Origin: Methanomicrobiales archaeon | GTDB taxonomy: Archaea > Halobacteriota > Methanomicrobia > Methanomicrobiales > Methanospirillaceae | NCBI GenBank assembly: GCA_025358115.1 | Contig: JANYKQ010000022.1 | Location: 1-37,622, forward strand | DNA: 37,622 bases | Direction of reading: 5' to 3' | Shown here: positions 1-37,622 of the stretch, piece by piece | Numbering within the stretch: the first letter of the stretch is position 1 | How the letters are laid out: each line of letters opens with the position of its first letter | The notes under the pieces: model-generated | Told to the model about the DNA's origin: nothing | What the model saw: the letters and a program-made list of their open reading frames with translations, nothing else | Database searches by the model: none | Translations under genes and position numbers: made by a program

Positions 1-795
1 GCAACCACTGTGCCCGTATCGACCGGCCAGAAGCAGACCATCAAGATCAGCGGTTCAACAACGGTCCTGCCGATAGTCCAGAAAGCTGCTGACCAGTACA
101 TGGCAGCCCACCCGGACGCAGACATCCAGGTATCCGGCGGCGGATCAGGTGTCGGTATCCAGGCAATCGGTGCCAAGACCGTTGACATAGGAATGTCATC
201 CCGTGAAGTGACCAAGGATGAGATGGCAAAGAACCCGTCATTTGTAGTCACGTCAGTTGCACAGGACGGTATTGCTGTCATTGTCAACCCGGCAAACTCC
301 ATCCAGTACATCACCCTTGACCAGGCAAAGGACATCTATCTCGGAAAGATCACCAAGTGGTCCGAGATCACCGGTGCAAATGTTCCCAACACCAACAACC
401 AGATCGTGGTCATCGGCCGCGACAGCGCCTCCGGAACCCGCACGTACTTCGATGAGACCATTCTCCTTAAAGCAACCCCGACCAACAAGATGCTTGAGAA
501 GAACTCCAACGGTGCAGTCCTCCAGACCGTAGCCCAGACCCCCGGCTCGATCGGGTACGTTTCGATTGGATTTGTCAGCAAGGATGTCAAGTCACTCCCC
601 GTCTGGTATAACGCCCAGAAGATTGTCGCCCCCACCCTTGACAATGTCAAGACCAAGACCTACCCGGTTTCCCGTGACCTCTACGTCATCACCAACGGCC
701 AGCCCACCGGACTTGCCGGAGACTTCATCAAGTATATCCTCAGCGCTGATGGCCAGAAGATTGTAGCCGATGAAGGCTACGTGACCCTCAACTGA
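1..795 (+). CDS. pstS: Phosphate ABC transporter substrate-binding protein PstS (5' partial)
   Basis: Extracytoplasmic phosphate-binding protein of the high-affinity Pst importer; it captures phosphate and passes it to the permease encoded next. The frame is open from base 1 (A-T-T-V-P-V-S-T-G-Q), so the true start and signal or lipobox lie outside the window; the GTG at 10 is unlikely to be the start. Family signatures visible are ISGSTTVLPIVQKAA near the N-terminus, QVSGGGSGVGIQA, and GRDSASGTRTYFDE, which together supply the phosphate-contacting Ser/Thr/Asp/Arg residues. The gene is followed after 52 nt by the fused permease, then pstB and phoU. The start and any upstream phosphate-responsive site cannot be seen. 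Confidence 0.95.
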   Translation, partial: ATTVPVSTGQKQTIKISGSTTVLPIVQKAADQYMAAHPDADIQVSGGGSGVGIQAIGAKTVDIGMSSREVTKDEMAKNPSFVVTSVAQDGIAVIVNPANSIQYITLDQAKDIYLGKITKWSEITGANVPNTNNQIVVIGRDSASGTRTYFDETILLKATPTNKMLEKNSNGAVLQTVAQTPGSIGYVSIGFVSKDVKSLPVWYNAQKIVAPTLDNVKTKTYPVSRDLYVITNGQPTGLAGDFIKYILSADGQKIVADEGYVTLN

Positions 796-847
796 TCCGG
801 GATGCAGGAACCGGGAACAACAATTTTTTTTTGGAGGCAAAAAAACC

Positions 848-2803
848 ATGATATTTACCAAAAAAACCGGGAGTGCTGTTACCGCCTCCACCGGAACTGC
901 CCGGTTATCCTTCCTCAAGGAACAATCGATTAAAACGGTCTTCTTCTTCACAGCCTTCTTTGCCGTTATTGTAGTCACCTTCATCCTGCTCTTCCTGTTA
1001 CGGGACGGTTACCCGATCTTCTCACAGGTCGGGATCCTCAACTTCCTCCTTGGCCCCGACTGGGCACCGACTGCGGTCATACCCCTGTATGGTATCCTGC
1101 CGCTCATCGTCGGGACCCTGCTCGTTACACTTGGAGCAATGGTCTTTGCCGTCCCGCTGTCCATTGGCTGTGCAATTTATCTTTCGGAACTCGCATCTCC
1201 CCGGACCAAAAAGGTCCTCAAGCCGGCAGTCGAACTGCTGGCCGGTATTCCCTCTGTTGTGTACGGGTTCTTCGGGCTCATTGTTCTTACCAATTTTATC
1301 CGGGTAAGCTTCGATATCCCCACCGGGGAGACCTGGCTTGCAGCTTCAGTACTGCTCGGCATCATGGCCCTTCCCACGATCATCAGTGTCTCTGAGGATG
1401 CGATCAGTTCGGTACCCCACGAGTACAAGGAAGGGTCGCTTGCGATCGGGGCAACCCGGTGGCAGACGATCAGCCGGGTGCTGGTACCGGCGGCCCTTTC
1501 GGGCATTGCAGCTGCCGTCATCCTTGGCATTGGCAGGGTCGTGGGCGAGACCATGGCTGTGCTGATGGTTGCCGGTAATGCGGCGATCATCCCCGAACCG
1601 ATCTGGAATATCCTCTCACCATTACGAACCCTCACCGCAACGCTCGGCATCGAGATGGGTGAGGTATCGGTAGGTAGCGAGCACTACAGCGCCCTGTTCG
1701 GCATTGCAGTCGTCCTGCTGGTCATCACGCTCATCATCAATCTTTCCGCCGTCGCCATCCTGCGGCATCTCAAAGAGGGAAGAGCACAGGGTCCCGCACG
1801 AAAACCGCTCATCTCTTCGGCTGCAAAAGAATCCCTTGCCCGGTTTGGCGAGATCATTGGCATAGCGGTTTTGCTGATCTTCCTGCTTGCTGCCGCGCCA
1901 TGGTGGCTTGCCGCCCTTGTCCTGCCTGTTGCGGGCGGTTGGTATTTCGGCAGGGACCGGCTCTCCCAGAACCAAATTCAGATGATTGCCTTTGGCCTTG
2001 TCGGTCTTGCAACGGTCATCGTACTTGCTATCCTGGTCATCATCCTTCAGGATATTGTCGTGCACGGGCTTCCGGCCCTCTCGTGGGAGTTCTTAACCCA
2101 GCCGCCAAAGGATCTCGGCCGGGCCGGTGGAATCTTCCCGGCGATTGTCGGCACACTCTATCTTGTGTTAGGTGCGATTGCGATTGCCCTGCCGCTTGGG
2201 GTGGGAGCGGCAATTTATCTGGTGGAATACACCCGGGAAGGTCGTATCACCCGGTTGATACGAACAGGTGTTGACCTACTCAATGGTACTCCTTCGATCG
2301 TCTTTGGTCTCTTCGGGTTTGCCTTCATTGTGCTCTATCTCAATGTCGGCGTCTCCCTGCTGGCCGGGCAGATCACGCTCGCCCTGATGGTGCTGCCGAC
2401 CGTCATCCGCACCACTGAAGAATCCTTAAAGAACATCCCGCAGTCCCTGCGGGAAGGCAGCCTGGCACTCGGAGCTACCCAGTGGCAGACGATCAGCCGC
2501 GTAGTCATCCCCCCGGCAGTACCGGGGATTGTGACCGGTGCGATACTCTCCATCGGGAGAGCCGCAGGCGAGACTGCACCGATCATGTTCACTGCAGTGG
2601 TCTTCTCGTCGAGATTCCTGCCTGATTCGGTCTTCGAACCGGTCATGGCGTTACCGTACCATCTCTTCATCCTGGCAACCAATGTGCCCGGGTCATCCAC
2701 GAACAAATACGGGACTGCGCTCGTCCTGCTCCTGCTCGTCATCGGGTTCTATTCGGTGGCGATCATCGTGCGAACACATTTCCAGAACAAGGCAAGGGGA
2801 TAA
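848..2803 (+). CDS. pstCA: Fused phosphate permease PstC-PstA
   Basis: Membrane channel of the phosphate importer with both permease subunits in one 651-aa chain. Residues about 1-310 are PstC-like and about 340-651 are PstA-like. Each half carries its own binding-protein-dependent transport loop: [20 protein letters not shown] in the first and [20 protein letters not shown] in the second, both followed by Pro-Ala and a conserved Gly. A transmembrane linker region (about 335-400) joins them. The ATG at 848 follows a good ribosome-binding site (TTGGAGGC, about 831-838). In most organisms pstC and pstA are separate genes of about 300 codons each. No frameshift or stop lies between the halves, so this is a real fusion. 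Confidence 0.93.
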
Positions 2804-2807
2804 AAAA

Positions 2808-3569
2808 ATGTCTGATGCTGCAATTATCACAACAAATAATGTAAACCTCTGGTATCATGAGAAGCATGCGCTCCAGTCGGTCTCGATACGAGTTCCAAGG
2901 AACCGGGTCACCGCCCTTATCGGCCCCTCGGGTTGCGGGAAATCTACCCTGCTGCGCTGCTTCAACCGGTTGAACGATCTCATTGACCACGTGAAAATCA
3001 CGGGTGAGATCAAACTCGATGATGAGAATATCCATGCCCCTTCCACAGACGTGGTGACACTCCGGAAAAAAGTCGGCATGGTCTTCCAGAAACCCAACCC
3101 GTTTCCGAAATCCATCTACGAGAATGTTGCTTACGGTCCCCGGGTGCACGGCATCCGGGACAAAACTGAACTTGACAGAATTGTTGAGGACAGTCTCCGC
3201 CATGCAGCGATCTGGGACGAGGTGAAAGAGCGGCTGAATGACTCTGCCCTCGGGCTTTCCGGTGGCCAGCAGCAGCGGCTTTGCATTGCCCGCACACTCG
3301 CGGTCGAACCCGAAGTGATCCTGATGGACGAGCCCTGTTCAGCACTCGACCCGATTGCAACAGCCAAGATTGAGAATTTAATCGAGCGGCTCAAGGAAGA
3401 TTACACCGTCATCATCGTCACCCACAACATGCAGCAGGCAGCCCGGGTAAGCGATTATACGGGCTTTATGTATCTCGGCAAACTGATCGAATGCGGAAAA
3501 ACGGGGCAGATCTTCGAGCACCCGAAAGAAGAACTCACCGAGAATTATATCACCGGGCGGTTCGGGTAG
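2808..3569 (+). CDS. pstB: Phosphate ABC transporter ATP-binding protein PstB
   Basis: Cytoplasmic ATPase that powers the Pst importer; 253 aa, normal for the family. The Walker A motif GPSGCGKST is at residues 39-47, the Q-loop glutamine near 94, the ABC signature LSGGQQQR at 150-157, Walker B VILMDEP at 170-176, and the switch histidine in VTHN at 206. The ATG at 2808 is chosen because it lies 4 nt after the permease stop and opens the PstB-like N-terminus; the longer open frame upstream only overlaps pstCA. phoU begins 9 nt downstream, so the genes are surely co-transcribed. Confidence 0.96.
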
Positions 3570-3578
3570 GAGAACAGC

Positions 3579-4229
3579 ATGGCAGAAAAATTCCATACAG
3601 AACTCAAAAACCTCAAAACAGACACCCTGGAGATGGCGCACCTCGGGCGATCGATGCTAAGGACAGCTGTGGATGCCCTCATCCGGCAGGATACAGAACT
3701 GGCGGCATCAGTAGTAGCGCAAAAAGAAGAGATCCACCAGATGGAAGTCCGGATTGAAGAACACTGTTACCGGCTCATTGCGCTCAACCAGCCGATGGCA
3801 AAGGACATGCGGACGATTGCCTGCACGCTCAAGGTGATCACGGCGTCGCTGCGCCTGGGAAGATACGGCAAGTCCATTGCAGGTATCGTAAACGATCTCT
3901 CGACAAAACCCCACCTCGCCAATATGATGAGCATCCCGCATATGGCGGATCTCGTGCTTGACATGGTCGATGATGCGATCAAGGCATACGAGACGGATAA
4001 TCTCCGGCTTATCGATGATTTCTCATCAAGGGATGATACCATCGATGCGCTCCGGCACTCGATCTTCCGCGAAGGGATCACCTACATGATGGAAGATCCC
4101 AAGAACATCTCGCGCTGCACCCACTACATCATGGTGGCACGGTACCTTGAGCGGTGTGCGGACCATGCCTGCAAGATCGCAGAGAATGTCCAGTATATGG
4201 AGACGGGCGAGCGGGTCGAGATCCACTAA
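3579..4229 (+). CDS. phoU: Phosphate transport system regulator PhoU
   Basis: 216-aa all-helical protein with two PhoU domains, the usual length. It is known to act with the Pst transporter as a negative regulator of phosphate uptake and to bind metal through acidic clusters. Visible family features are the early helix with EMAHLGRSML, the central NQPMAKDMRTI segment, and the second repeat with DDTIDALRHSIF followed by the ending RYLERCADHACKIAENV. The ATG at 3579 follows TAGGAGAAC, a Shine-Dalgarno sequence that overlaps the pstB stop codon. It is the last gene of the operon; the next gene (nth) is convergent after 32 nt. Confidence 0.95.
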   Translation: MAEKFHTELKNLKTDTLEMAHLGRSMLRTAVDALIRQDTELAASVVAQKEEIHQMEVRIEEHCYRLIALNQPMAKDMRTIACTLKVITASLRLGRYGKSIAGIVNDLSTKPHLANMMSIPHMADLVLDMVDDAIKAYETDNLRLIDDFSSRDDTIDALRHSIFREGITYMMEDPKNISRCTHYIMVARYLERCADHACKIAENVQYMETGERVEIH

Positions 4230-4261
4230 AAAGGGGGGATGCACCCGGAAAATACTACATT

Positions 4262-4918
4262 TTATATGCTCTTTTTCGCGGTAGTTGCGTAAAACCGGCA
4301 CCGGGAACTGATCGGACACACTTCACACCGGGGTTTCTTCGCATCGCAGATGGTCCGCCCGTGAGCGATCAGGACATCCGTGAGATCACCCCATTGTTCC
4401 TGCGGGAAGAGAGCCATCAAATCCTTCTCGATAACGGTTACATTATCGGTATTGGAAAAACCGATCCGCTGCGCCAGCCGGCGGACATGCGTATCAACGG
4501 CAATTCCTTCGTTTCGCCCCAGTGCATGGTAGAGCACAATGTTCGCAGTCTTTCGGCCAACCCCGGGGATGGTGAGCAACTCCTCCATAGATTCCGGAAC
4601 ATTTCCGCCGAATGTGGAGAGCAGGGCCTGGGAAGCGGCAATGATATTGCGGGCTTTTGCATGAAAATAGCCAAGACTGTGGATGATAGTCTCCACCTCT
4701 TCCGTCTTGGCCATTGCCAGTGCGGAGGGTGTGGGGTATTTCGTAAAGAGCGGTCCCCGGACTTTCAGTACCGCACGATCCGTAGTCTGCGCGGAGAGGA
4801 TCGTCAGAACGAGCACTTCAAAGGCAGAACCTTTCGCAATGATGGCAGGAGAATCACGGGCATCAGGATAGCGCTCAACCAGAAGAGAATATACCAGCGC
4901 TGCGTCCTGTTTCTTCAT
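4262..4918 (-). CDS. nth: Endonuclease III (DNA glycosylase/AP lyase)
   Basis: Base-excision repair enzyme that removes oxidised pyrimidines and cleaves abasic sites. The 218-aa protein has the helix-hairpin-helix LTIPGVGRKTA with catalytic Lys123, the catalytic Asp142 in VDTHV, and a C-terminal [4Fe-4S] loop with Cys191, Cys198, Cys201 and Cys207 in the family spacing C-x6-C-x2-C-x5-C. The start codon lies only 7 nt downstream of the tRNA-Pro gene on the same strand, leaving no room for an independent box A, so it is probably transcribed through the tRNA from the same promoter. Confidence 0.95.
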   Translation of the reverse strand: MKKQDAALVYSLLVERYPDARDSPAIIAKGSAFEVLVLTILSAQTTDRAVLKVRGPLFTKYPTPSALAMAKTEEVETIIHSLGYFHAKARNIIAASQALLSTFGGNVPESMEELLTIPGVGRKTANIVLYHALGRNEGIAVDTHVRRLAQRIGFSNTDNVTVIEKDLMALFPQEQWGDLTDVLIAHGRTICDAKKPRCEVCPISSRCRFYATTAKKSI

Positions 4919-4925
4919 GGTCCAA

Positions 4926-5000
4926 TGGGGTAGGGCGGATTCGAACCGCCGTCAAAGCGTCCCAAACGCTCTAGGATGGACCAGGCTACCCTACTACCCC
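4926..5000 (-). tRNA. tRNA-Pro (anticodon TGG)
   Basis: Read on the minus strand, bases 5000 to 4926 form a complete cloverleaf. The 7-bp acceptor GGGGTAG/CTACCCC is closed by discriminator A. The D arm contains AGCCTGGTCC, the anticodon stem is GAGCG/CGCTT with the 7-nt loop TTTGGGA, and the T arm is GGCGG-TTCGAAT-CCGCC. The loop places TGG at positions 34-36, which reads proline CCN codons starting with CCA. CCA is not encoded after the discriminator (TTGG follows), and there is no intron. Confidence 0.95.
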
Positions 5001-5024
5001 GCGACATCATACATGCGCCGGGAT

Positions 5025-5034
5025 GATAAAAATA
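5025..5034 (-). promoter_or_regulatory. Box A (TATA) promoter of tRNA-Pro
   Basis: The minus-strand sequence TATTTTTATC is centred about 29 nt before the first base of the tRNA, the standard archaeal box A distance for a tRNA gene whose transcript starts near the mature 5' end. It probably also drives nth. Confidence 0.65.
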
Positions 5035-5051
5035 GGTAATGGTCTCCCGGC

Positions 5052-5756
5052 TCAGACCGGGAGGGGGGACTGGTTGTTTTCCGAAACAACGGTTCCCGTA
5101 AAGGTACCATTGAGGATAGCATTCGAAAGATTCTCGGGCACCTGACCGTCCAGCACCACGAGCGGAATATGGCTGCGCTCGACAATCCGGGCAGCGATGA
5201 TATCAAGAACATTATTGGATCCGGCACCAAGACCGATCTGGCTGACGATCACCAGCAGCTGCTGGGGAGTGAGGGTCTCGAACCGTTTTGCTCCCGGATG
5301 CTTCTTCGGGTCCTTGTCGTAAATCCCATTGACCGAGGTTGCGTTGATAAAAACCGAGGCTCGCACGCGTTCAGCAAGTACCGCCGCAACAGCATCGGTC
5401 GTCTGGCCGGGGGTGATACCGCCCATCACCACGATCTTATTGGACTCTGCAAACTTCTTTGCCTCGGAGTGGCTCTCCGCTACTTTCGGGTACGCTGCAT
5501 CCCCGAGAGCTGATATCAGGAGCGTGGCATTGAGCCGGGTGACCAGGATGCCGATCTCATCAGAGGTTCCCTCATCCACACCGAGTTCCCGTGCGGCTTC
5601 AATATAATCCCGGGCTGCCCCGCCCCCGCCCACGACCACGAAGAGCCGGTGGTGCTCCGCGATCGCTTTGAGAACCGGAACATAGCTGCGGATCCTGTTC
5701 CCGGCGAGTGTCGGGATCAGGATCGAACCGCCCAGCGAGATGACAATATTCCTCAT
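5052..5756 (-). CDS. pyrH: UMP kinase (archaeal type)
   Basis: Cytosolic kinase converting UMP to UDP in pyrimidine nucleotide synthesis; amino-acid-kinase fold, 234 aa. Visible motifs are the N-terminal phosphate loop ISLGGSI (residues 6-12), VVVGGGGAARDYI (about 40-52), the Thr/Asp-rich NTP-contact segment ATSVNGIYDKDP, and the KR-FETL segment. It lacks the longer bacterial N-terminus, as expected for the archaeal type. A TATA-like CTCTATATGAG on the minus strand (5780-5790) lies about 30 nt before the ATG, so the transcript may be nearly leaderless. It is divergent from the zinc-ribbon gene. Confidence 0.93.
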   Translation of the reverse strand: MRNIVISLGGSILIPTLAGNRIRSYVPVLKAIAEHHRLFVVVGGGGAARDYIEAARELGVDEGTSDEIGILVTRLNATLLISALGDAAYPKVAESHSEAKKFAESNKIVVMGGITPGQTTDAVAAVLAERVRASVFINATSVNGIYDKDPKKHPGAKRFETLTPQQLLVIVSQIGLGAGSNNVLDIIAARIVERSHIPLVVLDGQVPENLSNAILNGTFTGTVVSENNQSPLPV

Positions 5757-5795
5757 TGCACTAGTTTTTGTACCTGATGCTCATATAGAGTTGCT

Positions 5796-5975
5796 ATGTA
5801 TTACTGCCCGAACTGTAAGAGCCAGGAGATCTTTCCCGTTGCCGGCGGGTGTGTCGGCCAGGTATTTCTCTGCAAGGACTGCGGATACCGCGGTTCGTTC
5901 GTGCTCGAGATCGATGGTGCAGATGCTTTCAAAGAGATAGAAAAAGAGAATAAGGAACATCCCAAATCCAAATAA
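5796..5975 (+). CDS. Small zinc-ribbon protein (59 aa)
   Basis: A 59-codon gene starting at the ATG at 5796 and ending in TAA at 5975. The protein has two CxxC knuckles, CPNC (Cys4, Cys7) and CKDC (Cys26, Cys29), the latter followed by GYRGSF, a typical zinc-ribbon pair, and then a charged Lys/Glu-rich tail. It lies 10 nt before the radical SAM gene and is probably its operon partner. Such small ribbons often contact nucleic acid or other proteins, but the role of this one cannot be told. There is no clear Shine-Dalgarno sequence, so translation may be leaderless. Confidence 0.75.
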   Translation: MYYCPNCKSQEIFPVAGGCVGQVFLCKDCGYRGSFVLEIDGADAFKEIEKENKEHPKSK

Positions 5976-5985
5976 CAGGCAGGGT

Positions 5986-6999
5986 ATGCACGAGGCAGGC
6001 CAGTACCAGAAACTGGAGAACAATGCGGTGAAATGTTCGCTGTGTAATCACCGCTGCACGATCAGTGACGGGAAGCATGGCATCTGCGGCGTCCGGGTGA
6101 ACAACCACGGAACACTTGCGGCAATGACCTACGGGAAGATCAGCGCCGAGGCCGTTGATCCGATCGAGAAGAAACCTCTTTTTCATTACCTTCCCGGGAC
6201 CCGTTCCTACTCGCTGGGCAGTATCGGCTGCAACTTCCACTGCGAGCACTGCCAGAACTGGCATATCTCCCGGGCGGACCTGGATACGGCACCGCTCCGG
6301 TCACTGGAGCCGGCCGAAGGGGTGAAGCGGGCGCTCGCAGGCGGGAGTGCAAGTATCTCGTGGACCTACAATGAGCCCACGATCTGGCACGAGTACACCC
6401 GGGATATGGGCACACTCGCGAGGGAAAAGGGGCTCGGGACGGTTTATGTGACGAACGGGTACATAACGGAAGAAGCCCTCCGCGAGCTCGCACCCATGCT
6501 TGGCGCCTTCCGGGTGGATCTCAAGGCCTTCACGGATGATTTTTACAAAAAGATCTGCGGTGCAAAACTCCAGCCGGTCCTCGATTCGGCAGAGCTGGCA
6601 AAGGAGCTTGGCATGCATGTCGAGACGGTCACACTGGTGATCCCGGGCCTCAATGACAGTATGGAGGAGCAGGAGCAGCTGATCCGCTGGGTGATCGAAC
6701 ACCTGGGTCCCGAGACCCCGATGCACTTCTCGGCATTCCACCCGGATTACAAGATGCTCAACCGGGGGGCAACCCCGGTTGCTATGCTCGAGAAGATCTA
6801 CCGGAAGGCAAAAGAGCTGGGCCTGCGATTCCCCTATCTGGGTAATGTGTACCATAATTCCTATGAGAACACGTACTGCCCTGCCTGCAATACGATGCTG
6901 ATCGAGCGGCAGGGATTTTCCAGCCGGTTCGTAGCGCTTGACGGTGACCAGTGCACGCACTGTGGTGAAAAGATTGAGATCGTCCGCCATGTCTCCTGA
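5986..6999 (+). CDS. amrS: AmmeMemoRadiSam-type radical SAM enzyme (AmrS-like)
   Basis: 337-aa radical SAM protein. The cluster motif C-x3-C-x2-C is Cys82, Cys86 and Cys89 (GCNFHCEHCQNW). It is preceded by a cysteine-rich N-terminus (Cys17, 20, 24, 34; KCSLCNHRC, HGICGVR) and followed by SWTYNEPT, VTNGY, RVDLKAF and a C-terminal pair of CxxC knuckles (CPAC, CTHC). This architecture and length match the radical SAM member of the AmmeMemoRadiSam system, related to pyruvate-formate-lyase activases. The substrate is not established to my knowledge. The usual partners AMMECR1 and Memo are not in this window. The next gene overlaps by 11 nt, which supports co-transcription. Confidence 0.9.
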   Translation: MHEAGQYQKLENNAVKCSLCNHRCTISDGKHGICGVRVNNHGTLAAMTYGKISAEAVDPIEKKPLFHYLPGTRSYSLGSIGCNFHCEHCQNWHISRADLDTAPLRSLEPAEGVKRALAGGSASISWTYNEPTIWHEYTRDMGTLAREKGLGTVYVTNGYITEEALRELAPMLGAFRVDLKAFTDDFYKKICGAKLQPVLDSAELAKELGMHVETVTLVIPGLNDSMEEQEQLIRWVIEHLGPETPMHFSAFHPDYKMLNRGATPVAMLEKIYRKAKELGLRFPYLGNVYHNSYENTYCPACNTMLIERQGFSSRFVALDGDQCTHCGEKIEIVRHVS

Positions 7000-7504
7000 A
7001 CCCAACCCCCCGGTTCAACACCGGAACGATATCGTCCCGGAACCCCTGTTCATCGTGGACCGCATGCTGGGGACCCTCACGAAGTACCTGCGGTTCATGG
7101 GGTACGATACCACCAGCGCGAACACCCTTGAAGAGGGGAATGCAAAGGAAGATACCCTCCTGCTGGAACTTGGGCTCCAGGAGCACCGCATCCTGCTTAC
7201 AAGGGATGCCGAACTTGCCCGGCGCGGGAAGGACCGGGCAATTTTCATCAGGTCCGAAGACGTGATGGAACAGGTGCAGCAACTCATTGAGCTCGGGTTG
7301 ATCAAACGAAGAGTGACGATGAGCCGGTGTTCGCTCTGTAATACCCGGGTGCGGGAGGCGTTCCAATGCGAGATTGCAGGAGCCGATTATGCGCCAAAGG
7401 ACTGGAGGGGGTTATCGTTCTTCTGGTGCGAAAGTTGCGGGAAACTGTACTGGAACGGGTCGCATGGGAAGAAGCTGGAGGAGCGGATTGGGGGAGGGAA
7501 GTGA
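6989..7504 (+). CDS. Mut7-C RNase-domain protein with zinc ribbon
   Basis: 171-aa protein of the Mut7-C (DUF82) family, a PIN-like nuclease fold joined to a C-terminal zinc ribbon. The N-terminal half shows FIVDRMLGTLTKYLRFMGYD and LLTRDAELARR, whose Asp residues fit the predicted nuclease site. The C-terminal half has CSLC and CESC, the metal-binding pairs. The ATG at 6989 overlaps the end of the radical SAM gene by 11 nt and opens the protein as MSPEPNPPV; starts further upstream would run deep into that gene. RNase activity is inferred from the family. Downstream lies the decayed peptidase copy. Confidence 0.85.
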   Translation: MSPEPNPPVQHRNDIVPEPLFIVDRMLGTLTKYLRFMGYDTTSANTLEEGNAKEDTLLLELGLQEHRILLTRDAELARRGKDRAIFIRSEDVMEQVQQLIELGLIKRRVTMSRCSLCNTRVREAFQCEIAGADYAPKDWRGLSFFWCESCGKLYWNGSHGKKLEERIGGGK

Positions 7505-7972
7505 GAGGGGGAGTCGGTTCGCTCCCGAAGCACCCGTTGAAACGTTCAGACCAAAGTAGCGGTACAGCGCATCGACCCGGGATCCTTCCCAGGGAAGTTT
7601 TTCACGGAGCACATTCCCGTCATGCATGAACCCCGGTGCTAGGATTTCCTGCCGGTATTTCATGCCAACGGTCTGGTTTGTCATGCCATCCTGCCCGAAT
7701 TTGTCATTGATGTTGAGCGCATACACTTTTGACCAGAGATATCCGTAATACCCGGCATCATAATCTCCTATGAGGTGGCCGGATGATGCAGGGTGGGGAG
7801 TCCCGGCAAGGGGTTCCATGCCCTTAATCTCCCGGTACGTCCGGAACCAGACCTCCGTGGGGTTAACCGGGCCATCCGCGGTATGAAATCACATATCCTC
7901 AAATCCATAGGCAAGTTGCAAGGAGTACGAGGTGCCCGTGTCAGCCTTCCGTGCAGCAAGGGCCGGTTCGGA
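7505..7972 (-). pseudogene. Decayed 3' fragment of the M3 peptidase gene
   Basis: This stretch is closely similar to the last ~440 nt of the intact M3 peptidase gene at 8581-10686, on the same strand. The readable part includes EIKGMEPLAGTPHPASSG, DAGYYGYLWSKVYALNIND and MKYRQEILAPGFM. Damage is clear: an in-frame TGA replaces the Arg codon after LEDM (fragment reads FEDM-stop-FHTADGP), about 15 nt are missing near the upstream break, and the native stop after the final Asn has mutated so the frame runs on into the Mut7-C gene. The catalytic HExxH region is absent. Similarity ends near 7972. Confidence 0.85.
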
Positions 7973-8080
7973 CCGAGGGTTTTATGAAAAACCAGTATCA
8001 GTTTTTTTTAAAAGACCTGCGGAATTTTGTGAGCGGGCCTCTCAAGAATAGGATTTTTTCCCGTATTTTTCCCAATAACG

Positions 8081-8093
8081 CTTGTATATATGC
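8081..8093 (+). promoter_or_regulatory. TATA box of cysteine-rich peptide A
   Basis: CTTGTATATATG on the plus strand lies about 58 nt before the ATG at 8145. This predicts transcription from about 8113 and a leader of about 30 nt carrying AAAGGACGG as ribosome-binding site. Confidence 0.5.
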
Positions 8094-8144
8094 CCCCGTT
8101 TCCAACACATTATCAGGCACAACCAAAAAGGACGGCTTTTTCCC

Positions 8145-8414
8145 ATGTCACACACCGAACGTTCGTCGCTTGCCCGGCTTATACTCTTCATGGTTTGCCT
8201 GGCACTTGCCGGCAGTATTGTTGCCGGGGCACATTATTTCATCACAGATATGCCGATGCAGAATGCAGTACAGCCTCCGGTTAACGGGGATACCTGTACC
8301 ATAACACCCGGTAAATTTTGTGTTATCATGCTCAACACCGTTTGCCGTGCACCCGGGGTAATCGATCTTGAAAAAGAACATGATTGCCTGAGAGATTTCG
8401 GTTGCTGCGAATAG
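8145..8414 (+). CDS. Six-cysteine exported or membrane-anchored peptide A (89 aa)
   Basis: 89-aa protein with a short basic N-terminus, one hydrophobic helix (residues 12-28, ILFMVCLALAGSIVAG) and an outer part with six cysteines (51, 59, 67, 81, 87, 88). The last two are adjacent and near the end, GCCE. It is clearly paralogous to the protein at 10823-11092: same length, near-identical membrane segment (RLxLFxxCLAxAGSIVAG) and the same number of outer cysteines. A weak AAGGACGG ribosome site is 10-18 nt upstream and a TATA box precedes it. The segment is probably a signal peptide or anchor, with a disulfide-bonded outer domain. No known family is recognised; function unknown. Confidence 0.72.
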   Translation: MSHTERSSLARLILFMVCLALAGSIVAGAHYFITDMPMQNAVQPPVNGDTCTITPGKFCVIMLNTVCRAPGVIDLEKEHDCLRDFGCCE

Positions 8415-8446
8415 GAACCACCCGGGTTCTCGATCAATTCCTTTTT
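8415..8446 (+). terminator. Weak hairpin and T-run after peptide A
   Basis: GAACC (8415-8419) can pair with GGTTC (8425-8429), and TTTTT follows at 8442-8446. It overlaps the end of the peptide gene and could end its transcript. The short stem and the gap before the T-run make this uncertain. Confidence 0.35.
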
Positions 8447-8580
8447 AATATTCCGGCATAAGAGTTCCCCGGATAACCAATCTCTTTTGTAAAAACCGGA
8501 TCTGTTTTTGCCAACCCGCCAAAGGCTAAAAACTTCCCTTCAGTTTTTTGACCCGCTCAACCCAATCAGGAAAAGGGGGA

Positions 8581-10686
8581 TCAGTTCGTTTTCGAAGCCG
8601 CCGCTGAAACGTTCAGACCAAGGTAGCGGTACAGCGCATCGACTCCGGGATCCCTGCCAAGGAAGTTTTTCAGGAGCACATTCCCGTCCTGCATGAACCC
8701 CGGTGCCAGGATTTCCTGCCGGTATTTCATGCCAACGGTCCGGTTTGTCATGCCATCCTGCCTGAATTTGTCATTGATGTTGAGCGCGTACACTTTTGAC
8801 CAGAGATATCCGTAATACCCGGCATCATAACCTCCCATGAGTTGGCCGAATGATGCAGGCTGGTGAGTCCCGGCAAGGGGTTCCATGCCCCTAATCTCCC
8901 GGTACGTCCGGAACCAGACCTCCGTGGTGTTAACCGGGCCATCCGCCGTATGGAACCGCATATCCTCAAGTGCATAGGCAAGTTGCGAGGAGTAATAGCT
9001 GCCCGTGTTAACGTTCCGTGCAGCAATCACTTTCCCAAGCAGGGCCGGGGGGATCTTCTCCGATCTGTTGGTGTACCGGCCCGAGAGCGATTCCAGTACC
9101 TGCGGGTCCCAGACCCACTCATCCAGGGTCTGGGACGGCGTTTCGATAAAGTCCGGCTGGACGTTTAACCCTGAGAGAGTGCCATACGGTGCACGGGTGA
9201 GGACTCCGTGCAGGGCATGACCGGTCTCATGGAAGAGAGTTGTCATGTCATCCATCGTCAGGAGAGACGGCCTCTCACCGGAGGGGGGGCGGAAGTTTGC
9301 CATTACTAATGCAACCGGAATCGTATACGAACCGTTCACCATCCTCCCCTGGGTGATCACTGGCGCGGCAGCACCGCTGTATTTTCCGTCACGCGGGTAG
9401 AAATCAAAATACAAGTACGCGATCGTCTGGTTATCGGTCAGGTTACCCACCCGGAATACCCGCACCTCCGGTGACCATACCGGCGTGTCTTTTACCTCAT
9501 CGAACCTGATTCCAAAGAGCGGCCCGTAAAGAGAAAAGAGCCCCGAAAGCACAGTGTCGAGCGGGAAATACTCCCTCACTTCCTCCTCATTATAGGCATA
9601 TTCCTGCTTCAGCCGGATATTCTCAAGATAGACGACATCCCATGGGTTTACTACCGTGGCCGAAGGATCGATACCTTTTTTGATGCGGAGAAGGTCGGCC
9701 ATTTCAACACGGTTCTTCTCCAGCAGAGGTTCTTTGAGGGTGGTCAGGAAGGTCATGACCGTGCTCGCGTTTACGGCCATCCGCCCGTGAAGCTGGTAGT
9801 CAGCCCAGGTACGGTACCCGGACTCCCGGGCAATCTGCCCGCGAAGAACAATTGCTTGTTCGAGCAGGGCGGTATTGGGTCCTGCCTGTATGTTCAGGTA
9901 AGCCGCAGACATCTTCTTCCGGGTTTCGCTGCTGTTTGCATTCGTCATGACGGCAATGTAATCCGGGTATTTCGTGGTAACGATATAGGATCCCGGTGAG
10001 GATGGTGTGAACGTGGCAAGCGAGGCAGCAGGGACACCATCAAGTTCAGCGGCTGTGAAGAGGACCGTGGAATTATCCTGGTTCAGGTTGGCAGAATACT
10101 GCGACTCAAGCACGCTCAGGTTCGTTTTCATTGCCCTGACCCGGCTGAGCCGGTCATCCGGCAGGCCGAGCCCGTTGTCAAGGAAGGCCTGGAGAGTAAC
10201 ATTGGACAAGCGGGTTTCTTCCGGTGTGCGGGGTACCTGGTCCTTCATTGCATCATAGAGGTCACGCCGGGTATACACCATAGTGTCAAAAATGCCTGCC
10301 GATTCAGCAGCCTTCATGCCTTCCGCTGCTATTGCAGGATCAGGATTGACATACCCCATAAAAATAAGCGGTGCCACGGTGTCAGCGTAGTCACTCTCGA
10401 TCCGGTCGAATGCGAGAACCGTATTGTCGAAGGTGCGTTGTCCGGGGGGAATGGTTGCGATCCCATTGAGAGAACTATTTGCCTTCTCCAGGGCAGCGGC
10501 ATTGAGCCGGGTGACCTCCCCGGGGGCATAATGTTCCTGGAATGGCAGTGCGGGCCCGGGTGCAGGTGCAGCCGGCGGGGTTGCCGGGATACTGTTCAGG
10601 CAGCCGGTTGCAGCCACGAGAATGAGGATGAGGATAGCTGCTCCGGCAGGGTAATATACTGAGGTTCGCTGGGGTTTCACAGGCAT
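8581..10686 (-). CDS. Lipoprotein M3-family zinc oligopeptidase
   Basis: 701-aa exported metallopeptidase. The N-terminus has a hydrophobic signal and lipobox VAATGC (Cys29), followed by a Pro/Ala-rich linker, so the enzyme is probably lipid-anchored outside the cell. The zinc site is HETGH at residues 486-490 with the third ligand Glu515 in DFIETPSQ, the M3 arrangement. The C-terminal AYALEDMRFHT and the Tyr/Gly-rich DAGYYGYLWSKVYA form the substrate-binding part typical of thimet/Dcp/PepF-type oligopeptidases, which cleave short peptides. Most M3 enzymes are cytosolic, so a lipoprotein form is notable. Cysteine-rich peptides lie on both sides and a decayed 3' copy lies downstream. No clear ribosome site is seen before the ATG; it may be transcribed from the peptide B promoter, 137 nt upstream. 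Confidence 0.9.
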   Translation of the reverse strand: MPVKPQRTSVYYPAGAAILILILVAATGCLNSIPATPPAAPAPGPALPFQEHYAPGEVTRLNAAALEKANSSLNGIATIPPGQRTFDNTVLAFDRIESDYADTVAPLIFMGYVNPDPAIAAEGMKAAESAGIFDTMVYTRRDLYDAMKDQVPRTPEETRLSNVTLQAFLDNGLGLPDDRLSRVRAMKTNLSVLESQYSANLNQDNSTVLFTAAELDGVPAASLATFTPSSPGSYIVTTKYPDYIAVMTNANSSETRKKMSAAYLNIQAGPNTALLEQAIVLRGQIARESGYRTWADYQLHGRMAVNASTVMTFLTTLKEPLLEKNRVEMADLLRIKKGIDPSATVVNPWDVVYLENIRLKQEYAYNEEEVREYFPLDTVLSGLFSLYGPLFGIRFDEVKDTPVWSPEVRVFRVGNLTDNQTIAYLYFDFYPRDGKYSGAAAPVITQGRMVNGSYTIPVALVMANFRPPSGERPSLLTMDDMTTLFHETGHALHGVLTRAPYGTLSGLNVQPDFIETPSQTLDEWVWDPQVLESLSGRYTNRSEKIPPALLGKVIAARNVNTGSYYSSQLAYALEDMRFHTADGPVNTTEVWFRTYREIRGMEPLAGTHQPASFGQLMGGYDAGYYGYLWSKVYALNINDKFRQDGMTNRTVGMKYRQEILAPGFMQDGNVLLKNFLGRDPGVDALYRYLGLNVSAAASKTN

Positions 10687-10822
10687 GAGAATCGGTTCGT
10701 ATTATTCAGAGGTGCCGGCTATTAGTAGTATTCAGAGACGTGCGGCCGGTAGGGGGAGATGTGGGGAGGTGACAGGGAGAACTGTTCGGGATCTTCCCAG
10801 AAAACTCCGGTCGTGATTATCG

Positions 10823-11092
10823 CTATTTACACCAAGCAAGGCAGGACGCGTACGCATCATCGCACGGGGGCTGCCCGATAACGAAGGCAATACAGTGCTT
10901 CTGGGCACAGGTTTGCTGGCATCTGTCGGGATCGTCACCCGACCCGAAGTTAGCAGGTGCCGGCGTTTTCTGCTGTTGCAGGTCCATCGCAAAAATGGAG
11001 ATTCCTGCGACAATACTGCCGGCAACCGCCAGGCATATGATAAAAAGGACAAGGCGGCAAAGAGGCCATCTTCCGGATTGTGACGTGACCAT
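10823..11092 (-). CDS. Six-cysteine exported or membrane-anchored peptide B (89 aa)
   Basis: 89-aa paralogue of the protein at 8145-8414. It has a basic N-terminus, a hydrophobic helix (residues 13-30, LVLFIICLAVAGSIVAG) and an outer domain with six cysteines (58, 62, 67, 77, 84, 88), including CxxxC pairs at 58/62 and 84/88. A strong AAAGGAGAA ribosome site precedes the ATG at 11092 by about 8 nt, and a TATA box lies further upstream, so this is very likely an expressed gene. It points toward the M3 peptidase gene, 136 nt downstream, and could be co-transcribed with it. No known family is recognised. It may be a secreted disulfide-rich peptide or a small membrane-anchored protein. Confidence 0.78.
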   Translation of the reverse strand: MVTSQSGRWPLCRLVLFIICLAVAGSIVAGISIFAMDLQQQKTPAPANFGSGDDPDRCQQTCAQKHCIAFVIGQPPCDDAYASCLAWCK

Positions 11093-11131
11093 GTGACAGA
11101 TTCTCCTTTCTTATTCTCTTGTCAGCATATT

Positions 11132-11143
11132 GGGTATATAAAG
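11132..11143 (-). promoter_or_regulatory. TATA box of peptide B
   Basis: Minus-strand CTTTATATACCC is a near-ideal archaeal box A. It predicts a start near 11112, and the Shine-Dalgarno sequence at about 11100-11108 would lie just inside the leader of the gene that starts at 11092. Confidence 0.65.
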
Positions 11144-12060
11144 AAGACGAACGTGGGAAAAAACCGGGGGAATTTTTCCTGCACCAGAAAGGGCATGGAG
11201 GGTTATGGGAAAACATAGGGGCCGGGAACCCTCAATCTAGTTCATCGTGTCTGCCCCTGCGACATTTCAGGATACGGTCAGCATTCTCCTGAGGGGTAGG
11301 GTCCCTTTCAGGCTAAAAGCCAGGGGTCCCCCATTTTTTAAAATGTCTTTCCCAATTTTTAGTGAGATAATATTGACAGCCGGGATTTTGGCAGATTATT
11401 GGGGTTGTTTCACGGGAGCGGGGCATAATTCCCATTTTCCCCGGATCTAAGATAAATTTTCTGTACTTTTTTCTGTTGTTTGATTATCAGTTGAATGGCC
11501 GGTCACTACCACGGATTCTGACCTCAGGCTGATCGGTCACCGGCTTTTTATATGCCGGATCGCGTACGGGCAAAAAATATTTTCCGTATTGATCCGGCCC
11601 GGGTGCAAACCTGCCTGTCACCCCTACCCAGGATCTCAAGGGAGTATCCGTCGGAGAAGGCCTCCTTTTGAGACCTGAAGTCACTCGAGAGAATTCTGGT
11701 ACAACGGAGCCCGCGGTGGTGCCGGTTGTACCTATTTTCCCAAAATCATCAGGATTGGAGGTCATAATTCGCAAAAACCAGGGAACAGGGCCCGGAACCG
11801 GGAGATGTTTGTCGACAGGAATAATTGAGGTTATATTTAGCCACGTTACTATGGCAAAAGTCAGGGCATGATGATGTTTATGAGGTTGGGGGTTTTGGTT
11901 GGGGACCGGATTTGAGATTTTGATCATCAGTGCCGGCACTGGACAATGGGTTGCATAGCCGGATGCCGGAGGAGAGGATTGGGGGTGGGAAGTGAGGTCC
12001 TGGGGAAATGAGTGTGAATGTTCACTTCCAAACATGGGAATCATTAAACTTTTTTCAGAA
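11144..12060. other. Gene-free stretch
   Basis: I see no convincing gene here. The one long open frame (minus strand, 11487-12044) is rich in His and Pro with no domain or ribosome site and is rejected. Small structures occur: GGCTAAAAGCC with flanking GGGTCCCT/AGGGGTCCC (about 11299-11330), a CTCAA/TTGAG hairpin at about 11635-11672, the palindrome GTGAATGTTCAC at about 12013-12026, and TATA-like strings near 11547 and 11830. None is enough to define a feature. Confidence 0.5.
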
Positions 12061-12065
12061 TTTTA

Positions 12066-12262
12066 AGAGTCAACCCACCCCCTTCGGGGGTCGCTAGACC
12101 TCCTCATCGGAGCCTCGCTGGGCAGAATGGTTTATTGGGATAACCGGTTCCTGAACCGCTGCGGGGGCATCCCGTAGGGGGCGGATCGATCACCTGACAA
12201 AAATCAACGGTAATCCGCCCCGCCGTGCCTCGGAGAGGCCCTGAGGCGGGGGACCATCGCTA
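12066..12262 (+). other. GC-rich foldable block, candidate structured RNA or intergenic repeat
   Basis: About 200 nt of G/C-rich sequence between A/T-rich flanks, with several stems: a C-run/G-run hairpin around a TTCG tetraloop (12078-12090), the palindrome CGGTTCCTGAACCG (12145-12158), a perfect 9-bp stem GGGGCGGAT (12178-12186) with ATCCGCCCC (12213-12221), and GCCTC (12227-12231) pairing with GAGGC (12235-12239 or 12243-12247). No open frame of interest spans it. It could be a non-coding RNA or a member of a dispersed repeat family; the strand is not certain. I do not see SRP or RNase P RNA core motifs. Confidence 0.4.
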
Positions 12263-12337
12263 CCATTTCACCATTTCAACATTTTTCGATTTGTTTCCAA
12301 ACCCATTTTAGATCTTGTGCCAGCACTTTCATTGGGC

Positions 12338-12464
12338 TAAATCAAGATCAGATTTGCAAACTAAAATCGAGATCCGGTTCAAAAATAAAAATCGAGATCG
12401 CTCTTGCGCCAAAAAATTTTCAATCGACCCTCTACCCCCCGCTCATATTTTTTCAATCGACCCT
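12338..12464. repeat. Iteron-like direct repeats in A/T-rich DNA
   Basis: Three copies of AAAATCGAGATC start at about 12338 (degenerate), 12363 and 12388, an exact 25-nt spacing. They are followed by two copies of TTTTCAATCGACCCT at 12417 and 12450. An inverted copy of the second motif core (CGATTGAAAA) is at 12578-12587. Regular spacing suggests binding sites for a protein rather than chance. Confidence 0.5.
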
Positions 12465-12529
12465 TGACTTCAAGTGCCGGACCTCCATGCCGGAGAAAAA
12501 AGTTTGTTATCAGTTGTACATCCGCGCCG

Positions 12530-12543
12530 CGGATAATTATCCG
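12530..12543. repeat. Perfect 14-bp palindrome
   Basis: CGGATAATTATCCG is a perfect palindrome lying between the direct repeats and the inverted motif copy. It could be a dimer-binding site. It is far from any start codon (the hydrolase gene ends at 12795 on the other strand), so it is not an obvious operator. Confidence 0.5.
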
Positions 12544-12651
12544 TGCCACGGTTCGCTAACTGACACCCCATGTACGCGATTGAAAATTTTTCAGCAGGGT
12601 CGGCCATCAAAATGTGAAACGGGAAACGAAAATAGTTGAACAAAACATGCA

Positions 12652-12671
12652 AAAATGTTCACAAAATGTTC
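12652..12671 (+). repeat. Tandem AAAATGTTC repeat
   Basis: AAAATGTTC occurs at 12652-12660 and again at 12663-12671, an 11-nt step (about one helical turn), inside A-rich DNA. Too short to say more. Confidence 0.35.
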
Positions 12672-12794
12672 AAAAAAGAGGCACAAAAAATGAGATACCG
12701 GATCCTGTTTAAACTGCTCAGGCCCGGACCGGAAGAGATCCTGCCAACAAATTAGTGACAGTACCCCGTGCAGGTCCCGGACCTTCCTATCCTT

Positions 12795-13574
12795 TCAAAT
12801 CTCCTTAGCCAGCGTTTCAAAAAACTCCTCATTCGCATACCGCTCAATCCACGGCCGGTGACCGCACTTCTTCAAAAGGATAAACCTGAAATCCGAAAGT
12901 TCCCGGGTGAGCGGGTCTTTAACTCCTTCAGCCGGATGGGGATCGTAATCCCCGTGGATCGCTACAACCGGACATTTGATGGAATGTGCCATCCGGAGAA
13001 GGATCAGGCTCCGCCGCTGTTCAGCGGCCTCATCCCACACACCCTTAAAAATATCATACTGGCAGTGAAATGCCTCATTCTCCAGCGTGATGGGATCGAA
13101 TGCATCCGCGTGTGCCAGGAGACATCCCAGTCTCCCTAAGAGTGCATCCTTGTTCGGGGTTGAAGGATTGTCGATCTGGCCGAGCAGTGCCTGCGCTTCA
13201 GCACGTTCAGCTGCTTTGAGCCGGTCCAGCCGGGTCTTGGTGACCGATGCTGCATAGTGCTCTTCGAACGGGGGGCTGCTGACCAGGATCAGCTTGCTGA
13301 CCAGGGCAGGATACCGTGCTGTAAGCATCCACGAGAGAAATGCCCCCCAGGAAAAACCAATGAGGGTTACCGGTACCTTACCATGATCTGCCAGAACAGA
13401 GCGAAGCTCCTGGATCTGCCCTTCAAGGGTGGTCTCGGTCTGGAAGGGTTCAAGCATACATTTTACCTGGGAAAGGTCCCGTGCCACGTGTGCCACCTCA
13501 CCCGGAGCTCCCGGCCCCCCGTGAATGATGGCAACCGGATAGGGTCCCGGTCCCCATTGACGTACCGGTCTCAT
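12795..13574 (-). CDS. Alpha/beta hydrolase
   Basis: 259-aa alpha/beta-hydrolase-fold protein. The oxyanion motif HGGPG (residues 19-23) is followed by the nucleophile elbow GFSWGA with the catalytic Ser, the acid in HGDYDPHP, and the catalytic His in KKCGHRPW near the C-terminus; the triad is complete. HGGPG is common in proline-iminopeptidase-like members, but the substrate cannot be assigned. A TATA box about 28 nt before the ATG predicts a leaderless transcript. It is a single gene bounded upstream by the hydrogenase-like operon and downstream by the 1.7-kb gene-poor region. Confidence 0.85.
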   Translation of the reverse strand: MRPVRQWGPGPYPVAIIHGGPGAPGEVAHVARDLSQVKCMLEPFQTETTLEGQIQELRSVLADHGKVPVTLIGFSWGAFLSWMLTARYPALVSKLILVSSPPFEEHYAASVTKTRLDRLKAAERAEAQALLGQIDNPSTPNKDALLGRLGCLLAHADAFDPITLENEAFHCQYDIFKGVWDEAAEQRRSLILLRMAHSIKCPVVAIHGDYDPHPAEGVKDPLTRELSDFRFILLKKCGHRPWIERYANEEFFETLAKEI

Positions 13575-13597
13575 GCTGTACCGGTTATTCCCCGGGA

Positions 13598-13607
13598 ATA
13601 TATATTG
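13598..13607 (-). promoter_or_regulatory. TATA box of the alpha/beta hydrolase gene
   Basis: AATATATATT is centred about 28 nt before the start codon at 13574, so the first transcribed base would be at or next to the ATG (leaderless mRNA). Confidence 0.6.
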
Positions 13608-13650
13608 TCCCCGTAAATGTACCGGGCGGAAAAAGAGTGCTTTTTTAGTT

Positions 13651-14166
13651 TTATTTCTTACGGGCCTTCTTCATCAGGGCAAGCAGCCCGGCGAGGATCC
13701 GGGTGGGCGTGGGAGGATTGCCCGTAATCTTCAGGTCCACCGGAAAAATCTTATCTGCACCGCCAAGAACGGCATAGGTTCCGGCAAAAATCCCGCCGGT
13801 GCAGGCATCATCCCCCACCGCAACTACAAATTTGGGTGACGGCATGGCATCGTAGGTCTTTTTAGCCGCAATCGCCATGTTGTGCGTCACGGCTCCTGTC
13901 ACCATCAGGAGATCCGCATGACGGGGTGAAGCGACAAACGTGATACCGAACCGTTCCACATCGTAAAAGGGGTTGTTGAGATTATTGATCTCAATCTCCG
14001 TGGCATTGTCACTGCCGGTATCCAGTTCGCGAATAGCGAGGCTCCGGCCAAAGACAGCATCGATCGCAGTCTTGATCTCGCGGCCGATTGCCTCGACTTC
14101 ATCATCCCGGACCGGCGCCTCTTCAGTCACTTTCTTTTTTAAGAGACAGGTTAATGCGTTTACCAT
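13651..14166 (-). CDS. NuoB/HyfI-like small subunit lacking cluster cysteines
   Basis: 171-aa homologue of the small subunit of complex I and group 4 hydrogenases, which normally holds the [4Fe-4S] cluster next to the active site. The fold signatures remain (ELDTGSDNATEIEINNLNNP, VTGAVTHNM, VVAVGDDACTGGIF, ITGNPPTP). All four ligand positions have changed: GSCNGCE has become GSDNATE (Asp53, Thr56), GDC has become GDD (Asp120), and GCPP has become GNPP (Asn150). One nearby Cys (122) is not at a ligand position. The ATG at 14166 is preferred over one at 14196 because GTGAGG sits about 10 nt before it and it avoids a 20-nt overlap. It is the last gene of a six-gene operon. Confidence 0.85.
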   Translation of the reverse strand: MVNALTCLLKKKVTEEAPVRDDEVEAIGREIKTAIDAVFGRSLAIRELDTGSDNATEIEINNLNNPFYDVERFGITFVASPRHADLLMVTGAVTHNMAIAAKKTYDAMPSPKFVVAVGDDACTGGIFAGTYAVLGGADKIFPVDLKITGNPPTPTRILAGLLALMKKARKK

Positions 14167-14176
14167 TTTCTTTGCC

Positions 14177-15757
14177 TCACAGGTCCGTCCCCGCATACGA
14201 GAGGTTCAGGCTCTTGTTGATCACCGGGAAATCCGGGACAATATTGCCCTGCACCGCATGTTCAATCGCCAGCCATGTGCAGAACGATGCGGTCCGGACC
14301 TTGTACCGCTCAATGACACCATCTTTGATCCAGACCCAGCAGAGATTCTGGCCACGGGCAGATTCAACCATCGCAAGCGTGTACCCGTCGCGAATCGGGG
14401 CATCAGACCTGACATCGCCCTCCGGTATTGCGGCAACCAGCCGTTCTATCAGGTCAAGCGAGTCCATGATCTCCGATGCCTTTATCGTAAACCGGGAGAG
14501 CACATCACCATCCCGGAGCCGTTGCGGTTTCGGGGCAAACTGGTCGTAGATGCCGTACGGGTGATTCTGCCGGACATCGACTTTCCCGCCCGATGCCCGT
14601 GCGGCCGGCCCGGTGATATTGAGCGGGCGGAGCAGTGCCGGGCGAATCACGCCGGTGGTAGCCAGACGGTCAATCACGGATGCCGTGGAAAGAACGATCT
14701 TCAGGCCAATCCGGTACCGCTTCCGCAGCTGCCGGGCGAACTCGGCAAGTTCATCAACCGACACTTTGGGAATGTCCCGGTTCAAACCCCCGGGACATAC
14801 CATCCCCCGCAGGAACCGCGACCCGGTCAAACGGTCATTCTCGCGGAAGCATTCCTCGCGCAGCACCGAGAACTGGTTGGCTCCCAGCGGGTACGCAACA
14901 TCCACCAGCATCCCGGCCTGATCACCAAGATGCGAGCAGATGCGTTCCAGCTCAAGGAGAATCGTTCGCAGGTACCATGCCCGTGCGGGTACCGGTATCT
15001 GCGATAGCTTCTCAACGGCCATGCAGAACGCGGTTGTATTCGCAACGGATTCATCGCCACTCACCGCTTCGGCAATCCTCACGCATTCCTGCGGTGACTT
15101 CCCCTCCGCAAGTTTCTCGATGCCCCTATGCTTGTAGAACATCCGGATCTCGAGATTGAAGATCGTCTCACCGATCACGCTGAACCGGAAATGACCGGGT
15201 TCAATGATCCCTGCATGCACCGGGCCGACCGGTACCTGGTACACACCCTCCCCGCTCACTTCCCGGAACGGATACTCATCAGCAGGATCAATCGCATCCT
15301 TTGTAAGGACGGGTGCATTCTTAAATGCTTTTTTCAGCGGGTGGAAACCCTCCGGATAGGTCTCATGCAGGAAGAGGCGCCGGGTATCAAATGCCCCGGC
15401 AAATTCCACGCCGAAGCCGTCACAGCATTCACGTTCAAACCAGGATGCGGCGGGATAGATGCCGGCAATGGATGTAGCAGACCCGTTGACACCCCGGACC
15501 AGAACCAGGATGCTGCTCCTCCGCTCAAACACGTAAAAGAGCGTCTGCGCAGCATTCTCCGTGAAACCTTCGCAGCAGAAGAGGCTGATGAGAACGAACT
15601 TGTTTGCAGCCAGGTGCTCTACAGCCGATTCAAATTCCGGCTCTTCGATGCGCACGTAATGCTCATGATTGGGACCGGCACGGATCCGGTCTGCCAGGGC
15701 AGATGGGCCAAGAAATTCCTCTGCCGCCCGGATTCCGATATCATTCTCAGCAGTCAT
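14177..15757 (-). CDS. NuoCD/HyfG-like large subunit lacking Ni-binding cysteines
   Basis: 526-aa fusion of a NuoC-like domain (about 1-145, with the FHPLKKAF boundary) and a NuoD/hydrogenase-large-subunit domain (about 175-526, GPVHAGIIEPGHFRF). In [NiFe] hydrogenases two CxxC pairs hold nickel. Here the first site reads SGDE (Ser233, Glu236) and the C-terminal DPCxxC site reads NLSYAG (Ser520, Gly523), so no NiFe centre can form. This is the hallmark of energy-converting-hydrogenase-related (Ehr) proteins and of complex I NuoD. The start abuts the preceding gene. The quinone-binding residues of real complex I cannot be judged by eye. Confidence 0.88.
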   Translation of the reverse strand: MTAENDIGIRAAEEFLGPSALADRIRAGPNHEHYVRIEEPEFESAVEHLAANKFVLISLFCCEGFTENAAQTLFYVFERRSSILVLVRGVNGSATSIAGIYPAASWFERECCDGFGVEFAGAFDTRRLFLHETYPEGFHPLKKAFKNAPVLTKDAIDPADEYPFREVSGEGVYQVPVGPVHAGIIEPGHFRFSVIGETIFNLEIRMFYKHRGIEKLAEGKSPQECVRIAEAVSGDESVANTTAFCMAVEKLSQIPVPARAWYLRTILLELERICSHLGDQAGMLVDVAYPLGANQFSVLREECFRENDRLTGSRFLRGMVCPGGLNRDIPKVSVDELAEFARQLRKRYRIGLKIVLSTASVIDRLATTGVIRPALLRPLNITGPAARASGGKVDVRQNHPYGIYDQFAPKPQRLRDGDVLSRFTIKASEIMDSLDLIERLVAAIPEGDVRSDAPIRDGYTLAMVESARGQNLCWVWIKDGVIERYKVRTASFCTWLAIEHAVQGNIVPDFPVINKSLNLSYAGTDL

Positions 15758-17239
15758 TTAGAACTTCAGCTCCGTTACAATCTGGTTGAGGAACTCCATG
15801 CCATGTGCAGGGAATACGATCCCGATAACGAGGAGGAGTGCCAGCAGGAAGATGATGGGGGCCTTCATGCTCGCGGGTGTCCGGTAGGGTTCGATATCCG
15901 GGGGAGTATCCGGTTCAGAGACCTGCGTAAAGTTCGTAAGCACAAAATATCCCAGTCCCCCGGCAGCAATGAACAGCAGGACGAGCATGACGCCAACCGC
16001 CCATAAAGAGACGGTTCCCAGCTGCAGCATGATGAAGAATTCGGTGAAGAAGATGGGAAACGGGGGCATTCCGATGATCGCAAGCCCCCCGATAATAATT
16101 CCCCACGCGGCAAGGGGCTGGAGCCGGAAGACATCCCTGATATCATCGGCTGCATCGCTCGAGAAACGGCTCCGGTACTGCCGGTGCAGAATCCCGGAAG
16201 AGAAGAACAGGGATGCCTTTGTTATGGAATGCGCCATGATATGAAAGAGCACCCAGAACAAGGCTACCGGCGTAGATATGGCAAGACCTACCAGAATTAT
16301 TCCCATGTTCTCCACGCTCGAGAATGCCACCAGTTTTTTTAAGTTTTTCTGGGGAAGCATGGAGAAGGCGGCAATGCCAATCGTCAGGAGCCCGAACAGT
16401 GCGAGAAGCGGTGCAATGGTAGCAAGGGCGGTTGTCTGGTGCACAAGCGCATACACGCGGATGATCCCGTAAATGCCCACGTTCAGCAGGACCCCCGAGA
16501 GAATGGCACTGACCGCGGACGGCGCTTTGGCATGGGCTTCGGGCAGCCAGGTATGGAACGGGAAGATACCGGATTTTGCCGCAAATCCTATGAAAACAAG
16601 CACGAAGGACGCGATCATCATGCCCGGCGGGAAAGTAGCGGCATGCTCCATAAGAACGGTCCAGTTTAAGGTACCTGTGCCAAGACGGACCCGGGAGGTC
16701 TCGAAGAGAAAGATGAACCCGACAAAGGCAAAGAGCATGGAGACCGAGGCTATGAAAATATACTTGATTGCTGCATCGATGTTGTCCCGGGCTGCCAGAA
16801 TGGCAATGAGCATCGCAGAGATTACCGTGGTCAGCTCGGCAAAGATCCAGAAGAGTGCAAGATTATCCGAGAAGAACGCAAGAACGATAACCAGGAGGAG
16901 CAGGGCCCATGCCATGTAGAAGAGCTTGAGACTGCCCTTCTCCAGTTCCCCGCTCTCTAGGAGACCTTCGACATACCCCCGGGCATAGATCGCGGCACAG
17001 GTAAAAATGACCGTGGCAATGAGCACCTCAAAAAGACCAAGGTGATCGATAAAGAAGTACTGGCTGCCAACAAGAAACGAGACAACCGGTACCTGCTCGA
17101 AGAGCGCGATCCAGGTTGCCAGTACAGCATATATCAGTGCCTGCAGGATACAGACGGTATTCATCTGGCGGTGGTTGTGGGTGGCTGCGATAATGATAAG
17201 CGAGATGACTGATACCATCACGAATGCGATCAGGATCAT
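15758..17239 (-). CDS. HyfF/NuoM-N-like antiporter subunit
   Basis: 493-aa membrane protein of the NuoL/M/N (Mrp-antiporter) family with about 13-14 hydrophobic segments. It carries the conserved channel motif FPFHTWLPEAHAKAPSAVSA, the Lys-containing VAFSSVENMGIILVG segment, and helices with buried His/Lys/Glu (HIMAHSITKASLFF) that form the ion path in relatives. Gene order places it as the HyfF equivalent. AGGAGGTTCC precedes the ATG, and the start overlaps the previous stop by 4 nt (ATGA), so translation is coupled. Confidence 0.88.
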   Translation of the reverse strand: MILIAFVMVSVISLIIIAATHNHRQMNTVCILQALIYAVLATWIALFEQVPVVSFLVGSQYFFIDHLGLFEVLIATVIFTCAAIYARGYVEGLLESGELEKGSLKLFYMAWALLLLVIVLAFFSDNLALFWIFAELTTVISAMLIAILAARDNIDAAIKYIFIASVSMLFAFVGFIFLFETSRVRLGTGTLNWTVLMEHAATFPPGMMIASFVLVFIGFAAKSGIFPFHTWLPEAHAKAPSAVSAILSGVLLNVGIYGIIRVYALVHQTTALATIAPLLALFGLLTIGIAAFSMLPQKNLKKLVAFSSVENMGIILVGLAISTPVALFWVLFHIMAHSITKASLFFSSGILHRQYRSRFSSDAADDIRDVFRLQPLAAWGIIIGGLAIIGMPPFPIFFTEFFIMLQLGTVSLWAVGVMLVLLFIAAGGLGYFVLTNFTQVSEPDTPPDIEPYRTPASMKAPIIFLLALLLVIGIVFPAHGMEFLNQIVTELKF

Positions 17240-17919
17240 GGAACCTCCTCCGGCTCATCCAGGAGATGGAAACGGTGCAGACGCTTGTGGTAATCCTCGA
17301 GGGTCGAGTCGATACCAACCGATAATATGGTTGTCAGGATTACGAGAATGATCAGGTCGATGATGATCAAAAACTCGATGATGAACGGGAGTTCGGTCAC
17401 GAACATACCAAAGAGAAGTACCCCGTTTTCCATGGAGAGGAAACCCAGTACTTTTGTGATTGTCCGCTTCCGGGAAAACGTCACCATCATGCCCATGAGC
17501 ATCAGCGATATTCCCAGCACCGCGCCAAAGAAGAACAGGCTGTCCCTTCCCGGAATAATCCTTCCGAGCGCCATGTAGATGACCAGCATGAGGGCCATAG
17601 ACAGAATCAGGGAAGTGGTAGGGCTCAGGAAATGGAACTCGATATCGCGCTTGATCCGGATCTTTTCCTGGATGGTTGCAATAAAGTACGGGATGATGAT
17701 CACCTTGCTGACAAACGTAACTACTGCGATCTCCAGGAGCACTATCGATCCTTCCAGCGACCAGAGCGCAAGGGCGATACCGATAAGGGTGAGACTCTGG
17801 AGGGAATAGACGGAGACCACCGAGAGCAGGTTTCGCGTTGAGATGATATACGCGGCAGTGATGATGATACAGACAAACAGGATTCTTATGATCCCTTCGA
17901 TAGTGGCCTGTTCTATCAC
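17236..17919 (-). CDS. HyfE/NuoK-like membrane subunit
   Basis: 227-aa hydrophobic protein with about 6-7 membrane helices matching the HyfE/NuoK-like subunit of hydrogenase-4-type complexes. FLSMENGVLLFGMFV, with a membrane-buried Glu, is the NuoK-type signature. The start is GTG at 17919, within a GTGA overlap with the preceding stop, and has GAGGTG as ribosome site. The C-terminus is hydrophilic (DYHKRLHRFHLLDEPEE). Confidence 0.83.
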   Translation of the reverse strand: MIEQATIEGIIRILFVCIIITAAYIISTRNLLSVVSVYSLQSLTLIGIALALWSLEGSIVLLEIAVVTFVSKVIIIPYFIATIQEKIRIKRDIEFHFLSPTTSLILSMALMLVIYMALGRIIPGRDSLFFFGAVLGISLMLMGMMVTFSRKRTITKVLGFLSMENGVLLFGMFVTELPFIIEFLIIIDLIILVILTTILSVGIDSTLEDYHKRLHRFHLLDEPEEVP

Positions 17920-18857
17920 GAGAACACCTCAATGATAATGATCAGGGTCGAGAAGAAGAATGCCATGGCAAAGAGACTGGGAAGCTGGAAGAAGCGTTTC
18001 TTGGCCATAGATGATTCAAAAAGCCCGATTATTCCGGCCAGGATCGAACCTTTTACTACAAATAAAAACACTGCGATAAGAATCCCGGCAAGGGTGAGAG
18101 CAGAGATAAGCCCGAACGGGACTATCAGGTTGATGAGGAGCGCCATAAGGACTGTCATCTTGACGGCAGCGGAGAGTTCCATGAGGGCCAGGTTCCTGCC
18201 CGATTGTTCAAGGATCATCCCTTCATGGATCATTGTCAGTTCAAGATGTGTCTCCGGGTTATCGACCGGTATCCGCGAGGTCTCCACGACTATGATGATG
18301 AACAGCGAGATCGCGATCAGGATCAGTGTTGAAGGGGAAGGCGAACCGGTCGATACGGAGATGGCAAACATGTCAAAAATATTGAGGGTCTTAAAGACGA
18401 ATGCAAGGGCCGCAAAAACGATGATGGTCGTAGGTTCGATGATTGACGAGATACTCATCTCCCGCGAACTGCCCATACCCCCAAAGGAACTTCCGGCATC
18501 CAGGCCGGCAAGCGCCATAAAGAAGCGGGCCAGTGCGAGAAGGTACAAAAAGAGGATGATGTTGCCGATTCCCCCGACGGTTTCGGGTACAAAGACCAGC
18601 GGGACAAAGAGTGCGGCAACGAGGATTGAAGCCATTGTAACCAGGGGAGTGACCCGCATGATACGCGAGGAGTTGGGTGAGTAGATGACCTCTTTTTTCA
18701 GCAGTTTTACCAGGGTAAAGTAAGTCTGGAAGATGGAGGGACCCTGCCGTCCCTGCGTCCAGGCCTTGACTTTTTTTATCAGGCTGACAAAGAGGGGCGA
18801 AACGGTAATGACAACGATTGTATTGATTACCAGGTACAGGAAGAAATCTAGGTTCAT
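17916..18857 (-). CDS. HyfC/NuoH-like membrane subunit
   Basis: 313-aa membrane subunit of the NuoH family, which in relatives links the soluble arm to the ion-pumping arm. Family features are the cytoplasmic loop RQGPSIFQTYFTLVKLLKKE and the acidic ETHLELTMIHEG loop. About eight hydrophobic helices are seen. The ATG at 18857 is chosen because it overlaps the preceding stop (ATGA) and follows GGGTGG; a GTG three codons upstream is the alternative. Confidence 0.88.
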   Translation of the reverse strand: MNLDFFLYLVINTIVVITVSPLFVSLIKKVKAWTQGRQGPSIFQTYFTLVKLLKKEVIYSPNSSRIMRVTPLVTMASILVAALFVPLVFVPETVGGIGNIILFLYLLALARFFMALAGLDAGSSFGGMGSSREMSISSIIEPTTIIVFAALAFVFKTLNIFDMFAISVSTGSPSPSTLILIAISLFIIIVVETSRIPVDNPETHLELTMIHEGMILEQSGRNLALMELSAAVKMTVLMALLINLIVPFGLISALTLAGILIAVFLFVVKGSILAGIIGLFESSMAKKRFFQLPSLFAMAFFFSTLIIIIEVFS

Positions 18858-20797
18858 GCAAACCACCCGAGGAAGACTATCAGGGCAATGACCGTGATGA
18901 AGACATAGAGAAGATACGTGTCAAGACACCCGTTCTGGAAGCGGGAAATACGTCCGGCAAGGTACAGGGACTGCTGTGCTAAGGGGTTGTAAAGATATTC
19001 CTCAAAGACTTTCAGGAGCCGGATCTCTCCTTTACCCTTTTCGAATATGCAGTTTTTCTGGTCAAAGAACGTCCGTTCATTGGTTGTCCGGGTGCGGTAG
19101 ATGGCAGAGAAGATGATATCGAGAGGTTCTGAGAACCCGTGACCACTGTATTCTGCGGATGCCTGCTGCGAGAGTGTCCCGCACCCCCAGGTTTCGCTCA
19201 CCCGCACCTCGCGGGAAGCAGTGAAATACAGGAGAGCATAGGTAAGAGCTGCCATTCCCATGAGGAGGAGGCTGACCAGCAGCATATCCGGCAGGGGAAC
19301 GGAAAAACCCACGATGGCAAAGATCTGGATGGCGCATACTCCCAGAAAAATGCAGGCCGCCGCAAGGATACCCGGCCCGATCAGCATTGCACGGGGAACT
19401 TCACGGGCAGCGGCACACTCCGGAGAACGCGGGAGGGCAAGGAAGATCGATCCGAATGCCTTGACAAAGCATGCTGCTGACAGCGCACTGGTCAGGGCAA
19501 ACAGGGCGAGGCAGATGAAGAGGAGAACCTTGAACAGCGGCTGGACGGCAGCAACCGAAGTAAAGAACGACATGAAGATCAGGAGCTCACTGGCAAACCC
19601 GTTTAAGGGGGGCAACGCAGCAATCGATACTGCACCGATAAAGAAGAGGGCAGACGTGACCGGCATCCGGTGGGCAAGCCCCCCCATGTGTTCGATATCC
19701 CGGGTATGGGTGGCAGTTACCACGGAACCCGCAGTGAGGAAGAGCAGGCTCTTGAACATGGCGTGGTTGAGCGAATGGAAAAGCGCACCCAGCAGGCTGA
19801 GGGTTGCAAGCAGGGGAAGGCTGGTGGCAGTAAAGATCACGGAAAGACCAATGCCCATAAAGATGATCCCGATATTCTCAATGCTCGAATAGGCGAGCAT
19901 ACCCTTGACATCATGCTCTTTTAATGCATAGATGATGCCAAGAACTGCCGATGCAGTACCTGCGGCAAGGATCAGCAGACCCCACCAGAGATCCGGTGTG
20001 AAGACATCCAGCAGGAAACGTACGAGGCCATATACAGCGATCTTGAGCATTACTCCCGACATAAGGGCCGAGATCGGTGACGGGCTTGCCGGGTGTGCAT
20101 AGGGCAGCCATTTGTGGAACGGGATGATGCCGGCCTTGATGGAAAATCCCACAAAAAGAAGGAGAAATGCAACCGTTGCCAGAGGGGCGGACGCTGCTGA
20201 CAAGGGGGAGATGACTAATGAACCGGTCAAAACATAAAGAACGATAATTCCCAGCAGGACAAAGAGTGACGAGAGCTGGGTCATTATAAAATAAAAGATG
20301 CCGGCTTTCCGGGTCTCATCATGGGTATATTCATAGGTCACAAGCAGGAACGAACTGGCAGCCATCAGTTCCCAGAACAGGAAAAATGAGAGGGTGTTTG
20401 CCGAAGCAACCACGAGTACCATGGCAAGGATGAAAAGACTGGTACTGCCGCAGAGCAGGTTCCTGCGGGATTGCCCTTCCATATGTTCAATATATTCGGT
20501 GAAATAGAGGGCAACACACGCCGATACAACTGCAATAATCAGAAGGAAAAAAGAAGCGAGCCGGTCAATAACAAAAGATAGGGAAAACTGGGAGAGAGGT
20601 TGGTAGAGCGCAAAGGAGACCGGTTCTCCGGAGAACAGGGTCAGGAGAGAGAGACCGCACAGCAGAACTGACGCAATAATTATACTGGAGAGCGAAATTG
20701 TCCTGATGGATCTCCGGTCCAGCGATGCTGCCAGGAGAGGAAAGATTGTGCCCGCCAATAGAAACAGAATTACGAGGATGAAAAGTTCAACAATCAT
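18854..20797 (-). CDS. HyfB/NuoL-like antiporter subunit
   Basis: 647-aa NuoL-family membrane protein and first gene of the operon. Antiporter-type motifs include IPFHKWLPYAHPASPSPISA, MLAYSSIENIGIIF and LNHAMFKSLLFL. The C-terminal part (from about residue 525) has the hydrophilic TWGCGT and SGHGFSEPLD segments seen in HyfB/MbhH-like proteins, then a last helix. The ATG at 20797 is preferred over 20842 because CTGGAGCG lies 8 nt before it. A TATA-like TTATCTTATG near 20844-20853 would place the transcript start about 26 nt ahead of the start codon. Confidence 0.87.
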   Translation of the reverse strand: MIVELFILVILFLLAGTIFPLLAASLDRRSIRTISLSSIIIASVLLCGLSLLTLFSGEPVSFALYQPLSQFSLSFVIDRLASFFLLIIAVVSACVALYFTEYIEHMEGQSRRNLLCGSTSLFILAMVLVVASANTLSFFLFWELMAASSFLLVTYEYTHDETRKAGIFYFIMTQLSSLFVLLGIIVLYVLTGSLVISPLSAASAPLATVAFLLLFVGFSIKAGIIPFHKWLPYAHPASPSPISALMSGVMLKIAVYGLVRFLLDVFTPDLWWGLLILAAGTASAVLGIIYALKEHDVKGMLAYSSIENIGIIFMGIGLSVIFTATSLPLLATLSLLGALFHSLNHAMFKSLLFLTAGSVVTATHTRDIEHMGGLAHRMPVTSALFFIGAVSIAALPPLNGFASELLIFMSFFTSVAAVQPLFKVLLFICLALFALTSALSAACFVKAFGSIFLALPRSPECAAAREVPRAMLIGPGILAAACIFLGVCAIQIFAIVGFSVPLPDMLLVSLLLMGMAALTYALLYFTASREVRVSETWGCGTLSQQASAEYSGHGFSEPLDIIFSAIYRTRTTNERTFFDQKNCIFEKGKGEIRLLKVFEEYLYNPLAQQSLYLAGRISRFQNGCLDTYLLYVFITVIALIVFLGWFA

Positions 20798-20843
20798 TTT
20801 TCGCTCCAGACGATCCTGTTCTTGACTGCCCCCGGGGAACACA

Positions 20844-20853
20844 TAAGATAATT
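20844..20853 (-). promoter_or_regulatory. Probable TATA box of the hydrogenase-like operon
   Basis: The A/T-rich minus-strand element TTATCTTATG is about 50 nt before the chosen start at 20797, fitting a short leader that contains the Shine-Dalgarno sequence. It lies in the 118-nt gap behind the GNAT gene. Confidence 0.45.
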
Positions 20854-20915
20854 ATCCCTTGTTTCTCCCATTCCCTGATAGAATAAGGTCTGGTCATACA
20901 TGCTCTGCACCCGTA

Positions 20916-21575
20916 TCAGGTATTCTGTTTCACGGGAAGAGCAGCGGGATCCCGTTTCATAGGACAAACATCAATGCCCTTGAGATTTCCCATAACGAAT
21001 CCGAACCGGTCCCGGATGGTTTTTGGCAATTCGCTCTCGGCCATAGGATAGAATCCCAGACTGCCATAGAAATCCACCAGTTCTGTCTTCGAGTGCATAT
21101 AGAGCGTCTCCTGCCTGCCGCACTCTTCTATGAGAAGGACCATAACCGAACGGGCAAACCCGCGGCGCCGGTATTCGTCCAGTACATAAACTGCATCGAC
21201 TTCAAGGCCATCAGGGTGGCGGGAGCAACGTGCCACACCGATCAGTTTCGTACCTGCAAAGGCAGCAAAGAGCCGGTCATTTACCCGGTCCGCAGTCTGC
21301 TGGTGGTAATGGGTCCAGAGCTCACGTTCGGCCCGGACAAGTTCGGCGGGCGAAAGTTCCCGTACTTCCACCGGACCGATAACCTGAACGGGGGAGGCAA
21401 CGGCACCCTGGGAGAATAAGGCTTTACCAATCTCAATAAAAAAATGAGGGCGGAAAGTGACAAATCCTCCACTCTCCACACCGGCAAGCGTATAAAGGGT
21501 AAGGAGCGTCTGGTCCTCACTGAACGGTTCGGGCTCAGCATACGGAGATATAATCGGTATACAGCACCTCCACAA
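20916..21575 (-). CDS. GNAT family N-acetyltransferase
   Basis: The C-terminal ~150 residues have the GNAT acetyl-CoA-binding motif A, VDAVYVLDEYRRRGFARSVM (R-x-x-G-x-A type), and the later DFYGSLGFYPM motif B. The preceding ~65 residues are not recognisable but look coding. The frame has no ATG near its 5' end: the outermost start would be TTG at 21575, with GTG at 21479 or 21371 as alternatives, so the start is unsure. A TATA-like GATTATATC at about 21548-21556 would favour a start downstream of ~21525. The substrate is unknown. Confidence 0.72.
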   Translation of the reverse strand: MWRCCIPIISPYAEPEPFSEDQTLLTLYTLAGVESGGFVTFRPHFFIEIGKALFSQGAVASPVQVIGPVEVRELSPAELVRAERELWTHYHQQTADRVNDRLFAAFAGTKLIGVARCSRHPDGLEVDAVYVLDEYRRRGFARSVMVLLIEECGRQETLYMHSKTELVDFYGSLGFYPMAESELPKTIRDRFGFVMGNLKGIDVCPMKRDPAALPVKQNT

Positions 21576-21641
21576 AACAAGGTATTCGGGTAGTGATATG
21601 ATAAGGGTAATCGTCCATTCAGATCATCGTCTGGTTGTCAA

Positions 21642-21716
21642 TTCTCTTATGTTACCGTTTCTTTACGATAAAGTCATCGCGTTTTTAAGAGAAACCGGTT
21701 GCGGTTTCCTCTTTTT
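21642..21716 (+). ncRNA. Candidate small RNA with terminator-like end
   Basis: TTCTCTTA (21642-21649) is a perfect match for TAAGAGAA (21686-21693) and encloses a CGAT/ATCG mini-stem. Overlapping it is GAAACCG-GTTG-CGGTTTC (21691-21708), followed by CTCTTTTT. The two stems share GAA, so they exclude each other in part. No plus-strand gene precedes it, so it may be the 3' end of a small RNA. No good promoter was found. Confidence 0.3.
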
Positions 21717-21958
21717 AACCTTGAACACGGATTTTTTTGAGCCATGCATCGGGTAATCCTCCCCCAATCAGGGTCAGGATATGGGATCAGAGCGAACATG
21801 GGTAATGATTTTTTTAATGCGCGTACAGATGATTTCGAAGGCATTTCGCCGGTAGAGTAACATTGGGCGATGCAGAATTCCCATTTTCCTTATAGTGTGT
21901 CCTCGGATAATAAAACGCAAAATTTAACTGATTTCCCCTACGAGTGAGCATTAGGTAT

Positions 21959-21988
21959 ACTCCCTGAGGTGTGTGTATAAGAGGGAGT
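21959..21988. promoter_or_regulatory. Inverted repeat ahead of carbonic anhydrase
   Basis: ACTCCCT (21959-21965) and AGGGAGT (21982-21988) form a 7-bp inverted repeat next to TATA-like AGGTATAC (about 21953-21960), spanning the expected transcript start. It could be an operator or a leader hairpin. Confidence 0.4.
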
Positions 21989-22016
21989 TGCCAAAAAAAA
22001 GGAGAATGCTACAAAA

Positions 22017-22598
22017 ATGATAGACAAATTATTGCTGGGAAATTTTAAGTTCCGTGAATCTGATTTCACCCCGAATATCGATTACTACCGCGAGCTGGCA
22101 TCCAGCCAGCACCCGACAACGCTCTGGATTGGGTGCTCGGACTCGCGGCTCCAGACGGGGCACATCACCCAGGCACGTGCGGGTGAACTGTTCATCCAGA
22201 GAAATATCGGCAATATCGTGCCCATCCATGACTGGAATTTTGCCACAGTGCTCGAATACGCTGTTGTTCACCTCAAGGTTGAGGATGTGGTCATCTGCGG
22301 ACATTCAAACTGCGGTGCGATCCGGGCACTCGATAAGGAGAGTAATGATTCGTACATTCCCCTCTGGCTGAACAATGCCCGCGATGCGAAAATACGGGTG
22401 GACAAAACGATCGATCCCCCAACAACTGTACTCGAAAAGGATGAGAGGTACCGCCTTATAGAACAGGAGAACGTGAGACTCCAGATCGAACACCTCCATA
22501 CGTACCCCCTGTTGAAAAAAGCAGTTGATGAGAAGAGGATACAGGTTCACGGCCTCTATTACGATCTCGGGAATGGTGCCCTTACACGGGTAACCTGA
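22017..22598 (+). CDS. Beta-class carbonic anhydrase
   Basis: 193-aa zinc enzyme interconverting CO2 and bicarbonate. Zinc ligands are Cys40 (IGCSDSR), His96 and Cys99 (CGHSNCGA); the catalytic dyad is Asp42-Arg44. RNIGNIV is the usual neighbouring motif. The length is typical of prokaryotic beta enzymes. The ATG at 22017 lies 13 nt after AAGGAG. In a CO2-reducing methanogen it would help supply CO2 or bicarbonate. It is convergent with the thioredoxin-like gene, 3 nt away. Confidence 0.94.
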   Translation: MIDKLLLGNFKFRESDFTPNIDYYRELASSQHPTTLWIGCSDSRLQTGHITQARAGELFIQRNIGNIVPIHDWNFATVLEYAVVHLKVEDVVICGHSNCGAIRALDKESNDSYIPLWLNNARDAKIRVDKTIDPPTTVLEKDERYRLIEQENVRLQIEHLHTYPLLKKAVDEKRIQVHGLYYDLGNGALTRVT

Positions 22599-22601
22599 TC
22601 G

Positions 22602-22940
22602 TCAGCAGACTGCATCAATCTCTTTTTTAATCCGGTCAAGCGCTATACGCCCGATACGGGTGAGTTTCCCGTTCACCAGGACAATGGGAAGCGGGGGGAA
22701 ATCAGTCTCGATGATCTTCTTCACATAATCCGGTACACCGTCATCAACCAGGGTGAGTTTGACTGTTACCCGCTCACCGTAATCTTTCCTGAGTTCGGCT
22801 GCCAGTGCATCGAATGCGGCCGTGAATTTGCCGGTCGGGTAGCAGTCGGAAAGACCGCAGGTCCGGTTATCATCACAGGGAAACGGGCAGCATTCAGAAT
22901 CTTTCAGGCCGATAATCTCGACGTTTATGGTGCCTGCCAT
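22602..22940 (-). CDS. Cysteine-rich thioredoxin-fold-like protein
   Basis: 112-aa protein if it starts at the ATG at 22940 (MAGTINVEIIG); a second ATG at 22964 and longer frames are possible. A GATATAAT element at about 22966-22973 lies about 29 nt before 22940, which favours that start and a leaderless mRNA. The beta-strand start (INVEIIG), a Cys cluster (CCPFPCDDNRTCGLSDC) and the late FPPLPIVLVNGKL with a probable cis-Pro resemble a thioredoxin-like fold. Six cysteines lie in the loop and one at the C-terminus. It follows the FTR-rubredoxin gene, which could reduce it. Function not established. Confidence 0.6.
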   Translation of the reverse strand: MAGTINVEIIGLKDSECCPFPCDDNRTCGLSDCYPTGKFTAAFDALAAELRKDYGERVTVKLTLVDDGVPDYVKKIIETDFPPLPIVLVNGKLTRIGRIALDRIKKEIDAVC

Positions 22941-23028
22941 ACCTGTACTATCTGGTTGCGGCATTATATCAGGATTGGGAAAATAGCAGTAAATAATCGG
23001 ATTGATTATAAACGGCGGACAAAAAAAA

Positions 23029-23550
23029 TTACATGAACCGCTCAAACCGGTCCCTGGTTACCTTACAAATCGGGCAGATGCCCGGGGGTTGATCCCGCGC
23101 ACACAGATAGCCGCAGACTTTACAGCGCCAGACCGGGAAGGGAAGGGTGGGTACTGGCGATGATGAGAGGGGGATCGTGTGCGTAACGATAGTTTTTCCA
23201 CGTTCAGAACGTGGCAGGCGGCGTTCAGGTACAGGTGCAGGAGTTTTCCTGCCCTTTGCAATGTCATCGCTGACATAGAGCGCACAATAACAGGCGCCAA
23301 AATCATCGAGGTCCGGATCGCGGTAATCGCAGGGACAGATGAGATCGAGATCAAGCTCCTTCTTACCGGATGCAAGCCGGCACGGGCAGGCTCGGTACCC
23401 GTAGCGCTGCTCGTTTTTCATAAGACCGGCAACAAGATTTTTTGTGAACTCCGCATCCGGGTTGAGTTGGTAGCCTCCGTCTTTTGCTTCTTTTTCCAGG
23501 AAATGGTAAAGGGATACCACATCCTCCGGTCTGATCTCAATGAGAGCCAT
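23029..23550 (-). CDS. Ferredoxin:thioredoxin reductase catalytic chain fused to rubredoxin
   Basis: 173-aa two-domain redox protein. Residues about 1-100 match the FTR catalytic subunit with its three Cys motifs CPC, CPC and CYC (usually CHC), which hold a [4Fe-4S] cluster next to an active disulfide. Residues about 140-173 are a rubredoxin-like domain with CKVCG and CPIC binding one iron. A proline-rich linker joins them. In methanogens such proteins pass electrons to thioredoxin- or glutaredoxin-like partners. It starts immediately after the stop of the glutaredoxin-like gene (0 nt), so the pair is co-transcribed. Confidence 0.9.
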   Translation of the reverse strand: MALIEIRPEDVVSLYHFLEKEAKDGGYQLNPDAEFTKNLVAGLMKNEQRYGYRACPCRLASGKKELDLDLICPCDYRDPDLDDFGACYCALYVSDDIAKGRKTPAPVPERRLPRSERGKTIVTHTIPLSSSPVPTLPFPVWRCKVCGYLCARDQPPGICPICKVTRDRFERFM

Positions 23551-23829
23551 TTACCGGAATGCCTCCCGGATTTCCTGCTCCTTAAAACCGACAATGCTTT
23601 TTTTGTTATCGATAACAAGAGTGGGAAACGAGCCGGAAGAGTTGAAACGCTCGACAGTATTCATTGCCTCGTCCTGCTCTTTTCCTTCAAGGAGATCGAC
23701 ATAAGTGTAATCAAATCCTATCCCCAGCTCACGCAGAAGCTCCTTTGTCTTATTGCACCACCCGCAGGTGCTCAGTGCAAAGAGCATAACCTTACCCTTA
23801 TTTTTCCCGCTCACGTGTTCAATTCCCAT
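23551..23829 (-). CDS. Glutaredoxin-like protein
   Basis: 92-aa thiol-disulfide oxidoreductase with the redox motif CGWC in LFALSTCGWCNKTKELL, and SFPTLVIDNKKSIVGF carrying the cis-Pro and the glycine-containing end of the fold. The ATG at 23829 is chosen because it follows AGGTGTG; a GTG three codons upstream (23838) is the alternative. It is the natural partner and probable substrate of the FTR-rubredoxin protein encoded immediately downstream. Confidence 0.9.
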   Translation of the reverse strand: MGIEHVSGKNKGKVMLFALSTCGWCNKTKELLRELGIGFDYTYVDLLEGKEQDEAMNTVERFNSSGSFPTLVIDNKKSIVGFKEQEIREAFR

Positions 23830-23930
23830 TAAAAACACACCTGTTCATTACAGGGAAATAGCGGTAAATAGTATTTAAGCATGAGGATAGTGCTGATACA
23901 ATACGTGAATTTTTGAAAAAAAGGAGAAAA

Positions 23931-24428
23931 TTATTTGTTTTTCATAATGATATTGACGTCTTCGAGCAAAGCCTGAAGATCTTCTTCATGCTCAACTTCC
24001 ATCTGGAGGATCCCGAGCACGATATTATAGGTAACCGGATCGGTGTCCCGGGTCTTCTTGAGCAGGCTGTTGTACGCCTTGATAGCGCACTGCTCTCCCT
24101 TGATATTCTGTTCAAGCACTTTGACAATAAAAGGATCATCAGGTGCGTCATAGCCGCAGTTGGTGAGCTTGAACCACTGCTGGGGATTGGTTACGGGTGT
24201 TCCACCCAGCTGGATAATCCGCGAGGTCAGAAGGACTGCATGCCCCAGTTCTTCCGTGGCGTGGATTGTGAGTTCGGCAATAACTGCCTCCTTGTTCGGG
24301 CCACGTACAATCTTAGAACCAATCCAGTACTGGTAGTACGCGAGCCATTCATCGGAATATGCCTTGTTGAGGAGCTTGACTAACTCATCAACATCGGTAT
24401 CAACAATCTTTCTGCCTTGCGTTCCCAT
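23931..24428 (-). CDS. Ferritin-like di-iron protein
   Basis: 165-aa four-helix protein of the ferritin/Dps-like superfamily. Probable di-iron ligands are the Glu in SDEWLAYYQYW, the ExxH in ATEELGHA, the Glu in IKGEQ and the ExEH in MEVEHEED. It may store iron or remove peroxide. The ATG follows ACGAGGTGAAC, a good ribosome site. A TATA-like TGAATAAAAGG at about 24475-24486 and an inverted repeat lie upstream. Its neighbours are thiol-redox genes, so an oxidative-stress role is likely. Confidence 0.82.
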   Translation of the reverse strand: MGTQGRKIVDTDVDELVKLLNKAYSDEWLAYYQYWIGSKIVRGPNKEAVIAELTIHATEELGHAVLLTSRIIQLGGTPVTNPQQWFKLTNCGYDAPDDPFIVKVLEQNIKGEQCAIKAYNSLLKKTRDTDPVTYNIVLGILQMEVEHEEDLQALLEDVNIIMKNK

Positions 24429-24453
24429 GTTTGTTCACCTCGTCATTTTCGAC

Positions 24454-24471
24454 AAGTGAATATCGACACTT
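24454..24471. promoter_or_regulatory. Inverted repeat AAGTG-N8-CACTT ahead of the ferritin-like gene
   Basis: AAGTG (24454-24458) and CACTT (24467-24471) lie between the presumed TATA box and the start codon, at about the expected transcript start. A repressor site is possible. Confidence 0.35.
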
Positions 24472-24583
24472 CTTCCTTTTATTCATATCCGTTGTGACAG
24501 GAAAAAATGTAAATGGTAAAGTAAATGGTAAAATTTTTTTGAATTAAATTAACGAAAACGTTCTGTTGTTGATAAGAGGACCC

Positions 24584-24592
24584 CTTTTATAG
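24584..24592 (+). promoter_or_regulatory. TATA box of carAB
   Basis: CTTTTATAG on the plus strand predicts a start near 24615 and a ~40-nt leader for carA. AACGAAAACGTT just upstream (24551-24562) is a short inverted repeat that could bind a regulator. Confidence 0.5.
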
Positions 24593-24652
24593 TTGTCGTC
24601 CTGCATGACTGTCAACTGCACTATCGTTAATAACTATTCAGGCGCATGATAT

Positions 24653-25717
24653 ATGGAAATCATGAAGGCGGTTCTGGGGCTCGAAGACGGGCAATTTTAT
24701 ATCGGGGAAGGGTTTGGTGTTGAAGGTGAATGTTCCGGGGAACTTGTGTTCAATACACAGATGACCGGGTACATGGAATCCCTCACGGATCCGAGCTATT
24801 TTGGCCAGATCCTTATGTTCACCTTTCCCCAGATCGGGAATTATGGTGTCGATACACAGAATTTCCAGAATGAGAAAGTCTGTGCCCTTGGTTGCATTGC
24901 AAAAGAGATCTGTGAAAAACCCGCCGCCAGCCCGTCCATCAGATCCTATTTTGAAGAGAACCATCTTCTTGGCATGAGTGGTGTTGACACCCGCGCCCTC
25001 ACCATCAAAACCCGCGTCCACGGAACCATGCGGGCTGCGCTCGTTGTCGGCAGCGATGACGGGGATTATGCAGTTAATCTTGCAAAACGGACCCCCCAGA
25101 TCACCGATATTGCCCCCATACCGGAAGTGTCATGCAAACAACCCTACCGGGTTGAAGGGAAAGGAAAACGCATCGCCGTGATTGATCTCGGGATAAAAAA
25201 GAACATGATTACGAGCCTTGCAAAACGCGGAGGGGATCTCTATGTCTTTCCCCACGACGTCACTCCTGAACAGATTCTCTCATGCAAACCCGATGCACTC
25301 TTTGTGAGCAACGGGCCCGGTGACCCCAAGCAGGCAACGCATGCCATCCGCTGTATCAGGGAACTGCTCGGGCAACTCCCCATCTTTGGGATCTGCATGG
25401 GCAACCAGGTATCGGCACTCGCAATTGGTGGCGATACCTACAAGCTCAAGTTCGGGCACCGGGGCGCAAACCAACCGGTCCGGTTCAAGGACGGCCGGAT
25501 CTTCATCACCACCCAGAACCACGGGTTTGCCGTAGATGAGGACTCGCTTCCCGAAGGCTGCCGGGTCACCTATACCAATGTCAACGATGGTACGGTTGAA
25601 GGATTCGAGAACAAGGATCTCAAGCTGACCACCGTCCAGTTCCACCCGGAGGCACATGGAGGTCCGAGGGACACCGAAGCGCATTTCTTTGACGCACTGT
25701 ACAGGAGGATCTCCTGA
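24653..25717 (+). CDS. carA: Carbamoyl-phosphate synthase small (glutaminase) subunit
   Basis: 354-aa subunit that hydrolyses glutamine and delivers ammonia to the large subunit. The N-terminal domain starts VLGLEDGQFYIGEGFG. The class I glutamine amidotransferase domain has the nucleophile Cys248 (FGICMGNQ), SNGPGDP, and the His331/Glu333 pair (QFHPEA). The ATG at 24653 and the ATG three codons later (24662) are both possible. The stop TGA overlaps the carB start by one base, so translation is coupled. Supplies carbamoyl phosphate to pyrimidine and arginine synthesis. Confidence 0.96.
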   Translation: MEIMKAVLGLEDGQFYIGEGFGVEGECSGELVFNTQMTGYMESLTDPSYFGQILMFTFPQIGNYGVDTQNFQNEKVCALGCIAKEICEKPAASPSIRSYFEENHLLGMSGVDTRALTIKTRVHGTMRAALVVGSDDGDYAVNLAKRTPQITDIAPIPEVSCKQPYRVEGKGKRIAVIDLGIKKNMITSLAKRGGDLYVFPHDVTPEQILSCKPDALFVSNGPGDPKQATHAIRCIRELLGQLPIFGICMGNQVSALAIGGDTYKLKFGHRGANQPVRFKDGRIFITTQNHGFAVDEDSLPEGCRVTYTNVNDGTVEGFENKDLKLTTVQFHPEAHGGPRDTEAHFFDALYRRIS

Positions 25718-28700
25718 TGCCCAAGCGAACTGACATCAAAAAGGTGCTCCTGATAGGATCAGGCCCCATCCAGATAGGACAGGCAGCGGAGTTCGACTTC
25801 TCAGGATCCCAGGCCTGCCGGTCATTGCGGGAAGAAGGGATCAAAGTCGTACTCATCAATTCCAACCCGGCAACGATTATGACCGATCCGGATATGGCCG
25901 ATGAGATCTACATCGAACCGCTCCGGGCAGATATCATTGCAAAGATCATCGAGAAAGAAAAGCCTGACGGTATCTTATCCGGCATGGGTGGGCAGACAGC
26001 CCTGAACCTCACGGTCGAACTTGCCGAGATGGGTGCACTCAAAGGGGTGGAAATTCTCGGAACCCCGCTTGAAGCAATCTACAAAGGTGAGGACCGGCAG
26101 AAATTCCGCGATCTTATGATAAGTATCGGTGAGCCGGTCCCAAAAAGTATGGTACTCAACTCCCTCACCCAGATCGAAGATGCCATCACCCAGATCGGTC
26201 TTCCGGCGGTTGTACGACCGGCGTATACGCTCGGGGGAGCTGGCGGGGGTATTGCCCGGACCCGGGAAGAATTAATCCGTATTGTCGAACTTGGACTCTC
26301 CCGCTCCCGCATCCACCAGGTACTCATCGAAGAGAGCGTGATGGGCTGGAAAGAGATCGAGTTTGAAGTGATGCGCGATGCTACCGACACCTGCATCATT
26401 GTCTGCGGTATGGAAAATGTGGACCCGATGGGCATTCACACCGGTGAGAGTGTTGTCGTTGCCCCGATCCTTACCCTGCGGGATGATGAGTTCCAGATGA
26501 TGCGGAGTGCGGCAATTCACATCATCAGGGCACTGGATGTCCAGGGTGGCTGCAATGTCCAGTTCGCGTTCTGGGAAGGAGATTACCGGGTTATCGAGGT
26601 AAACCCTCGTGTCTCAAGGTCGTCAGCCCTAGCTTCAAAGGCAACCGGCTACCCGATTGCGCGGGTGGCAGCAAAGATCGCAATCGGCATGCGGCTCGAC
26701 GAGATCATGAACACTGTGACCGGCTGCACACCGGCCTCATTCGAACCCACGATCGATTATATTGTGGTCAAGGTTCCCCGCTGGCCATTCGACAAATTCA
26801 AAGGTGCAGACCGGACCCTCGGCACATCCATGAAGAGTACGGGAGAGGTAATGGCAATCGGGCGCACCCTGGAAGAAGCATTCATGAAGGCGAAGCGATC
26901 GCTTGACACCGATGTGCTTACCCATACCAGCCCCAGCGAGGTCCGCATGATCCTGTCTCGCCCCACGGACGAGCGGTTCCACTGCCTCTTCGATGCATTC
27001 AGGCTGGGCTTTACCCTCGATGAGATCGCAAAACTCACGTCGATCATCCCGTTCTTTTTAGAGAAGATAAAAAATATTGTCGATTGTGAAAAGCACCTCG
27101 CAACCCACAGTGAACCGGCAGATATCCTGACCGCTAAAAAACTCGGGTTTTCGAATGCAGAGATCGCAAAGATTACCGGCATACATGGGGAACAGATTGA
27201 AAAGATCGTGGGTCTGCCCTCGTACAAGATGGTAGACACCTGTGCTGCTGAATTCCCGGCAAGCACACCGTATTTCTACTCAACCCACGGGGGGGAATGT
27301 GAGATCATACCCAGTGATCGCCAGAAAGTACTCATCCTTGGATCCGGACCAATACGGATAGGACAGGGTATTGAATTTGATTACTGCACCGTTCATGCAG
27401 TCCAGTCCCTGCGGGAAGAGGGTGTGGAAGTCCATATCGTCAACAATAATCCAGAAACAGTCTCTACGGATTTCGACACTTCAGACCGGCTTTTCTTTGA
27501 ACCGATGCAGCTTGAGGATATTGTCAATATTCTCAGAAAAGATGATTATTATGGTGTAATGGTGCAGTTCGGGGGGCAGAATGCAGTCAACCTTGCCGTG
27601 CCCATTGAACAGGAGATCAAACGCCTTGGTCTTCGCACAAAAATTCTGGGAACGAGCCCGGATGCCATGGATATTGCCGAGGATCGCGATCGTTTCAGTG
27701 TCCTGTTAAACAAACTCAATATCCCCAGCCCGGCAAATGGCTCAGCATATTCCGAAGCAGAAGCACGCGAAACCGCAGAAAAGATCGGTTATCCTGTGCT
27801 GGTGAGGCCTTCTTTTGTTCTCGGGGGCCGGGCAATGGAGATCGCCCACAATGCAGTTGAATTTGAATCCTACATCAAAGAGGCGGTTCGCGTCGCAAAG
27901 AACCACCCGGTCCTCATTGATTCCTACCTCCAGAATGCCATTGAGCTCGATGTTGATGCAGTCTGTGACGGGGAAGATGTACTCATTGGCGGCATTATGG
28001 AACATATCGAACAGGCGGGGATCCATTCCGGGGATTCTGCCTGTGTAATCCCGACACAGTCACTGCCGGCAGCCATTGTGGACACCGTCCGCGATTATAC
28101 CCGGAAGATTGCCCTGGGTCTGGGTGTGATCGGGCTGGTAAACCTCCAGCTTGCCGTCAAGGATAATGTGGTGTACATCCTTGAAGCAAACCCGCGGGCC
28201 AGCCGTACGGTACCCTTCGTCTCAAAGGCCACCGGACTGCCCGTAGCAAAGATTGCTGCAAAAGTGATGGTGGGCAGGAAACTTCGGGATCTAGGCCATA
28301 AAGAGCGGGAAATAAAGCATGTTGCCGTCAAGGAAGTACTGCTGCCATTCAGTAAACTTGCCGGTGTCGATACCGTGCTTGGCCCTGAAATGAAGAGCAC
28401 CGGGGAAGTGATGGGTATCGACTATGATTTCGGTCTCGCATTCTATAAGGCCTGTATTTCCGCGGACAACGAACTCCCCCGGAAGGGTAACGTGTTCATT
28501 TCCGTTAATATCGAGCAGAAAGAAGAAGCGATACCGATTGCCCGCAAGCTACGCGATCTCGGACTGACCCTCTACGGGACCGAAGGAACCGTTGATTATC
28601 TCCAGGAAGCGGGTGTTGAGGCACACCTGGTCAGGAAGGTGCAGGAGGGTTCTCCCAATGTGCTGGATATGATGCGGCACGGTGAGATACGCCTCATCAT

Positions 28701-28878
28701 CAACACCCCGCAGGACCGCCAGTCGCGGCAGGATCATTACCAGATCATGCGTGCGGCAGTGGACTTCTCAATACCCTATATCACCACCTTACAGGCGGCG
28801 CGTGCGGCAGCTCTTGCCATAGACGCAATCAAGCGCGAAAAGATGACTCTTGAGCCAATCAGCCATTATCTGAAGTGA
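25717..28878 (+). CDS. carB: Carbamoyl-phosphate synthase large subunit
   Basis: 1053-aa synthetase with two homologous ATP-grasp halves, each opening with a GSGPIxIGQ nucleotide motif (VLLIGSGPIQIGQAAEFD near the N-terminus and VLILGSGPIRIGQGIEFDY near residue 545). Metal and ATP-binding segments are EVNPRVSRSSALASKATGYP and EANPRASRTVPFVSKATGLP. The C-terminal ~130 residues form the MGS-like allosteric domain. ACAGGAGG precedes the ATG. Full length with no internal damage; in a few archaea carB is split in two, but not here. Confidence 0.97.
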   Translation: MPKRTDIKKVLLIGSGPIQIGQAAEFDFSGSQACRSLREEGIKVVLINSNPATIMTDPDMADEIYIEPLRADIIAKIIEKEKPDGILSGMGGQTALNLTVELAEMGALKGVEILGTPLEAIYKGEDRQKFRDLMISIGEPVPKSMVLNSLTQIEDAITQIGLPAVVRPAYTLGGAGGGIARTREELIRIVELGLSRSRIHQVLIEESVMGWKEIEFEVMRDATDTCIIVCGMENVDPMGIHTGESVVVAPILTLRDDEFQMMRSAAIHIIRALDVQGGCNVQFAFWEGDYRVIEVNPRVSRSSALASKATGYPIARVAAKIAIGMRLDEIMNTVTGCTPASFEPTIDYIVVKVPRWPFDKFKGADRTLGTSMKSTGEVMAIGRTLEEAFMKAKRSLDTDVLTHTSPSEVRMILSRPTDERFHCLFDAFRLGFTLDEIAKLTSIIPFFLEKIKNIVDCEKHLATHSEPADILTAKKLGFSNAEIAKITGIHGEQIEKIVGLPSYKMVDTCAAEFPASTPYFYSTHGGECEIIPSDRQKVLILGSGPIRIGQGIEFDYCTVHAVQSLREEGVEVHIVNNNPETVSTDFDTSDRLFFEPMQLEDIVNILRKDDYYGVMVQFGGQNAVNLAVPIEQEIKRLGLRTKILGTSPDAMDIAEDRDRFSVLLNKLNIPSPANGSAYSEAEARETAEKIGYPVLVRPSFVLGGRAMEIAHNAVEFESYIKEAVRVAKNHPVLIDSYLQNAIELDVDAVCDGEDVLIGGIMEHIEQAGIHSGDSACVIPTQSLPAAIVDTVRDYTRKIALGLGVIGLVNLQLAVKDNVVYILEANPRASRTVPFVSKATGLPVAKIAAKVMVGRKLRDLGHKEREIKHVAVKEVLLPFSKLAGVDTVLGPEMKSTGEVMGIDYDFGLAFYKACISADNELPRKGNVFISVNIEQKEEAIPIARKLRDLGLTLYGTEGTVDYLQEAGVEAHLVRKVQEGSPNVLDMMRHGEIRLIINTPQDRQSRQDHYQIMRAAVDFSIPYITTLQAARAAALAIDAIKREKMTLEPISHYLK

Positions 28879-28988
28879 TATTGCCCAAATACCTCCAATA
28901 TTCTCATTTTTTCCCATCTGTGCAGCAAATCCTATCCGGTCATCTTAGCAGTTACAATGCAATAATCATGCAAAATGATTGAATATCC

Positions 28989-28995
28989 TTATATA
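28989..28995 (+). promoter_or_regulatory. TATA box of the cupredoxin-like gene
   Basis: TTATATA is centred about 26 nt before the ATG at 29018, so the mRNA is predicted to be leaderless. The T-run at about 28909-28914 before it may end the carAB transcript. Confidence 0.6.
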
Positions 28996-29017
28996 CCGAA
29001 ATAACAAAAAAAGATGC

Positions 29018-29530
29018 ATGAAGAAACTTCTTGTTGTTCTTGCGATCCTGTTTATCGGGATCCTGCTCGCGGGATGCACATCTCAGCCTGCAGCACCTGT
29101 AACCACCCCGGCACCGACCGCAGTTCCAACCACTGTTGTTACAACAGTTCCCCCAACCCCCGAACCGACAAAAGAGGTTATTGTTGTAGTGGTTAACAAA
29201 ACAGCGAATGTAACCGCAACACCAACGGCAACACTTGCTCCGGTACCAACCTATACAATCACCTTTACCAAGGATCTTACCATTGTTCCCGGAGCAACTG
29301 CAACGGTAAAGGTTGGTACTAAAGTCATCTGGTCGAATCAGGATGACCTCAAGCCCCACAGCATACAGGCAAACGATGTGCAGACTGGCGCATACTTTGG
29401 CGGAATGAGCACCGTTGAGATTCCGTACGGAAAGACTCTCGAAGTCACGTTTGACAAAGTAGGCGCATACGATTATACAACAGGTCCTTTCCAGCCCCAG
29501 ACGCAGGGAAAGATTGTTGTAATTGCTTAA
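29018..29530 (+). CDS. Cupredoxin-like lipoprotein with degenerate copper site
   Basis: 170-aa exported lipoprotein: basic start, hydrophobic signal and lipobox LLAGC, then a Thr/Pro-rich linker (about 20-75) and a C-terminal cupredoxin-like domain (about 80-170: VKVGTKVIWSNQDDLKPHSI to GKIVVIA). The His of PHSI is kept, but the C-x-x-H-x-x-M ligand loop usually found near the end reads YDYTTGPFQPQTQGK, with no Cys, His or Met. Copper binding is therefore doubtful. The ATG at 29018 is chosen because the lipoprotein signal starts there and the TATA box fits. Confidence 0.8.
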   Translation: MKKLLVVLAILFIGILLAGCTSQPAAPVTTPAPTAVPTTVVTTVPPTPEPTKEVIVVVVNKTANVTATPTATLAPVPTYTITFTKDLTIVPGATATVKVGTKVIWSNQDDLKPHSIQANDVQTGAYFGGMSTVEIPYGKTLEVTFDKVGAYDYTTGPFQPQTQGKIVVIA

Positions 29531-29548
29531 TTCCACAACGATACACAC

Positions 29549-29577
29549 GTTCAGGAAAAACCTGAACAACCTTTTTT
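29549..29577 (+). terminator. Hairpin terminator after the cupredoxin-like gene
   Basis: GTTCAGG (29549-29555), loop AAAAA, CCTGAAC (29561-29567), then TTTTTT (29572-29577): a 7-bp stem and T-run placed 19 nt after the stop codon. Confidence 0.75.
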
Positions 29578-29693
29578 CCGTTATTTAATAATTAAATATC
29601 GAGCAATTACGGATTTGGATTTTCTGGTATTATTCCCCTGAAAATATATGCTGAAACCGCAAACAGGTAATGAGTATTAACAAGAGGTTAACC

Positions 29694-30905
29694 ATGGGAA
29701 AAGGTACTATTGTCCTTGCATATTCCGGGGGGCTTGACACCTCCATCTGCATCCCCCTTTTAAAAGAACGATATGATTACGATCGCGTCATCACTGTTGC
29801 CGTGAATGTTGGGCAGCGCGATGAAGAGATAGACGTAGCCACAAAAAAAGGGATCAAGCTCGCTGATAAACACTACACCATCGATGCCCGCGAGGCGTTT
29901 GTGAACAACCACATTTTCCCGGCGATCAAGGCTAATGGCTCATATGAGGGATATCCCATGGGAACCTCACTTGCCCGGCCCCTGATCGCTGAGGAAGTTG
30001 TAAAGATAGCACGAAAAGAAGGTGCAAAAGCAATCGGGCACGGCTGCACGGGTAAAGGTAATGACCAGCTCAGGTTTGATTTTATCATCCGCAGTGCCGG
30101 TCTCGAAGTAGTGGCACCCATCCGTGAACTCAACCTGACCCGCGACTGGGAGATCGATTATGCAAAAAAGCATAAGATCCCGGTACCGGTAAAAAAGGAC
30201 AAACCCTGGAGCATGGACGAGAACTGCTGGAGCCGGAGCATCGAAGGCGGTAACCTCGAAGATCCGGCGTACCACCCGCCCGAAGAGATCTATCTCTGGA
30301 CTGTATCTCCGGAAAATGCACCCGACAAGACAGAAAAAATTACTCTGGAATTTACCGAAGGCATCCCGGTTGCCATCAACGGCAAAAAGATGAAAGGGTA
30401 TGACCTGATCCAGCGGCTGAATATTCTTGCAGGAAAACATGGGATCGGTCGCAATGACATGATCGAAGACCGTATTCTCGGGATTAAAGCCCGGGAGAAT
30501 TACGAGCACCCGGCTGCAACGGTTATCCTTACAGCACACCGGGATCTTGAAGCGCTGGTCCTCACCCGGCAGGAACTGGTATTCAAACGCATGGTTGATG
30601 ACAAGTGGTCGGAGCTGGCGTACAAAGGACTGGTATACGAACCCCTGTATGCAGCCCTGAACGCATTCATTGACACGACACAGGTGCGGGTCAACGGAAA
30701 GGTGGATCTCGAACTCTTCAAGGGAGCAGTCCGGGTACTCGGGCGCAGTTCACCGGATGCAATCTATTCCGAGGACATGGTCTCGTTTGACAGCACAACC
30801 CTTGACCAGTGCCATGCAATCGGGGTTTCCCAGTATTTTGGCATCCAGGCACGCATGGTCCATGCCAGAAAAACAAGAAAGACTCCCGTCAAATCCAAAA
30901 AGTAA
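29694..30905 (+). CDS. argG: Argininosuccinate synthase
   Basis: 403-aa enzyme joining citrulline and aspartate with ATP in arginine synthesis. The ATP-pyrophosphatase loop AYSGGLDTS is at residues 9-17, with later family segments [25 protein letters not shown] and [10 protein letters not shown]. The ATG at 29694 is preferred over an upstream ATG at 29670 because AAGAGGTT precedes it and the alignment starts at [16 protein letters not shown]-like AAAATATATG at 29641-29650 would start the mRNA near 29672. A T-run follows the stop (30909-30914). Confidence 0.96.
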
Positions 30906-31099
30906 AACTTTTTTATATCTCCTAAAAATTATATTAATATCATTTTTCGTGATCAAAATCCATTTTTCCCCCATGATTTTATTCCCCGAAACATGCGACT
31001 AATCACTCAGTTCAGGTCATCATCGTATCCATTCACCAGCGGGTTCAATTGGACCAAATAGAAAATTATAAGGATTGTCACATTGAAGACTCGATCAAC

Positions 31100-32599
31100 A
31101 TGTCCACCGGTTTTTTTTCCCGATTTATAAAACAAAAACCCCATATTGTGGAAAGCCCTCCGCCACCATCAATAACCCACGGTGCAGGGATGCAATTCCC
31201 AGAATACAAGAACAAACCGTATTTCATCGTGGCTTCCGTTGAGATGGGGAATACCACCACCAAGTGTATCTTAACCGGGGTAAACCTTGAAACCGGTATG
31301 TCGTATGTAATCAATAAAACGGTAAGCATGAGCCGGGATATCCGCCCCCCGAAACCGGGAGAAACCATATTCGGTGCAACACTCGATGGGACCGAACTGA
31401 CCCGCGAGGCGGTGACGGAGCTTGTCCGGGATACATTACTCCAGTGCCATAAAGATGCCCACCTGGATGTTTTGAAAGAACTGGATTTCGTTGTAAGGAG
31501 TACGGGGGTAGTTGCTGAGATGGAGTCCCCGGATCAGATCGGGGATTTTGTCATCGCACTCGCAAATGGTTGTCTTAACGCCGGTGTCCCGCCCCGCAAG
31601 ATGACACCCCCCATGTCAAAAGAGAATCAGCCCCAGAAACTTCAGCCGTTCAGTTTTGCAGACAAGGTTGTATTTGTGGGCGCGGTGGCAGGTGTCATCC
31701 CCCCGGTGGGATCGACCGGAGTGGAGATGGTAGCAAACGAGATGGAGGGCGAACTGGCAATGGCAGGGATCAAGGAGGGTGCAAAATGGACACCGGTTGA
31801 TTTCCGCAATCCCTGCGTGTCGGTGGATTTCGGTACAACTCTCGATGGCAGGATCACCAGTGACGTAAGACCTGATGATATCAATCCGTTTGCAAAAACC
31901 GTGGGGAACTTCTGCGGACTTGCCGGAGCGATTCCTGATGCGATTGTCCGGGGAACCGGCCTTGTGCAGAAACGGACGGGTACCGCTCTTGATATTTTTG
32001 GCGAGCACAGCGTTTCCGGGGGATTGTTTGGCGGGGGGAATCGCAGGATTATTGATAATTTTGTTGACCGGTGCCATGAACATATCGATATCCGTATTGT
32101 TCCAGCGGAACGCGACCGGTTCGGGCGGATTCCGGTCAATGCAAAGCTGGCTCTTGAGTCCGGCATTGCAATGATTGGCTGTGACTGTGGCGAGAACAGC
32201 AGCGATCTCGGGAAACTCCTCGAGATTGGAAAAGAGATCCATGAAAAACATAATCTCGCAATGCTCAACGAAGTCATTGACCGGGTCTGTGCGAAGATGG
32301 CCCTGCGCCTGATCGATGTAGCAGTTGAACAAAACCTTGTTCCCAGGAATTCTTCAATCGGATTTACCGGGCGGGCAGCGATCTCCGGCAGAAAACCGGA
32401 ATATATTCTTGAAGGAATCGCTGAACGCAACATCTACGACGATCCCCGGGACCATCTCGTATTTGTGGATGACGGGCTTGCACGGGGCGCGGCACTGATG
32501 GGCCGCTGCATGAACTCGCTGGGAAAACCCAAAAATCCGATCGGGGGCGTCCGCGGGGGCCCATGTATTATGAGCCGGCGGATCAAAATAGGAAAGTGA
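31100..32599 (+). CDS. Methanogenesis marker protein 14
   Basis: 499-aa protein matching the methanogenesis marker 14 family, found in methanogens and of unproved function. Segments resembling the phosphate-binding loops of the acetate-kinase/sugar-kinase/Hsp70 (ASKHA) fold are EMGNTTTKC near residue 50 and VDFGTTLDGRITSD in the middle. Other marked segments are GGLFGGGNRR, MIGCDCGENSSDL and FVDDGLARGAALMGRC. The ATG at 31100 is chosen over TTG at 31049 because TATA-like AAATTATAAGG (31062-31072) would place the transcript start right before it. A kinase or reactivase-like role is an inference only. Confidence 0.88.
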   Translation: MSTGFFSRFIKQKPHIVESPPPPSITHGAGMQFPEYKNKPYFIVASVEMGNTTTKCILTGVNLETGMSYVINKTVSMSRDIRPPKPGETIFGATLDGTELTREAVTELVRDTLLQCHKDAHLDVLKELDFVVRSTGVVAEMESPDQIGDFVIALANGCLNAGVPPRKMTPPMSKENQPQKLQPFSFADKVVFVGAVAGVIPPVGSTGVEMVANEMEGELAMAGIKEGAKWTPVDFRNPCVSVDFGTTLDGRITSDVRPDDINPFAKTVGNFCGLAGAIPDAIVRGTGLVQKRTGTALDIFGEHSVSGGLFGGGNRRIIDNFVDRCHEHIDIRIVPAERDRFGRIPVNAKLALESGIAMIGCDCGENSSDLGKLLEIGKEIHEKHNLAMLNEVIDRVCAKMALRLIDVAVEQNLVPRNSSIGFTGRAAISGRKPEYILEGIAERNIYDDPRDHLVFVDDGLARGAALMGRCMNSLGKPKNPIGGVRGGPCIMSRRIKIGK

Positions 32600-32614
32600 A
32601 AGAGTGAGATACTT

Positions 32615-32854
32615 ATGACCGATGAAGAACAGTTATTCGATATTATCGTCCCCCCCGGAGTTCCCCAGAAGATTATTCTGGATATCTCGACCAAATTCGA
32701 TGTCGAAGTTGTTGACCGCAGAGAGAAGATCAAATTTGCCAACATGGAAGGAGATGAACGGGATCTTCTCGCATTCCGGGGTAAACTTGAGGTCATGCAG
32801 AAAGTCGAGGCCTACATGCGGGATGAGCTGAATAAATTCGTTACCAATAAGTAA
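32615..32854 (+). CDS. Small conserved-looking acidic protein downstream of marker 14
   Basis: 79-aa protein starting at the ATG at 32615, 15 nt after the marker 14 stop, with a GTGAGAT-like ribosome site. It has an alternating beta/helix pattern (QLFDIIVPPGVPQKIILDIS, then KFDVEVVDRREKIKFANM) and a charged C-terminal helix. I do not recognise a family. The spacing says it is co-transcribed with marker 14 and may be a partner subunit. Confidence 0.72.
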   Translation: MTDEEQLFDIIVPPGVPQKIILDISTKFDVEVVDRREKIKFANMEGDERDLLAFRGKLEVMQKVEAYMRDELNKFVTNK

Positions 32855-32855
32855 C

Positions 32856-32886
32856 AGGTTAAAAAACTATTTTTTTATTTTTTCAG
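32856..32886. terminator. T/A-rich convergent termination region
   Basis: Between the small protein and convergent argF the plus strand has TATTTTTTTATTTTTTC (32869-32886) and the minus strand has GTTTTTTAAC (32858-32867), giving each direction a T-run. The plus-strand run overlaps the end of argF. Confidence 0.5.
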
Positions 32887-33786
32887 CAGTCGCACAAGTA
32901 ATGCTTTCTGCGCGTGCAGCCGGTTTTCTGCCTCATCCCAGACGAGACTCTGGCCACCTTCCATCACTTCGTCCGCTATCTCCTCGCCCCGGTGTGCCGG
33001 AAGGCAGTGGAGAACCCGTGCGTCCGGTGATGCATGTCGCATGAGTCCTGCATCAACCGTATAACCCGAGAAGACCTTAAGGCGCTCCTCCCGTTCTGCA
33101 TCATCGCCCATGGACACCCAGGTATCCGTAACGATGACATGCGCATCCTTGACCGCCAGTTCTGGATTTTTACACAGGGTTACTTTTCCACCAAGAGCAC
33201 GTGCCTTTTTCACGATATCTTCTGAAGGTTCATAACCATGAGGTGTTGCAACCGTTACGGAATACCCGGTAAGAACCGTCGAGAGAATCAGTGAATTACA
33301 GACATTATTGCCATCACCAACCCATGCTACATTCAGATCATTGGTTGAGCCGAAATGCTCCTGCATAGTCATGATATCTGCCAGTAACTGGCAGGGATGT
33401 TCGAGATCGGAAAGCCCATTGATCACCGGAATTGTGGCAAACCGGGCAAATTCTTCAATGGTGCTGTGTTTATAGGCCCGGATCATGATGCCGGATACAT
33501 AGCGCGATGCTGCCCGTGCTGTATCACGGATCTCTTCCCCCCGCCAGATCTGCATATCCCGGGCATTTAAGAACAGGGCATGGCCGCCAAGTTCGTTCAT
33601 CCCAACTTCAAATGAGATATGTGTCCGGGTCGATGACTTTTCAAAGATCATGGCGAGGCTTTTTCCCTGTAACAAGTCGTGAACTACTCCCTGTTTCCTT
33701 AACATCTTGAGATGTTTTGCCTCAGAAAGTATCTGTTCCAGCTCAATTTTGCTGATATCCAGAATTGATAGAAAATCCTTATTCAT
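32875..33786 (-). CDS. argF: Ornithine carbamoyltransferase
   Basis: 303-aa enzyme making citrulline from ornithine and carbamoyl phosphate. Motifs are the carbamoyl-phosphate loop SSTRTH (residues 51-56), where most members have SxRTR so a His replaces the second Arg, then HPCQ, the TWVSMGDD ornithine loop and [10 protein letters not shown]. The start overlaps the purD stop by 4 nt (ATGA). It is the last gene of the minus-strand operon carS-pyrE-purD-argF. Carbamoyl phosphate comes from carAB and the product feeds ArgG. Confidence 0.95.
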
Positions 33787-35069
33787 CGTAACTCCTTCAT
33801 GTGCCTGATTCGCTGGCTGAGTAATTTACCGGTACCGATATCCTTCCGGTAACGAACCGGACCCTTGACCGATGCAGCTGCCTGCTCTGCAACGCGTTCA
33901 GCGTCTTCCAGGGTATCGCCAGTTCCGATGAATGCAAGTGTACGAGAGGTCAGCGTGACAAGCATTCCGTCGCGTTCTTCAACATTTGCATAATAAGTGA
34001 TTGCCCCGTTCGTATTGCCAATCCGGATCTCATCGCCGGCATGGGGTGCATCGGGGTAACCATCCGGCACCAGATATTTACAGACGGTCGCCTTCTTTTC
34101 AAACGTGACATGAGCAGAGGCGAGTGTGCCGCTTGTAATCCTCACCATGATCTCCGAAAGGTCTGAGGTGAGCAGTGACAGGACATTCATCGCTTCAGGA
34201 TCGCCAAACCGGGCATTGAACTCTATTACTTTGGGACCATTGACCGTGTTCATAAACTGCCCATAAAGAATACCCTTATAGGGGTGTCCGGTTCTCGCCA
34301 GGGCTTCAACAGTTGCCCGCATGATCCCAAATGCACGGGTGAACTCTGCTTTCGTGACAAAAGGAAGCATATGGTCTGGCAGGGTATACGAACCCATCCC
34401 CCCGGTATTCGGCCCGGTGTCACCCTCGAATGCCCGCTTGTGATCCTGGACAAGGGGCATGGGAATGAGATGGGTGCCATCGACAAAGGCCTGGAGAGTG
34501 AATTCTTCTCCAACAAGGCGCTCTTCAAGAATGATTGGGCCTTGGATCTGGCGTGCATACGCGATTGCTCCAGCCCGATCTACCTGCTCACCCATAATCT
34601 TGACACCTTTTCCTCCGGTGAGCCCGATCGGTTTTATTACCAGATCGCCATCATGGTCATTGATGAATGCAATTGCCTCAGCGCTATCCTGGCAGAGCCG
34701 GTACTTCGGGCACCCTTCGATCTGATGCTCTTCCATCAGCTGGCGGCAGAACCCCTTATCAGTCTCAATTCGTGCTGCCGCTTTGATCGGTCCGACACAG
34801 CGAATATTTACGGATTCCAGTGCGTCAACAATACCCGCTTCAAGCGGAGATTCAGGACCAATAAAAGCATATTCTATACCCTGTTCCTGAGCAAAGGCAA
34901 CGATACGGGGGACATCGGTTTCCCTGCAGAGCAGGACTTTCTCTGCAAGTTTTGAGATCCCGGGATTCTTCTTTGCCATCACGCAATAGAGTTCAGTTTT
35001 TCGGTTGCGGGCGAGTGCAGATGCTATTGCATGTTCCCTTCCCCCCCCGCCCACAACAAGTATCTTCAT
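33783..35069 (-). CDS. purD: Phosphoribosylamine-glycine ligase (GAR synthetase)
   Basis: 428-aa ATP-grasp enzyme of purine synthesis. The N-terminal [15 protein letters not shown] is diagnostic. The ATP-grasp part shows [29 protein letters not shown] and [10 protein letters not shown], and [12 protein letters not shown] carries metal-binding residues. Full length with no damage. It lies 20 nt after pyrE and overlaps argF by 4 nt. Confidence 0.96.
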
Positions 35070-35089
35070 TATCCATCTCTAATGTGTGT

Positions 35090-35617
35090 TTACGGTAAAA
35101 ATTGCTTCTCATTTAACAGTTCACTCACTCTGACAAGAGGTAGAAACTTGATGCCCTGTTTGCTGAGCAGCGCTTCTGCACCCTGTTCCCGGTCCACGAC
35201 GGTGACAACGCAATCTGCCCGTGCCCCTGCGTTGCGTAGGGTTTCGATACCGTACAGCGCGGACCCACCGGATGTGGTCACATCTTCAATAAGGAGGACA
35301 CGCATATTCCGGACGTTCCCGATGATCATCTCTTTCTTGCCATGACTCTTCTCAGCTGCCCGGATGATCGCATAGGGTTTTTTTGCGGCAAGTGCAGTTG
35401 CAACCGCAAGGGAGACTCCCCCGACAGCTACACCCGCTACGACATCAAATTCATATGACTCGGCAACGTGTCTGGCAATAGCAGTGAGCAGATCGGGATG
35501 AGTGACCGCCGTTTTCACATCTATATAGTACGTACTTTTTGCACCGGATGCCAGCGTAAAGTCACCCGTCTCAAAGGCCTTGTAGTGAATAAGCAGTGCT
35601 GCAATTGGATTTACCAT
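35090..35617 (-). CDS. pyrE: Orotate phosphoribosyltransferase
   Basis: 175-aa enzyme making orotidine 5'-phosphate from orotate and PRPP. The PRPP-binding motif VLLIEDVTTSGGSA (about 107-120) and the early FTLASGAKSTYYIDVK segment are typical. The ATG at 35617 is chosen because AAGGAGG precedes it and the protein then has the usual archaeal length; an open frame extending upstream to 35800 would overlap carS heavily. It overlaps the carS stop by 7 nt. Confidence 0.94.
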   Translation of the reverse strand: MVNPIAALLIHYKAFETGDFTLASGAKSTYYIDVKTAVTHPDLLTAIARHVAESYEFDVVAGVAVGGVSLAVATALAAKKPYAIIRAAEKSHGKKEMIIGNVRNMRVLLIEDVTTSGGSALYGIETLRNAGARADCVVTVVDREQGAEALLSKQGIKFLPLVRVSELLNEKQFLP

Positions 35618-36216
35618 GGAACCTCCTTGATTCCCAAAAAATAACCTATAATATTGACCACACGGTGGAGAATAATGGTGAGAATTACAATAATGATGAG
35701 GATGGGAAGGGTAAGATAGGTAAAGAGCCACCCGGGATCGAACAGGAGCATCAGGATAAACGCGCCGACAACCAGATCGAGCTGGTCTGCAACCGGCCAT
35801 TTTGCACCCCGGACTTTTCCCATCCTGCGCTTGAGAAAACTCTTCCCCAGATCTCCAAGCAAGGCACCAAAGGCAAGGAGCGATACCGAAACTAAGGTAT
35901 GCTGGGGCAGGAATGTTAAGGCATAGGTTCCCGCGAGCCAGATCAGGAGCAAACCCGTGAGGATACCCGCGAGAACGCCGAAAAACAGGCCACGGAATGT
36001 TTTTCCATCCCCAAATATCCGGTTCCCGTCAGAATAGTTCTTTCCAAAGTCAAGAGGAGTGCCCCCCCCAAAAAGGGCAGCTGCCGGATTGGGGATATAC
36101 GCCGGAAGCATGATCCATACCGCTGAGAGTAACGGGATTAAGAAGAAGTCAAGACTAATAATGGTGCACTCCAATACCTCTAATAAAGAGCAGATAAAAA
36201 CATTAAGGTAACTCAC
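35611..36216 (-). CDS. carS: CDP-archaeol synthase
   Basis: Membrane enzyme that activates 2,3-bis-O-geranylgeranylglycerol phosphate with CTP in archaeal phospholipid synthesis. The family motif is the cytoplasmic loop PLDFGKNYSDGNRIFGDGKT followed by FRG, with a second loop GDLGKSFLKRRMGKVRG and PVADQLDLVVGA; about five membrane helices. The start is unsure: GTG at 36216 gives 201 aa and TTG at 36174 gives 187 aa. A T/A-rich element at 36222-36233 would start transcription near 36202, which favours the shorter form. It is divergent from the Tes-like lipid gene. Confidence 0.88.
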   Translation of the reverse strand: MSYLNVFICSLLEVLECTIISLDFFLIPLLSAVWIMLPAYIPNPAAALFGGGTPLDFGKNYSDGNRIFGDGKTFRGLFFGVLAGILTGLLLIWLAGTYALTFLPQHTLVSVSLLAFGALLGDLGKSFLKRRMGKVRGAKWPVADQLDLVVGAFILMLLFDPGWLFTYLTLPILIIIVILTIILHRVVNIIGYFLGIKEVPW

Positions 36217-36255
36217 AGCGGGAAAATAAAATACGTGAGTACCCGGTGGAAATTA

Positions 36256-37622
36256 ATGATGATTAAAAAAACCCGAACTCTTTGCCCCTCATGCAATACC
36301 GTACTTGATGCGGAGATCGTAGAAGAGGAGGGAAAGATCTGGCTGAAAAGAACGTGCAAGGAGCACGGGGATTTCAGGAATCTCTACTGGTCAGATCCCG
36401 TGATGTATCACCGGTTTGAAAAATATGATACCATTGGAGCGGGGGTATCAAATCCCCAGAAGATCGCCCCTCCGGAAAACTGCCCTTCTTCCTGCGGTCT
36501 CTGTAATAACCACCATTCACACACTCTCCTGGCCAATATCGATCTCACCAACCGCTGCAATCTGGATTGCGAATTCTGTTTTGCAAACGCCCGTGCCTGC
36601 GGATTTATCTACGAGCCCGATTTTGATGAGATCGTAAAGATGTTAACGCTTCTCCGCAATCAAAAGCCGGTCCCTGCTCCCGCAGTACAGTTTTCCGGGG
36701 GCGAGCCCACGATGAGAAAGGATCTGGCACAGATCATTCGGAAAGCAAAAGAGATTGGCTTTCCCCAGGTGCAGATTGCATCAAATGGTGTGCGACTTGC
36801 AAAGGAGCCGGACCTTGCCCAGGAACTCAAGGATGCAGGGCTCAACACGGTTTACCTGCATTTTGATGGGGTAACTCCGGATACAAACCCGTTTTTGACA
36901 ATTCACCAAAAAGCAGTAGAGAATATGAAACGGGTGAAACTCGGTATCGTCCTTGTGCCCACGATAATCCGTGGTAAAAATGATCATGAGATTGGGGACA
37001 TCATCAGGTTTGCTGTTGATAATATATCAGTTATCAGGGGGGTAAATTTCCAGCCGGTCGCTTTTACCGGAGCAGCAAGCGATGATGATATCAAGAAATC
37101 CCGCATCACAATTCCCGAAGTCCTGGCCGATATTGAAGCACAGACACAGGGGATCATTAAAAAAGATGATTTTTATCCTATTCCCTGTGTGCTCCCGTTC
37201 TCCGATCTGGTTGAAGCCTACACCGGCAAGCCACAGGTACGTTTCACCGCTCATCCCCATTGCGGTGCTGCCACCTATGTTTTCGTCCAGGAGGCAGGTA
37301 TTGTACCGGTAAACCGGATGGTTGATGTGGAGAGTTTCTTTGCATCTATCGAACAGATGACCGAGACCATCAAAAAAGGCGGCGCCATCAACAAATACAA
37401 GGCGCTGTTGGAAGGCGTCAAAAGCATGCACGATTCCGTGCAGAAGGGAGAGAATGGCAGCACTGCCGAGTTCTGGAAGATCATTGGAAAAACACTGATC
37501 GGGCAGAATTTCGATGCGCTCAGGGAATTCCACTGGAACGCACTCTTTATCGGGACCATGCATTTCATGGACCGGTATAATTATGATCTCGACCGGGTCC
37601 AGCGGTGCTGCATACACTATGC
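36256..37622 (+). CDS. tes: Tes-like radical SAM protein, probable tetraether lipid synthase (3' partial)
   Basis: The frame runs from the ATG at 36256 to the window edge without a stop (about 455 codons). It has a rubredoxin-like N-terminal ribbon (CPSC at 10-13, Cys34), a second Cys group CPSSCGLC (76-83) followed by HSHTLLANIDLTNRC, and the radical SAM motif C-x3-C-x2-C at Cys101, 105 and 108 (CNLDCEFC). Later FSGGEPT and a Cys-rich C-terminus (HPHCGA, RVQRCC) fit the MJ0619/Tes family, shown to join lipid tails into tetraethers. An earlier report linked MJ0619-like proteins to pterin methylation. The carS neighbour favours the lipid role. GAAAATAAAATAC (36223-36235) is the probable promoter. 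Confidence 0.85.
   Translation, partial: MMIKKTRTLCPSCNTVLDAEIVEEEGKIWLKRTCKEHGDFRNLYWSDPVMYHRFEKYDTIGAGVSNPQKIAPPENCPSSCGLCNNHHSHTLLANIDLTNRCNLDCEFCFANARACGFIYEPDFDEIVKMLTLLRNQKPVPAPAVQFSGGEPTMRKDLAQIIRKAKEIGFPQVQIASNGVRLAKEPDLAQELKDAGLNTVYLHFDGVTPDTNPFLTIHQKAVENMKRVKLGIVLVPTIIRGKNDHEIGDIIRFAVDNISVIRGVNFQPVAFTGAASDDDIKKSRITIPEVLADIEAQTQGIIKKDDFYPIPCVLPFSDLVEAYTGKPQVRFTAHPHCGAATYVFVQEAGIVPVNRMVDVESFFASIEQMTETIKKGGAINKYKALLEGVKSMHDSVQKGENGSTAEFWKIIGKTLIGQNFDALREFHWNALFIGTMHFMDRYNYDLDRVQRCCIHY

Follow-up and report, generated by a model that had tools for sequence, protein, structure and literature searches.

The window, the whole stretch of 37,622 nucleotides analysed here, comes from a Methanoregula-like MAG. 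ORF calls and family profiles place a six-gene Ehr operon of the hyfBCEFGI type on its minus strand, at 13651-20842. Four of the genes encode membrane subunits: the HyfB/NuoL-like antiporter subunit (18854..20842, 662 aa; Pfam Proton_antipo_M, 4.8e-62), the HyfC/NuoH-like subunit (17916..18866, 316 aa; Pfam NADHdh, 1.3e-33), a HyfE-like subunit (17236..17919, 227 aa) and the HyfF/NuoM-like antiporter subunit (15758..17239, 493 aa; Pfam, 7.8e-48; PRK08676, 1.5e-205). They are followed by the large subunit HyfG/EhrL, with its 30-kDa and 49-kDa domains (14177..15757, 526 aa), and the small subunit HyfI/EhrS (13651..14196, 181 aa), in which the nickel ligands and the proximal cluster ligands, respectively, are replaced. 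An inner start of HyfB at ~20797 agrees with the family model, NCBIfam PRK08667 matching from residue 16 (3e-278). All six ORFs match complex I or hydrogenase-4 families in Pfam and NCBIfam; the HyfE-like one is without a Pfam match, and its NCBIfam score (PRK11492, 1.1e-16) falls under that model's cut-off. The genes for a GNAT acetyltransferase (20916..21575, minus strand) and an alpha/beta hydrolase (12795..13574, minus strand) lie directly upstream and directly downstream of the operon, both co-directional with it, and a beta-carbonic anhydrase (22017..22598, plus strand; Pfam Pro_CA, 1.5e-48) is encoded divergently, upstream of the operon.

Both nickel-binding Cys pairs of the large subunit are lost, as the original prediction held: S233, E236, S520 and G523 align with the four nickel Cys of E. 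coli HycE. These residues are invariant in 30/30 sequences, with C or G at 233 in two distant archaeal rows, and there is no invariant Cys in the archaeal large subunits. The two CxxC pairs typical of group 4 [NiFe] enzymes are therefore absent. In alignments, the protein stops right after the nickel motif and lacks the C-terminal tail of HycE, which is cleaved off once nickel has been inserted. A large subunit without Ni/Fe-coordinating residues, in the wording of PMC6349859, is a feature of Ehr. That this loss is known for Ehr was borne out, since it was described in 2009 for the archaeal operon type, which was named Pmh and said to have no Cys to bind a NiFe centre (Anderson et al., 2009). 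The Arg of the D-R-x-x-Y motif (Yarrowia complex I R141, mapped here via E. coli NuoCD) is lost in 55/55 archaeal rows and also in 9/64 cluster-keeping rows, which include three ordinary hydrogenases, so that it is no more than a weak companion of cluster loss. The HRGxE Arg (Yarrowia R121), present in 55/55 archaeal rows, speaks neither way. L154 was omitted from the Arg-motif count, the large subunits of L042 and L051 are incomplete, and L199 gave no usable ORF.

In the small subunit, all four ligands of the proximal [4Fe-4S] cluster are replaced: D63, T66, D130 and N160 align with the four Cys of HycG and HyfI, and correspond to residues 53, 56, 120 and 150 in an earlier count that began at an inner Met. 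The Asp/Thr/Asp/Asn set stands for three of its positions, but the Thr is variable (T 33, A 17, P 2 of 52). Among 52 distinct archaeal small subunits (sequences identical over their last 120 residues being counted once), position 63 is Asp in 52/52, 130 is Asp or Glu in 52/52, and 160 is Asn or Asp in 52/52. The 21 sequences of a second set among the matches listed, of which 14 belong to CPR bacteria, miss three or four ligands and carry similar replacements; one Cys, at position 66, is retained in 11/21. Over both sets, an oxygen-bearing residue occupies 63 and 160 in 73/73 lost sequences and an acid occupies 130 in 67/73. All four Cys are kept in the 63 Ehr control loci among the matches listed, a set defined by having them; the two E. 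coli proteins HyfI and HycG and three further rows of hydrogenase type bring the cluster-keepers of the small-subunit count to 68.

The motif is thus of the DTDN or DADN type in place of CCCC, and the cluster N2 ligands found in NuoB of complex I and Fpo are absent as well. The [4Fe-4S] ligands are common to classic Ehr, though not named as a defining feature in the accessible text. In the archaeal small subunit the sole invariant Cys, C132, is at no ligand position (Ile replaces it in 16/21 second-set sequences) and, as no Cys is invariant in the large subunit, the archaeal proteins share no common cluster site. By BLOSUM62-implied frequencies, replacement of Cys by Asp, Asn or Glu together amounts to 0.09, a rough figure and not a test. 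The replacements are not a matter of chance, since they recur in dozens of genomes, some of them assembled as a single contig, and purifying selection acts on each of the six genes. Structure models reached a pLDDT of 82 for the large subunit and of 69 for the small one, whose cluster loop is poor, residues ~61-74 being of low confidence.

No HyfH-like ORF was found inside the operon or within 1.5 kb of it, and HyfH was found at 0/43 archaeal loci (two motif matches are FdhB) and 0/23 second-set loci. The polyferredoxin subunit of group 4 enzymes (HyfH/EchF) is therefore absent at the locus, as had been claimed, but its absence is no special sign. Among the matches listed, a HyfH with two ferredoxin motifs occurs at 6/63 cluster-keeping Ehr loci and is missing at 57/63, nine further such loci having an extension that resembles HyfH but does not match the motif. 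We accordingly reject the idea of a special loss, the absence being ordinary among Ehr with an intact small-subunit cluster. A distant hyfH-like gene was also sought: the best match adjoins a canonical Ech-type large subunit in 6/9 genomes tested and lies within ~10 kb of one in G064, the position relative to Ech being unassigned in the remaining two (G156 and G502). No known redox ligand set is left in the two soluble subunits, and no cofactor subunit is linked to them.

The original prediction credited four membrane subunits with antiporter motifs. All four genes are present at 38/38 archaeal loci, but the signature residues occur in HyfB and HyfF only, while HyfC and HyfE retain conserved charges of their own. 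At the archaeal loci, HyfB E158, K236, K364 and E419 are found in 37-38 of 38 (one HyfB being short), and HyfC E144, D202 and E209, HyfE K72 and E164, and HyfF E135, K159, K222, H337 and K341 in 38/38. The 14 second-set rows compared keep HyfB E158/K236/K364/E419, HyfF E135/K222/K341 and HyfC E144/D202/E209 in 14/14. Since 20/20 chosen cluster-keeping Ehr rows conserve the same membrane residues, they are no proof of a redox-free mode. Five pairwise comparisons gave dN/dS of 0.04-0.13 for the six genes (one value was not computable), which indicates purifying selection on all of them.

Evidence on how often the cluster was lost varies with the data used. Duplicates and short rows were kept out of the trees, as were L189, L200 and L201, which are canonical hydrogenases. 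A single cluster-less clade was rejected by large-subunit data (AU p 0.006) and not by small-subunit data with the ligand columns removed (p 0.134). The six-gene concatenation first gave one cluster-less clade (support 80); a tree in which the archaeal clade groups with L067, a cluster-keeper, gained 24 log units and could not be told apart from the one-clade tree (AU 0.8). In view of these results, we do not claim convergence. Some loci are represented twice: L039/L182 are one locus in the archaeal counts of 38, 41 and 43, L038/L116 one in those of 29 and 43, and the second set includes both L066/L212 and L089/L206 as doubles among 23 loci and L089/L206 among 22. Relatives from the contig scan are represented by the best 80 of 584, so that bacterial frequencies are no census.

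The six-gene set recurs, but no universal seventh gene accompanies it: a hydrolase relative is present at 11/29 archaeal loci and a GNAT relative at 12/29, two of the latter (L129, L130) coming from two further families of the order. The GNAT gene is a possible accessory. A carbonic anhydrase relative lies near the operon at 16/41 archaeal loci, 1/63 cluster-keeping loci and 0/22 second-set loci, neighbour counts being lower bounds owing to contig ends. Three arrangements occur (Methanoregula, Methanospirillum-type and genus g30), with FocA in three cases and FdhAB in five. The FdhAB genes are near the operon at these 5/41 archaeal loci; at the remaining 36, no formate dehydrogenase gene was found nearby. 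The cluster-keeping archaeal relative L176 adjoins FocA, FdhA and a carbonic anhydrase, and a SulP permease (sulfate or bicarbonate; family confirmed for one) precedes six classic Ehr operons. In the second set, four operons have an F-type ATP synthase operon upstream, immediately so in three and ~4 kb away in L086, a neighbour seen at 0/38 archaeal and 0/63 cluster-keeping loci. Methanosarcina-type loci have neither carbonic anhydrase or formate dehydrogenase nor ATP synthase as neighbours. The beta-carbonic anhydrase is a possible functional neighbour, and more generally these gene contexts (carbonic anhydrase and formate dehydrogenase, or ATP synthase in CPR) fit a role in pH or ion homeostasis without proving it.

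Ligands lost and fixed as lost, intact ion-path residues, purifying selection and a recurring six-gene set together describe this lineage. Since redox ligands and a linked cofactor subunit are both missing while the ion-path residues are conserved, the simplest reading is an ion machine that is not driven by electrons passing through this arm. The original prediction had suggested this view, beside a need for an unlinked partner, with the absence of HyfH wrongly counted as part of the loss. On the evidence of sequence, we consider it an evenly balanced proposition that this redox-free member of the Ehr branch is a gated translocator of Na+/H+ or related ions. The complex would assemble without a cluster, with existing gradients driving the exchange of cations and protons (Na+/H+ or similar) through its membrane arm; alternatively, exchange could be coupled to the binding of a soluble ligand or cation. 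The soluble pair may act as a gate or sensor above the NuoH-type connector, with a putative oxygen-ligand site (Asp63, Asp/Glu130, Asn/Asp160) in the former cluster position. The emptied cavities might, on the other hand, hold a cofactor of another kind, or electrons might come from an unlinked partner.

Other explanations can be set against this one. The carbonic anhydrase neighbourhoods, in three arrangements with FocA or FdhAB in some, and the SulP permease ahead of classic Ehr operons would suit a machine that, together with the beta-carbonic anhydrase beside it, ties the flow of ions to the handling of CO2/HCO3-/formate, for which DAB/MpsAB and the cyanobacterial NDH-1MS are models. However, 175/199 genomes of the order have a carbonic anhydrase, most arrangements are inherited within a genus, and the operon lies far from the anhydrase in several genomes (G085, G093, G140), which makes this coupling quite unlikely. 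The oxygen-bearing residues conserved in the lost sequences might instead still hold a metal, as an oxygen-ligated Fe-S cluster or a mono- or dinuclear site that transfers electrons. We know of no precedent for a cluster whose ligands include neither Cys nor His, the archaeal clade has no Cys at any ligand position, and the sole remaining centre would be without a visible partner for electron exchange. For a Yarrowia mutant, it has been discussed whether a mononuclear metal may sit in the vacated N2 site (PMC8042128), yet we regard an electron-transferring metal here as very unlikely.

Redox drive could also persist through an unlinked partner acting on the soluble pair, for example an F420-dependent FdhAB, or through flavin or F420 in the former nickel site, the pump being powered by electron or hydride transfer there. 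This would find support in the operons with FdhAB nearby, in the surroundings of L176 and in the link between formate dehydrogenase and Ehr proposed for other Ehr (PMC6349859; PMC7894505). We nevertheless hold it to be unlikely: without HyfH and the proximal cluster ligands, no electron wire leads to the large subunit, no formate dehydrogenase genes were found near most archaeal loci, and M. hungatei is reported to have five Fdh clusters (PMC4704411), so that adjacency is cheap. Finally, decay might at first show itself as just such a loss of all cofactor ligands, and the end of one large subunit (L154, from G482) is out of frame, through mutation or assembly error. Despite this frame break, the dN/dS values of all six genes reject a functionless remnant, as do the invariant replacement residues and the constant presence of the membrane genes, and the idea is scarcely credible.

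The gated, redox-free translocator has a broader and more tentative form, in which methanogenic archaea and CPR bacteria would share a branch of the complex I superfamily that works without redox chemistry, its soft-Cys N2/proximal-cluster site having become a hard oxygen site and the complex a cation- or ligand-gated exchanger. A long-standing question about complex I is how electron transfer at N2 can drive ion movement at a distance, within the membrane arm. Here, a natural and conserved relative has a full membrane arm, connector and soluble pair but no cluster ligands. Should it prove to move ions, the arm requires no electron transfer as its drive or gate, and the coupling elements would become open to study free of redox chemistry; should the broader form hold, electrons are dispensable for driving or gating the complex I connector and antiporter arm. 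In the M. hungatei genome paper, the gene cluster is listed among likely ferredoxin reducers (PMC4704411), an assignment that the sequences put in question, as no known ligand is left for it.

Among known systems, the closest is Ehr itself (Ech-hydrogenase-related; ehrABCDLS, Mhun_1817-1822 in M. hungatei), which is alike in its six subunits, its lack of nickel ligands and the usual absence of HyfH; the name is given to the archaeal operon type in the M. hungatei genome paper (PMC4704411). The Ehr name and the loss of nickel ligands were thus already known, whereas our search of the accessible literature found no earlier report of the small-subunit loss, which sets this operon apart from the 63 cluster-keeping Ehr loci. 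Jaffe et al. (2020, PMC7304191) describe the Ehr of CPR bacteria as monophyletic and devoid of the Cys that hold metal cofactors in group 4 enzymes, the accessible text making no mention of the small subunit's loss. Those tested here are also cluster-less, with Thr/Asp/Ser, Cys/Glu/Ala/Pro, Asp/Gly and Asp/Glu/Asn at the four places; they differ in gene order (IBCEFG, against archaeal BCEFGI), and some follow an F-type ATP synthase operon. Ehr has been listed among possible pH-homeostasis systems in Methylacidiphilum (PMC6688271), and a precedent for assembly in the absence of a cluster is Yarrowia complex I without N2, which forms a native-like complex unable to reduce quinone (PMC8042128). 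The closest solved structures by sequence are those of formate hydrogenlyase (7z0s_E, 1.1e-92; 7z0s_G, 2.9e-38), but HycE/HycG and HyfG/HyfI retain the nickel Cys pairs, the proximal-cluster Cys and the HycF/HyfH ferredoxin subunit that this operon lacks. In DAB/MpsAB inorganic-carbon systems, DabA is paired with a NuoL-like subunit; the neighbour here is an ordinary beta-carbonic anhydrase. Mrp-type Na+/H+ antiporters carry out redox-free ion exchange with related antiporter subunits; to our knowledge they have neither a soluble large/small pair nor a NuoH-type subunit, whereas the operon described here has kept both.

The MAG that holds the operon measures 2.26 Mb and is 70% complete, the window being its contig 80. 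Six genes, all on the minus strand, follow one another in the order hyfB (20842-18854), hyfC, hyfE and hyfF (between hyfB and hyfG), hyfG (large subunit, 15757-14177), and hyfI (small subunit, 14196-13651), and Pfam and NCBIfam assign them to complex I or hydrogenase-4 type subunits. According to the original prediction, redox ligands had been lost in both soluble subunits; alignment with the formate hydrogenlyase and hydrogenase-4 of Escherichia coli and with solved structures shows this to be correct. The four nickel-ligand places of the large subunit, whose C-terminus falls directly after the second nickel motif, are occupied by S233, E236, S520, and G523, and the four cluster-ligand places of the small subunit by D63, T66, D130, and N160.

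These replacements are fixed in a cluster-less branch of Ehr (energy-converting hydrogenase-related complexes), a known family; the branch is conserved and widely distributed. Of 199 genomes searched in the order, 35 encode a protein closely related to the large subunit (E ≤1.1e-83; next match 6.4e-53), 20 of them in the genus of the window, which is represented by 28 genomes, and a search of the phylum (392 genomes) brings in two further families, f8 (Methanosarcina-type) and f16. Among 30 aligned orthologs, S233, G234, D235, E236, S520, and G523 of the large subunit are invariant, as are D63 and N160 of the small subunit. In 52 distinct archaeal-type small subunits, a small number of which come from MAGs with a Chloroflexi or Dehalococcoidales label, position 63 is always D, position 66 is T (33), A (17) or P (2), position 130 is D (47) or E (5), and position 160 is N (51) or D (1); the small subunit of L184, on a contig of 3,544,738 bases, has D, A, D, and N at the four places. 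Strong purifying selection acts on each of the six genes, with dN/dS values of 0.04-0.13 against five relatives (one value was not computable). In one genome (G482, locus L154), the large subunit is out of frame in its C-terminal part, through either mutation or assembly error.

A second set without the full ligand complement came from two sources: a scan of contigs, from which the best 80 of 584 relatives were kept, and the 286 genomes of one CPR phylum, of which 12 gave a match. Among the matches listed, it comprises 21 small subunits, with T (14), D (5) or S (2) at position 63, C (11), E (7), A (2) or P (1) at position 66, D (15) or G (6) at position 130, and D (19), E (1) or N (1) at position 160; seven carry a CPR name, seven belong to the searched CPR phylum, and the remainder have other labels or none. 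Cluster loss in the archaeal and second sets may represent one event or two. A further cluster-less line is possible: in the CPR phylum, an Ehr-like operon on a very long branch (L211, genome G685) has D, A, D, and N in its small subunit and the classic gene order BCFGI, HyfE not being detected. The archaeal MAG FK2.bin78 (L067:7820-10430) combines a large subunit that falls with the cluster-less archaeal clade and a small subunit in which all four Cys are present; single-gene trees place this locus differently. In a MAG labelled Altiarchaeales (L037:10000-20519), a second hyfBCEF set lies downstream of the first operon, a few kb away on the same contig, with no accompanying hyfG or hyfI seen up to the end of the locus.

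Alignment with the NuoL, NuoM, NuoN, NuoH, and Hyf subunits of E. coli shows the membrane arm to be whole. Conserved residues are E158 (NuoL E144), K236 (K229), K364 (K342), and E419 (K399) in HyfB, E135, K159, K222, and K341 in HyfF, and E144, D202, and E209 in HyfC, positions established in complex I as forming the ion path. These charged residues are kept at 37-38 of the 38 archaeal loci, at all 14 second-set loci, and at all 20 classic loci compared.

Could electrons reach the complex by another route? HyfH was not found at 43 archaeal loci, where both motif matches were FdhB, nor at 23 second-set loci, and of the 63 cluster-keeping loci just 6 have a HyfH with two motifs. Nine more cluster-keeping loci (L048, L055, L075, L077, L087, L091, L099, L109, and L067) have a small-subunit ORF with a HyfH-like N-terminal extension in which part of the ferredoxin Cys are gone, perhaps an intermediate stage of wire loss. 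Unlinked HyfH-like proteins were followed in nine genomes (G156 and G502 among them); in six, including the incomplete genome of the window, the best match lies directly beside an Ech-type large subunit, and in G064 it lies near one. The conserved Cys of the subunits revealed no other cluster site: the sole invariant Cys of the archaeal small subunit, C132, is at no ligand position, the large subunit has none, HyfB has one (C554), and at least half of the sequences of HyfC, HyfE, and HyfF contain no Cys at all.

The surroundings of the operon differ between groups. At many Methanoregula loci the operon is accompanied by a GNAT gene, a divergently oriented beta-carbonic anhydrase gene, and a hydrolase gene downstream. 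The GNAT acetyltransferase gene (20916-21575 in the window) immediately precedes hyfB in the same orientation at 12 of 29 archaeal loci, two of which (L129, L130) belong to other families of the order. Of 41 archaeal loci, 16 have a carbonic anhydrase gene close to the operon, in three different arrangements, 5 have FdhAB, and 3 have FocA; family assignment was confirmed on examples. Such anhydrase or FDH-type neighbors occur at 1 of 63 cluster-keeping and 0 of 22 second-set loci. The exception is L176:2144-19501, where an archaeal Ehr that keeps the cluster ligands and has HyfH fused to HyfI is accompanied by the formate transporter FocA, FdhA, and carbonic anhydrase. In one single-contig genome (L121:13696-14300), the neighboring anhydrase is split in two reading frames and the Ehr operon stays open. 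Since 175 of the 199 genomes of the order contain a carbonic anhydrase, this adjacency is only a hint. At 3 of 23 second-set loci (L052, L090, L110), F-type ATP synthase genes are followed directly downstream, on the same strand, by the cluster-less Ehr operon of these CPR-type genomes; at a fourth (L086) about 4 kb containing three ORFs separates the two, and at a fifth a single atpC-like match lies on the opposite strand. No F-type ATP synthase genes precede the operon at 38 archaeal or 63 cluster-keeping loci. A SulP-family permease gene (family confirmed for L071) directly precedes classic Ehr at L071, L073, L074, L096, L105, and L109, in Methylococcales-type genomes and one Terriglobia MAG.

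Nickel-ligand loss in Ehr has already been published. Anderson et al. (2009, PMC2686161) described the Mhun_1817-1822 operon, named Pmh, as having a large subunit apparently without the NiFe-center Cys and noted homologs in M. acetivorans and M. mazei. The paper on the M. hungatei genome (PMC4704411) calls this operon ehrABCDLS and lists it among clusters likely to reduce ferredoxin. CPR Ehr are monophyletic on a large-subunit tree and without metal-cofactor-binding Cys (Jaffe et al., 2020, PMC7304191). Elsewhere, Ehr are described as being without nickel ligands (PMC6349859, PMC4378227, PMC10284858) or as homologs that do not metabolize H2 (PMC5037454), and Ehr proteins are present in Geobacter proteomes (PMC7894505, PMC8691401). 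The consulted portions of these published descriptions make no mention of cluster loss in the small subunit, and earlier notice in Coppi 2005 or Marreiros 2013 is possible.

The known redox ligands are absent, oxygen-bearing residues are conserved at the emptied site, the ion path is conserved, and the six-gene set recurs. Most likely, the complex would assemble without the cluster, for which there is a precedent in Yarrowia complex I without N2, reported to be native-like but unable to reduce quinone (PMC8042128). Its membrane arm would exchange cations and protons, gated by the soluble pair, perhaps through binding of either a cation (at D63/D130/N160) or a small ligand (in the former nickel cavity). 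The neighboring genes hint at a role in pH and ion homeostasis, which in some methanogens would be linked to formate/CO2 metabolism and in some CPR bacteria to the ATP synthase. Within the Ehr family, classic complexes have lost the nickel ligands but keep those of the cluster (all four Cys at 63 loci among the matches listed), whereas the archaeal and second sets have lost both; with HyfH rare or depleted in Cys, the family thus shows a stepwise stripping of the electron wire.
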